45,800 bases of DNA from a virus, in the IMG/VR virus record IMGVR_UViG_3300049483_000115, positions 1-45,800 of that record; one strand, written 5' to 3'. The notes under the pieces were generated by a model. That model saw only the letters and a program-made list of their open reading frames with translations. It did no database searches and was not told the origin of the DNA. This document shows, piece by piece, positions 1-45,800 of this stretch (position 1 is the stretch's first letter; each line of letters opens with the position of its first letter). A program made the position numbers and the translations under genes.

Positions 1-138
1 GTAGTAAGGCAGACGATCCGCCGCAGACGTGAGATTTTTGATGGACGATAGTTCTACGTCCGTCGAGCCCGCATCAGCATCCGTCTGGCACTCGACCCCG
101 GTCCCGGCAGCGGTACCGCCGAGCACCTGCGCGTTCGT
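1..138. repeat. terminal direct repeat, left copy
   Basis: These 138 bases recur at 45663-45800. By eye the only difference is base 12 (g here, c at 45674), so the last 126 bases are identical. The repeat lies inside one tail gene that stays in frame across the join. This indicates a circular map, with the repeat either true terminal redundancy or an assembler overlap. The mismatch changes one tail residue (Leu here, Val in the other copy). Confidence 0.9.
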
Positions 139-1164
139 GCATCCCGAGGCGAGATTCGTCACCGTGATCTGATCCGCTCCGGAGAGACTATGCCTGGTTG
201 CGTGCGCCGCCGCTGCGTAGTCTGTATTTGACACGGCAGCGGAAATAGTCGAGCCGTTCGATTTGACAATGCCGCTGATCGCCTTGACGATTGGGTCCGT
301 CTCAGCACTAAGCGCGCCCACAACGCATCCGGAGATTTCCGCGCAAGTGTCATGCGCGGCGTCGGTCTCGAGCGACGGGACCTCGGAGTCACGAGTAATC
401 GCGGATGGAACGTCAGCGTCCACGAGCGCCCGGAATGCCGGTTGCGCGGCACCTCCGCTCGTTGGCCCGGCCCAGACCTGATTCGCCGTCTGGGTCGCCT
501 TCGTGAGTGTAAGCGTTCCACTTGACGTTACCGGAGAGCCCGACACCGAAAACTCCGCCGGAGCGGACAGAGCGACGGAGGTGACAGTACCGCCGCCGCC
601 TAACAGAGTCGCGACGGTATCGCCAGCGTACCGGAATCCATCAATCTTGAATCCGGTAGGAGTCACGCACGAACCGGCGCAATTGATCTGTAAGTATCCG
701 TCCTCATAATCGAAGTACCACGTCAGAGCGTCCGTGGTGAAGATTTGCGTGTCGCTCTGATCGTATAGCTTCACCGTGTACCCGATACCATAGATTGGCG
801 GAATCCACCCACGGAGCCGCGTCCCGGTCACGCAGTCACCGCTAGACACAGCACACCATCCCTTTTTGCTTCCCACGGTTGTGTCCTGCGTCAGTGTCAG
901 ACGTTCCGCTCCGTCGCGGTCCTCGCACACTCCAGCGGAAACGCACGTTGCCGGCGTCGAGCTGATCGTCTCGGCCCATACCTGCGTTGCGTTCACAGTG
1001 AACCCGCCGCCGTCCGTCTCGCCGTAAAACTGATTCGACGACGAGCGCGGGTCTTTCCCGATGACTTTCTTGAACGCGATATCGGCTTTTTGCGCGTCCG
1101 TGAGCGCCTGCGCGTTGACGATCCCGACGCAGCACAGCGCCGCCAGAATGAGCTTCTTTACCAT
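1..1164 (-). CDS. tail fibre protein, N-terminal part (continues at 45662)
   Basis: Residues 1-388 of a protein that continues, in the same frame, from 45662 down to 44682, about 714 aa in all if the ends are joined. It starts at ATG 1164, with GGAG six bases upstream and overlapping the previous gene's stop (ATGGTAA). The N-terminus (MVKKLILAALCCVGIVNAQA) looks like a Sec signal peptide, which is odd for a virion protein. A Cys-bearing globular region follows, then Ser/Thr/Gly-rich low-complexity stretches typical of trimeric tail fibres. The role as tail fibre or receptor-binding protein is inferred from position after the tail-tip genes and from composition. No enzymatic domain was recognised. 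Confidence 0.75.
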   Translation of the reverse strand, partial: MVKKLILAALCCVGIVNAQALTDAQKADIAFKKVIGKDPRSSSNQFYGETDGGGFTVNATQVWAETISSTPATCVSAGVCEDRDGAERLTLTQDTTVGSKKGWCAVSSGDCVTGTRLRGWIPPIYGIGYTVKLYDQSDTQIFTTDALTWYFDYEDGYLQINCAGSCVTPTGFKIDGFRYAGDTVATLLGGGGTVTSVALSAPAEFSVSGSPVTSSGTLTLTKATQTANQVWAGPTSGGAAQPAFRALVDADVPSAITRDSEVPSLETDAAHDTCAEISGCVVGALSAETDPIVKAISGIVKSNGSTISAAVSNTDYAAAAHATRHSLSGADQITVTNLASGCTNAQVLGGTAAGTGVECQTDADAGSTDVELSSIKNLTSAADRLPYY

Positions 1165-4100
1165 GCCGACTCCACGATGCTCGCGATGGTCTTTGTCGAG
1201 TTTCGGAAGGTCACACGAAGAACGTACATGTACGAACTCGACGCGGTAGAAAACGTCCCGACGCTCCAGGACCATGCATTGCTCGTTTGCGATACTTTGA
1301 TCCCGTCGCCGTCAACGCCTGCGAACGTCCCGCTGTCATACGGTGTCCCGAGGTCGAGCCAGCCGGTGACCCCGCAGAGTTTCAGTTCGACGTTCACCGC
1401 TCCGGCACCTACCGCTCCTACGTCGGCGTTCACGAGGCCGGAGAGAGTGAGCGTCCCGGTCCCGTGCGGCACGCCAGCATCCTGAAAGGTCCGGTAATAG
1501 ACTTGGTTCCCGGTGAACCCGGAGTAGTTCGGTTGCCCCGTGGCCGGATGGTATCCAGAGCCGTAGTTCGTCAGCGCTGGATATTGGAGCGACCCGTTTA
1601 TCTCCTGCGCATTCCCGTTGCTTAGTGCTGTGCTGGATGTCCATTGCCCGGTCGTAGTCGGACACGTCCCGAACGATCCAGACGGTTGCCGGTACGTCTC
1701 GTCGTCGAAGTATTCCGCCTTCGCCGTTGACGTCGGATCGTAACCGTCCACGAGCCAATAGGTACTACTGGAATCCGCGCGAGTGTACGATCCAAACGGG
1801 TCATAAGGCGTTGCGCCGACGTGCGCGTTCATCGCTCGCACATTGCTCGACGATACCGAGATGACCTTATCCGTGACAGTCATGGTTTCATTGATCGCCG
1901 GAGTCGCGGAGAGTCCCGAGACGGTCGCGTCGTTCCACGGGACATTCGTGGACGAGAACCAGGACGAGGACGAGGCTCCGTCGCGTGCGGTGAGTACGAC
2001 GGGATTTGTCACGTACGTATTATCGAAACAGTCGGAGCAAACGACGCCGACCTTGAATTGCGAGCCACGGTCGTAGAACTTGACGCCGCTGATGTATTGC
2101 GTTGCGACCGCCGCGCCCTCGGCCATTGTTGGCGTGCTCACGGACGGGTTCGCTCCGGCGTCGTTGTCATAGAAGATATCGGTGGTCGTTGTGGTCTGCG
2201 TTGACGAGATGCCGTCGTGCACGATGTACGACGAGTTGTATCCCTGCGCCGTGTCTGCTCCGGAGTAGGTCGCGGTCGCGTTACCCTTTTGCCACTTCGG
2301 AAACCCGTTGTACCAGCCGACCGACGTTACCGATAGGTCGCCATTCGTCCACGGTGTTCCGCCCTGAGTTCCGGCACGGTCGCCTTCGTCGAAACTCCCG
2401 GCGAGGTCCACGGTAGCGACAAGCGATGCCGCCCCGGTGCCTACGCCTCGGTAAAGTTTCAACGCGCCTTCGTCTGCTTTGTTCCACGTCGTGGACGTGA
2501 CGGCCGTGGTAAGTGTGTACGTGTTGTCATTCGTTATCATTGTGTATTGCGACCCGGCCGGAAGTCCGGTCTTGTAATTCGTGTTACCGGCCGATGCGTA
2601 CCCGGTCACGAGCGAAGCGCCGGAAAGTGTAAGCGTCGTTGCGTTCAGCGTGAGAGCGTCAGCCGGAGCGAGATAGGCTAGCGTCTCGTTCAGGTCGTCA
2701 ATCTGATCCATCAGCTTCGTCGTACCGTTGACCCATGCAGAATTAATCCCGTCCGTCCACGAGGCATCGGTCGGCGCGCGCGCCACGAGTTGCCCCTCGT
2801 CTCGAAATTCGAGCGCGTTCGGCGTCGAGTTCACCATGACTAGTTTGTTCGCTGCTCCGGTGTAATCCGCTGGCGTGTCCGTCAGGTCAGCGAATGCCGA
2901 GACAGCCGCGCCGACGGAAATCGTGCAGTCCGTGCGACTCGATCCTGCGTTGTCTACGCAGGTCACGCTATCGCCCACGAAGTTCACGGTGTCCCGCTGC
3001 GTCAACGGTGTTCCCTCGTCCTCGATTGTCGCGTAACCTCCGGCCGCTGGCGTTTGAAAACTAGGCGCGCTCGCGCCGTTGCTCGTTAGTACCTGGCCGG
3101 TCGTCCCAGCCGAGGTAATCGCATACGCCGATCCGGTCCCGTACGCTACCCCTCCGGCCGTCGGCGTTGCGGTTGCGTTTGTGCCGCCGCGAGCGATCGG
3201 CAACGTCCCTGCAACCTCCGCTGTTGCTAGGTCTACCGCGTCCGTAGTCGTTCCGCTGCCCTTGAATATTGAAGCGGTCAGGGTGTCCGATACTTGCGCG
3301 TCAGCTAAAGGTACACTGAACGATACCGCCCCGGTAGACGCTGCAATCGTGAAGCGTACCGGCGTCCCGCCAGCCGTCATGTCCTGAATGTCGAAACCCT
3401 CGTTCGCATTAACAACCATCCGCCACGTTTGGGCCGTATCGAATCCGTCTATAAAGTCTAGAGCCGGTGAGTCGGATCCAGTCCGTTCTACTGTAGCCGT
3501 GGCCCCAGTCCCGCCAGTCTTCAACGCTCTCAAAATCGGCGAAGACGATCCATTTGATACGAGCACCTGCCCGGAAAAGGTCGTGTTTCCAGAAGTTGAC
3601 GCGACCATGATCGGCGTTGTACCGGCTGTAACGTCGTTCAGCTTCAGGAAACTTTGATCCCCAGCAAGATCCCACGACCACGGGGTTGCGGTATTGTCTT
3701 GCAGCCGGAGTGCGGCAGTGTCTCCTACGTCGCGACGAAGGATTAGGATAGGACCGGTACGCAGAGAGTCAGACGTTCTTACTACGTTTAGTTCCGAGAT
3801 CGGCGTACTGTCATTGATCCCGACCTGAGCGTCCGGAGTTGAACGCGCGGATGGTGTGATTGAAATAAGATCCTGTGCAGTGCTGTCTATATCCTGGATA
3901 CTGAACCGACTGTCATCGGCATTGATCCGGTACGATTGAGCGCTCCCGTAGTTATCCACCAGATCTATCGCTGCCCCGTTCTCATTCTCTCGCTTAAGCC
4001 GGATCATCGGTCCTTGCCAGTCGCTCGATGCCGTGCGAGTCAAATACATAGACGCCATGTCGTCGAGCATGACCCATTGGTCATTAAAATAATTGGTCGG

Positions 4101-5894
4101 ATTGCTCTCGCACGTTTCTCCGGCTGGACAGTCCGGATTCTGATCACAGGACGTGCTCGTCGTTGTTGAACACCTCCCGGCGTTCAATACCTGCGTGCGG
4201 ACGTTCCGGTAATACAGGTTGTGTAGGAAAAACTTATTCCGCGCTCCGCTTGGAATCTTGATCCCGGTGCCGCATGTGAATACGCACGTGCCGAACGCCG
4301 GGCACGCGGCATCATTCACACACGTCTGCCTCGGAGCCGTCGTACACCAGGAGCAGTCTCCGTCGTTGTTCGACACATCGAATCGAGAGTTCGTGACTGA
4401 TACTCCGTCGTGGTCCTCGTTGACGCAAGTACCGCCGACTCCGGAACACTCCGAATCGTGATCGCAGTACGTCGTGTTCGTAACATCGCCTGAACACTTC
4501 CCCCTTCGAATCTGTAGTCCGATCCCATCGGGATCAATAGACCTACCCACATGACCGAACCACTGACCGTCAATGTTTAGCGTACCGGAGTTTCCGCTCG
4601 ATCTGATTCCGAATTGAAAGTCCTCTACATGACAGCCGATTATCGTCGTCATGGTCGAAAAGGGGTAGATGTCGAAACCGACGGAGCCCAGACGACCACC
4701 GTCCGTGCCCTCACGGATCAGCTTCACATTCGTGAAGATGACATTATTGAAAACTCCGCCGCCGCTGCGCCTATCCGCCGCCCAACCGGAGCGGATGCCA
4801 GTCCTGGCACCAGCTACTACCACACTATCCAAGTGAATATTCCCACGATTGTCCGATCCGGTAGGAAACAGGTCAATCCCGACAAGCCAGCCATCGCTCC
4901 CAGGCTGAGCCTTGTGGATCATTACGTCGCGAATCGAGCCGTTGTTAACATTGTGGACCATGATCGCAGAAGCGTTGTCATCACAGGTTAAGCATGCTGT
5001 GTCGGCGGTGATCTGTAGATTGTGCAGGAACATCCCGTCAACGCCACAATTTCCGTGCTCCCGGTTTCCAATGTTTACCACTGACTTCATGCACGTCTGC
5101 GTGTACGTCCCTTGATCACATGAACCGTCGGTCGTACACGCCGCGTCATCAACACTACAATGTCCTGCCGTCATCGCGTTGGTGCTCTTGTTGATATAGA
5201 GTCCAGACATTTCGATCTTCGCGGAATTGCATGGGTAGGAGTTTTTGAAATAAATGCACCCGCCAGTGCCGGTGCAGTTTATAACGCTCTTCTTATCCTC
5301 TCCTAGGCTCCCGCCAGATCCATCTCCCGTGAGTATCACATCGTTGCCACTGATTATGATCTCGGACGATGTGGCGTACTCCCCGGCAGGAAAATGAATC
5401 CGTTTAACGTCCGCGTTATCTGTGAGCGCTGATTCCCATCCAGTCCACGGGCTTCCGGACGTTCCCGCTCCATCTGTTGCATACATATTGACTTGTGGAA
5501 CTCCATTAAGAACCTTAGCCTTCGTTTCCTCGGTCGTTTTGTTGTACGTCAGCGCCGGAGCGCCCTTCGGAGCATTAATGTCAGTGAACAGAACTTCCGT
5601 ATCATCCGCGGCAACCGAAAGCGTCACCGTGGCAACGCCTTGCCCGAAGACTGTCCATGTACCGTTTTCGCAGTACCAGATTTGCGGTGGTTCGTGAGAG
5701 AAGCACATTTGAGTAGGCTGACACGCGCCGCCACCGGGAGGGTCCGGAACGCACCGCGGCGCTCCTAGCAAATTGAACTTCTGAAACCCGCTGTACGCGC
5801 GTGCCTTGGTTCTCAAATCGTCTTCGGTGACCGGCGCGGCTGCGAGCGCCAGCCCAAAGAATAGAACCATCGCCGCGATAATCCGCTTAATCAT
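1158..5894 (-). CDS. large tail spike/fibre protein with signal peptide and beta-helix region
   Basis: 1578 aa, starting at ATG 5894 in an ATGA overlap with the upstream gene. The N-terminus (MIKRIIAAMVLFFGLALAAA) looks like a Sec signal peptide. A pectate-lyase-like right-handed beta-helix region probably lies around residues 130-520, with phrases such as HFPAGEYATSSEIIISGNDV. It is interrupted by Cys clusters with the pattern C-x-x-D-x-x-C-x-x-G-x-x-C. The centre carries repeated modules containing SxxxWRM/SYRIN-like strands, and LPIARGGTNA, a motif common in phage fibres. The C-terminal half is Thr/Ser/Gly-rich. This is probably the main host-binding spike, possibly polysaccharide-degrading; no catalytic residues were assigned. 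The combination of export signal and Cys-rich inserts is unusual for a tail protein. Confidence 0.75.
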   Translation of the reverse strand: MIKRIIAAMVLFFGLALAAAPVTEDDLRTKARAYSGFQKFNLLGAPRCVPDPPGGGACQPTQMCFSHEPPQIWYCENGTWTVFGQGVATVTLSVAADDTEVLFTDINAPKGAPALTYNKTTEETKAKVLNGVPQVNMYATDGAGTSGSPWTGWESALTDNADVKRIHFPAGEYATSSEIIISGNDVILTGDGSGGSLGEDKKSVINCTGTGGCIYFKNSYPCNSAKIEMSGLYINKSTNAMTAGHCSVDDAACTTDGSCDQGTYTQTCMKSVVNIGNREHGNCGVDGMFLHNLQITADTACLTCDDNASAIMVHNVNNGSIRDVMIHKAQPGSDGWLVGIDLFPTGSDNRGNIHLDSVVVAGARTGIRSGWAADRRSGGGVFNNVIFTNVKLIREGTDGGRLGSVGFDIYPFSTMTTIIGCHVEDFQFGIRSSGNSGTLNIDGQWFGHVGRSIDPDGIGLQIRRGKCSGDVTNTTYCDHDSECSGVGGTCVNEDHDGVSVTNSRFDVSNNDGDCSWCTTAPRQTCVNDAACPAFGTCVFTCGTGIKIPSGARNKFFLHNLYYRNVRTQVLNAGRCSTTTSTSCDQNPDCPAGETCESNPTNYFNDQWVMLDDMASMYLTRTASSDWQGPMIRLKRENENGAAIDLVDNYGSAQSYRINADDSRFSIQDIDSTAQDLISITPSARSTPDAQVGINDSTPISELNVVRTSDSLRTGPILILRRDVGDTAALRLQDNTATPWSWDLAGDQSFLKLNDVTAGTTPIMVASTSGNTTFSGQVLVSNGSSSPILRALKTGGTGATATVERTGSDSPALDFIDGFDTAQTWRMVVNANEGFDIQDMTAGGTPVRFTIAASTGAVSFSVPLADAQVSDTLTASIFKGSGTTTDAVDLATAEVAGTLPIARGGTNATATPTAGGVAYGTGSAYAITSAGTTGQVLTSNGASAPSFQTPAAGGYATIEDEGTPLTQRDTVNFVGDSVTCVDNAGSSRTDCTISVGAAVSAFADLTDTPADYTGAANKLVMVNSTPNALEFRDEGQLVARAPTDASWTDGINSAWVNGTTKLMDQIDDLNETLAYLAPADALTLNATTLTLSGASLVTGYASAGNTNYKTGLPAGSQYTMITNDNTYTLTTAVTSTTWNKADEGALKLYRGVGTGAASLVATVDLAGSFDEGDRAGTQGGTPWTNGDLSVTSVGWYNGFPKWQKGNATATYSGADTAQGYNSSYIVHDGISSTQTTTTTDIFYDNDAGANPSVSTPTMAEGAAVATQYISGVKFYDRGSQFKVGVVCSDCFDNTYVTNPVVLTARDGASSSSWFSSTNVPWNDATVSGLSATPAINETMTVTDKVISVSSSNVRAMNAHVGATPYDPFGSYTRADSSSTYWLVDGYDPTSTAKAEYFDDETYRQPSGSFGTCPTTTGQWTSSTALSNGNAQEINGSLQYPALTNYGSGYHPATGQPNYSGFTGNQVYYRTFQDAGVPHGTGTLTLSGLVNADVGAVGAGAVNVELKLCGVTGWLDLGTPYDSGTFAGVDGDGIKVSQTSNAWSWSVGTFSTASSSYMYVLRVTFRNSTKTIASIVESAW

Positions 5895-6496
5895 CGTGGG
5901 TCTGCCTGTATGAAGTGTGCCGCACCTCGGGACCGCGCAACCGTGACTGACCCGGTAGGCGCGGGAAGCAATCCCGGTGCGTTGGAAACGATCTTGAGTT
6001 GCAGATTCACCGTGACAAGCGTGGGCCCGGAGCTTATCGGGTGCATCCACAACCCGGACACCGGTACTCTCTGGTAAGCGCTACCGCTTGTTGCGGTGAA
6101 CGTTGCAAACGTGGCCGAACCTTCCGCGCCCTCGGCAGTCAGAATGGTTTGATATCCAACAATCTCTATCCTTCCGAATACCGTCTCGGTGTAGTTCCGC
6201 CCAGCGGCGCGGGTGATCCCTAGCAAGAGTTCCATGTTTAGCGTTGTGCCTTGCGAGCCACGAAGATTCGCCGGCGGTTTCAGGTACAGCGTCTCCACCG
6301 TAGTCCAGTCAACGTTATACGGCCACGTGCCGCCGGAGAGCGTTGCCGAAATGTCCGATGGAGTGTTGAACGACTGGCAGCCGCGGCGGTCCCTGGCGCG
6401 CATCTTCGTAAGCAGCGATGCCGACACCGCGGCGCGCACGTCCGGGAGCGTCAACCCAACGCCAATCTCAGTATCTGATATCGTCGGCCAAGACAC
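5891..6496 (-). CDS. tail-associated structural protein, unknown
   Basis: 201 aa. The start is probably GTG 6496, one base after the preceding stop. There is no signal peptide, and no domain was recognised. The C-terminal half is rich in alternating Thr/Val/Ala residues suggesting beta-sandwich folding (for example TLVTVNLQLKIVSN). It sits between the tail-tip gene pair and the spike gene, so a baseplate or fibre-attachment role is an inference from position. It is translationally coupled to the spike gene by an ATGA overlap. Confidence 0.6.
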   Translation of the reverse strand: MSWPTISDTEIGVGLTLPDVRAAVSASLLTKMRARDRRGCQSFNTPSDISATLSGGTWPYNVDWTTVETLYLKPPANLRGSQGTTLNMELLLGITRAAGRNYTETVFGRIEIVGYQTILTAEGAEGSATFATFTATSGSAYQRVPVSGLWMHPISSGPTLVTVNLQLKIVSNAPGLLPAPTGSVTVARSRGAAHFIQADPR

Positions 6497-6497
6497 G

Positions 6498-6968
6498 TTA
6501 GAACTCCAACAACGAAGTAAGGCGATTGACGGATTTGATATACCCAGTCCCGCCTCCAGCGATCTTTCCCTGTACCGAGAAATACAGCACGGTTCCCTTG
6601 AGCGCTCCGGCAATGTCGAGCGTGCAGGTTGTTGACGTGTAGCTCGTCGCCGTCTGCGTCGGTTCGTCCGAGTCAACGACCGAAACGAGCTTGAACGTCG
6701 CAGTTCCGGAAGTGACTTTCGCTTCGAACTCGAAAAGTAACTGCCGCTGTATCCCGTCAAAGTCCGCAAGGTCCGGAATCCAGATATACGCCTCGGCCAG
6801 TTGAACGTAAGTGGCACTTGTGAACGTAGTCTCAGGAATGTGAAAGCCCATGACCGCACGCCTCAACGCGCGATCGCACTGCCTGAAGTTTTCGAATAGG
6901 CCGGTAGTCAACGGACTGTCAATGTCCACGTCGGTATCGGCAAGGTCAACGAAGTCAGGATGAGACAT
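6498..6968 (-). CDS. tail-tip/fibre-region protein, unknown
   Basis: 156 aa, starting at ATG 6968 inside the upstream stop (TAATG). The sequence is acidic at the N-terminus (DLADTDVDIDSP), followed by beta-rich segments. It resembles the small proteins that siphophages encode between the tail hub and the fibres, but no named family was recognised. The function is unknown. Confidence 0.6.
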   Translation of the reverse strand: MSHPDFVDLADTDVDIDSPLTTGLFENFRQCDRALRRAVMGFHIPETTFTSATYVQLAEAYIWIPDLADFDGIQRQLLFEFEAKVTSGTATFKLVSVVDSDEPTQTATSYTSTTCTLDIAGALKGTVLYFSVQGKIAGGGTGYIKSVNRLTSLLEF

Positions 6969-8437
6969 TACAGCGCCCTATACCCTTGGTCGGCGTTGCT
7001 CATTGCGCCGGCATTGTCAGAGAGGAAAGCGTAACGGTCCTTGTCCGTCTGGTCCTCGGACGCATACGCAACAAGCGAATCAGGGCCGATCAATCCGTAC
7101 CTGCGGAACGACACGTCAATGAGGTCAAGCGAAATCAGGCCATTATCAAAATCCGGCGCCGTAGACAGAACGATCATGGACCGCTCAGTCACGCCCATAA
7201 CACCGTTCTGGATATCCGGGATTCGCCGATGCGTGACGCGGACGATATCGCCTTCCTCGACACGTTGCGCGGTGATATTGCACTTGATCGTCAACCGCGC
7301 CGGAGTCTTCAGGAACCGCGACCGCATCCGGCCAGCGAGCATCGTGGCAACGGTTGCGCCGTCGTAGCTAGACTTCAGCCATTGCGATTCCACGAGGTAT
7401 TCCACGGTTTCGAGTGTAGCGGTTTGATCGTCAGAGTCCTCGGCCTCTACGGCATCGTAAAGAATCGCGTTGAAGTCTCCCGGATTCGCCCATTCCATCT
7501 GACCGTTTTCGTAGTCTCCGAGGTATCGGAACTTGTTAAGGTGATTGTCAAACGCACGTTTCCATCCGGTGATTTCGACGATGTGATCCGTTTCGGTGAG
7601 CGATTGAATCGTAACCGTTGGCAATGGTGACAACAGGAACCGCAACCCTATCAGCCCTGCTCCGGACATTGCCGGCCAGCACTGGAACGTTCGAAATAGT
7701 TCTTTTTGAAGATACGTCTTCGCGTTCTCAGGACGGTTAAAGCACACGTCAACAATGGTTCCGCTGTGGTAGTTCTCACGCTCTGAAATCAGTTGGTCTA
7801 TATTTATCAGTGCCGGGTCAATCCCGAGCCCGGTCGGCGCGGTGTACGTCCCTCCGCTCACTACCAGCAGCAGCGGAAAGTCTCCGCTCGTGAGAAACGA
7901 TCCGGTAAGAATCGAGTAGTACACGTTGACAACGTTCCCGATGATCCTCGACGGAGTTTCATCGGTGGCGTTTGTCATAATCTTGGCGTCTGTGAGAAAC
8001 AGCGCATCGGCAATGACGAACCGGTATCCGGTATGGTCCTTGTTGCGTTCCACCGCGACAATGCGGCCAGCGAACACGGGAGCGTAATCCGTCTCCACCA
8101 AACCAGCGAAGCCCATGTACACGGTTGCCTTGCGATTAATCAGCGTGGTAACCGGAGCGGACGGAGCCTCGGTGGAAATCAGGAGCGTTACGGACTCATC
8201 CACGTCAAGAATCTCGATAGTGACTTCCTGCTGCGTCCTAGTACCTTCCAGGAAATCAAGCTGCACGCCGCCGCCGGTGGGAAGCCGCATGTACGCTTTC
8301 TTCGTGACGGTCGGAGACTTCACCGGATGGGTCGAGTATTCGAACGAAGTCACGCCGTCAATGCGAAGAAAGAAGATCGGCGTTTGCACCGTCGCATCGG
8401 CAGAGCTCGTCCAATTTGAATTCGGATTGTAGGTCAT
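6968..8437 (-). CDS. tail hub / tail-tip structural protein
   Basis: 489 aa, ATG 8437 in an ATGA overlap with the upstream minor tail gene. The composition is of mixed beta structure with no transmembrane segment. Stretches such as VFAGRIVAVERNKDHTGYRF and RLTIKCNITAQRVEEGDIV resemble hub domains (gp27-like beta barrels) of siphophage tail tips: an early segment reporting a position within a surface, then a barrel governing ring closure. The position, two genes after the tape measure, matches a tail hub or baseplate protein. The family assignment is an inference. Confidence 0.6.
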   Translation of the reverse strand: MTYNPNSNWTSSADATVQTPIFFLRIDGVTSFEYSTHPVKSPTVTKKAYMRLPTGGGVQLDFLEGTRTQQEVTIEILDVDESVTLLISTEAPSAPVTTLINRKATVYMGFAGLVETDYAPVFAGRIVAVERNKDHTGYRFVIADALFLTDAKIMTNATDETPSRIIGNVVNVYYSILTGSFLTSGDFPLLLVVSGGTYTAPTGLGIDPALINIDQLISERENYHSGTIVDVCFNRPENAKTYLQKELFRTFQCWPAMSGAGLIGLRFLLSPLPTVTIQSLTETDHIVEITGWKRAFDNHLNKFRYLGDYENGQMEWANPGDFNAILYDAVEAEDSDDQTATLETVEYLVESQWLKSSYDGATVATMLAGRMRSRFLKTPARLTIKCNITAQRVEEGDIVRVTHRRIPDIQNGVMGVTERSMIVLSTAPDFDNGLISLDLIDVSFRRYGLIGPDSLVAYASEDQTDKDRYAFLSDNAGAMSNADQGYRAL

Positions 8438-9072
8438 CGAACCGTCCGGAACTTCGCCTTGAAATCCCACATATCCGCGCCCTTGCCGCCTTCGCGCTCG
8501 ATAAGCGGCATACCATCATCGAGGCATACAGCCTGCGGCAAGTACCACGCATGACGAACCACCGATCCCGAGACGAACGGGCGACCGATCGAATCAAGCA
8601 GAGTTATTCCGGACGCGACCGCATTGATCTTCCTGCGGGTCCACCGTGTAGGATCGTCTGCGTCCTCGAAATACAGCCAATCATTCGCAGCCATACCAGC
8701 AGTTGACGCCACGGAGCATGACGTATCGGTATACGCCAACGCTCCGCTGAGTGTCGTTGCCGATGACTGCGCCGAATCGAGCGTGAACGCGAACACTCCA
8801 CCGGCGAGTGCGTGCTCCCACCAGCTCATCAAACCAGCGTAAAACGTGCGATATGCCGTGGACGCGGACGGACGGATACCAGGTATCTCCACGTCGTATT
8901 CTTCGAACACGTCATGGATAACCGCCGCGGATTTACCGCCCTGTGTGAACGAGAGCTTCCGGTTTCCGGACGGCCCGCCGGCCCACTTCGATACCTGGCG
9001 CGCGATGCCAGCGAACGACACCGTGATAGATGTTCCGCCGCGTGGCGTGAAAACGAATTGAGGATAACCCAT
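8434..9072 (-). CDS. minor tail protein (distal tail region)
   Basis: 212 aa, starting at ATG 9072 two bases after the tape measure stop. The middle contains LSGALAYTDTSCSVASTAG followed by WLYFEDADDPTRWTRRKINA, which looks like the beta-rich insert found in distal tail proteins of siphophages with long tails. The gene immediately downstream of the tape measure is usually the distal tail protein that makes the first ring of the tail tip, and that is the likely role here. Confidence 0.6.
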   Translation of the reverse strand: MGYPQFVFTPRGGTSITVSFAGIARQVSKWAGGPSGNRKLSFTQGGKSAAVIHDVFEEYDVEIPGIRPSASTAYRTFYAGLMSWWEHALAGGVFAFTLDSAQSSATTLSGALAYTDTSCSVASTAGMAANDWLYFEDADDPTRWTRRKINAVASGITLLDSIGRPFVSGSVVRHAWYLPQAVCLDDGMPLIEREGGKGADMWDFKAKFRTVR

Positions 9073-9074
9073 CG

Positions 9075-12000
9075 CTACCGCCCCGATCGCGAGGATACGA
9101 AGTCCGACGCCTTCACCCGAAGAGAACCGCGCTCGACCCGTGCATTCAATTCTCCGACGATGCGCTGTAACACGTCGCCTTCCGCACTAAGAGTTACGTG
9201 TACCGGTCCATCAAAGCCAACAACCGAACGAACGATTAGGTCCGTGGTTCCGCGCGTAACTACCTGGACCGGCGTAGGTGTAGGCGTGTCCACAATCCCA
9301 CCGGTAGCAAACCGAGCAATCGGTGGAACGTTCGGGCCACGGTCCGAAGTCAAGAACTCACGGAACTCGCGAGTAAGACCCTTCCCGCCAGGCCCGGTGA
9401 TATTCGTGATTCCCACAGCACGAGCCGCGGCAATGACACCTCGCGCGGTATCAGGCGGGATCATCAATTCACCGCCGCGCACGAGCGCCGGAATGGTGTC
9501 CCGTCCGGTATCCACTCCGGGCGCGATGCCGCCAACGGCAAACGCCGCTACCGGGCCGCGATCCGCGGTTAGAAATTCACGGAACTCTCGCGTTAGCCCA
9601 ACGCCACCGGGCCCGGTGAACGTGTTCACGCCAACGGAGCGCGCGGCGGTGAACACTTCGCGGGCAACGTCCGGCGGAACCATTAACTCTCCACCGCGAA
9701 CCATCGCCTGGATCGTGTCCCGTCCGGTATCTGGACCTTGCGCTATGCCGCCGGATGCAAAGTTAGAAGGCGGTTTTTGTGACGCGATAGCAGCGACATT
9801 AGCAATACCAGCAGCAATCGCCGCCGCGGCGAACACTAACGGGATGGGCCAAGGTGCCTTCGTTGCCAAGGCATTATTCGCGGCCTGGTATGTCGAGATT
9901 GTAGCTTCGACTATTGCAAATGCCTGACTTGCCCTGAATGCTGCTTTGTTGCGCTGCCCCGCTACTGCTGCAACCTGAGCCAACGCACCGAATAACGATA
10001 TCGCCGCGTTCTGCTTGATGTTTCGGATTCGATCTTCTTCAGCTTGTGTTGCGGCGGCGCGTTCGTTGGCGGCGGTGTCCCTGATCTGCTTTAGTAATAC
10101 TTGTTTTTCGGTTTCGTCTGCTATCTCCGTCTCTACCTCTTTCGATCTTGCATCCGCACGAGCATTTATCTCATCAATGGTTTGTTGCAGTATTTCGTCG
10201 GATGTAGCGATACCAAGATCAATCCTGCTTTGGTGATATGCAGACTCAATTCCAGCAATTAGGTCAAACGCCTCTTTGACCTTACCAAGATCCGGCAAAG
10301 TAATCCCGAAGCCGATATCCACGAGCCCGAACTGCTTTAGTGCGTTGCCGATCTGTAGCGCTGCGTCGTTCAGTTCAAACAGTTTCTTGATGTTCGCGTC
10401 GAGCGCGGCGTCGAACACTCCGGACGAATCGCGCAGGTCGAGCGCAGACTTGAGGGCGGCCTTGATTCGCGGTCCATACGCTGCGATGTTTTCAAGCGGC
10501 TTCGATGCGAGGTCTTCTACCTCTGCGCGGATCTGTAGCTTCTGGAAAGCAGGACCTTCGATGCCGGCGAACTTCAACCCTTGATTTTGTTTCAGCAGGT
10601 CAACGATGTTCTTTTCGATTGCTTCCTTGATACGCTCTGTCTGCGAAATGGCAGTCTCAGTCTGCGGCCCTCCGATCAATTCCAGTTCGTTCACCGATGC
10701 GATTGCGGATTCAACGTCATGAACCTTCGACTGGAGTTCCGCAAGCGTAGGCAACCCCACAACCTTCGCGGAAACTTCGATATCCGTTGACTCTTCACGC
10801 AACCGAAGAAGAGAGAACCGGAGCGCGTCAATCTGTTTCAACGCCTCTTCGGTATGGATCGTCGGGCGGATGCGGTCGAGCTGCTCCAACGCCACAGCGA
10901 TCTGATTGACCTGTGTCCCGGCATCGCCCTTGAACTCCGGAAGTTTCAGCGCTGACAACGCGGCGTTCAGGTCCTTGAATTGGTCCGCGGTGTCCTCGGC
11001 TGTTCTTCCAAGACCCTTGACTCCGGTTGCGGTCTTTGCCGATCCTGACCGCGCTAGTTCTAGGTCCGTCAGGAACGCTTCAACCGAACCAGCGAGCGAA
11101 TCGGTACTTACCTTCGCACGTTCAATATCCCGAACCGCTCCGGGAGTGAACAATCCCTTCGAATCGCGCCGGTCGGTTTCTAGTTTTTTGAACGTATCAA
11201 TTAGCTGCTTGACGTTGTTGTCAACGAGAGACGCAACCGAAGCACCGATGATAAAGTCACGGCGCATGGCGGCAAAAAACGGGTTGTCTCCGCGAATCGC
11301 AATCTCATTGATCATGTCGGCAACGCGAGCCAGCGGGAGAATTACTTTCGTGGCCCCGATAGCCAGATCCAATATCGCGTCTCGGAACGTACGCGAACTG
11401 TTAGTCGCTCCGGTCATCCGCTCAACAAGCGGAGTCAGAACGTCCTTTAGGAACAGTTCGAACACTTCCGAGAACGGCCCGCCGACAGCCTCTTTCAAGT
11501 CCCCGACCGCAGCCTTGAATGCAGCAATCCGTCCGATGTAGGTATTCAACGCCGCCGCGGCGGAACCATGCAGCTTCGTCTCGATGATCGTTAACGCTTG
11601 TTCGAACTTCTTTTGCGGCGATAGGGTTTCGTCAACCTTGATCCCGTACCGTCCGAGCATTTCCGAACTGCCGCCCGCCGCCTTGGCGAGCAACAAAAAC
11701 GCCCCCTCCGGGTTGTGAATAGCTGCTCCAAGATCGAGCGCGGCCTTCGTTGTACGCTCAAGACCTTCTCCGGTGAGCCCGCCAAGGCTGGCAAGTACTG
11801 CGGCATTCGATGCAATTACTTCGTCACCGATACCGGTCTGCTTCTGCATCTCCGCAGCGAACCGGCTGAACCGCGGAACGGCTTCGTCAACGTCCACGCC
11901 GGTTGACGCGATTGCATTGGCGAGCTTCGCGGTAGCTAACTGCTGCTCCCCAGCGGCCTGCGCTGCGGACAAAATTCCACCGACAAGATCCTGCCCGAGT

Positions 12001-12188
12001 TTCTTGATTCCAAGCAGCGCGGCAACGCCGCCTACCGCCGCCAACGATGCACCGAACGAAGACAGGCCAGCGCCGGCGACACCAAGCGGAGCCTTTAGCC
12101 CGGTGACTTCCTCGCTAACGTGCCGGATCTTTCCCGACGCTTGATCGTCGGCACGTATGATGATGTTGACTTTGCGGTCTTGAGCCAT
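9075..12188 (-). CDS. tape measure protein
   Basis: 1037 aa, ATG 12188 overlapping the stop of the chaperone frameshift ORF (TAATG). The protein is long, Ala-rich and mostly helical, with a Gly/Ala hydrophobic stretch near residues 35-70 and another hydrophobic block around 745-790 (PWPIPLVFAAAAIAAGIANV). Both are typical of tape measures, which set tail length and enter the host envelope during DNA ejection. The C-terminal part contains two tandem copies of a roughly 67-residue unit carrying DTGRDTI-VRGGELM-PPD and GPGG-GLTREFREFLT. No peptidase or transglycosylase motif was seen. Confidence 0.9.
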   Translation of the reverse strand: MAQDRKVNIIIRADDQASGKIRHVSEEVTGLKAPLGVAGAGLSSFGASLAAVGGVAALLGIKKLGQDLVGGILSAAQAAGEQQLATAKLANAIASTGVDVDEAVPRFSRFAAEMQKQTGIGDEVIASNAAVLASLGGLTGEGLERTTKAALDLGAAIHNPEGAFLLLAKAAGGSSEMLGRYGIKVDETLSPQKKFEQALTIIETKLHGSAAAALNTYIGRIAAFKAAVGDLKEAVGGPFSEVFELFLKDVLTPLVERMTGATNSSRTFRDAILDLAIGATKVILPLARVADMINEIAIRGDNPFFAAMRRDFIIGASVASLVDNNVKQLIDTFKKLETDRRDSKGLFTPGAVRDIERAKVSTDSLAGSVEAFLTDLELARSGSAKTATGVKGLGRTAEDTADQFKDLNAALSALKLPEFKGDAGTQVNQIAVALEQLDRIRPTIHTEEALKQIDALRFSLLRLREESTDIEVSAKVVGLPTLAELQSKVHDVESAIASVNELELIGGPQTETAISQTERIKEAIEKNIVDLLKQNQGLKFAGIEGPAFQKLQIRAEVEDLASKPLENIAAYGPRIKAALKSALDLRDSSGVFDAALDANIKKLFELNDAALQIGNALKQFGLVDIGFGITLPDLGKVKEAFDLIAGIESAYHQSRIDLGIATSDEILQQTIDEINARADARSKEVETEIADETEKQVLLKQIRDTAANERAAATQAEEDRIRNIKQNAAISLFGALAQVAAVAGQRNKAAFRASQAFAIVEATISTYQAANNALATKAPWPIPLVFAAAAIAAGIANVAAIASQKPPSNFASGGIAQGPDTGRDTIQAMVRGGELMVPPDVAREVFTAARSVGVNTFTGPGGVGLTREFREFLTADRGPVAAFAVGGIAPGVDTGRDTIPALVRGGELMIPPDTARGVIAAARAVGITNITGPGGKGLTREFREFLTSDRGPNVPPIARFATGGIVDTPTPTPVQVVTRGTTDLIVRSVVGFDGPVHVTLSAEGDVLQRIVGELNARVERGSLRVKASDFVSSRSGR

Positions 12189-12391
12189 TACCGACGCCGC
12201 CTCATTTCGGCTTCGCGGCGTGCCCTGGCCTCTTCTTCCGCTCCGACCTGTGCCGCCGCCATATCCACGCTAAGAGCCTCCATAGCGGTTAACTCTTCCC
12301 CTACCAGCGAGGACGGACGCACACCGTAACGGCGACCGACGGCATCTAAGAGGAGGAGTGTGCCTCGGTCGCCAAGGTAGGGCCGATCTTT
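12188..12391 (-). CDS. tail assembly chaperone, -1 frame extension
   Basis: An open frame in the -1 register relative to the upstream chaperone gene. It runs from just after a TGA at 12392-12394 to TAA at 12188, where it overlaps the tape measure start. No good start codon lies in the first half, which carries the recognisable part (DAVGRRYGVRPSSLVGEEL). The C-terminus is Ala/Glu/Arg-rich and helical. The arrangement is that of the gpG/gpGT pair of lambda-like siphophages, where ribosomal slippage makes a longer chaperone before the tape measure is translated. The slip site was not identified: the overlap window contains GAAAAGATC but no canonical heptamer. Confidence 0.6.
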   Translation of the reverse strand, partial: KDRPYLGDRGTLLLLDAVGRRYGVRPSSLVGEELTAMEALSVDMAAAQVGAEEEARARREAEMRRRR

Positions 12392-12702
12392 TCAGCCGCC
12401 TCCGCATCTCCGGAGAAACCACTAATAGCTCGCGACAGCGCATTGAAATCGAGCGTTGTCAGATCGTCAACGGACAGCACACCATTCGACGTGTCCGCAT
12501 CCGCGAACTTCGGATCTACCGAACACGCGCACACCATGCGGATATTCAGGTCGAGGAGCGCCGATATCGGAAGGTCCACGGACATCTCCGAGACGCTTCC
12601 GATGATCGGCAACCCGTTATAGATATCCCTCCACTGCCTCGGACCAGGACGGCGAATAGTAACCGTCCGGCCCGATGGCAGTTGAACTTCTCTCGTATCC
12701 AT
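12346..12702 (-). CDS. tail assembly chaperone (gpG-like)
   Basis: 118 aa, ATG 12702 behind a GGGGAAG ribosome-binding site. It begins with a small beta region (TREVQLPSGRTVTIRRP) and continues in helices. The position between tail tube and tape measure, and the overlapping -1 frame that follows, mark it as the short tail assembly chaperone that coats the tape measure during tail building. The stop at 12346 lies inside the -1 frame ORF. Confidence 0.7.
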   Translation of the reverse strand: MDTREVQLPSGRTVTIRRPGPRQWRDIYNGLPIIGSVSEMSVDLPISALLDLNIRMVCACSVDPKFADADTSNGVLSVDDLTTLDFNALSRAISGFSGDAEAAEKIGPTLATEAHSSS

Positions 12703-12711
12703 TGCTTCCCC

Positions 12712-13644
12712 TTACGGCGTGGCGTCACTGTTCACGAGCACGACCTGGAAATTCTCGGTAGCGTCGGAGTTGTAGTACGCCTCGAATTGATAGGTAGCGA
12801 TGAGCCGCTGCCTACCGTTGAGATGCGGCGTGGCCTGAGTGATGCGGCACTTGTCGAGGTTGTACCGCACCGACTGCGTTCCGTTGGTCGAGAGCACCGT
12901 AACGTCCACGTCGGAGCCGGCGGTGAACTTGTCGTACTGAGTGGTATTCGAGAACGCGACTTCCGCGGTCCCGGTGACCTTCAGTACCGCGTTGCGATCC
13001 GGTTCCGCGCCGAGGTCCACCGTTCCGAGAACATAGAACTCATCAAGCGGGTTTTCGACGTTGATCTGAACGTTACGCGCCACGAGCGCCGCCCCGTCGA
13101 ACGATACCGAGGCGTGCGACGGACTCATCGGAAGCAACGTCGGGTAGCTTCCGCTTGTCGCATCGCTTCCGGTGGTAGAGAACGCCGCGCTCTGCCCGAG
13201 CCAGCCCCACGTCATCCGGGACGCCTGGTCGGTGCCGAATCCGTGCGCGAGCGATACCGGCTTCATTCCGGCGTACTTCCAGAACAGCGCCGCACCGCGA
13301 CGGACGCAGACGGTCAACGCCGATCCGATGCGATCCGTCGAAGGGATACCAGCAGACGACGGGAAGGTATGCGTGTTCACAGATCCGGTAGCGGTATCCA
13401 CCGAGCCGAGCAGGTACTTGTAGAGCATCCCAATGCCGTTGTAGTTCGCGAGGATTTCCGAATCGCCCTTTACCGCGCGATTCAACAGAACGACCTGCTG
13501 CGTCGAGAAACTTCGTAGCGTTTCAATGCGGTCGTAATTCTGTTCAAGCTGAATGCTCTCCGTCAGCGCTTCGAGGTACCGAGTGGGAGCGACGGCTGTG
13601 CCTACCGTGGTCTCCACGCCCAACCCAAGATATTGCTTGCCCAT
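12712..13644 (-). CDS. major tail (tube) protein
   Basis: 310 aa, ATG 13644 preceded by GGAGG six bases upstream. The start (GKQYLGLGVETTVGTAVAPT) is the common opening of siphophage tail tube proteins, and the rest is beta-rich without transmembrane segments. It follows the tail terminator gene and precedes the chaperones, the usual place for the tube subunit. Polymerised rings of this protein would form the non-contractile tail; no sheath gene is present, which supports siphovirus morphology. Confidence 0.8.
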   Translation of the reverse strand: MGKQYLGLGVETTVGTAVAPTRYLEALTESIQLEQNYDRIETLRSFSTQQVVLLNRAVKGDSEILANYNGIGMLYKYLLGSVDTATGSVNTHTFPSSAGIPSTDRIGSALTVCVRRGAALFWKYAGMKPVSLAHGFGTDQASRMTWGWLGQSAAFSTTGSDATSGSYPTLLPMSPSHASVSFDGAALVARNVQINVENPLDEFYVLGTVDLGAEPDRNAVLKVTGTAEVAFSNTTQYDKFTAGSDVDVTVLSTNGTQSVRYNLDKCRITQATPHLNGRQRLIATYQFEAYYNSDATENFQVVLVNSDATP

Positions 13645-13654
13645 GCCGCCTCCG

Positions 13655-14083
13655 CTATGCGCTACCGCGCGTAAAGATGTAGTCAACGTCTACCGTTACT
13701 TCGCGTAGGTAGACGCCTTCGTGGATAGATGGTTCTGTGAACACTCCGGACCAGCGAGTCACCGAAACGCGAACCACGGTGGACAGGGTTACAAGCGTTC
13801 CGCTGGACGATTCGACCGCGTTACGAACCGCATCGAGTAGTGAGTTCATGTCGGCATTCGGGGCCGCAGAACGCACCATGAGTTGAACAACGAACGATTG
13901 CCTACACTGGCCCTGCATGTTCGAAATGGTTTCGATATCAGACGAACCGTCCGCAGTAATGACATACGCCGATGGTGCAAGCGCTTCATCAATCCGCTTC
14001 GGTTCGCGTCCGACTTCGGCAATACCCGATACCGTTTGCAGATCGGTCACGAGCGCCGCGGCAAGCGTTTCCGTGATGCTCAT
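13655..14083 (-). CDS. tail terminator / tail completion protein
   Basis: 142 aa, ATG 14083 in an ATGA overlap with the gp10-like gene. The compact alpha/beta protein (helical N-terminus, then SFVVQLMVRS and REVTVDVDYIF strands) has the size and position of lambda gpU-like tail terminators, which cap the tube and join it to the head. Function is assigned by position and fold impression rather than by a signature motif. Confidence 0.65.
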   Translation of the reverse strand: MSITETLAAALVTDLQTVSGIAEVGREPKRIDEALAPSAYVITADGSSDIETISNMQGQCRQSFVVQLMVRSAAPNADMNSLLDAVRNAVESSSGTLVTLSTVVRVSVTRWSGVFTEPSIHEGVYLREVTVDVDYIFTRGSA

Positions 14084-14574
14084 AGGTCTTTACCCAACGA
14101 CCGCAATTCCTGCTCGATCTTCGGCAAGGCATCGCGCAACCCTGGCTCCATTACTGGGCGTTTGGGATTGTGACCTTCTCCGAACTCATGGAAGCGGGCA
14201 TAAAAGATGCCGGATTTCTTGCGACTTCCGTGAGTAGGATTCCCGCGCGGTCCAACGTCGGCCTGCCAAGACGTTCCTACATGCCTAATTTCCGATGAGA
14301 TGCTTCCCTTGTAATCACCGCTCAAAATCCCTAGTTTGTCGGGCGGAGACGGAGCGCCCTTATTTTGTTGGCGCTTCGGAAGCCTTCGAATCTCACCGCC
14401 AATGACCTTGTAGTATTGCCGCGTGCGCCATCCGACGAACTGCAACCGCGAATGCGCAACCACGTAACTAGCGGCCAGATTTACAAACCTCTCCGCTCCG
14501 ATCTGCGCCTTAGCAGCAGCCGCGTTGAGGCTTCGCGAAGTCTCCTCAGCGCCAACAACGATTATCCCGATCAT
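14080..14574 (-). CDS. HK97 gp10-like head-tail joining protein
   Basis: 164 aa, ATG 14574 in an ATGA overlap. The C-terminal segment YARFHEFGEGHNPKRPVMEP followed by GLRDAL is characteristic of the HK97 gp10 family, which sits at the head-tail interface. The N-terminal half is helical with Arg-rich patches. The neighbours (connector upstream, tail terminator downstream) agree with this role. Confidence 0.85.
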   Translation of the reverse strand: MIGIIVVGAEETSRSLNAAAAKAQIGAERFVNLAASYVVAHSRLQFVGWRTRQYYKVIGGEIRRLPKRQQNKGAPSPPDKLGILSGDYKGSISSEIRHVGTSWQADVGPRGNPTHGSRKKSGIFYARFHEFGEGHNPKRPVMEPGLRDALPKIEQELRSLGKDL

Positions 14575-15188
14575 GCGAACCGCCGATCCATGTACGGCGC
14601 GAGCCTGTGCTCGAGGTCCGCGTACAGTTCGGCGTCGGTACGGAACCCGCCAAGCGAGCCGCCGCCAACGTCACGGGACGATACCGCGGCATCCTTGCGC
14701 TTGTTCCGCAGCCATACCGCAACGTACAGGCACGTATCCTGAAGATCCGCCGGCGCGGCGCTGGCCGTGGAAGTCACCGCATACCCAGCGGTGTATACCG
14801 CCTGATAGTTCTTACGCCCGGACGTGAACGTTCCCGCCGCGGACTCGATAAACGCCGGCTGCTTCCATCCCTCCGATACGGTTCCGCGAACGAAGTAATC
14901 CCCGGCGCTGATTGTTGACGCAATCGCTGACCCGGTGGAGCTGTACGTCACATCCGACAACGAAACGAACGTTGCCACCGGGCCCTGACGCAGATTCAGG
15001 AACGACGAACCATCGCCGTCGAGGTATTCGGTCCACGTAGTTTCGTCGCGGAGACTGTGCCCGACGTACGCCTCGATGATCGCCGATGCACGGTCGAGAC
15101 ACGATCCGAAAAACGCATCCGACGAAGTATCGGACACGCTGACTTCGCAGCGTTCGCGCATCGCGGCCAGTGTGGCAAGGTAAGCCAT
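14571..15188 (-). CDS. head-tail connector (gp6-like)
   Basis: 205 aa, ATG 15188 overlapping the previous stop (TAATG). The N-terminal helices (LATLAAMRERCEV, LDRASAIIEAYVGHSL) and the later block ADLQDTCLYVAVWLRNKRKD match the adaptor proteins that attach beneath the portal (HK97 gp6 / SPP1 gp15 type). It also contains a beta-rich insertion (WTEYLDGDGSSFLNLRQGPV). Its place after the capsid gene supports the assignment. Confidence 0.75.
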   Translation of the reverse strand: MAYLATLAAMRERCEVSVSDTSSDAFFGSCLDRASAIIEAYVGHSLRDETTWTEYLDGDGSSFLNLRQGPVATFVSLSDVTYSSTGSAIASTISAGDYFVRGTVSEGWKQPAFIESAAGTFTSGRKNYQAVYTAGYAVTSTASAAPADLQDTCLYVAVWLRNKRKDAAVSSRDVGGGSLGGFRTDAELYADLEHRLAPYMDRRFA

Positions 15189-15367
15189 TAGTCGAACGAC
15201 TTCCTCACGTCAGACTTCTTCACCGAACGGTCCACCGGAGCCGCGGGAACGTCCTTGGTGGCAACTTCTTCGATGATCTCCGCGCGACCCTGGCGCTTCC
15301 ACAACTGCGCGAGATGGTCCTCGACGGTTTCAATCTTCCCGTCAGGCCACTTGATCTTGGTCGGCAT
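15188..15367 (-). CDS. small protein of head module, unknown
   Basis: 59 aa, start ATG 15367 chosen because GGAGG lies ten bases upstream; it overlaps the end of the glycosyltransferase gene by 26 bases. Highly charged (PTKIKWPDGKIETVEDHLAQ), with no membrane segment. Small proteins at this position sometimes bind the capsid or head-tail joint, but nothing in the sequence proves that. Confidence 0.55.
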   Translation of the reverse strand: MPTKIKWPDGKIETVEDHLAQLWKRQGRAEIIEEVATKDVPAAPVDRSVKKSDVRKSFD

Positions 15368-16238
15368 ATCGCAAAACCTCCCGTTCATGCGCGAACGACG
15401 CAAGCGTTGCCAAGTCACGCATGTTGGAATTGGGTGAGTTCACAGACACACGGCGCGCGACCAATTCGCACAGCATCGCAACGTCGTCAATGTTGATCTC
15501 TTTCAGGTGGCCGAACTGCGAGCCGACGTGCGCGCGTACCTGATAGCCGAGTTCGTGAGCACGCAGACAGAAGTCAAGATCCTCTCCACGCAGGATCTTC
15601 CCATTCGGCGCGTACACAGTGCGGAACACCGGAGGCGCGTAGTCATCCGTTCCGACATCGGTCGAACACTTGTACAGCTTCCCGTCAACGCTCTCGTACT
15701 CATCCGAAAACCACATCCGCTTGTCATCAAGAACGCGACGGCTTATCACCATCGTCGCCGTACCAGCGCCAACGATGGGCAAAACGTCGTCGCCCTCTTG
15801 CGGAACGATCGGATTGAACTTCGCATCTCCGTTCTTGTTGTAATCGAACAGGCACAACCGCAACGCCGGATCACGTCCCGGAGCGCTCGCGTCGAACGCC
15901 CACGCGCGGCCAGCGACGATATCCGCGTCAACGTCAAGCAACTGCAACGACGTTTCCGTCGGGATCATGTCCTCATCAATGAACCACAGCTTTTCAGCAT
16001 TCGGGCTCTTGTTGAACATGATTCCGATGAGAACGTTCCTCGCATACTCGACCGGCCGGCGACCGTTCACTACCTGCCACGAGAATCGCCACGGGCAATC
16101 TGGAGACAGAGACAACCGCTCCAAAACGTTCAAGAAGTGAGTTATCCCTACCGTGGTTCGCCCGGAGAGCGTTGGAATCGCAACGAATACATCCCGCTTC
16201 GCTGCCATCCGTCGCTTGATCTTGTCTTTCCAGCCCAT
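15342..16238 (-). CDS. GT-A fold glycosyltransferase (GT2-like)
   Basis: 298 aa, start ATG 16238 behind GGAG; a GTG two codons upstream is possible. The N-terminal FVAIPTLSGR, the acidic FIDEDMIP (DxD-like nucleotide-sugar/metal site) and the C-terminal block GEDLDFCLRAHELGYQVRAH with a downstream H (FGHL) form the usual layout of GT-A family 2 enzymes, which transfer sugar from a nucleotide sugar. It lies between capsid and connector genes, separated from capsid by a strong hairpin. Likely targets are virion proteins or a host surface glycan; the sequence does not say which. Confidence 0.8.
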   Translation of the reverse strand: MGWKDKIKRRMAAKRDVFVAIPTLSGRTTVGITHFLNVLERLSLSPDCPWRFSWQVVNGRRPVEYARNVLIGIMFNKSPNAEKLWFIDEDMIPTETSLQLLDVDADIVAGRAWAFDASAPGRDPALRLCLFDYNKNGDAKFNPIVPQEGDDVLPIVGAGTATMVISRRVLDDKRMWFSDEYESVDGKLYKCSTDVGTDDYAPPVFRTVYAPNGKILRGEDLDFCLRAHELGYQVRAHVGSQFGHLKEINIDDVAMLCELVARRVSVNSPNSNMRDLATLASFAHEREVLRYADQDQVA

Positions 16239-16255
16239 GCGCACTCCGCAAAGGT

Positions 16256-16286
16256 GCGGGGAGCCCCGATGGTCGAGGCTCCCCGC
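16256..16286 (-). terminator. 10-bp perfect hairpin downstream of capsid gene
   Basis: Arms 16256-16265 and 16277-16286 are perfect complements (GCGGGGAGCC with GGCTCCCCGC) around an 11-base loop, lying six bases after the capsid stop. Only three T residues follow on the minus strand, so it may act as a partial terminator, an attenuator or a 3' mRNA stabiliser that keeps capsid expression above that of the next genes. Confidence 0.6.
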
Positions 16287-16292
16287 GGTCAG

Positions 16293-17750
16293 TTACGCGA
16301 AGGTCGAGCCGACCAGCTTGGTCCAGGCGGTAGGTACGCCAACGACGATGCCGGTACGCTTCACCAGTCGCGCGTCCATTTCGTACGTCGCCCAGTTCGG
16401 CGCGTCCGACACATCCCAACGGACGCCCATCCGGTCACCGAACAGAACCGTCGTCGGCGGGCCGAAGTAAGCGTTCGCGGTGTTCCCCGTCGAACCGCGC
16501 GTGATCGCGATATCCAACGTGGAGAGGAGTTCAACCGGGAAGCCGAGAATCTGCGGCATGATCTCGTTCGGGACCCGACCGTACTGAACGATCGGCTGGC
16601 CGTTCGAGTCCACCATCCCGATGATCTTCCCAAACAGTTCCGGAGACATGAACCACCGCGCGCCGATACGGCTAGAACGCTGACGCGCCGCGAAGATCGT
16701 GGCCGTCAGATCGCCGTACACCGGAGCCTCACCGTTGGTCGTGGTTGTGGCAACGGAATTGACTCCAGATGCCGCGTTCACGCCGGTGAAGTTCGTTCCG
16801 GAACCTTCGAGTGTCTCCTGGTCTTCGAGGATCGCGATTTCCTCGCCCAACGTGGTGAGGATGTACGGCAAGAGCCCGATGATCGAGTCCTCGAGCACTT
16901 CAACGCTCATCGTCGCGCGTCCGTGGAACCGCTTCGCCGTGAGGGTCACACTCGAAAACGCCGTCTGGTCGTACGATCCGGTCAACGATCCACCTTCCAC
17001 TCCGATATACGCCGTGATCGCGTTGCCCTTCGTCGGGACCTGCAACGTCTTGCTGCTCATCGTCATCTTGCGAACCAGCGGACGCATGACGGCGTTGTCT
17101 TCGATCAGCCGCAGCACTTCCGCCTCGACCGGAGCCGGAACAAGGAATCCACCGGACGGACCAGAGATTTCGGCCATATCACTGATTGCCTTGGATTCCC
17201 CACCGGAGTACGCCGACGCAAACGCCGCATCGAGCTTGTCAAGCTGGTCCGACAGTCCCTTGACGTTACGGGTCTTCGTGAGCTGAAGCAACGAAGCCGT
17301 CCGGAACCAGAGCGCCGACGCAGCCTTGAACACCGGGTCCGCGAAGTTGCCCTTCTCCTCGATTGGCCGGCCATTGTCCGGGCGCGCCGTCTTCCCCATG
17401 GACCGCTCGGCAATCTGGATCATGTGCCGTTTGTCAGTTGGAATCGCCGCGACCAAATCCGGAGTTGCGTCGGTGTAGAGATGCCCGAGAACCTGACGCT
17501 TCGTGAGCGTCTCCACGCGGTCGCCCACGAGGTCGAATCCGGCCTTGAGTTCGGTGCGAACCTTCTCGATTTCCTTCATCGTCTCGCGCTTGGCTTCGAT
17601 GTTCTTCTCGCTGATCTCGTCCACGCGCTTGTCGATCTTGGAAACGTCCTCTTCGACTCCGGAAGCGATCTTCACGATGCCTCCGAGCACGGGATCGTTG
17701 GTCTTCTCCGCAGCCTCTTCGAGTTCCTTCACGTACTTGGACTTACTCAT
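16293..17750 (-). CDS. HK97-fold major capsid protein
   Basis: 485 aa, ATG 17750 in an ATGA overlap with the protease gene. Residues 1 to about 85 form a charged coiled coil (the scaffold-like delta domain normally removed by the protease). The capsid domain proper begins near SGPSGGFLVPAPVEAEVLRL, the classical N-arm of HK97-type coat proteins, and continues through KTLQVPTKGNAITAYIGVEG, a GxFSSVTLTAKRF-type strand and WFMSPELFGKI to the C-terminal VLFGDRMGVRWDVS. It builds the icosahedral head. It is followed by a hairpin. Confidence 0.95.
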   Translation of the reverse strand: MSKSKYVKELEEAAEKTNDPVLGGIVKIASGVEEDVSKIDKRVDEISEKNIEAKRETMKEIEKVRTELKAGFDLVGDRVETLTKRQVLGHLYTDATPDLVAAIPTDKRHMIQIAERSMGKTARPDNGRPIEEKGNFADPVFKAASALWFRTASLLQLTKTRNVKGLSDQLDKLDAAFASAYSGGESKAISDMAEISGPSGGFLVPAPVEAEVLRLIEDNAVMRPLVRKMTMSSKTLQVPTKGNAITAYIGVEGGSLTGSYDQTAFSSVTLTAKRFHGRATMSVEVLEDSIIGLLPYILTTLGEEIAILEDQETLEGSGTNFTGVNAASGVNSVATTTTNGEAPVYGDLTATIFAARQRSSRIGARWFMSPELFGKIIGMVDSNGQPIVQYGRVPNEIMPQILGFPVELLSTLDIAITRGSTGNTANAYFGPPTTVLFGDRMGVRWDVSDAPNWATYEMDARLVKRTGIVVGVPTAWTKLVGSTFA

Positions 17751-18478
17751 TTCCGTCCTTCCTTACTGGCGTGCTTGATAGCAAGCCCGACAGACAACCC
17801 ACGCGCCCACTTGTGGAGCGCTTCGAGCACTTGCGGGTCGTATTCCTTCCTCTTCGGTTCAGCATTCGCGCCGTGGCGCGCGGCATCCGCCGGCTTCTCC
17901 GGTTCGGGAGTAACACTCTCCGCGGTTTCTAGCAGTAGTTTCGTGACGTTCGATTCGCTCACAATGCCGCACTTCACCGCGTTCATTACGGCATCGGGAT
18001 TCATCGGAATCGCAACGAGCGAATACTCCAGCAGCTCCCATTCCTTGAAATGAAACCCGCGAAGCTGCTTCCCCTTCTCATCCTTCCGGGAATCGAACAC
18101 GATCGGACGAAAACCGATAGACCACGCGCGCGCGAATCCCTCTTTCACAAGGTTGAACGCATCGCGCCCGAGCCCTTCCTTGTGGAACTGCGTCCTGGCC
18201 CACAAACCCTCTTTGGTGACTTCCAGGGACGTGTTTCGCCCAATGATTGACCCGATGGAATAGTTGTGGTCCGCAAGAACCACCGGGTTCTTCATGTAGT
18301 TGGCAACGTTCGCGCCGGACGGCTCGACGATATCGCCCGCCCGATCCTCGGTCACCGTGGAGATGAGATGGAGAACTTCCCGTTTGTCGGTGTTCACCGC
18401 CTTGACTTCAGGCGTCACGAACGACCGATGGAAAGTAAACGGAGTTTGTTCTTGGGTTACCGGCTGTTCGTTTTCCAC
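17747..18478 (-). CDS. prohead protease (HK97 gp4-like)
   Basis: 243 aa. The start is probably GTG 18478 with CGGAG upstream; it overlaps the zinc-finger gene by 22 bases. The herpesvirus-type serine protease core is visible: His in VVLADHNYSIG, Ser in ARAWSIGFRP, and the strand EWELLEYSLVAIPMNPDA that ends the fold. It cleaves the capsid delta domain and itself during head maturation. The C-terminal 60 residues are Pro/Glu/Lys-rich and probably disposable. Confidence 0.92.
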   Translation of the reverse strand: MENEQPVTQEQTPFTFHRSFVTPEVKAVNTDKREVLHLISTVTEDRAGDIVEPSGANVANYMKNPVVLADHNYSIGSIIGRNTSLEVTKEGLWARTQFHKEGLGRDAFNLVKEGFARAWSIGFRPIVFDSRKDEKGKQLRGFHFKEWELLEYSLVAIPMNPDAVMNAVKCGIVSESNVTKLLLETAESVTPEPEKPADAARHGANAEPKRKEYDPQVLEALHKWARGLSVGLAIKHASKEGRK

Positions 18479-18666
18479 GATGACTCCGAAGCCGTCAACC
18501 GAGGATCTAATCCTCGTGACTGCTCCGGCACCGCTTCGGCAAGCGGGCGTTCATCGCGGTCTGTCGAGCAATGCTGCTCGTGAACTTTGATCTGTTCCAC
18601 CGTCATTCTAAACACTTTCCCACAACGAAAACAAGCGCGGTAACGTTCTGAGCGACGTTCGCTCAC
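18457..18666 (-). CDS. small C2H2-like zinc-finger protein
   Basis: 69 aa, GTG start at 18666 overlapping the membrane-protein stop (GTGA). Residues 12-33 (CFRCGKVF...HEQHC) have C-x2-C and H-x3-H-C spacing, a probable zinc-binding finger; the rest is polar. It lies between a membrane protein and the prohead protease. The function is unknown; nucleic-acid or protein binding is possible. Confidence 0.6.
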   Translation of the reverse strand: MSERRSERYRACFRCGKVFRMTVEQIKVHEQHCSTDRDERPLAEAVPEQSRGLDPRLTASESSWKTNSR

Positions 18667-19541
18667 GATTCAATCCTCGCCCACGGGTTGAACCAATGCG
18701 CCAGAACCACCAATCCGACCATCCACGGCGGACACGCAATCACCGCAGGAACGATCACCGCGGCGGCTCCGGTCTGATACAGCCTCGAGCGATCATGGCA
18801 GAACGTTAGGTGCGCGTACCCTAACGCCAACGCCAGCACGCAACTTACCGCCGCAACGCTCGAATACAACGCGATAGGAACCAACACCGCCAGCGCTCCC
18901 CACGGGAGCACCATTTCCCGCGCGTCCAGCACCGCGCCGCGATGCGCTTCCCTGGCGCGGAGCATCGGCCGGTCCACCTTGTTCGCGAGCCACGCCGGCG
19001 GAGGAGCGTGCTCGACCAAGTACCACGCAAACGCAGGAGCTACCAAGCCGACTAGAAGGAACGGGTCAAGCGATAGCACCGCAGCCCATACCGGGACAGT
19101 CTCGCGAACCATCGCTCCGACCAACGCAACCGCAACCGCGGCCAATACCCAGCCGTGAAACGACAACCCAGCCGCAATCAGCGTCAGAACGTGCGCCGGA
19201 GCGTCCACAAGCACCGGATAACGTGACGCTAACCCTACCGTTCCAGGCAACCCGGCCCACAACGCAACGCCGAATAGCGACTGTCTCCAATCCAATCCAC
19301 GCGATGCGAAGTAAAACGCCACCGCGGGCCCGGAAGCAATCACGCACGCCGACGTAAACGGAGCCCACCAAGACGGATGCCGCATCATCGCAGGAACAAG
19401 ACACCGCAGATTGTACGGTCGCGGCATCGGAGCATCCGAAGAGTAGATCCGCCCATCCGGAGTCAACCGCTGGCCGTACTGCCAGACGTTCAACGCCCAG
19501 GCTAGAGCGGTTATCGCCGCGGCGGTCAGGTACAGGGTCAC
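18663..19541 (-). CDS. multi-pass integral membrane protein
   Basis: 292 aa, GTG 19541 in a GTGA overlap with the methyltransferase gene. At least seven hydrophobic segments are visible, among them VTLYLTAAAITALAWALNVW, LVGLVAPAFAWYL and a C-terminal VIVPAVIACPPWMVGLVVLA. The segment VGAMVRETVPVWAA recalls the conserved R-E motif of GT-C membrane glycosyltransferases, but this is weak. A membrane protein inside the head operon is unusual. With the adjacent methyltransferase and the nearby glycosyltransferase it may modify a host envelope glycan (inference). Confidence 0.6.
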   Translation of the reverse strand: MTLYLTAAAITALAWALNVWQYGQRLTPDGRIYSSDAPMPRPYNLRCLVPAMMRHPSWWAPFTSACVIASGPAVAFYFASRGLDWRQSLFGVALWAGLPGTVGLASRYPVLVDAPAHVLTLIAAGLSFHGWVLAAVAVALVGAMVRETVPVWAAVLSLDPFLLVGLVAPAFAWYLVEHAPPPAWLANKVDRPMLRAREAHRGAVLDAREMVLPWGALAVLVPIALYSSVAAVSCVLALALGYAHLTFCHDRSRLYQTGAAAVIVPAVIACPPWMVGLVVLAHWFNPWARIES

Positions 19542-20149
19542 TTCAGCACCTGACAAAGCGCCACACCACGCGGCGTAGGCAGGAAAATCGGAATCAGTCT
19601 GCCAGCACGCGCGAGCTGGATACACGCCTCACGAATTGTCCGATGATGCACGCCGCAATCGTGGAATCCAACAATCGTGCGCGAGTGCATGAACGGATAG
19701 AACCGAATGAACTCCTTCGCGCGTACATCGCCCGGCCCTGAGTCGAGCCACGCGAAGTCAATAGGGCCCTTCGGAGTGAACTCCAGGGAATCACCAAGAA
19801 CCGCGTTGACGTTAGGAGCCTTGAACACTCGGCGCTTCGCTTCCTTGTGCAGTTCCGGATCAATCTCGATCGTGTCAAGCTCGCCGTGGCCGTTCTCGAG
19901 CAACGCCGCGCCGATGCTCTCGGCCATGAACCCGCGATGCGTCCCGGTTTCGATCACATACTCCGGCTGTAACAACCGCACTAGCCCGCCGACGCCAGCG
20001 ATCACCTCGTTCTCGGTCGCCTCGACATCCTCCGAGGTCCAGAAGTCCGGCCGCGGACACTCCGAACGCGGCTGAGTAAATCGAGACTCGCGACGGTCTT
20101 CGCTGTCCTGCGTTGCGCGGGTCAGTTCGAGCGCGGACATGGTTTTCAT
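19538..20149 (-). CDS. class I SAM-dependent methyltransferase
   Basis: 203 aa, ATG 20149 in an ATGA overlap with the portal-MuF gene. The Rossmann-type SAM-binding site is seen in YVIETGTHRGFMAESIG (motif I), TIEIDPELHKEA (acidic end of strand 2) and NVNAVLGDSLEF followed by IDFAWLDSGPG. The layout resembles the Methyltransf_24 family, whose members often act on sugars or small molecules, and it lacks the DPPY/SPPF motif of DNA methylases. It is coupled to the membrane protein downstream; a role in glycan or virion modification is inferred. Confidence 0.7.
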   Translation of the reverse strand: MKTMSALELTRATQDSEDRRESRFTQPRSECPRPDFWTSEDVEATENEVIAGVGGLVRLLQPEYVIETGTHRGFMAESIGAALLENGHGELDTIEIDPELHKEAKRRVFKAPNVNAVLGDSLEFTPKGPIDFAWLDSGPGDVRAKEFIRFYPFMHSRTIVGFHDCGVHHRTIREACIQLARAGRLIPIFLPTPRGVALCQVLK

Positions 20150-22266
20150 GCGTTCCCCGGCACCGGCACCGCAACGCACCGGCAGTTAATCACTTCCTCG
20201 GCTGGCCCGGCTGGGTCCTGTGGGAAAAGTAGGCCGTTTGAGAATGGCTCTCCGATAAATACTGTCTGTCCGTCCACTCCACCTTCGGATGCGGGCTTGA
20301 TATGCGAATCCCTAACGTCCGGGTCGCGGCTCGATACCCACTCCTGGCGCTTGATCCCGGCCTGCTTCATCCCTTCGTTACGCGACACGTTGAACGCCTT
20401 TCCTGTTTCGGTGCGTGCAATCGTCCGCGCGCGTCCAAGGCTGATTTGCAACGTGTTCGCGATGCGGTCGCGTAACTCCTCGACCGTCTCTCCGGAGTCA
20501 ATCCCTTCTAGAATTGACGCGCGCAAGTGTCGCTCGACCGTCTCGTCCACTTTGACAATCTGCCCGGTGAGAATCGCCAGCTTCGCGCGCATGATCGGAT
20601 CATCCACGTTGAACGAAATCCCAACGCCCAACTCCGCCATGACAGACTCGCCACCACGCTCCGCAATCGCACGATAGATCGGCTCCGCTAGCCTACGCAG
20701 CTTCCGCTTGGCTTCGTCAAGGTCGAATACAAAGAACCGCCCATCGCGCGTGACCGACTGCTCCCGAGCACGGTCGAACACCGCGAGCGCCTCTTTCGCT
20801 ATGTCATGGAAGTGCTTCCGAACCATCCGCTCAAACCGCACTTCCAAGTCACGCGCGCGACCGATCACCGCACGCCACACCATCGCGCGCCGCGTCTCTT
20901 CGTCGCCCATTGCAAGCATCAGCCGCGATGCGGTGTCATTCACTCCGGCCGGCGGCATCGGAGGCGCAACCGGCGCGATTGGATTCTCGACAGACTCCGC
21001 GGTCACCAGGCCAGCCGACAGGAAGCCAACATCCGGCGACGGGTGCTTGTCCGGATCGAAGCCGAGTTCCAGCCGTTCGTTAATCTCACGGAACGGAACA
21101 CCCATCTCGAAGAACGTACGCGCAATGTTCGACTTCGTTTCCATGTCATCAAGCATCGCCCGTACAGATTCCCACTTCGGCCACGCTCGCTCGCTGACGT
21201 TCAACTTAACCAGAAAGTCTTCGTTGATTACCGACTGCTCTTCGATGAGGAAATTGTAGATCGTGCTATTCCAGTAAATGTCCTTTTGCTCTCGTGCGTT
21301 GTACCGGATGGTAGTATCCAAGAACCCGGCAATCAGCGGCGGAACGCCGGTGCGCGCGAGGATCGTATCCCGCGCCATGCCACGAAGCTCAAGGAACGAC
21401 ATATCTTTCTGCGTCACGCCGAGGTCCGTGAACGTCCAGCCGCCGGGGAGAATCGCGATACTCCGCTTCGTTCCCGCGTGCCGCTGATTCCACGTCCGCT
21501 GTATCTCTTTGCGTTGGTCGCGGTCGAGCGACGTGCCTTGACCTGGAATCAGCAGCCCGCTCGGTATCCCGTTTTGCTCTCCGAAGAATCGTGCGTTCCA
21601 TCCCGCGGCATCATGGTCTGACTGCAACTCGATTGCGATTGACGCCGCGAGCGGCAAACCACGCAACGGGTTGTACGGATTCCACCGGCGCGAGATAGTC
21701 AACCGCCGTTCGTCCAGTTCCTCTTCCGCGCCGTCGCGCATGAGTACCCAACGAAGCGAACCATTTGAGCGTTGCTTCACTTCGACATTCGCAGGACACA
21801 ACAAGGCGATACGGTCACCGCCGCCAGTCATCGCGGCACGCTGCGCAGACACCGGAGCGCCCGGGCGCATCGCTACCATGTCCGGGTAATACCAGATCCA
21901 TTCGCCCCAAATCAGCTTGGATAGGTACGATCCAATCCACAACTGATTCCCGAGCATGTACTGATTCGGGTTGCGCCACAGGTCCAGAACCGGCGAGTCC
22001 TCAATCGGATCTTCGTCGCTCGGATCGGTCAAGTCTCGTGGGTACATCTCCCACTCGACCGCCGCAGCATCGCGCGCAATGACTTCAATGCAACGCGAAA
22101 ACGTCGCATGCTCAACATACGGCTTCGTGAGTTTCCCGGCGCGATTCTCGAACAGCCCGCGAATCCAGTCCTGAGCATCGTTCCACGATTCGCGCCCGGG
22201 CGTGCCGAACGATACACCGAACAGGCCCTTGGCAATACGGCGTGCTGTACGTTGGAAAGCGTTCAT
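20146..22266 (-). CDS. portal protein fused to MuF-type minor head domain
   Basis: 706 aa, ATG 22266 one base after the preceding stop. Residues 1 to about 430 are an HK97/SPP1-type portal (for example RFFGEQNGIPSGLLIPG, TFTDLGVTQKDMSFLELR, RDTILARTGVPPLIAG). The C-terminal ~150 residues are a MuF/SPP1 gp7 domain: GRARTIARTETGKAFNVSRN, QEWVSSRDPDVRDSH, DGQ and the terminal EEVINCRCV. The portal is the dodecameric gate for DNA; MuF proteins enter the head through it. They are usually separate genes, so the single-chain fusion is notable. Confidence 0.92.
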   Translation of the reverse strand: MNAFQRTARRIAKGLFGVSFGTPGRESWNDAQDWIRGLFENRAGKLTKPYVEHATFSRCIEVIARDAAAVEWEMYPRDLTDPSDEDPIEDSPVLDLWRNPNQYMLGNQLWIGSYLSKLIWGEWIWYYPDMVAMRPGAPVSAQRAAMTGGGDRIALLCPANVEVKQRSNGSLRWVLMRDGAEEELDERRLTISRRWNPYNPLRGLPLAASIAIELQSDHDAAGWNARFFGEQNGIPSGLLIPGQGTSLDRDQRKEIQRTWNQRHAGTKRSIAILPGGWTFTDLGVTQKDMSFLELRGMARDTILARTGVPPLIAGFLDTTIRYNAREQKDIYWNSTIYNFLIEEQSVINEDFLVKLNVSERAWPKWESVRAMLDDMETKSNIARTFFEMGVPFREINERLELGFDPDKHPSPDVGFLSAGLVTAESVENPIAPVAPPMPPAGVNDTASRLMLAMGDEETRRAMVWRAVIGRARDLEVRFERMVRKHFHDIAKEALAVFDRAREQSVTRDGRFFVFDLDEAKRKLRRLAEPIYRAIAERGGESVMAELGVGISFNVDDPIMRAKLAILTGQIVKVDETVERHLRASILEGIDSGETVEELRDRIANTLQISLGRARTIARTETGKAFNVSRNEGMKQAGIKRQEWVSSRDPDVRDSHIKPASEGGVDGQTVFIGEPFSNGLLFPQDPAGPAEEVINCRCVAVPVPGNA

Positions 22267-22267
22267 G

Positions 22268-22576
22268 TCAGTACCGCTTCCCGCCGGTCGAATTACGTTT
22301 CGGCTTGCGACCTGTCTTAACGGATCGTCGCGCCCTACTAAGTATGCGCGCGGTACGCTTCGGAACTTCAAATGATAACAACATGCGCGTGTAACTGAAC
22401 GGAGTTAACTCATGTTTCATACCTCGGAACTCCCCCAATGGGAGTACCGACTTGCCATGGACTAACGAGAATCGCGGAGTGAGAACTTCGCCACCGCCGA
22501 TCGTATGGACAAATGCGCCACCCGGCGCGGGCCTTTCACCCAACAGATGCCGCAAGAGATTTACCGGAGCGTTCAC
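22268..22576 (-). CDS. conserved-position small protein between TerL and portal, unknown
   Basis: 102 aa, GTG 22576 in a GTGA overlap with the terminase stop. The C-terminus is very basic (RRSVKTGRKPKRNSTGGKRY). The centre is beta-like with HTIGGGEVLTPRFSLVHG. No family was recognised; the basic tail might contact DNA or RNA. Confidence 0.55.
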   Translation of the reverse strand: MNAPVNLLRHLLGERPAPGGAFVHTIGGGEVLTPRFSLVHGKSVLPLGEFRGMKHELTPFSYTRMLLSFEVPKRTARILSRARRSVKTGRKPKRNSTGGKRY

Positions 22577-23859
22577 GCCACCCACTCCACGCGCTGATTC
22601 CCGCAACGCAGCCGGCCCCATGACGCAAACGCGAGCGCCATAACGCAATCGTCATGCTCGCCCGCTGGCGCTTCGTATCGGTAGTGCATGCTCGAGGTGC
22701 GCTCGTACCGGAAGACGCTCAACTCGTGCTGCATCGGCGGAAGGTCCGCAAGCTTGATCCGCTTCTCTTGGAAATCCGCCGCGAGACGTAACACGGCCTC
22801 CTGCTTCGTCTGCCCGGTAGTGGTAAACGGAATGTAATTCACTCCGATGCGGTCGAACTCTTGCGTGATAGCGATCCCTGGCCCGTTCGTCTCAACAACA
22901 ATCGGCGCGTGGTACTGCTCCTGCAATCGCTTCATTCGCTGCGCCGCATCGGGATAACTCACTCCGCGCATTCGTTCCATCGCACCGGCACAGTAACCGT
23001 TGACTCCAACGACAACCGCGACGAGGTAGTCTTGCAGCTGTGCAACGTCAAGGCCGATGACGTACGAGTCGCCGTTTGGTCCTGCGAACTTCGCCGCGGT
23101 ACTGACTTCGTGGACGTTGCGGAATACCGCAGACTCGTCTTCGGTCCACTCCGCGTCGTACAATCTTCGGAACTCGAATTCCGGCAACGATGCGCGTTCT
23201 TGCTTGATGAAGTCCGCATACTCTTCCGCCTTACCAGGACCTTCAGTGAGCAGCGCTTTGTACTTGTCTTCCCACGTCCATCGATGCAGCGAGTACACAC
23301 CGGGCCATTCGCCGGTTTCGGCCAGCCCGCACAACTTGCGGAACGGGCCCGCCACCATTCCAGGATTGCCAATGTAATGGATCGGACCCATCGTGCTCGA
23401 GCGCCGCGAACTAATCGCAGACTGAGCCGTCGGAGTCAGCAGCCCAGCCTCGTCAACAACCGCGGCGGCAATCGGATCGCCCATTAAGTTCTGTTCGCGC
23501 TCCCACGATCGGAACTCGATCACCGATCCGTTTATCAACCGCACAATCGGAAACGGTGACATGACCGGCTCGCCGGCCATGATCCCAGCCGATCGGCAGA
23601 GCGATATCACGTACCGCAGTCCCGGCCGTATCTGGTTGTACGTCGGCGCGAGCCACCAGAACGGATGCACACTCGTCGGATGCTCCCACGCATACGCGAT
23701 AAGCCAACACGTCTCCGCAACGGTCTTTCCGACTTGTGTAGCGCTGACGGTCGCAACGTCGCGCGCACGATCACTCACCAGCGCCCGTTGGAAGCTCCGC
23801 AGTCTCGGCAGCTTCAATACCCTGCGAGACTGAATCGCCTTCTGCGAAGATGGCGGCAT
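22573..23859 (-). CDS. terL: terminase large subunit
   Basis: 428 aa, start taken at ATG 23859, which overlaps the small subunit by 89 bases. The ATPase carries SATQVGKT (Walker A), then AAAVVDEAGLL (Walker B with catalytic Glu). The RNase H-like nuclease is seen in YVIGLDVAQLQDY, VETNGPG and the C-terminal EHDDCVMALAFA, which supply its acidic metal ligands. It cuts concatemeric DNA and pumps it into proheads through the portal encoded next. The packaging strategy (cos, pac or headful) cannot be decided from sequence alone. Confidence 0.93.
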   Translation of the reverse strand: MPPSSQKAIQSRRVLKLPRLRSFQRALVSDRARDVATVSATQVGKTVAETCWLIAYAWEHPTSVHPFWWLAPTYNQIRPGLRYVISLCRSAGIMAGEPVMSPFPIVRLINGSVIEFRSWEREQNLMGDPIAAAVVDEAGLLTPTAQSAISSRRSSTMGPIHYIGNPGMVAGPFRKLCGLAETGEWPGVYSLHRWTWEDKYKALLTEGPGKAEEYADFIKQERASLPEFEFRRLYDAEWTEDESAVFRNVHEVSTAAKFAGPNGDSYVIGLDVAQLQDYLVAVVVGVNGYCAGAMERMRGVSYPDAAQRMKRLQEQYHAPIVVETNGPGIAITQEFDRIGVNYIPFTTTGQTKQEAVLRLAADFQEKRIKLADLPPMQHELSVFRYERTSSMHYRYEAPAGEHDDCVMALAFASWGRLRCGNQRVEWVA

Positions 23860-24145
23860 AGATTATCTGCTCGCCTGGTTCGACGTTCGACATGCGCGCG
23901 TCAATCGCGATGCCCTGCGGCGGCCTACCGTATCCATGCTCGAATGCGTGCATGTAACCGGTGATTTTCCCTTCCGCAAGTTCCGCGTCGAGAGCACGAA
24001 TCGCAGCCTCGCGACGTGCCGGATCGTCAACAATCGTGCGCCACCATTCGCGACCCTTCGATCGCGTCTTTGGTGCGCCGGCACCTTCCCTAGCTCCACC
24101 ACTCGGCACGTCTTCGTATCTCCGCGAAAATTTCAAGTCACACAT
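23771..24145 (-). CDS. terS: probable terminase small subunit
   Basis: 124 aa, ATG 24145 preceded by TTAGG. The opening GGAREGAGAPKTRSKGREWW is the Gly/basic leader common to small terminases, followed by helices ARREAAIRALDAELAEGKIT and the phrase MHAFEHGYGRPPQ seen in this group. It would recognise the packaging site and load TerL. The acidic C-terminus overlaps the large subunit gene by 89 bases, longer than most overlaps here. Confidence 0.75.
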   Translation of the reverse strand: MCDLKFSRRYEDVPSGGAREGAGAPKTRSKGREWWRTIVDDPARREAAIRALDAELAEGKITGYMHAFEHGYGRPPQGIAIDARMSNVEPGEQIIYAAIFAEGDSVSQGIEAAETAELPTGAGE

Positions 24146-24164
24146 ATAACCTAACACTTCCTTG

Positions 24165-24377
24165 CTAGTACTTTTTAGTGTTTCGCATATACGCGCCTGT
24201 GCGTGCAGCTTTGATGCGTGCGAGCGTAACTCGGATTGACTCTTCCAAGTCGGCCAGGGTTTGTGGAGTGTGACCTGCGGCGAGCTTCCAAATCGAGGAT
24301 GCGCAAGGGTCACAGTAGCCGCCTCGCATCCTGTGTCCGATGGGTCTTGAACGGCAGCAGATACACGGTTTCGGCAT
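24165..24377 (-). CDS. small zinc-ribbon-like protein
   Basis: 70 aa, ATG 24377 with GGAG six bases upstream. Four or five N-terminal cysteines (CICCRSRP...YCDPCASS) suggest one zinc site, followed by a helix-rich tail. First gene after the AT-rich region that separates the early and late modules, so it may be the first late gene. It might regulate late transcription or assist packaging; nothing in the sequence fixes this. Confidence 0.6.
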   Translation of the reverse strand: MPKPCICCRSRPIGHRMRGGYCDPCASSIWKLAAGHTPQTLADLEESIRVTLARIKAARTGAYMRNTKKY

Positions 24378-24508
24378 GGCGCTCCATTCTTATAATTAAG
24401 CTAAATAGCCTTTATAAGCTTTTTCCCTTTGTTCTAGGAATTGCTTTTTTTTCCTGCTCTAAAGGGAAAAGCCTATAAAGCCTCATTAGCCTATGACCAG
24501 ATAGGCTT
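24378..24508 (-). promoter_or_regulatory. AT-rich control region between early and late modules
   Basis: 131 bases, markedly AT-rich compared with the rest of the window. Right after the primase stop is a small hairpin (AGCCTAT/ATAGGCT, 24488-24494 with 24501-24507). Next is an imperfect inverted repeat whose arms 24408-24430 and 24461-24482 both read close to GCCTTTATA-GCTTTT-CCCTTT, around a 30-base centre with an A8 run. AGGCT/AGCCT occurs at least four times. Close to the late gene start there is a possible -10 (TATAAG) but no convincing -35. It could hold an early terminator, a late promoter with operators, or the replication origin. Confidence 0.55.
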
Positions 24509-26839
24509 TCAGGTCGTTTCTCGGAGCGAATAAAAGGAACTGGGTCCAGAACCGCGTTTAGAGATGATCCAGTTACCTACAGGTGCGTCAACGAACCTGG
24601 CCAGAACGGATCTACTGAAGGACATTTTTCGCCCGTGCTCCGAGGGTGATTTCCGGGTGAAGGCGAACACGTCCAGGGTTTCGGCAAGGTTGAAAAGCTC
24701 CGATGCGGTTCTTTCGGTGTGCTGGAACTGTTCGAACCAAGCCTCGACGAATGCTCTCAGGTCTTCACCCATTGGGTCCGCGGCACGGGCCCAGCCGCGC
24801 TCGTTGGTACGCCAGCGGGTCCAGCCGGCGATGGGTAGGATGCCGCCGACGATAGAGCTCCATGATTCGAACCCGCCTTTGGGTTGCGCTCCGCCGATGC
24901 GGTCGCCGTCACGCCAGCGGATTACCATGCCCAGTAAAGCCTCCAGGATGGCCCTACGGTTCTCCCGGACGTATTCGCGGAGGTTCGGGTGCCGGAAGTC
25001 TTTGCGCGCCTCTGGCTCGTCTGTGAGCGGCGCTAGCCATATCGGGACGGAGCGCTTGACGATTTCCTCGGTTGCGCGGACGTTGTTTCCGGAAGCGACG
25101 AGGGTTAGGGTGTTTGGGAGTTCGACTATCTGCTTTGCGTAGAATCCGCGTCCGGAAAACGTGGTGGACGTGAGGAGCGATGCGAGCGTGGATGAGTCCA
25201 GGAATTCCCGGATGTTGTCAAGGTGAGCGATGCTCGCGCCGCGGATGAGCATATCGGTGATGCGTTTTTCGCGTTCGGCTTCGTCGCCGGAGAATGTGCA
25301 CGCCGAGGTGGGTTTTCCGAGTATTACTCCACCTAGAATTTCCTCCGCCAGTTTGGTTTTGCCGGCGCGCGGGATGGGCGACAGAACTAGGTGGAGTGGG
25401 ACGTTGCCGTCGCAAGCGTGGCGGATGAGTGGTGTTAGGAGAAGGCCGATCATGTTGTCACGCGAGCTGGAGCCTTCGGACGGGCCCGGATGGTCCGTTT
25501 TCCACGGGAAGTCCACGAGTAGGTTTTCAAGAAGCGCATAGGCACGTTCTGGGTCGGTGGATTCCGGGGCGATGCCGCGGAGTTCTGGCGGTTCATCGTA
25601 GTAGGCGCGATGGTCTGCGTTCCATCCCGGGACGGTGAGGGTTAGGTGCGTTCCTAGGAACACGGGATAGGAGACGAGTAGATCGAGGCGGCGGACGTGT
25701 TCGGAGCGTGCGGCCGCGTCGAGGACCACGCCGGCGTGATCGGCGTTGCATGCGATGTACCGTTGGGTACGAAGTTCGCTAGATCCGGCCCACTTGAATA
25801 GGCGACAGTGTTGGTCTATCAGGATGCGCATGCGATTGACGGACATGGGCGCGAATTGCATGCTACCGGGCGGGCCGATGAGTTCTCCGGGGACGTTGCC
25901 GCGGGTGTAGATAGTTCCGGGCGGGAAGCGTTCCAGGACGGCGTTGGTGAAGTCATCGTTTCCGATTTCGTGGTGTTCGCCGTTGTCGTCGGTATGTCCG
26001 CCCGGAGTGAGTACGTCCGTTGAATGGGTTTGGGTTTGCCGTACCCGTACCGGTGCGCGTCGAGGCGATGCGGCGTTGAACGCGGATTGGATTGTGCGTT
26101 CGATTTCGCGGTCCTCGAGCCCGATGGATAGTGCGACGGAGCGCAGGTCGGCTTCGGCGGTTGCTGCAAGTTCGCCACCGTGAACGAGCCCAGCGATAGC
26201 GAATGCGGCACGGTTTAGTGAGTCGTTGCGGGTGCCTTCGGGAGCGGATGCGAGCGTTGCGAGTTCGCGTTGGAGCGCGGTGCGTCCGTAGGGTGTTCCG
26301 AGGCTGACTGGTTGCGACACAGCGGGTCGGGGCGGCGCGAGACGTAGCAGGATGCGCGGGTCGAGTTCTGCTAGGTCGGCGTCCGAAGGCGTGATGATCC
26401 ATTGGTATTTGTGTCCGGTATCCGGATGGGTCGAGCCGACGAATACGACCTGGCCGCCGGTGCCGCGGGTGTCAATGTGCGGGCCGAGTTTGGATGCGGA
26501 GTTCCCGGGGCACGGATCGGGAGCGCGGAAGTATAGATGGCGGTTGCCCGGCCGCGATTCTACGGATGGTGTACGCGGCTCCGGGATGTTGAGGCCAGCC
26601 CAGAGTTTCGATAGGTCACCGCCGGCGCTGGCGTCTTCGTCAATGACGAACACACCGGAGGCGGTGCCGGTACGCAGTCCGAGGTTGTAACCTTTGTCAA
26701 TCCATTCTCGGATCTGTGTTTCCGTTGCCGGTTCGGCTTGTTGCCAGCCGCGGATGAGAGGGATTTTGCCGTTCAGCGGAGTCAGCGCCCAGCCGCGAGC
26801 GAGTGCTGCTAGGGCTTCGGAGAGAAGTGAGTCTGTCAC
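24509..26839 (-). CDS. primase-polymerase (AEP) fused to D5-like helicase
   Basis: 776 aa, GTG 26839. The N-terminal ~190 residues are a bifunctional primase/polymerase domain: ALARGWALTPLNGKIPLIRG, the acidic pair in GVFVIDEDA, PGNRHLYFRAP and GGQVVFVGSTHP. The C-terminal half is an SF3-like ATPase: Walker A in SPIPRAGKTKL, Walker B in ASIAHLDNIREF, then FSGRGFYAKQ and RSVPIWLAPL. It would unwind and prime, and perhaps extend, phage DNA. No separate replicative DNA polymerase was seen. It overlaps the upstream nuclease gene by 143 bases, far beyond the usual overlap in this genome. Confidence 0.85.
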   Translation of the reverse strand: MTDSLLSEALAALARGWALTPLNGKIPLIRGWQQAEPATETQIREWIDKGYNLGLRTGTASGVFVIDEDASAGGDLSKLWAGLNIPEPRTPSVESRPGNRHLYFRAPDPCPGNSASKLGPHIDTRGTGGQVVFVGSTHPDTGHKYQWIITPSDADLAELDPRILLRLAPPRPAVSQPVSLGTPYGRTALQRELATLASAPEGTRNDSLNRAAFAIAGLVHGGELAATAEADLRSVALSIGLEDREIERTIQSAFNAASPRRAPVRVRQTQTHSTDVLTPGGHTDDNGEHHEIGNDDFTNAVLERFPPGTIYTRGNVPGELIGPPGSMQFAPMSVNRMRILIDQHCRLFKWAGSSELRTQRYIACNADHAGVVLDAAARSEHVRRLDLLVSYPVFLGTHLTLTVPGWNADHRAYYDEPPELRGIAPESTDPERAYALLENLLVDFPWKTDHPGPSEGSSSRDNMIGLLLTPLIRHACDGNVPLHLVLSPIPRAGKTKLAEEILGGVILGKPTSACTFSGDEAEREKRITDMLIRGASIAHLDNIREFLDSSTLASLLTSTTFSGRGFYAKQIVELPNTLTLVASGNNVRATEEIVKRSVPIWLAPLTDEPEARKDFRHPNLREYVRENRRAILEALLGMVIRWRDGDRIGGAQPKGGFESWSSIVGGILPIAGWTRWRTNERGWARAADPMGEDLRAFVEAWFEQFQHTERTASELFNLAETLDVFAFTRKSPSEHGRKMSFSRSVLARFVDAPVGNWIISKRGSGPSSFYSLRETT

Positions 26840-27158
26840 CGTACCCCCAAGATATCAGAGCGTTTCGGAAGTCATCGGTTGAGCGACAGAGGCAGTAGCG
26901 GACGTTCATTTTCTCACAGGTAGCGCGCCACGCGCGTTGAGGCGGGGAAAGATTTCCTCGAACGGTTTTGAATTCGAGCTCGAACGCGCGACCATCGTCA
27001 GTGAAGCCGTAAGCGTCGGCCTGTCCCGGCACGCCGATTTGGATAGGCGTCCCGTTGCGCGTGTAGTACAGGCCGACGTTACGGCGGAAGATGCGGAGCC
27101 ACGGGAGGCGTCCGAAGGTTGCGATTACTGAGGATTGGAGACTGCGCTCGGTGTACAT
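26697..27158 (-). CDS. VRR-NUC type nuclease
   Basis: 153 aa, ATG 27158, which sits exactly against the first unit of the repeat array. The core matches VRR-NUC PD-(D/E)XK nucleases: GTPIQIGVPGQADAYGF (acidic metal ligand), then AFELEFKTVRG (E-x-K) and LSPPQRAWRATCEK (the Q-rich helix). Such proteins cut branched or flap DNA in replication and repair, which suits its position before the primase. The last ~48 residues overlap the primase N-terminus; a one-base shift near 26860-26875 would instead end the protein at the TGA in the primase GTGA start. Confidence 0.8.
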   Translation of the reverse strand: MYTERSLQSSVIATFGRLPWLRIFRRNVGLYYTRNGTPIQIGVPGQADAYGFTDDGRAFELEFKTVRGNLSPPQRAWRATCEKMNVRYCLCRSTDDFRNALISWGYGDRLTSLRSPSSTRSRLGADSAERQNPSHPRLATSRTGNGNTDPRMD

Positions 27159-28015
27159 GGTGCTTTCTCGCTCGTTGGCTCACTCGTTCTAGACGGTATT
27201 TTCCAGGGTTACGGTTCACTCGACCGTCCCGGTACTCTCCGACACTGCGGTTCACTCAGCGCTCCCGGTACTTTCGCAAGGTCCGGTTCACTCGATACCG
27301 ACGGTACTTTCCAATTCAACGGTTCACTCCCGATTCTCGGTACTCTCGACCGCAACGGTTCACTCCTGGTACCCGGTACTCTCCGTTTGTGCGGTTCACT
27401 CTATCTCCACGGTACTTTCGTCGCTTGCGGTTCACTCCCGCTTTTCGGTACTCTCGCGGTGTTCGGTTCACTCAGCCTTCCCGGTACTCTCTCTCACTTC
27501 GGTTCACTCAGTGGAATCGGTACTCTCTGCCGCAACGGTTCACTCGCTGACCTCGGTACTTTCGCGAAACCTCGGTTCACTCTCGGTCCTCGGTACTCTC
27601 CTCTTGGGCGGTTCACTCGCGAGCCCCGGTACTCTCAGTCGCAACGGTTCACTCCACGGTGCCGATACTATCTCGCCACTCGGTTCACTCACTGGACACG
27701 GTACTCTCTTTCCTCGACGGTTCACTCGCCGAAGACGGTACTTTCTGCCAACACGGTTCACTCAGTGCGCTCGGTACTTTCACGCGCGACGGTTCACTCC
27801 GCTTTGCCGGTACTTTCTCGGGCTTCGGTTCACTCACATGCCGCGGTACTTTCAGGCCTCACGGTTCACTCAACCTTGACGGTGCTTTCACCCAAAACGG
27901 TTCACTCTTTCAAGACGGTACTCTCTGCCGCAACGGTTCACTCGCCGCTTACGGTGCCTTCGGTACTCGCGGTTCACTCACCGTCACCGGAACTGTCTGG
28001 CACGCCGGTTCTCAT
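27159..28015. repeat. alternating two-box array, 18-bp period, with variable spacers
   Basis: About 48 units. Box A (GGTTCACTC) and box B (GGTACTCTC or GGTACTTTC) alternate without exception. Each is followed by a 9-base spacer whose final base is C (only the first unit differs) and whose other eight bases are nearly all different. Twenty-two exact A boxes run from 27213 to 27979. Ten B boxes read GGTACTCTC and eight GGTACTTTC; the rest are one- to three-base variants, mostly near the two ends. Two spacers have 10 bases (27564-27573, 27709-27718). The array fills the space between two genes: its left edge touches the VRR-NUC start codon, and a box A at 27971-27979 supplies the stop codon of the upstream gene. 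Its function is unknown. Confidence 0.95.
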
Positions 28016-29008
28016 AGGCCAATTCGGCGGTGCGATGAAGTGCGCGTGTTCTGGACGTGTAAGGATATACGGTTTCGGCGGTGGGGTGTTGAACTTCACT
28101 TCGTACATGACGTGGTGGAGGTGCGACAGGAAGAGTTTAACGGCGTAGCGCTTGGCGCGTAGGTCAATGCGACCGTCCGGGAGTTTACCGGCGCGGTAGG
28201 CTTGTCTGGTTGTGTTGTCTCGGTTCCACTTCTTCTCGGTCAGTGCGCGTTCTGCGGTTTCCTTGAACATCCCGGCTTCGTTGCGTTGGATTTCGAGTTG
28301 TTTCCGTTGCTCGTACACCTTACCGTAGATGTCCTTCTCCGAGCCGCGGAGCTTGCAGAACGATTCTCCGATCTTCCAACACAGCACCTTGAGCTTTGCG
28401 TTCCACGGGCGGCGCGCGAGTCCTCGAACGACGTTTTCTTCGGTGAGTTTCTCGGCTAGTTTGCCGTCCTTCTTGAGTAGGCAGAGCACTTCCCATGAAT
28501 CCGGTCGGCGTCCGAGACGTTGACATGCAGCGAGGAACGTTTCTCTGGCGTCACCGTTCCACAGTTCCTTGACTAGCGCCTTTGCGCCGTCCTTACCTAT
28601 CCATTCGTTGGTTGTGTCCAGCCCAGCGAATCTCCAGAAGTGGCCCACCGTGGGGGCCTTGGATATATCGAAGTGCGCGACGAGCCCAGCGGCGAGTACT
28701 GGGCCGATGCCGTGGATTGACATAGCCCACGAACTGTCAACGCGCGACGATGCGTAGTCGAGCATGGCGCGCTTGATCTGCTTCTCGATTTTCTCGAATG
28801 CGGAGAAGGTCCACGCAACGAGCTCGTGCGGTTCGCCGTCGGCGTTTGCCATACGGATTTGCGCCTTGGCTTGGATGCGGTAGTCCTGAACACTGTAGTA
28901 AGTATCGGCAAGGTACCGGACCTGCTCTTCGCGCATGGTCCTGGCGCTCTTGAGAATGTCCTTTTCAATCTTTTGGATTTGAGTCTGTTCTAACTCTTGT
29001 GTGTCCAT
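27974..29008 (-). CDS. helix-hairpin-helix protein resembling IS110 transposase C-terminus
   Basis: 344 aa, ATG 29008 after GAGAGGGG. Residues ~93-130 (MSIHGIGPVLAAGLVAHFDI, then FWRFAGLD) match the helix-hairpin-helix Transposase_20 domain of IS110/IS116 proteins, and the later helices (KLKVLCWKIGESFCKL, IYGKVYEQRK, RAKRYAVKLFLSHL) follow the same order. The N-terminal ~90 residues are helical and lack the DEDD RuvC-like start, so a full IS110 recombinase is not evident. It probably binds DNA structure. Its stop codon is TGA read from a box A of the downstream array, so gene and array are physically joined. Confidence 0.75.
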   Translation of the reverse strand: MDTQELEQTQIQKIEKDILKSARTMREEQVRYLADTYYSVQDYRIQAKAQIRMANADGEPHELVAWTFSAFEKIEKQIKRAMLDYASSRVDSSWAMSIHGIGPVLAAGLVAHFDISKAPTVGHFWRFAGLDTTNEWIGKDGAKALVKELWNGDARETFLAACQRLGRRPDSWEVLCLLKKDGKLAEKLTEENVVRGLARRPWNAKLKVLCWKIGESFCKLRGSEKDIYGKVYEQRKQLEIQRNEAGMFKETAERALTEKKWNRDNTTRQAYRAGKLPDGRIDLRAKRYAVKLFLSHLHHVMYEVKFNTPPPKPYILTRPEHAHFIAPPNWPMRTGVPDSSGDGE

Positions 29009-29153
29009 CGTTGCCCCTCTCCTCTGTGTGATTGTTGGGTTTCGGAATCCACTTGATCCACCGGTCGCAGTCAGCGCAACGCAAAGACTTCCAGTGCGGG
29101 CCGGAACCAGGGCATTCCTTGTTCTCTTTTGATCCGCAAGCTGGACAAATCAC
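28965..29153 (-). CDS. small zinc-ribbon protein
   Basis: 62 aa, GTG 29153 chosen because it overlaps the helicase stop (GTGA) and has GGAGGG four bases upstream. CPACGSKENKECPGSG followed by LRCADCDRWI gives two C-x2-C knuckles, as in Gly-rich zinc ribbons. The C-terminus overlaps the next gene by 44 bases. Possibly a nucleic-acid-binding accessory of the adjacent helicase. Confidence 0.6.
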   Translation of the reverse strand: MICPACGSKENKECPGSGPHWKSLRCADCDRWIKWIPKPNNHTEERGNDGHTRVRTDSNPKD

Positions 29154-30649
29154 GACGCCCTCCAAGCCGGCCAGCGGCCGAAAACTGCTTTGTATCGGAA
29201 CGCGGTCCATCCTGGTTTGTATCCGCGTTCGCGTCGGATTGCATCGAAGCGGTTGAATACGGCGTGTCGAAGTTCTTGAGGCGCGGTGAGTGGATCGTAT
29301 ACGCGGCCGTCATGGACCAGCGGCGAGAAGCCGTAGCGCCGTTCGAATTCGAGGTACGACCAGCCCTCTTTGTAACTGAGCGCGATGCGGCGGGAGTCAA
29401 TCATGGTCCAGGCGTGCTGCTGGACTTCGATGGATGGTCGCGTGCGCGCGGTTATTTGCTCGAGTTCGCCTTCGACGTGCTTCGGAAGTTCGCCCTTGAA
29501 TTCGTGTCCGCAGCCGCCGCACGTTTGCGCGTGGGAGGGCACGAGCATGTAGCATCCGGGGCAGCGCTTCACGGTTGACCGGCCTTCGGAGTGTTCGCGT
29601 TGCGGAGTGGCTTGATCGTCTAGGGTGTACGAGAGCCGCGTAGTCATAAACAGGTTTAGGCGGCGATGATTGTCTGCGTGGTCAATGATTACCGCGCCTG
29701 TCTTATCGTTCGCGGTGCGTACCACACGGCCGATCTTTTGAAGGTGGCGAAGCATTGACCTTGTGGGCTGCACGTCAATGCAGACTTCGAGTTCGGGAAG
29801 GTCGAAGCCTTCACCGAATAGCGCACAGTTTCCGACCAGAACGGTTTCGCCGCTGCGCCAGCGTTCGAGCGTTGGCAAACGGTTTGTTGCGTTACCGTCC
29901 AAGTGCTCCGCTTGCACGCCAGCTCGGACGAATGCTTCGACATAGTGCTTTGATGCGTGGACGTTCGGAGCGAATAGTACGGTACGTTTCCCGGCAGCGT
30001 ACTGAAACCAGTTCTGTACCACGTCGCCGGTTATCTTCATCCCTTCGACGCGCGCGGCGGTTTCGGAGATGTCGAAGTCACCGCGTTTGATCGCAACGCC
30101 GTCCATGTTGACGAGCGCCTTTGGAGCGTAAACGATCGGTTCGAGGAGGAAACCGTCGCGGACTAGATCGTCCGCGTAGATTGGGCAAATGATTTTCCCG
30201 AAAATGCGTCCGAGCCCGCGGCCGTCGCTGCGGAACGGTGTAGCGGTGAGCCCGAGCCTCAGCCCGGAAGATCGGTTAAGGATTGCGCCGTACGTGTTTT
30301 CCTCGGTTACGTGGTGACACTCATCAATGACAATCAATCCGGCATCGGGAGCCTTACGCCGAACGAGCGTTTGGACGGATGCAACCTGGATCTGTGCGGA
30401 ACGATCCGGACGCACGCCGGCCATGATGACGCCGACCGATTGCGCGCCGTTGCGTTTCAGTGCGCGGACGGCTTGGCCGATCAGCTCGCGGCGGTGAGCG
30501 ATAAACAGCGTAGGTAGACCGATTGCTTCGATGATCTTCACCGCGCAAAACGTCTTACCCGCTCCGGTGGGGAGCGTCAGAACCGGGCGCTCGTGGATGG
30601 ACGCGACGGTTTCGGAGATTGCGCGTGTCTGGTATTCGCGAGGATTCAC
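29150..30649 (-). CDS. SF2 DNA helicase with C-terminal zinc ribbon
   Basis: 499 aa, GTG 30649 in a GTGA overlap. Motifs in order: Q-like REYQTRAI, Walker A LTLPTGAGKT, DECH box in LIVIDECHHVTEE, motif III LGLTATPFRSDG, then the second RecA domain with LFAPNVHASKHY, VLVGNCALFGEGFDLP and HLQKIGRVVRT (motif VI). This is the UvrB/RAD25-like SF2 type common in phages. After the helicase comes a four-Cys ribbon (CPGCYMLVPSHAQTCGGCGH) and a basic C-terminal region. It probably works in replication or recombination together with the nuclease and primase downstream. Confidence 0.9.
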   Translation of the reverse strand: MNPREYQTRAISETVASIHERPVLTLPTGAGKTFCAVKIIEAIGLPTLFIAHRRELIGQAVRALKRNGAQSVGVIMAGVRPDRSAQIQVASVQTLVRRKAPDAGLIVIDECHHVTEENTYGAILNRSSGLRLGLTATPFRSDGRGLGRIFGKIICPIYADDLVRDGFLLEPIVYAPKALVNMDGVAIKRGDFDISETAARVEGMKITGDVVQNWFQYAAGKRTVLFAPNVHASKHYVEAFVRAGVQAEHLDGNATNRLPTLERWRSGETVLVGNCALFGEGFDLPELEVCIDVQPTRSMLRHLQKIGRVVRTANDKTGAVIIDHADNHRRLNLFMTTRLSYTLDDQATPQREHSEGRSTVKRCPGCYMLVPSHAQTCGGCGHEFKGELPKHVEGELEQITARTRPSIEVQQHAWTMIDSRRIALSYKEGWSYLEFERRYGFSPLVHDGRVYDPLTAPQELRHAVFNRFDAIRRERGYKPGWTAFRYKAVFGRWPAWRAS

Positions 30650-30852
30650 TGCCGGAACGCTACGACCTGTAAGCGGTTGTATTCCAGTCGAATCAGGTCG
30701 AGGCACACCCGGTCGAATTCCGTCCAGAAGTGAACGTTTTCGGTAGGTAACCGATGCGCAAGATGATCCCACGCTTGTATAAGTGTCGGTTTGTCCGTGC
30801 GGAGTTTGCATCGGACGCAGTGCGGTAGTTTGCGGCGGTCGGCGTCGGTCAT
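30646..30852 (-). CDS. small unknown protein
   Basis: 68 aa, ATG 30852 in an ATGA overlap with the exported protein upstream. Contains one C-x2-C pair (PHCVRCKLRT) and aromatic helices (AWDHLAHRL, VHFWTEFDRVCLDLIRLEYN). No family was recognised. It precedes, and is translationally coupled to, the SF2 helicase. Confidence 0.55.
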   Translation of the reverse strand: MTDADRRKLPHCVRCKLRTDKPTLIQAWDHLAHRLPTENVHFWTEFDRVCLDLIRLEYNRLQVVAFRQ

Positions 30853-31364
30853 CGGTCGAACCGGATGGCCAGCCCAGCCTTGACTCCGCTTCCGTACCCC
30901 TGTACATGCGAGAGTCCGCCCATGATGGCCCAGCGGCGCGTGAGGTCGAACGTGACGCCCGCGTCGAGGGTCAATGCGTCGTTGCGTCCGTAGCTCGTCT
31001 CACACTTCCCCCAGCAGCAGGACTTGGTTTCGGCGTCGGTGTCGAGTCCACCAACGAGGCCGTAGAAGCCCCATTGGAGCGGTGGAGCAACGGGCGTTGG
31101 GATGCGTACGACTTCCTTGATGACACGCTCCGGCCCCGGAACTTTTTTCTCGACCACCACCGATGGCGCTGGGTTGCAGGTGCACTCCGGGCACTCCGGG
31201 CACGGGCTTGGACAGGTAGTGCAAGGTCCGCACTTGACCTTGATGCCCTCTGCAACGGCTGTCGGGATGCCATCACACGCGATGTTGACGGTCTTACCAG
31301 GGTCGCCCCCGGCGAGTGCGGCGGTTGCCGCAAACAGGAAACATAGAATCGCTGCTTTCTTCAT
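30849..31364 (-). CDS. exported Cys-rich protein with beta-barrel-like C-terminus
   Basis: 171 aa, ATG 31364 in an ATGA overlap. The Sec signal peptide MKKAAILCFLFAATAALAGG is clear. A dense Cys/Pro segment follows (CGPCTTCPSPCPECPECTC), then a Pro/Val linker. The C-terminal half shows alternating strands ending in aromatic/basic residues (LTLDAGVTFDLTRRWAIMGG, AGLAIRFDR), as in small outer-membrane barrels. Export to the periplasm or outer membrane is likely, and an early exported protein could alter the host envelope, for example in superinfection exclusion (inference). Confidence 0.6.
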   Translation of the reverse strand: MKKAAILCFLFAATAALAGGDPGKTVNIACDGIPTAVAEGIKVKCGPCTTCPSPCPECPECTCNPAPSVVVEKKVPGPERVIKEVVRIPTPVAPPLQWGFYGLVGGLDTDAETKSCCWGKCETSYGRNDALTLDAGVTFDLTRRWAIMGGLSHVQGYGSGVKAGLAIRFDR

Positions 31365-31672
31365 CGTTCCTCCAGCGCCCCGATGGCGCGGGCTATTGCG
31401 GCTTTCATTTGCTCATAACTTCGACGCGACCGTGCTTCTCCACGCTCTACCTTGGCAACAAACTCCTCGCACGCCCGCTTACAGTCTTCCAGCGCCTCGA
31501 CCTTCCGCCGTTCGGCGGTGACCAATTCGGCGTTATACTCGCGGTCCTTTTCTAGTCTGTCGCAGCGGTCAGTCAGTCCGGCCACCGTGGATCGCAGCCG
31601 CTTGATCTCCGCGATGGCGTCTTCGGATGTTGCCGACTTCCACGATTGCAGCCGTTCGATGATGTCGCTCAT
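31361..31672 (-). CDS. coiled-coil small protein
   Basis: 103 aa, ATG 31672 in an ATGA overlap. Almost entirely helical and charged (IAEIKRLRSTVAGLTDRCDR, LEKDREYNAELVTAERRKVE), suggesting a dimeric coiled coil. It shares its style with the coiled coils encoded at 39642-39809 and 40490-40702. The function is unknown. Confidence 0.6.
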   Translation of the reverse strand: MSDIIERLQSWKSATSEDAIAEIKRLRSTVAGLTDRCDRLEKDREYNAELVTAERRKVEALEDCKRACEEFVAKVERGEARSRRSYEQMKAAIARAIGALEER

Positions 31673-31875
31673 GCTCCCTCCGGCCTCACTCCGACACAGT
31701 AGTTGTTCGTTGGATCGCAACACCCACACTGTCCCTGACTGTGCCAGTAGATAGGATGACCGCACTTGGCGCAGTTGGCTTTGTGACACTCGCATGGGCA
31801 GAAGGTATCGGCGCGTTTGCCTCGCCGCGCACATTCGCACGGATCGGTAGCGCCGCAGCTACACGTTCGACTCAT
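31669..31875 (-). CDS. Cys-rich zinc-binding small protein
   Basis: 68 aa with fourteen cysteines, ATG 31875 in an ATGA overlap. Pairs such as C-x-C, C-x2-C and C-G-C-C (CSCGATDPCECA, CPCECHKANCAKCGH, CGCCDP) point to two or more zinc sites. No signal peptide, so it is probably cytoplasmic. The function is unknown. Confidence 0.6.
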   Translation of the reverse strand: MSRTCSCGATDPCECARRGKRADTFCPCECHKANCAKCGHPIYWHSQGQCGCCDPTNNYCVGVRPEGA

Positions 31876-32129
31876 GCTCCCTCCGGCCGGGGCACCACAA
31901 GGACGGGGCAGGGCGTGCCTCGATAGTCCATCGCCATTCGTGCGGCGACTTCACTCCCGTATACGGTCTCTGGCTTACCATCTGTCGTCTGCCATCCTTC
32001 CCACGCTTCTCCGTCCTTCCGCACCAGGGCGGCGCGGCAGGCGTCACCGAGGGGAAGCCCGGCGTAGGTCGTAGCCAGGTGCAGTACGTCGTCGGCGTGT
32101 AGCACCACGAGGATTCGTTCACTTCCCAT
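31872..32129 (-). CDS. small unknown protein
   Basis: 85 aa, ATG 32129 overlapping the preceding stop. Compact alpha/beta sequence (RILVVLHADDVLHLATTYAG, TPCPVLVVPRPEGA) without a known signature. Transcribed with its neighbours from the early strand. Confidence 0.5.
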   Translation of the reverse strand: MGSERILVVLHADDVLHLATTYAGLPLGDACRAALVRKDGEAWEGWQTTDGKPETVYGSEVAARMAMDYRGTPCPVLVVPRPEGA

Positions 32130-32322
32130 CGTTCGTCTCCGGCGGGAAAGCGGCATTCGTAGTCCACACCACCGCGTCGTACTTGCCTATGAGCACGCCC
32201 CACGCATCGCGTAGACGCCACAAGAATGGGCCTGTCAGAGGCCGAGCCTTCACCCATGATCCATTCTTCATCCCGGCCTGCGGCCAGTCTCGGCTAACAA
32301 TCTGCTCCACTAAGTACGCCAT
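32119..32322 (-). CDS. small unknown protein
   Basis: 67 aa, ATG 32322 in a TGATG overlap with a strong GGAGGAG ribosome-binding site. Contains VKARPLTGPFLWRLRDAWGV and WTTNAAFPPET, resembling the small hypothetical proteins that bacteriophages carry in early regions. The function is unknown. Confidence 0.5.
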   Translation of the reverse strand: MAYLVEQIVSRDWPQAGMKNGSWVKARPLTGPFLWRLRDAWGVLIGKYDAVVWTTNAAFPPETNDGK

Positions 32323-32405
32323 CACTCCTCCTCCCTCAGCACGCGGACGCGCTGGCCAACCGAAAGAGGATTCAATGCTGCGTCGATCTTCCCGTCCACG
32401 CTCAT
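32322..32405 (-). CDS. 27-aa microprotein
   Basis: 27 aa, ATG 32405 in an ATGA overlap with the upstream gene and TGATG with the downstream one. The short sequence (DGKIDAALNPLSVGQRVRVL) ends in Glu. Supported only by the chain of stop/start overlaps and the lack of any gap; it may instead be a translated leader carrying the next gene's ribosome-binding site. Confidence 0.4.
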   Translation of the reverse strand: MSVDGKIDAALNPLSVGQRVRVLREEE

Positions 32406-33040
32406 TTCCCCTCTCCCCCGAGTTCGGCGGCGATGCGACGAAGGCCACATGCGTAGTCTTGGTGTATATACATTTCTACCACCGCTGCGATTCTCCGCAA
32501 TTCTTCCGCGTGCCGCTCGTTCGCCGCGCGGAGGGCGGCGAGTTCGGATTCCAAGGATGCGACGTGACCGAGCACCTTCGTGCGCTTCTCTCCATACCCG
32601 TGATCGGCCGGCTTCTCCATCGTCGCAGCCAGTTCCATCGCGTTGAGCAGGTACACGAACGATGGCGTCGGATTTTTTTCCTCCCCCTGCGCGGGCCCGG
32701 CGAAGCGGCGGGCGGCGGCAAGGGCACAATGACGCGCAATCGAATAAGCACTCATACCGGGCGCTTCGCGGACATACTTTTCGAACCACTCCGCAAACCC
32801 CTCCGGCTCCACTTCACGGGCGGGCGGGGATGGATTGTCCTCCGGTGGCGGCGAAGTCCGACCTCGGAATCGACGCGCCCCGCATTCGCATTCGTCATAC
32901 GACCAGCTAGCCAAGTGCCGCACGTAATTCTTTTGGTGATCGTGTTCTGCGTTGCCTCCGACCCACAACGGAGAATGCAGCGGGCACTCGGCATTAGTTC
33001 CGCACGGTTGACAGGTACATTCAACGAATGGCTCGCTCAT
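32402..33040 (-). CDS. Cys-cluster plus coiled-coil protein
   Basis: 212 aa, ATG 33040 behind GGAGGAGAGAG. The N-terminus has clustered Cys/His (CTCQPCGTNAECPLHSP, then CECGARRF) that may bind zinc. The middle is Pro-rich and the C-terminal third is a coiled coil (SLESELAALRAANERHAEEL). No family was recognised. Confidence 0.55.
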   Translation of the reverse strand: MSEPFVECTCQPCGTNAECPLHSPLWVGGNAEHDHQKNYVRHLASWSYDECECGARRFRGRTSPPPEDNPSPPAREVEPEGFAEWFEKYVREAPGMSAYSIARHCALAAARRFAGPAQGEEKNPTPSFVYLLNAMELAATMEKPADHGYGEKRTKVLGHVASLESELAALRAANERHAEELRRIAAVVEMYIHQDYACGLRRIAAELGGEGK

Positions 33041-33219
33041 CTCTCTCTCCTCCTCGCGCCCATGCGCTCGAAACCGAAAGCGACCGCGAACCGTTGCCAT
33101 CGGTTCCTAGATTCCGGCCTCGCCACTTGGACGATTGAGCGACCGGAGATCCCTGTGGCGACCAGGACTAACGCTCGCTTCCGGTTTCCAGCCCACGTTC
33201 TCGCGCCCGATGCTGCCAC
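33037..33219 (-). CDS. basic small protein, doubtful
   Basis: 60 aa from GTG 33219, whose first base is the last base of the preceding TAG; the stop overlaps the next ATG (ATGA). The protein is Arg-rich (RKRALVLVATGISGRSIVQV) and its last eight codons come from a repeated leader sequence. Coupled ends favour a gene, but the absence of a ribosome-binding site and the composition leave it uncertain. Confidence 0.35.
   Translation of the reverse strand: MAASGARTWAGNRKRALVLVATGISGRSIVQVARPESRNRWQRFAVAFGFERMGARRRER
33049..33069 (-). repeat. 21-bp leader repeat, copy 1
   Basis: On the minus strand reads GAGCGCATGGGCGCGAGGAG plus a final G. It places a GAGGAGG ribosome-binding site in front of the gene starting at 33040. 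The same 21 bases are found at 33597-33617 and, with one change, at 34168-34188. Confidence 0.8.
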
Positions 33220-33590
33220 TAGTCACGCGCCGACGGCGAGGGGGCGGCATTGTTCGCATCGACCCATCGGTAGAACTCAGCCAGACCGGGCCTGTCGACT
33301 CCAGTGCCGAGGTACGTCCATAGTCCGGTCTCTTCGTGGTAGCGCCGGACAATAGGAACCCACTTTTCATTGAGATTCAGATACGGGTATTTCCCTTCGG
33401 CGTTCTGTGCTTCGGAGCCCCACTTCAGTTGATACGGCGTCCCGCACTTGCGGCACATTCCCTCGCCGCTGTAGTCCGACCACTGGAACGACATCGGACA
33501 TGAGCCGCACGTCACGCACGTTTGTCCATGCGCTGACGGCTCGGCGTTCGCTTTCAGGTCGTAGTCGTGAAGGATTCCGTTCTTCGCCAT
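33219..33590 (-). CDS. zinc-ribbon protein, unknown
   Basis: 123 aa, ATG 33590 chosen for the GGAGG just upstream; an in-frame ATG at 33611 lies inside the repeated leader. Residues ~24-50 hold CVTCGSCPM and CRKCGTPY, a four-Cys ribbon. The C-terminal half is a mixed domain (KWVPIVRRYHEETGLWTYLG). The function is unknown. Confidence 0.6.
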   Translation of the reverse strand: MAKNGILHDYDLKANAEPSAHGQTCVTCGSCPMSFQWSDYSGEGMCRKCGTPYQLKWGSEAQNAEGKYPYLNLNEKWVPIVRRYHEETGLWTYLGTGVDRPGLAEFYRWVDANNAAPSPSARD

Positions 33591-33596
33591 TTCTTC

Positions 33597-33617
33597 CCTC
33601 CTCGCGCCCATGCGCTC
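33597..33617 (-). repeat. 21-bp leader repeat, copy 2
   Basis: Identical to copy 1, lying between the stop of the gene at 33617-34162 and ATG 33590. It supplies the ribosome-binding site of the zinc-ribbon gene. Confidence 0.8.
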
Positions 33618-34162
33618 TACTTCGTGGCGACTTTCACCTTTAGCGCGGCCATGATCTCGGCCAGCTTCACCTTCACTGTCTCTTGCAACCCGGCGGCAAG
33701 GATCTTGTTCGCGTCCCCGATGACCTGCTTCATCGCTTGCTCAATTTCATAGTGCAAATGCTGGTGAATCAGATGGGTAAGCCGCGTTTGCGTGCCGCTC
33801 CATCCATAGGAGTCCGAACCCCTCGGCCTGCCCTGGTAGTCAACCTTCTCGGTGATGTACTCCTCGGTGCGTTGGATTAGGTACTCACGGAAGGTCGGCG
33901 TTGGGGCGTTCTTGATCGGCTCGCCGTACTTGTTCGTCGGGCGCAGCACGAGCGTTTCGATCAACTCGCCCACGCGAGGCTCGACCTGGGTACGGCTGAT
34001 TTCCTCGATCTTTGCCAGCACGGCCTTCTGTGCCTTCTCGCGCACGCCGCTCTCGATGGTGCTCACTAGATCGCCTTCGCCGCTGTGTAGTTCTTCAACG
34101 ATCCTTTCGACAACCAACTCGGTCAACTTCTCGTTCGACAGTCCAAGATCCTTCAGTTCCAT
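33617..34162 (-). CDS. helical protein, unknown
   Basis: 181 aa, ATG 34162 after GGAGGGGAAC. Mostly helical and charged (SNEKLTELVVERIVEELHSG), with a central FREYLIQRTEEYITEKVDYQ and GRPRGSDSYGW and a C-terminal Lys/Ala-rich amphipathic helix (VKLAEIMAALKVKV). No known domain was recognised. It may be an oligomeric structural or DNA-associated early protein. Confidence 0.6.
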   Translation of the reverse strand: MELKDLGLSNEKLTELVVERIVEELHSGEGDLVSTIESGVREKAQKAVLAKIEEISRTQVEPRVGELIETLVLRPTNKYGEPIKNAPTPTFREYLIQRTEEYITEKVDYQGRPRGSDSYGWSGTQTRLTHLIHQHLHYEIEQAMKQVIGDANKILAAGLQETVKVKLAEIMAALKVKVATK

Positions 34163-34167
34163 GTTCC

Positions 34168-34188
34168 CCTCCTCGCGCCCGTGCGCTC
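34168..34188 (-). repeat. 21-bp leader repeat, copy 3
   Basis: Same as copies 1 and 2 but for one base (ATG of the leader is GTG here: GCGCACGGGCGCG on the minus strand). It sits just upstream of the gene starting at 34162. Confidence 0.75.
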
Positions 34189-34224
34189 GATGCTGCGGCT
34201 AAGAAGGCTTAGTCGGCGGACGGC

Positions 34225-34293
34225 TCATTTCGCCCTTGACCTATGAACTACCCCCGCCGGGGCGTCTTCGGCTGTGGCGAACTTCTCAGTCAC
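34225..34293 (-). CDS. possible 22-aa microprotein
   Basis: GTG 34293 to TGA 34225 (KFATAEDAPAGVVHRSRAK core). It overlaps the end of the preceding 29-codon ORF by 8 bases. The stop is followed by yet another ATGA. Weak: the only support is this chain of overlaps inside a 253-base stretch that is otherwise without genes. Confidence 0.2.
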   Translation of the reverse strand: MTEKFATAEDAPAGVVHRSRAK

Positions 34294-34375
34294 AGCATCC
34301 AACCCACGAACAGCGCGGCGGAAAGGAACCCGTGAGTCGGCACGGGCCGTATGTTCGCTCCCCACCGCCGCGCAT
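34286..34375 (-). CDS. possible 29-aa Cys-containing microprotein
   Basis: ATG 34375 with GGAG seven bases upstream. Product carries four cysteines (GPCRLTG...RCSWVGCCD). It fills part of the gap between the exported protein ending at 34416 and the gene starting at 34162. Without homologues this stays tentative. Confidence 0.25.
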   Translation of the reverse strand: MRGGGERTYGPCRLTGSFPPRCSWVGCCD

Positions 34376-34384
34376 CTTCAATCT

Positions 34385-34410
34385 CCGGGCCGACGCAAGC
34401 GCCGACCCGG
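34385..34410 (-). terminator. GC-rich hairpin downstream of exported-protein gene
   Basis: Arms of 12 bases (34385-34396, 34399-34410) a few bases after the stop at 34416. Two positions that mismatch on the plus strand become G-U pairs in minus-strand RNA, so the helix forms in the transcript of the early genes. No U-run follows, so it may be a processing or stability element rather than an intrinsic terminator. Confidence 0.45.
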
Positions 34411-34415
34411 ATCGG

Positions 34416-34871
34416 TCAGTGTTGTGTGCAGGTGACTGTTACCGATGTCCCTGGCCCGGTCGCGCACGTGATCTCGCAGCACGCCACGACCTGCCCGTCC
34501 ACGTTGCACGAGGTCAGCCGCTCGCCGGTCGCGCTACCCTGTAGGCCAGAGCACGCGCTGTCTGCCGTGTCCCTACAGTCCGAGATGTTGTCGTAGCACG
34601 CCGCAGACACCACGGGCGGACACGACCCGTTCTCGTCGCAGACGCCCCACACAGCGGTGCTCGACCATCGGATGACTTCGCCTCTCGCCGTGGTCTGCGT
34701 GCTGTGCGATGTCACCCGCAACGTAGCGTGCGGAAGTGTGTCGGACCCGTCTTGGATCAATCCCGGCCCGATGGGCTGGGTCCCGTCAGAGATTACGCTC
34801 GGCCCTCCAGCGAGACTCAGCCCGAGAGACGCTACCAATAGGACCAGGGTCATCAGCGATTTCCTCAGCAT
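34416..34871 (-). CDS. exported Cys-rich protein
   Basis: 151 aa, ATG 34871 with GGAGGT four bases upstream. Signal peptide LRKSLMTLVLLVASLGLSLA is clear. The mature part has ten cysteines in the C-terminal two-thirds (CDENGSCPP, SACYDNISDCRDTADSACSG, VACCEITCATG), suggesting a disulfide-bonded periplasmic or secreted protein. It shares its style with the gene at 34980-35288 (a CEITCATGPG end against CSVTCWVPMWG), and the two may be distant paralogues. Confidence 0.6.
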   Translation of the reverse strand: MLRKSLMTLVLLVASLGLSLAGGPSVISDGTQPIGPGLIQDGSDTLPHATLRVTSHSTQTTARGEVIRWSSTAVWGVCDENGSCPPVVSAACYDNISDCRDTADSACSGLQGSATGERLTSCNVDGQVVACCEITCATGPGTSVTVTCTQH

Positions 34872-34980
34872 CTCGACCTCCACGCGCCGCCTTTGCGGCG
34901 CATTCAGAACACGCATAGGTGCGAATGTCCAGCGGCCCGCCGCACCGTGGACAGATGAACGGAACCGGCCCGGTGTCCAT
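34786..34980 (-). CDS. zinc-ribbon small protein overlapping next gene
   Basis: 64 aa, ATG 34980 in a TGATG overlap. CPRCGGPLDIRTYACSEC is a clean zinc ribbon; the remaining 35 residues are acidic/basic and overlap the next gene by 86 bases in another frame. Either the overlap is real or the functional part is just the ribbon. Confidence 0.5.
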   Translation of the reverse strand: MDTGPVPFICPRCGGPLDIRTYACSECAAKAARGGRDAEEIADDPGPIGSVSRAESRWRAERNL

Positions 34981-35288
34981 CAGTCGCACGCGGCTTTCAC
35001 GGTGATGACGGGCATCCATCCCTGGCCCCACATAGGGACCCAGCACGTAACGGAACAGGAAACACCGACTCCGTTCGATGATGCGTAACTGACGATCACC
35101 GCGTTTTGCGGGCCGCACATACTCGAAGCCCATTGGTTGCAATCGTCTTCCGAGTCGCAAGCGTTGTGCGCGTCCTGTGGAACGTCCCGCACTTCGTAGC
35201 AGGTCACCCCGTCCTCTTCGCAGAGGATTGCGGCACCCGCGAAGCTGGGCGCGAATAGAATCAGTGCGATACATATGATTCGTTTCAT
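34980..35288 (-). CDS. exported Cys-rich small protein
   Basis: 102 aa, ATG 35288 with a strong GGAGGAA site. Signal peptide KRIICIALILFAPSFAGA, then eight cysteines (ILCEEDGVTCYE, NACDSEDDCNQWASSMCGP, VSCSVTCWVP, ending in C-D). Probably periplasmic and disulfide-bonded. One of several exported proteins in the early region. Confidence 0.6.
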   Translation of the reverse strand: MKRIICIALILFAPSFAGAAILCEEDGVTCYEVRDVPQDAHNACDSEDDCNQWASSMCGPQNAVIVSYASSNGVGVSCSVTCWVPMWGQGWMPVITVKAACD

Positions 35289-35296
35289 GGTTCCTC

Positions 35297-35683
35297 CTAA
35301 AACGACGGGCCGTCGCCCTTGGTTCGCGCGATGAACGATTCGATCTTGTTCGGCGGTGCAGGTTTGGAATACGGTGCGTTGATGTAGGCATTGACGTATT
35401 GCTTCCCGTTCTTGGAGTTGTGCTTTACTCGGATTTCGACTTCGGCACCGACGGCAACGGACATATCGCGCACGCCACCGGGCCACGCCAAACCGACCAT
35501 CTCGAATGCGGATTGCGTGGCCTTGGAAAACTCTCCTTCGAGGTCATGCTTGCACGTCACGGTATAGGTTTCGTCGCCGGATTTGAATTCGCATTCAAAC
35601 TCGGCAACGAGTTTTCCTTGATAACCCTCGACCAATTCCGCGCCGCGAACCGTAGCGATAAAGATCCCCTCCGGTGCCGTCAT
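35297..35683 (-). CDS. possible ssDNA-binding/recombination accessory protein
   Basis: 128 aa, ATG 35683 in an ATGA overlap with the exonuclease gene. The sequence (VEGYQGKLVAEFECEFKSG, VGLAWPGGVRDMSVAVGAEV, EIRVKHNSKNGKQYVNAYIN) follows the OB-like pattern of phage proteins encoded beside exonucleases and treated as ssDNA-binding (DUF669-type). Resemblance is by pattern only. Coupling to the nuclease fits a recombination module. Confidence 0.5.
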   Translation of the reverse strand: MTAPEGIFIATVRGAELVEGYQGKLVAEFECEFKSGDETYTVTCKHDLEGEFSKATQSAFEMVGLAWPGGVRDMSVAVGAEVEIRVKHNSKNGKQYVNAYINAPYSKPAPPNKIESFIARTKGDGPSF

Positions 35684-36429
35684 ACCTCGATCTCCTCTCC
35701 GTCAATTGTAAGGGTCAATTCGTCTTCGAAGATATCCAAATCCGCAAAGCCGTCCTGGTAGCCTGGGAAGTTACCGGAAGATTCGCAGACCAGGACCTGC
35801 TCGAGCAGCCCGCGCCACAGCCGGCGGCCAAGCGCGACCGCGGATTCGGTAAGGATGTACGGCTGGACGGCATACGGCGGCTTGGTTTCGACTCCGACTA
35901 GGATGCACCGTTTCGGACGCTGCCCGGTGCTCGCCTGGACCATCTCCGCGTACCAGTCGAGCTGTGCGTGCCAGCCCATGCGACGGGCGTGGCGCGGGAA
36001 TACTGCGAGCGATGCGTCGGCGGTGAACTTAAAATCCACGATATCGTCGTTGTGAACGTCTGGAGTCCCGGCAACGTCCACGTCGCAAATCTTCGTATGG
36101 ATGCGTTGCTCGACGGTTCCAAGTAGTAGCGTTCGAATGCGCTTGTCAGCGAGTACCGCGGCGACCATTTCGTCCGCGCGGCTGAATTCTTTCGAGGTGT
36201 AGATTTCCGAGTCCGCGTTTTTCGCTTCGTACTCTTTCCACGCATTGCCGCGGCGCTCGCCGTCGTACACAACAACCGGCTTGACGGTGCGCCCGCCGAG
36301 CAACCGCCAGTGAGCGAGTGCGCCGAGGCGCATCGCCGGAGTCATCGGCAACGGATTGTCCCGCGCGTATAGGTAGTGCTGCGGACTGCGTGCCATGTGC
36401 TTTAGTGTGGACCAGCGGATAGATTTCAC
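35680..36429 (-). CDS. PD-(D/E)XK exonuclease (RecE/Cas4-like)
   Basis: 249 aa from GTG 36429 (GTGA overlap with the preceding stop); an ATG at 36447 is the alternative. The start IRWSTLKHMARSPQHYLYAR is typical of this family, as is AMRLGALAHWRLL. Catalytic core: VAGTPDVHNDDIVDFKFTAD (D, then D-x-K), with GWHAQLDWYAEMV supplying the Q/Y helix. Such enzymes resect duplex ends for phage recombination, here with the possible ssDNA-binding partner encoded next. Confidence 0.8.
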   Translation of the reverse strand: MKSIRWSTLKHMARSPQHYLYARDNPLPMTPAMRLGALAHWRLLGGRTVKPVVVYDGERRGNAWKEYEAKNADSEIYTSKEFSRADEMVAAVLADKRIRTLLLGTVEQRIHTKICDVDVAGTPDVHNDDIVDFKFTADASLAVFPRHARRMGWHAQLDWYAEMVQASTGQRPKRCILVGVETKPPYAVQPYILTESAVALGRRLWRGLLEQVLVCESSGNFPGYQDGFADLDIFEDELTLTIDGEEIEV

Positions 36430-36723
36430 TTCCTCACCCGCACGCATTCGACTTGATCGCCGGCCATCTCGGTCATGGTCGGATAGAGGATGATTGTCTG
36501 GCCGATCCACTTCTCGGTGTCCGGGCCGAACTTCGCAGCGATGGTCTTGCAGGAACGCTTTCTCTTTGCCCTCGAAGTAGATAATCGGCTTCTTCGCCTT
36601 GCGACCGCCAGCGCCGGTAAGGTCACCGGCAACCACCTTGACGATCTTCACGGAGACGTCTTTCCCGCCGAGGTCGCACGCTGCGATGTAGTCACGGTCG
36701 AACATAAGTTGGTAGTGAGGCAT
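36426..36723 (-). pseudogene. frameshifted recombination-region gene
   Basis: Two parts in different frames. Part one, from ATG 36723 (GGGAGG upstream), has DRDYIAACDLGGKDVSVKIV and GGRKAKKPIIYFEGKEKAF. Part two, ending at TGA 36426, has CKTIAAKFGPDTEKWIGQTI and ILYPT...VECVRVRK. Together they match one common phage protein, where the two parts are joined by a short LNKTN-like link. The join near 36550-36556 lacks this link and shifts frame, as if about 14 bases were lost. The second part's stop still overlaps the exonuclease start. It could be a real lesion or an assembly error. Confidence 0.65.
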
Positions 36724-36725
36724 CT

Positions 36726-36986
36726 TCAGTGCCTCCCACAAGGCTGCCACGGCCCGCCGAATTCGCGGATGAGTTCCCGTGCAGCGTCAATGGTTGACTC
36801 GTCGAACAGTGCATCGGCCTTAGCCTCCGGGACGTACCAGCGGACGAGTTCGTTGGTGAGGATCGCTCGCACGTCGCCGACGATGCAATCGAAGCACGGC
36901 GGCACTTCCGCGGGCGGGTCAAGGCTGCGATCGGACGCGCGGCTGAGAGCGTCCATGCTGTCAGAGATTGCCTTGGCGTATCTCAT
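36726..36986 (-). CDS. small unknown protein
   Basis: 86 aa, ATG 36986 in an ATGA overlap. Mostly helical (YAKAISDSMDALSRASDRSL; IVGDVRAILTNELVRWYV) with a CFDC pair. The function is unknown. Confidence 0.55.
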   Translation of the reverse strand: MRYAKAISDSMDALSRASDRSLDPPAEVPPCFDCIVGDVRAILTNELVRWYVPEAKADALFDESTIDAARELIREFGGPWQPCGRH

Positions 36987-37126
36987 TTCCGAGGTCCTTT
37001 CTCCCGCGGCACGCGAGGGTGAATCTCCGCGAGCTTGGCCTTGAGCTTCTTAATGCAGTAGTCGAGGTCAACCCAGTCGAGCTTGTCAGCGGCCTCGAGA
37101 ATCAGTTTCATTTCGGGACTAAACAT
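36983..37126 (-). CDS. 47-aa protein
   Basis: ATG 37126 with GAGGAG eight bases upstream, stop in an ATGA overlap with the next gene, start overlapping the methyltransferase stop. The sequence (SPEMKLILEAADKLDWVDLD, then KKLKAKLAEI) is a well-formed pair of helices with basic tail. Function unknown, but signals at both ends make it convincing. Confidence 0.65.
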   Translation of the reverse strand: MFSPEMKLILEAADKLDWVDLDYCIKKLKAKLAEIHPRVPREKGPRK

Positions 37127-38015
37127 TTTCGGTCTCCTCTCTGTTAGGAAATAGTTTCATTTGTTGAGACTCGGCAATCAAGTAACGTGATGCTTGTTGG
37201 AAGTAGGTATCCTTTAGTTCCACTCCAACGAACCTTCGTCCGAGCTGCATGGAGCAGACACCTTCTGAACCAATCCCGGCGAACGGCGAGAGGACCGTAT
37301 CGCCCTCGTTACTCCATAGGACGATGGCCCGTCGAATCAATCCAAGTTGCAGCGGGCAGATGTGCCGCTCGTCTTTGTCGTCTTTCGCGCCAACGACGTT
37401 GAGCGTGTCGGTCTGTTGAATGTCCATCCAGACCGGGGACGCCCATTTCTGCCACTGGTCGAGCGGGAATGAATCCTTTGTATGCTCCACCGGCTCCGCG
37501 TTCTCCCCCGGCGCCCGGAACACGCAGACGTAATCCGCCATGCCCTGGCGGGAGCGAGTGGAGTCCTTGCGAAGCTGCTTGTAAAGCAGCCCGAGCGCCT
37601 TGGTACGGGTCATCTCAACGACTGGATCTTTCCAGACGGTGACGCGGGAGTGAAGGACGAATCCGGCGGCTTCGTGCATTCGAATGATATGTCCAGAAAA
37701 GTCTTTGATCCCGATAACTCCATCCTTCCATTTTGTGAACGGAAGGTCGGAGCAATGGACGGCTACTAGGCGACCGGGCATCATTACTCTGGCAAGTTGC
37801 TTACACAAAAACGAATACTGCTTCTCGAATTCGATGTCGTCTTCGCAGTTTCCCATATCGGCTGCTGCATCGGAATACACGAAGAGGTTTGAGAACGGTG
37901 GAGAGTAGATCGCAAACCCTATAGACGCGTCGGGAAGTTGGGAGATCACATCCACGCAATCGCCATGATACAGCGCGAAGCGATCGCCCTCGGTATGATT
38001 CAGGCACCGGATCAT
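37119..38015 (-). CDS. DNA methyltransferase (beta-class, N4-cytosine or N6-adenine)
   Basis: 298 aa, ATG 38015 in an ATGA overlap. Order of motifs is catalytic first: SIGFAIYSPPFSNLF (motif IV, SPPF), then target-binding middle, then TVLSPFAGIGSEGV (motif I, SAM) and RRFVGVELKDTYFQQA near the end, i.e. class beta. SPPF is compatible with N4-cytosine or N6-adenine methylation. It probably protects phage DNA from restriction; no cognate endonuclease was found. Confidence 0.85.
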   Translation of the reverse strand: MIRCLNHTEGDRFALYHGDCVDVISQLPDASIGFAIYSPPFSNLFVYSDAAADMGNCEDDIEFEKQYSFLCKQLARVMMPGRLVAVHCSDLPFTKWKDGVIGIKDFSGHIIRMHEAAGFVLHSRVTVWKDPVVEMTRTKALGLLYKQLRKDSTRSRQGMADYVCVFRAPGENAEPVEHTKDSFPLDQWQKWASPVWMDIQQTDTLNVVGAKDDKDERHICPLQLGLIRRAIVLWSNEGDTVLSPFAGIGSEGVCSMQLGRRFVGVELKDTYFQQASRYLIAESQQMKLFPNREETENV

Positions 38016-39385
38016 ATCCACCTCGGAAGTGGCGCAACGTGCTCCGGTTTATACGGGATGCGTTGCGCGGACGTTCGCCCCATCGCGCGGAGCATGGCAC
38101 CGGTCATAGCTCGTTTCATTCTGGAATGGTCGCCGGCTTTGCGATCAATTACACGGCCGATGTGTTCTTCTCCCGTAGCTACTACTAGGTGAACGTTTAC
38201 TGGTTTGGTCTGTCCGAATCGCCAGCATCGCCGCACGGCCTGGTACCAGGACTCGTAAGAGAACGAGCGGCCGACGAACACGACGTTCGAGCAGTGCTGC
38301 CAGTTCAGCCCGAATCCGCAAACAGACGGCTTCGTAACGAGCACGCGAACGGAACCGGAATCGAACGCAGCGATGGTGTCTTCCTTGCGGTCGGCGGTGA
38401 AGGAACCGCGTACCTCTGAAACATCATCATAACCAGATGCACATCGCATGAGCGCATCGGCCTCATAGTCTGTGTCGCACCAGATAATCCACGGTGACGT
38501 ATCGGCCAATGCGAGCGCCATCGCTACCTCGGCGCGGGCATCGGCAGTCTGTCGCTTGATATCGTGCATGGACGTGGCCGATACCGCGTCGTTCGCGAAT
38601 AGCATCCCGTCCATGCGGACGGTCGTTTCCACGCCGTGGCGATGGATCGTAAGCGGCGGAAGGTCGTACCCTGAAACAGAGTCGCCCAGGTCGCGCGGAT
38701 GTTCTGCCATGCGTGACCACGAGGCCATCCAGTTCCAGAATGCATCCGTCGCGTGTTTTTTTAATCGCCACGTCCCGGTGTTCGCAGAATCGTTAACGAA
38801 CCAGCGAATCAGCATTTCCGATTGCGTGAGAACGCCAAGAAACTCGGAATGCTGGCCCAGCTCCATGTGATCGTTCGGAGCCGGAGTCGCGGTTGCAGCC
38901 ATCCGCCACCGATGCGAGGCGAACGTGTCAATGAGCAGTCGCGTAGTCTTGCCGGTGAACGATTTCAGGATGGACGATTCGTCCAGGACAATCCCGCAAA
39001 AGACAGACGGAGTAAGCTTATCAAGTCTGTCGTAATTACAAATACAGATTTGAGCGTCTGCGTCTTCCTGCTCTCGGATCACCTTGGCGTCGTATCCCCA
39101 TCGGTGAGCTTCGCGTTCGATCTGGCGTGCCACAGCCAGCGGGGTGAGTAACAGGACCCTACCGCCTTCGTGATTGGCGACGTGCCGGGCCCACTCGAGT
39201 TCGCATGCAGTTTTGCCAAGTCCAGTGTCAAGGAACAATCCCCACGATCCAGCACGCAGCCCAAACGATACGCAGTCACGCTGAAACGGGAACAGGTAAC
39301 TCGACATGGGCGGAATGTCATCTAGCCCACGAGTCGGCGCGACAATAGCTTTCCGAGCCAGGAAGTCTAGATACTCCGTTCTCAT
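38012..39385 (-). CDS. SNF2-type SF2 helicase/translocase
   Basis: 457 aa, ATG 39385 in an ATGA overlap. Motifs: FPFQRDCVSFGL (Q-like), LFLDTGLGKTACELEWA (motif I), VLLLTPLAVARQIEREAHRW (Ia), IVLDESSILKSF (DESS in place of DEAH), MAATATPAPND (III), then VLVTKPSVCGFGLNWQHCSN and SYESWYQAVRRCWRFGQTKP (V, VI). The last is the SNF2 signature. Similar phage proteins are annotated as helicases of the replication region. Confidence 0.85.
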   Translation of the reverse strand: MRTEYLDFLARKAIVAPTRGLDDIPPMSSYLFPFQRDCVSFGLRAGSWGLFLDTGLGKTACELEWARHVANHEGGRVLLLTPLAVARQIEREAHRWGYDAKVIREQEDADAQICICNYDRLDKLTPSVFCGIVLDESSILKSFTGKTTRLLIDTFASHRWRMAATATPAPNDHMELGQHSEFLGVLTQSEMLIRWFVNDSANTGTWRLKKHATDAFWNWMASWSRMAEHPRDLGDSVSGYDLPPLTIHRHGVETTVRMDGMLFANDAVSATSMHDIKRQTADARAEVAMALALADTSPWIIWCDTDYEADALMRCASGYDDVSEVRGSFTADRKEDTIAAFDSGSVRVLVTKPSVCGFGLNWQHCSNVVFVGRSFSYESWYQAVRRCWRFGQTKPVNVHLVVATGEEHIGRVIDRKAGDHSRMKRAMTGAMLRAMGRTSAQRIPYKPEHVAPLPRWI

Positions 39386-39645
39386 TCCACCCACCCACTA
39401 CGCAACGAGAACGGGTTAGGCCGGTCGGGCATGGCGTTGGCGACGGCTTCCGCGATGCGGCAAGCGACCGCGGCGACCTGGACGGCTTCGCGGTAGATGT
39501 GCGTCGGGCTGTTCGCACCGATTGCCGAGGCGAGTTCGTTGAACTCTTCGAGGAGCACGCCCATGCCTTCGTGAGTGGAGTGGAACGCGCCGTTCTTCTC
39601 GCTGGCCCGTGCGGCTTCGTTGGGTATGTCAATGTACGGGTTCAT
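39382..39645 (-). CDS. MazG-like nucleotide pyrophosphohydrolase
   Basis: 87 aa, ATG 39645 in an ATGA overlap. HSTHEGMGVLLEEFNELASA followed by YREAVQVAAVACRIAEAV carries the E-x2-E-like and E-x2-Q metal-binding helices of all-alpha NTP pyrophosphatases. It could adjust nucleotide pools or remove alarmone-like nucleotides during infection. Family call from helix motif; substrate unknown. Confidence 0.65.
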   Translation of the reverse strand: MNPYIDIPNEAARASEKNGAFHSTHEGMGVLLEEFNELASAIGANSPTHIYREAVQVAAVACRIAEAVANAMPDRPNPFSLRSGWVE

Positions 39646-39809
39646 TCCTGCTCCGAATTGTCGCGCGGAGCAGGAGCGGCCACGGCGGCGCGTTGGTATG
39701 CAGCGAGAGCGGCACGAAGCTGGCGGTTCTCTTCGATTAGTTTATGTTCGCGGATGATTGCCGCGCGGCGTTCTTCGCGGTCAGCGTCCATTAGGTCCTT
39801 GACGCTCAT
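39642..39809 (-). CDS. coiled-coil small protein
   Basis: 55 aa, ATG 39809 in an ATGA overlap. Charged helix (LMDADREERRAAIIREHKLI then ENRQLRAALAAY) and an Ala/Pro tail. Function unknown; style shared with the other early coiled coils. Confidence 0.5.
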   Translation of the reverse strand: MSVKDLMDADREERRAAIIREHKLIEENRQLRAALAAYQRAAVAAPAPRDNSEQE

Positions 39810-40021
39810 TGCGCGATCCAGCTGACGAGGACGCTTCCGATAATTGCGGTTACGAAGATGAGCGCCGCGAGTTCGATTCGGGTCAGCGGCCGGCGAGCCT
39901 TCCGCGGAGTCACCGGGTCGAGGTGGAGATGATTCAGGTAGTTGATAACTCCGCGGCCGTCTACTTCGTGCAGTTTCGCGCGTCGGCGCTGCTCTGCGTG
40001 GATGCTGCCTATCGTCGCCAT
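39806..40021 (-). CDS. small membrane-anchored protein
   Basis: 71 aa, ATG 40021 with GGAGGA three bases upstream. Basic N-terminal half, then one C-terminal membrane segment (ELAALIFVTAIIGSVLVSWI). It may be tail-anchored in the inner membrane. Function unknown. Confidence 0.55.
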   Translation of the reverse strand: MATIGSIHAEQRRRAKLHEVDGRGVINYLNHLHLDPVTPRKARRPLTRIELAALIFVTAIIGSVLVSWIAQ

Positions 40022-40029
40022 AGATCCTC

Positions 40030-40224
40030 CTATTTACGCGCGGGACGGTTGCCGGAAGGGGTGGCAAGTTCGTCCCGCGCGTCTGCCGGACCATCCGGCA
40101 ATTTCTTTAGAATTGCTTCCACGATCCATTCGTTTACTGAGAGACCTGCGTCCGCTGCCGCCTCACGGATGCGCGCAAAGACGAGCATCGGAACGCGGAG
40201 CTTGAACGCTGGGCGGTAAGACAT
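40030..40224 (-). CDS. ribbon-helix-helix (Arc/CopG-like) regulator
   Basis: 64 aa, ATG 40224 with AAGGA upstream. AFKLRVPMLVFARIREAAAD then GLSVNEWIVEAILKKL fits the strand-helix-turn-helix layout of Arc-type dimeric repressors, with the strand (FKLRVP) for major-groove contact. It is the only transcription-factor-like protein recognised in the early operon, and it may act on the promoter at 41145-41173 or on repeat sites elsewhere (inference). Confidence 0.75.
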   Translation of the reverse strand: MSYRPAFKLRVPMLVFARIREAAADAGLSVNEWIVEAILKKLPDGPADARDELATPSGNRPARK

Positions 40225-40226
40225 TT

Positions 40227-40493
40227 TCAGTCCTTGTTATCCAGGGCGGCGCGGGCGTAGTCGCGGTTCCAGCACGCAGAACACGGCGCTCCATACTCCG
40301 GGCCATGACCCAAGCAGGTACACAAACCGGAAAGGTTCTGAGCGATTGTTTGCAATGCCGCCCGCATCCGTTCGTTTTCGGCGCGAAGCGTGCTGCACTT
40401 ATCGCAGGGAGGATAGGTCTGCATTGAACAACTTGGACACAACGTCCGGCCGTTGGGCCCGACATGGCAACCGCAATCCAGGTAGTAGTTCAT
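40227..40493 (-). CDS. Cys-rich coiled-coil protein
   Basis: 88 aa, ATG 40493 in an ATGA overlap. N-terminal CGCHVGPNGRTLCPSCS and CDKC, then a coiled coil (TLRAENERMRAALQTIAQNL), then CTCLGHG...CSACWNRDYARAAL. Several C-x-C/C-x2-C pairs suggest zinc. Its C-terminus (ARAALD) matches that of the upstream gene, so the two may be paralogues. Confidence 0.55.
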   Translation of the reverse strand: MNYYLDCGCHVGPNGRTLCPSCSMQTYPPCDKCSTLRAENERMRAALQTIAQNLSGLCTCLGHGPEYGAPCSACWNRDYARAALDNKD

Positions 40494-40702
40494 TCGGCAC
40501 CGTCCAGGGCGGCGCGGGCGGCGTCGTCGGCTTCGGACAGAAACCCAAGCGTCGCGCCGTCTCTCTTTCCTTCACGAATAGGTCTGACGGCGGCAGAAAG
40601 AATCCCCAGCGCCTCTCTCAACCGCGCATTGTCGGCGCGAAGCACGTTGCACGCAGACTCTAGTCCCTTGCGGATGTCCTGTTCGGCGTTGCGGGAGGTC
40701 AT
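40490..40702 (-). CDS. coiled-coil small protein
   Basis: 70 aa, ATG 40702 in an ATGA overlap. Helical (ESACNVLRADNARLREALGI) ending DDAARAALDGAE, similar to the C-terminus of the following gene. Function unknown. Confidence 0.5.
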   Translation of the reverse strand: MTSRNAEQDIRKGLESACNVLRADNARLREALGILSAAVRPIREGKRDGATLGFLSEADDAARAALDGAE

Positions 40703-41097
40703 GATTGCACCCGCCGCACGGACGATTCCGCCGCTGCGCCGCCGCCGAACATGATCGGATCATAGTCGCCAGCGAGCATCCGCATTGCAGCGTCCGCGCA
40801 ATCGGCGTCTTCTTCGTTCGCGTCCATCCATTCGGTGAGCGTGCCGGTCCAGATTTCCGGGTCGTATTCGTCCGATATCTGCACCTTCACGTCGAGAACC
40901 GCAAGCCGAGCCGCAAGGCACGAATCGAACCGTACCTCGTTCTCATGGTCGTTAGCGCTGTGCGACACGTAGCACGGCGACCCTTCGACCGCATCGCCAC
41001 CTTTTCCGTCGGAAAGCACGAACCCGCCGAGTATCCAGCGGACGATCCCGCCGCCCGTGTCAATCCGCGTCCACTCTCTATTATTGGTTTCGCTCAT
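40699..41097 (-). CDS. first early-operon protein, unknown
   Basis: 132 aa, ATG 41097 behind GAGGAGG; the first gene downstream of the strong promoter at 41145-41173. Acidic middle and end (LTEWMDANEEDADCADAAM), with an N-terminal beta segment (IVRWILGGFVLSDGKGGDAV). No family was recognised. The promoter-proximal position suggests an early host-takeover role (inference). Confidence 0.6.
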   Translation of the reverse strand: MSETNNREWTRIDTGGGIVRWILGGFVLSDGKGGDAVEGSPCYVSHSANDHENEVRFDSCLAARLAVLDVKVQISDEYDPEIWTGTLTEWMDANEEDADCADAAMRMLAGDYDPIMFGGGAAAESSVRRVQS

Positions 41098-41144
41098 CGC
41101 CTGCCTCCTCGCCCGCTTGGGGCTGGATTGCTTGTAAGCCTATA

Positions 41145-41173
41145 TATATATGTTAATCCGCTCCGGGCGTCAA
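41145..41173 (-). promoter_or_regulatory. sigma70-type early promoter
   Basis: On the minus strand: TTGACG (41173-41168), a 17-base spacer, TATATA (41150-41145) within a (TA)5 run. Start expected near 41138, about 40 bases before ATG 41097. It lies right after the last late gene (stop 41170). Downstream sequence TATAGGCTT recurs in the control region at 24378-24508. Confidence 0.75.
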
Positions 41174-41781
41174 GGGGATTTTGGACCAAAACGGTAGGCT
41201 ATTCCGCCAGCGCCATGTCCCGGCCCGGCTTGGACCCATCCGCCCCACCGGGAGCGGCCGTAGACGGTGCCGCCTGCGGCCCAGCCGTCCGAGCCCAGCC
41301 CGGCGCGGAGTTCAGCGGACCAGCGCGGCGGGAGCGGAAGCGAGACGGCCGGGCTCGGGAGCGCTCCGCCGCCGGTGACGGTACATGGCACGTCCGCGCC
41401 GCCGCAGGTCGCCCGGGCCCGGACCATCCCGGAGCGTACGTCCACGGCACAGGTACCGCCCAACGACCCGCAGTCTGGCGTCACCGCGACCGCCGCGGGA
41501 GTCCCTACCGGAGCCGTAAGGTCGGGAGAGGGTCCGACCGGAACGGGCGGCAGCTCAACCGCAGCGGTCGCAGGGACCTTTACGTACCGTATCTGTACCT
41601 GGGCCGGCGGCGGTTCGGCCGGCGTGGGTAGCACGTAGCCTTCGCGCGCCAGTTTGATCCGTTCCAGACACAAGGTTTCCGCTGCCGCCAAGGCGCGCAC
41701 CGCGCGAGCGTGTTCCCACGACCAGCCGGCATAGCCTACGAGGGCAAAGGCGAGACAGGCTCCGGCGAGGAAACGTTGCAT
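41170..41781 (-). CDS. membrane-anchored/exported Pro-rich protein
   Basis: 203 aa, ATG 41781 chosen because the hydrophobic signal (QRFLAGACLAFALVGYAGW) begins there. A helix, a Pro/Val linker (VLPTPAEPPPAQVQIRYVKV) and a C-terminal Gly/Trp-rich strand region (SAELRAGLGSDGWAAGG, YGRSRWGGWVQAG) follow. That resembles an anchored periplasmic or outer-membrane protein. In the lysis cassette it might act as a spanin-like or envelope-modifying factor, but spanin hallmarks are not clear. Confidence 0.55.
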   Translation of the reverse strand: MQRFLAGACLAFALVGYAGWSWEHARAVRALAAAETLCLERIKLAREGYVLPTPAEPPPAQVQIRYVKVPATAAVELPPVPVGPSPDLTAPVGTPAAVAVTPDCGSLGGTCAVDVRSGMVRARATCGGADVPCTVTGGGALPSPAVSLPLPPRWSAELRAGLGSDGWAAGGTVYGRSRWGGWVQAGPGHGAGGIAYRFGPKSP

Positions 41782-41954
41782 GTCGTTACTCCGTCCGTGC
41801 CGGTCATGATTTCGCTGACGCATTCCTTGCACGCGAGCTTGTCAGCGTCGGTGAGTGTGTTCCAGAACTGCCGCGGCGAGCATGCTTTACTGTCGAGGAA
41901 CTTGTCTCGATAAATCCACGTTGCCGCAATCTGCCAGCGACGAAGCAGGATCAT
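41736..41954 (-). CDS. small unknown protein of lysis cassette
   Basis: 72 aa, ATG 41954 in an ATGA overlap. Begins LLRRWQIAATWIYRDKFLDS, with cysteines in KACSPRQFW and LACKECVSE. Its end overlaps the next gene by 46 bases. Function unknown. Confidence 0.5.
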   Translation of the reverse strand: MILLRRWQIAATWIYRDKFLDSKACSPRQFWNTLTDADKLACKECVSEIMTGTDGVTTCNVSSPEPVSPLPS

Positions 41955-42172
41955 TTCCGATGATCTCCGTAGACGAATGACAATCCCATGCGTGACGCAA
42001 TACGCGGTGCTTCTGGCGTCCAGGTCAGCTTCCCGCCACGGACCTTTCCGAGCGGGCATTCTTGACAGGAACATTGCGCCCCGGAATCGTGGATCGCCAC
42101 GCACGCCGCTACCGATACTCGCGCGTGCATCGGAGGGCATGGGACTAGGTTTATTTCCGGTCCTGATCGCAT
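41951..42172 (-). CDS. small Cys-containing protein
   Basis: 73 aa, ATG 42172, overlapping the preceding microprotein by 22 bases. Five or six cysteines (VPCPPMHARVSVAACVAIHD, QCSCQECPLG), no clear membrane segment. Function unknown. An internal ATG (MHARVS) is a possible later start. Confidence 0.5.
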   Translation of the reverse strand: MRSGPEINLVPCPPMHARVSVAACVAIHDSGAQCSCQECPLGKVRGGKLTWTPEAPRIASRMGLSFVYGDHRK

Positions 42173-42261
42173 GTGGCGCGCCCAACAAGGATTCCGATGA
42201 ACACTAGAACGCCGCCGGTTATCGCACCGATAATTAACAGGAACCAATCAGAACAGTTCAC
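42151..42261 (-). CDS. 36-aa single-pass membrane microprotein
   Basis: GTG 42261 in a GTGA overlap with the FnIII/IPT gene. Almost all of it is one transmembrane segment (WFLLIIGAITGGVLVFIGIL) ending in Arg and a polar tail with Cys. The position in the lysis cassette permits a holin, antiholin or spanin-helper role; not proven. Confidence 0.5.
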   Translation of the reverse strand: MNCSDWFLLIIGAITGGVLVFIGILVGRATCDQDRK

Positions 42262-42878
42262 TGCTCCGCACGCCTTACCCCCGACACATTCGGAGGCCCG
42301 ATAGCGGGAGTGACTTGAAACATACCGGACGCACGGCCGACCACTCCTGATTGCGTTACGGTGACAACTGGCGTGCCTGCCGTGGGCACCGTCACCATTG
42401 CAGTCATCTGACCGCAGTTTGTTGCGACGACGTTTGCCACCGTTCCACCTTGGACCTGGAGCGCCACGCCTGGCCCGAAGCCAGCCCCGGAGATAGTAAC
42501 CGGAGTAGGTCTCCCAGCTTGAGTTGACGCTGGAACGATTCCAGTGATCCGCGGCGCGGCCCATCCGCTGACTTCGTTAGACCATCCGGCGGACTCCTGC
42601 TTTCCAGCGGCGCACGTAGAGCACAACGCCTTAACTGCAACGTAGTACGTGGTGCAGTCCTGGAGCCCGCCGAGTACGGTCTGCGTTACTGGCCCGACAG
42701 AGTCGCAGTTCGGATAGCTCGCTGGCGTGGTTCCGTAGCAGACCTTGTACCCGGAGATTGTGTAGTCCGGCGATGCTGGCGCCGGATCCCACGCGATTGA
42801 CACGCTTCCGGTGGGCGTTTGCGCTTCCGCTCCAAGGACTACGAAGACGAACAGCGCTGCGAGTATGGCGCGTTTCAT
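42258..42878 (-). CDS. exported FnIII + IPT/TIG domain protein
   Basis: 206 aa, ATG 42878 in an ATGA overlap. Signal peptide KRAILAALFVFVVLGAEAQ. Residues ~27-110 look like a fibronectin type III fold (VSIAWDPAPASPDYTISGYK, CTTYYVAVKALC). Residues ~112-195 match an IPT/TIG immunoglobulin-like fold (PRITGIVPASTQAGRPTPVT, SGAGFGPGVALQV). Such domains bind carbohydrate or proteins on surfaces. A free exported form, not joined to a tail protein, is uncommon. Confidence 0.7.
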   Translation of the reverse strand: MKRAILAALFVFVVLGAEAQTPTGSVSIAWDPAPASPDYTISGYKVCYGTTPASYPNCDSVGPVTQTVLGGLQDCTTYYVAVKALCSTCAAGKQESAGWSNEVSGWAAPRITGIVPASTQAGRPTPVTISGAGFGPGVALQVQGGTVANVVATNCGQMTAMVTVPTAGTPVVTVTQSGVVGRASGMFQVTPAIGPPNVSGVRRAEQ

Positions 42879-42952
42879 CCGCGCGCCATGAGCCACACCG
42901 CGAGCAACCCGAAGATGTGGATGAATAGAATGTGGAGTCTAGCTAGGGACAT
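42875..42952 (-). CDS. 25-aa membrane microprotein
   Basis: ATG 42952 to a TGA that overlaps the next ATG (ATGA). The product (SLARLHILFIHIFGLLAVWL plus MARG) is a single hydrophobic helix. It is credible chiefly because of the coupled start/stop on both sides. Confidence 0.4.
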   Translation of the reverse strand: MSLARLHILFIHIFGLLAVWLMARG

Positions 42953-43121
42953 GTTCTGCCTCCTTTTGCGGCGCGGTAGGTCGCGCGTACCGGCAGAGCG
43001 TATCATGCCCGCAATCCCGGCACCGCGCGCACGCTGGACAGAGTATGTGGCGGGCGTTTTCGCATTCGGCACACGTACCTCCGGCCAGCGCGGCGCGGAT
43101 TTTTGCGGGATCGTGGGTCAC
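42939..43121 (-). CDS. zinc-ribbon small protein
   Basis: 60 aa, GTG 43121 in a GTGA overlap with the holin candidate. CAECENARHILCPACARC then RDCGHDTLC gives seven cysteines with C-x2-C spacing. Cytoplasmic; function unknown. Confidence 0.55.
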   Translation of the reverse strand: MTHDPAKIRAALAGGTCAECENARHILCPACARCRDCGHDTLCRYARPTAPQKEAEHVPS

Positions 43122-43489
43122 TGCGTTGCGCCGCCGGTTCCGGGCAACGAATGCGCGAACTTGTTGCAGAACGTCGCAACCGCCGCGATGATTGCGATGG
43201 TGAACGGCGAAAACGCCAGCGATGCGTTCGGGTCCGTCTGAATCGCAGACGCGACCGCCGCGCCGATCGTGCCGAGAATTCCGACCCAGTTGAACCACTT
43301 CGGGAGCGTCAACGTCCCGAGAGAGGTAGAGTGAGCGAGCCCGGCGACAATCGGGAGGACGATCCCGATATACCTGGCAAGCGTTGCCGATCCGGACCCT
43401 GGCGGCCACACGCCGACCGCATCGGCAAGAGCGCCCAACGCCGCAACGATCACCGCGGCCCAGCCAACGCTAGAGGGTAGCGAGTTCAT
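43118..43489 (-). CDS. holin candidate
   Basis: 123 aa, ATG 43489 with a strong GGAGGA site. Three to four hydrophobic helices: SVGWAAVIVAALGALADAVG, LARYIGIVLPIVAGLA, WFNWVGILGTIGAAVASAI and FTIAIIAAVATFC. It sits two genes after the endopeptidase, so a holin opening the inner membrane for the endolysin is the best reading. Confidence 0.65.
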   Translation of the reverse strand: MNSLPSSVGWAAVIVAALGALADAVGVWPPGSGSATLARYIGIVLPIVAGLAHSTSLGTLTLPKWFNWVGILGTIGAAVASAIQTDPNASLAFSPFTIAIIAAVATFCNKFAHSLPGTGGATQ

Positions 43490-43501
43490 TCTGTTCCTCC
43501 T

Positions 43502-43786
43502 TTACTTAGCTACAGCCGCGTAAATCGCGATTGCAGTTCCAACAAGATTCGCGATGACGATGATGATGCCGAGCGCGATAGCGGTTCCGATAATCCGCGT
43601 GCGGAGTTCGGTAAGGGTTTCGTTGAGTTTTTCTAGCTGCTCCACGCGCTCCTCTCTATACTTTTCCATGCGTAGAAAAGCCTCCGCGATATTCCGCTCG
43701 TTTCTGTTTACAGACTCCTGAATCGAGCGCTGCCGCTCCTCTAAGCGCGTGCAACGCGCGGCAACATCTTCGCCTTGGCCGTCCAC
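43502..43786 (-). CDS. coiled-coil membrane protein (XhlA-like)
   Basis: 94 aa, GTG 43786 directly after the endopeptidase stop. Residues 1 to ~62 form a coiled coil (RLEERQRSIQESVNRNERNI, VEQLEKLNETLTELRTRI); the C-terminal 28 residues are one or a pair of membrane segments (ALGIIIVIANLVGTAIAIYA). The layout matches the hemolysin XhlA family, which is often encoded with endolysin and holin. Confidence 0.65.
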   Translation of the reverse strand: MDGQGEDVAARCTRLEERQRSIQESVNRNERNIAEAFLRMEKYREERVEQLEKLNETLTELRTRIIGTAIALGIIIVIANLVGTAIAIYAAVAK

Positions 43787-44278
43787 TCACGCGATCCCTT
43801 CGCCGGTTGCTCCGATCATCTCCGCTCGGAGTTCCGTGATGGTCTTTCCGCCGAGGTCCTGACAGTGAACGTACTCCAGGAGTTTGCGCGTCTTCCACCG
43901 TCCAGCCCATTGTAACCCCGCCGCTTCGGCTTCCGAAGCGAAGACTTGCCATTCCGAGACGAGGCACGATAGGTCGCCGGTGGCCCGGAACCGCATCTCG
44001 TCGGCTTTGGTTCGGAACGGTTTCCATAGGCATTTCCCGAGTACCAGCGGGACCGCGTCCACGGCGCGGCGGTACTGATGCGCGGATTGCCAAGGCAGAG
44101 CATTGGTGAGTATCGGCGGCGGAAGGTCACGCCCGTGGCGGTACAGTTCGGCTTGCGTCTCCGGCGAGCGGTACGCGCAGTAGACCAGCACGTTAACGCC
44201 CATTGTCCCGCACGAAGTACGCCAAGCGTCCACCTTCGCCGCTACCTCCTGGAGTAACTCTGCGTTGTAGTCAATCAT
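43787..44278 (-). CDS. M15 family peptidoglycan endopeptidase (endolysin)
   Basis: 163 aa, ATG 44278 in an ATGA overlap. LVYCAYRSPETQAELYRHGR leads into SAHQYRRAVDAVP (zinc His and Asp), and AAGLQWAGRWKTRKLLEYVH supplies the final zinc His. This is the L-alanyl-D-glutamate/VanY-like fold of T5-type endolysins. It would cut peptide cross-links at lysis. No signal peptide, so release needs the neighbouring holin. Confidence 0.9.
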   Translation of the reverse strand: MIDYNAELLQEVAAKVDAWRTSCGTMGVNVLVYCAYRSPETQAELYRHGRDLPPPILTNALPWQSAHQYRRAVDAVPLVLGKCLWKPFRTKADEMRFRATGDLSCLVSEWQVFASEAEAAGLQWAGRWKTRKLLEYVHCQDLGGKTITELRAEMIGATGEGIA

Positions 44279-44685
44279 CGGCGCCCCATCGCATGCCGAA
44301 CGAGACGCCCGGCCATGCGCAGATACTTGTCTTTTAACGCCGGTGTCATTTGATCCCAATGCCGATCTGCGTAAGACATCTTTTGCAGCAGCAGTTCGTT
44401 CGGATCGTCGCCGTCTGAAAACGCTGCGTTTGGAGTGTGTGAATTGATCGCAGCTAGTACGGCTTGTTTTTGTTGCGCCGTAAGGTTCACGGTCGAGTCG
44501 TACTCAATCCGAATTACCCCGGTTCGATCATCCTGATCGACGTTCCATCCATCATCTGGGACGGTCGGGAGATCGATTATTTCCGCCTTGAGCTGCTCTC
44601 CTATTCCGTCCGGCTTCGTCATGCTGTAGTGAAAGGGAGCCGCGGAGATCGCGAGCAACGCAGCGAGGACCGCGAGCCGTTTCAT
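44275..44685 (-). CDS. exported small protein, unknown
   Basis: 136 aa, ATG 44685 in an ATGA overlap with the tail-fibre stop. Signal peptide KRLAVLAALLAISAA. The mature part has a beta-like middle (DDRTGVIRIEYDSTVNLTAQ) and C-terminal helices (QMTPALKDKYLRMAGRLVRH). It lies between the fibre and the endolysin; possibly a fibre chaperone or virion accessory protein (inference). Confidence 0.55.
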   Translation of the reverse strand: MKRLAVLAALLAISAAPFHYSMTKPDGIGEQLKAEIIDLPTVPDDGWNVDQDDRTGVIRIEYDSTVNLTAQQKQAVLAAINSHTPNAAFSDGDDPNELLLQKMSYADRHWDQMTPALKDKYLRMAGRLVRHAMGRR

Positions 44686-45800
44686 TGCGTCACCCAGAAT
44701 CGCAGCTTCGCTCCCCACAACTGCACCGTACCTGCGGTATCGGCAATGTTTGACGCCGCCTTACGCTTGACTTGAATTGCCATGAGATCACCCGCCGCGC
44801 ACGTCGTCACGTCCAATCCGGTAAACTGTACGGTGCGAAACATCGCGCCTCCGCTGTCGTTGTAAACAACGACGTTCGTTGCCGCATTCTCGTACGTCTT
44901 AAAGTTCCACTCGTAACTGTCGGTTGTGTCAACGCACGACGTGCGGACGTACCAGTCCGATTGCTTGCTAGTCTCCTGTCCGGGACGAATCAGCAAGTAG
45001 ACGTCGGTCGTCACTGACGTGTCCCACGTGTCCGGCATCCAATACATCGTTGAGATGTATTCATCATAGCCAGTCGTGAAGTTGAAGAGACCAATCGGAG
45101 GCCACGGAGTAGTAGGAGATTGAGACGACGCGGTCGGGACTGTACCTCCCGCCCCACCGAACCACGATTGATAAACGATGTTGGAATTGTAGTATCCCGG
45201 ACCCAAGATCCAATGCTCTTCGAAACGAGCCGTTGTAGCCGTCGTCCCGCACGAAAACGCATTCGTGGACGCGGTGTAATTGAGATGGTTCCCGCCCGTG
45301 TCCGTGCAGTTCGGCAACGTCTGCGCTACCCATGCCGAGCCGCTTCCGACCGGGACGGTATCGTCGGTCGTTGTTGTGATCCCGAGGCCACCGTTACCGG
45401 CGGGAAGCGTCCCGGTGACGTGCGAAGTCAGATTGACTTGCGCGCGCGTGATCGCCTGGCCGGAGATTGTGATGTAGTTCGGCGTACCGGAGAGCGTAAC
45501 GTCGCCCGAGTTCGTGCCGCTAGACGTGCCGGAGAATGTACCGCTCTGCGTTGCGAGCGTGCCGAGTCCGAGCGTGGAGCGTTGCGCCGAGGCGTCTGCG
45601 TCGTCCACGATAGCGCGGCCGGCCGCGGTGAACGTCGCGAGCGCAGCGGTCCCGCTCCCGGTGTAGTAAGGCACACGATCCGCCGCAGACGTGAGATTTT
45701 TGATGGACGATAGTTCTACGTCCGTCGAGCCCGCATCAGCATCCGTCTGGCACTCGACCCCGGTCCCGGCAGCGGTACCGCCGAGCACCTGCGCGTTCGT
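44682..45800 (-). CDS. tail fibre protein, C-terminal part (5' end at position 1164)
   Basis: Frame is open to the window edge and continues in the copy at 1-1164, with residues TNAQVLGGTAAGTGVECQ shared through the terminal repeat. This part has a Thr/Ser/Gly-rich shaft (LGLGTLATQSGTFSGTSSGT, TGTLPAGNGGLGITTTTDDT) and a globular C-terminal head of about 170 residues with aromatic strands (YNSNIVYQSWFGGAGG; TTDVYLLIRPGQETSKQSDW). The head is the likely receptor-binding domain. Confidence 0.75.
   Translation of the reverse strand, partial: TNAQVLGGTAAGTGVECQTDADAGSTDVELSSIKNLTSAADRVPYYTGSGTAALATFTAAGRAIVDDADASAQRSTLGLGTLATQSGTFSGTSSGTNSGDVTLSGTPNYITISGQAITRAQVNLTSHVTGTLPAGNGGLGITTTTDDTVPVGSGSAWVAQTLPNCTDTGGNHLNYTASTNAFSCGTTATTARFEEHWILGPGYYNSNIVYQSWFGGAGGTVPTASSQSPTTPWPPIGLFNFTTGYDEYISTMYWMPDTWDTSVTTDVYLLIRPGQETSKQSDWYVRTSCVDTTDSYEWNFKTYENAATNVVVYNDSGGAMFRTVQFTGLDVTTCAAGDLMAIQVKRKAASNIADTAGTVQLWGAKLRFWVTQ
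45663..45800. repeat. terminal direct repeat, right copy
   Basis: Matches 1-138 except at 45674 (c against g at 12). Joining the ends here gives a continuous reading frame through the fibre gene. The 126 perfectly matching bases are close to a common assembler k-mer length, so the repeat may not be biological. Confidence 0.9.

What the first reader, a model, noticed from the sequence alone, without database searches (positions are those of the whole stretch)
27159..28015. Array of alternating 9-bp boxes with hypervariable 9-bp spacers
About 48 units at an 18-bp period. Box A GGTTCACTC (22 exact copies) and box B GGTACTYTC alternate without a break, so the true repeat is 36 bp. Every spacer but the first ends in C and the other eight bases are nearly unrelated. 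A tandem array made by duplication should have spacers as alike as its boxes; here boxes stay fixed and spacers are saturated. Either the boxes are held by nucleotide-level selection or the spacers are actively diversified or acquired. CRISPR does not fit (9-bp boxes, 9-bp spacers, no palindrome, no cas). Iterons or partition sites do not normally alternate two forms with random spacers, and an 18-bp step (about 1.7 helical turns) does not put the boxes on one DNA face. Possible roles: a multisite platform for a phage protein, an RNA with many short guides, an origin or centromere, or a decoy. I know of no described system that looks like this.
Basis: seen in the sequence. Interest (0 to 1): 0.96.

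Follow-up and report, generated by a model that had tools for sequence, protein, structure and literature searches.

The report
Phage TIGR guide-RNA array beside TasA
The striking box-and-spacer array is a TIGR array, a string of paired short RNA guides described in 2025, lying next to the gene for its partner protein TasA in an uncultured phage; it belongs to a known kind of RNA-guided system, but its many relatives show how such arrays reshuffle their guides.

Summary
The array is real. At 27158-28015 two 10-bp boxes alternate with 8-nt spacers in 36-nt units (22 complete units plus partial ones at both ends). Read on the minus strand, where all neighbouring genes lie, it is GAGUGAACCG-N8-GARAGUACCG-N8.

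The gene that ends inside the first full edge repeat (27974-29008, minus) encodes a nuclease-less Nop-domain protein. Its profile matches solved TIGR-TasR (E 1.1e-27) and TasH (2.8e-16), and its predicted structure matches them first. This is a TIGR-TasA system (Faure et al. 2025, PMC12045711): a dual-repeat array processed into 36-nt tigRNAs whose two spacers pair with opposite DNA strands.

The same architecture, always on the tas strand, lies beside about 80% of the relatives fetched. Their edge boxes covary at two pairs (GAGCGAGCCA, GAUCGAGACA, GAACGAGUCA and others), so selection acts on RNA. Relatives with 93-97% identical flanks share few guides; shared blocks break at edge and loop boxes alike, pointing to modular recombination. 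No targets were found above chance.

The box end CCG instead of CCA, in both repeats, is an uncommon variant seen in five distant systems.

The parts
27158..28015 (-). TIGR dual-repeat array; 36-nt units edge-8-loop-8, 22 complete units, plus a truncated first unit and an incomplete last unit
27974..29008 (-). tasA: 344-aa Nop-domain Tas protein without nuclease domain; its TGA stop codon lies inside the first full edge repeat
28006..28015 (-). degenerate 5' edge repeat (ATGAGAACCG) inside the 3' end of tasA, start of the array
   Evidence: sequence in register with the 36-nt unit
27988..27997 (-). degenerate loop repeat (GACAGTTCCG) inside the 3' end of tasA
27970..27979 (-). first full edge repeat GAGTGAACCG (box A), first of 22 exact copies
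27916..27925 (-). example loop repeat GAGAGTACCG (box B)
27158..27167 (-). last loop-like box GAAAGCACCA; its final A is the first base of the next gene's ATG
26697..27158 (-). downstream gene that starts in the last box: 153 aa, weak match to phage endonuclease/Holliday junction resolvase families; probably not part of the system

Best explanation
A phage-borne TIGR-TasA system. The minus strand is transcribed through tasA into the array (inferred). The pre-tigRNA is cut in each edge repeat (GAGUGAACCG, box A) into about 23 tigRNAs of 36 nt, each holding 8-nt spacer A, a loop repeat (GARAGUACCG, box B) and 8-nt spacer B (inferred from the tested homologues). A symmetric TasA dimer holds the edge repeat in one protomer and the loop repeat in the other, and the two spacers pair with opposite strands of about 16 bp of DNA. 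Having no nuclease domain, TasA would bind and bend the target rather than cut it, most likely to repress or disadvantage competing mobile DNA or to regulate host or phage genes; this last step is inference, with no target known. Boxes are conserved because TasA reads them and because the edge halves must pair; spacers are free and turn over by recombination at the boxes.
For: The adjacent gene's family profile matches PDB 9mty (TIGR-TasR) at E 1.1e-27, TasH at 2.8e-16 and IS621 at 3.7e-6. The AlphaFold model (pLDDT 92) has TasH/TasR chains as its 11 best PDB matches. Array geometry (alternating 10-nt repeats, 8-nt spacers, 36-nt unit, adjacent to tas) equals the published definition, including a phage TIGR with 16 nt of spacer per guide. 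Of 85 viral loci (window included), 70 have such chains without any pairing requirement; all chains found are on the tas strand, none on the other. Edge positions 3-8 and 4-7 change together: G-C/U-A/A-U and C-G/U-A. The last box base agrees between edge and loop within each system (44 AA, 5 GG, none mixed among systems with both called). Close relatives differ mainly in spacers.
Against: No RNA data, so transcription and processing are not shown. No terminator-like site was found on the minus strand in the stretch scanned, unlike many published arrays. No target exceeds chance. Sequence identity to characterised Tas proteins is low (17-19% in structural alignment).
Confidence: 0.96

Rival explanations
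1. A DNA-level multisite platform (origin iterons, partition site or protein-loading array) bound by a phage protein at the boxes.
For: Boxes fixed at DNA level, long regular array, neighbouring replication genes (Prim-Pol, helicase).
Against: Edge boxes keep internal complementarity while changing sequence between relatives, as RNA pairing requires. The array lies on the tas strand in every chain found and can lie on either side of tas. The adjacent protein belongs to a family of RNA-guided Nop proteins.
Confidence: 0.02
2. A repetitive protein-coding gene on the plus strand (an ORF of 337 aa runs through the array).
For: The 27135-28148 plus-strand ORF is open through the whole array.
Against: Two 37-bp units shift the frame, so the repeat is read in three frames; spacers are unrelated in relatives; the flanking genes are on the minus strand.
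Confidence: 0.005
3. An IS110-type transposon remnant whose transposase gene happens to lie beside a tandem repeat.
For: Pfam Transposase_20 (IS116/IS110/IS902) matches the gene at E 1.4e-4 and the PHROG is labelled transposase.
Against: No DEDD catalytic domain in the protein; TasR and TasH match far better than IS621; the gene-array association recurs across most of 85 loci.
Confidence: 0.01

Closest known systems
TIGR-Tas, solo-Nop TasA type with dual-repeat array (Faure et al. 2025, PMC12045711)
   Same: Nop-domain protein, adjacent same-strand array, two alternating short repeats, dual spacers, 36-nt unit, phage-borne, edge pairs supported by covariation, box motifs matching between edge and loop.
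   Different: Boxes begin GA rather than the UG of TasR arrays and here end CCG rather than CCA; longer than the usual 5-15 units (22 complete); the array begins inside the tas reading frame and runs to the next gene's start codon; no terminator seen.
SpTIGR-TasH of Salicola phage CGphi29 and TaTIGR-TasR
   Same: SpTIGR also has 16 nt of spacer per guide; homologous protein core.
   Different: Those carry HNH or RuvC nuclease domains; this protein has neither.
IS110/IS621 bridge-RNA recombinases and box C/D snoRNPs (Nop5)
   Same: Shared Nop-type RNA-binding fold and two-segment guide logic, as discussed in PMC12045711.
   Different: No DEDD domain, no bridge RNA, no kink-turn or fibrillarin partner seen here.
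CRISPR array
   Same: Constant repeats with variable spacers beside an effector gene.
   Different: 10-nt alternating repeats, 8-nt spacers, no cas genes, split guide.

Membership tests
TIGR-Tas | Tas protein with Nop domain encoded next to the array | tested here: met
   Profile to TasR 1.1e-27 and TasH 2.8e-16; Foldseek best matches TasH/TasR; tas stop codon lies inside the first full edge box
TIGR-Tas | two alternating repeats of 8-12 nt with short spacers in a 36-nt unit | tested here: met
   10-nt boxes, 8-nt spacers, 36 nt
TIGR-Tas | edge-repeat base pairs supported by covariation | tested here: met
   Positions 3-8 and 4-7: 80% and 70% Watson-Crick against 51% and 43% if independent, with no pairing required in the search; some loop boxes are included, which lowers the values
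TIGR-Tas | box C/D-like ends match between edge and loop repeats | tested here: met
   44 systems A/A, 5 systems G/G at the last base, none mixed where both were called
TIGR-Tas | array starts with 5' truncated edge repeat | tested here: met
   Degenerate ATGAGAACCG at 28006-28015, in register
TIGR-Tas | array ends with truncated edge repeat and rho-independent terminator | tested here: not met
   Array ends in a loop-like box at the next gene's start codon; no minus-strand terminator-like site. The paper calls this typical; it is not a defining feature
TIGR-Tas | array transcribed and processed to 36-nt tigRNAs bound by Tas | not testable with these tools
   needs small-RNA sequencing
TIGR-Tas | tandem-spacer DNA targeting | tested here: inconclusive
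   No target enrichment in relatives or own contig, nor for one guide in viral contigs (97 stretches against 117 for the control pattern)
TasA subtype | Nop domain without RuvC or HNH nuclease | tested here: met
   No nuclease family found; all-helical model; the match covers TasR residues 123-325 only, leaving its N-terminal RuvC unmatched
IS110 transposase | N-terminal DEDD RuvC-like catalytic domain | tested here: not met
   The protein starts with helices of the coiled-coil region; only part of Transposase_20 matches
CRISPR-Cas | cas genes and repeats of roughly 25-36 nt | tested here: not met
   Boxes are 10 nt; the protein families found around the array contain no Cas effector or adaptation protein

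The most novel reading that the evidence does not exclude
TIGR arrays of phages diversify without an adaptation module, by in-register recombination at edge and loop boxes that reshuffles half-units between co-circulating relatives and so makes new spacer A/spacer B combinations; and the Tas reading of the last box-C base (A or G) has switched several times together with changes in a conserved His-containing loop.
Probability: 0.5. Interest if true: 0.72.

Novelty: new member of a known kind. Interest (0 to 1): 0.45.

Why it matters
TIGR-Tas was described only in 2025, and how its arrays arise, expand and change, and what they target, are stated there as open questions. This locus adds a large phage TasA array with an uncommon box variant. 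The related loci give direct comparative evidence on array turnover: nearly identical phage segments whose guides differ and whose shared blocks break at both repeat types. That makes recombinational shuffling a testable answer to the array-expansion question.

Tried and rejected
Coding repeat: rejected by two frame-shifting units and unrelated spacers. Known RNA family: no Rfam match in the window; no tRNA. Palindrome/hairpin array: no relevant inverted repeat. Target search: 769 guides against 1.36 Mb of related viral DNA gave 4 exact and 87 one-mismatch hits in the published geometry, against 0-4 and 69-101 for re-paired controls; own-contig hits are likewise not enriched; one window guide in viral contigs gave 97 stretches against 117 for a control pattern. 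Shared spacers between unrelated systems: 26 pairs observed, 20 expected, and the excess comes from one prophage held twice (L078/L101). PADLOC has no model for the protein. No tas match in the annotated phage collection.

Full report
What is there. On the plus strand the region shows CGGTTCACTC and CGGTACTYTC alternating with 8-nt spacers. The identified genes around it are on the minus strand, and read that way the unit is GAGTGAACCG-N8-GARAGTACCG-N8, 36 nt. There are 22 complete units between full edge boxes, a degenerate first unit that overlaps the 3' end of the upstream gene, and an incomplete last unit whose loop-like box ends in the start codon of the next gene. Box counts far exceed shuffles. 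Spacers are close to random with respect to each other, boxes almost invariant. Two units are 37 nt, so no frame is kept.

The neighbour. The gene at 27974-29008 (minus) is labelled IS116/IS110/IS902 transposase by Pfam, weakly, and transposase by PHROGs. A profile of 45 homologues matches the solved TIGR-TasR at E 1.1e-27, TasH at 2.8e-16 and IS621 at 3.7e-6. The AlphaFold model (mean pLDDT 92) is all-helical, with a long coiled-coil pair, and its 11 best PDB matches are TasH and TasR chains, with IS621 only after them. No nuclease domain is present, so the subtype is TasA. Compared with most relatives it has an insertion around residues 139-197, shared with a few others such as L014, L035 and L056.

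What it is. Faure et al. (PMC12045711) define TIGR arrays as two alternating 8-12-nt repeats (edge, loop) with 9-nt spacers, 8 nt in the Salicola phage system, next to a Nop-domain Tas protein, processed to 36-nt tigRNAs whose two spacers bind opposite DNA strands. Every feature that sequence can show is met here, except the terminator and the truncated edge at the 3' end, which the paper calls typical.

Which box is which. In the relatives, box A keeps two internal pairs through sequence change: GAGCGAGCCA, GAGUGAACCA, GAACGAGUCA, GAUCGAGACA, GAUUGAAACA, GAAUGAAUCA. In a scan that did not require pairing, positions 3-8 are Watson-Crick in 80% of boxes (51% expected if independent) and 4-7 in 70% (43%), although some loop boxes contaminate the set. 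The published edge repeat has an extra covarying pair, so box A is the edge repeat and box B the loop repeat. This is evidence for an RNA on the minus strand that does not depend on the protein.

Distribution. The search for related loci returned 80 viral loci and 15 bacterial genome loci, mostly MAGs of Acidobacteriota, Gemmatimonadota and others. Of 85 viral loci (the 80, four found by the box pattern, and the window), 70 contain a chain of at least five units. All chains found in the strand comparison lie on the tas strand, downstream, upstream or on both sides of tas.

Array turnover. In the L023/L024/L025/L030 group the flanks are 93-97% identical, yet L024 and L030 (96.7% over 10.4 kb) share 1 of 10 guides, and L023 and L030 share 8. 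Shared blocks are exact and begin or end at edge boxes 73 times and at loop boxes 27 times over eleven pairs of loci; spacers found in both positions are almost absent (one case), so exchange is in register. The same is seen in L019/L020/L021/L037. The simplest reading is recombination or gene conversion at boxes between co-circulating phages, plus duplication: in the window TTGCGGCA occurs twice. Metagenome assembly chimerism cannot be excluded for the shared blocks, but it cannot create the unshared spacers. I did not find this described in the main text of the 2025 paper, which calls array emergence and expansion an enigma; its supplements were not read.

Box-end variant. The window, L009, L010, L011 and L012 end both boxes in CCG; 44 other systems end both in CCA, and none is mixed among those where both were called. 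On a tree of 71 Tas proteins the label needs 4 changes (at least 2 forced by well supported branches), so repeated switching is likely but not certain. Among Tas columns, position 280 (His in 46 of 50 CCA systems; R, A, H, T, R in the five CCG ones) and 283 (Ala in 39 of 50; L, E, L, S, L) lie in the LPPAHIHARAKRY motif; with 269 columns tested, uncorrected P values near 0.001 are suggestive only.

Targets. No test gave enrichment over re-paired guides or control patterns. The host of the phage is unknown; its terminase is distantly related to those of Thermus, haloarchaeal and Tunturiibacter phages.

Mechanism. Shown: architecture, homology, covariation, turnover in relatives. Inferred from characterised homologues: transcription with tasA, processing in the edge repeat by a host RNase with Tas present, dimer binding and dual-strand pairing. 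Speculative: the consequence, probably binding without cutting that represses or disadvantages target DNA, or gene regulation.

Noticed in passing
L023, L024, L025, L030, L038: Near-identical phage segments with very different TIGR arrays; shared guide blocks break at both edge and loop boxes.
   Followed up: yes
window 27158-28015; L009-L012: Box end CCG in both repeats instead of the common CCA, with changes at Tas positions 280 and 283.
   Followed up: partly
spacers of all arrays: The first spacer base is biased to T or A (0.36 and 0.29 of 1426 distinct spacers, against 0.17-0.18 for C and G); later positions are closer to even.
   Followed up: no
window 15342-16244 and 19538-20179, minus: By reading only: a glycosyltransferase-like and a SAM-methyltransferase-like gene lying among the phage structural genes.
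   Followed up: no
window 22573-23859, minus: Large terminase distantly related to those of Thermus P23-45, Halorubrum Hardycor1 and Tunturiibacter phages.
   Followed up: no
L034, L044, L047, L049, L063, L064, L071 and a few others: Tas homologues with few or no detectable dual-repeat units of this design; they may have other repeat lengths or stem-loop arrays.
   Followed up: no
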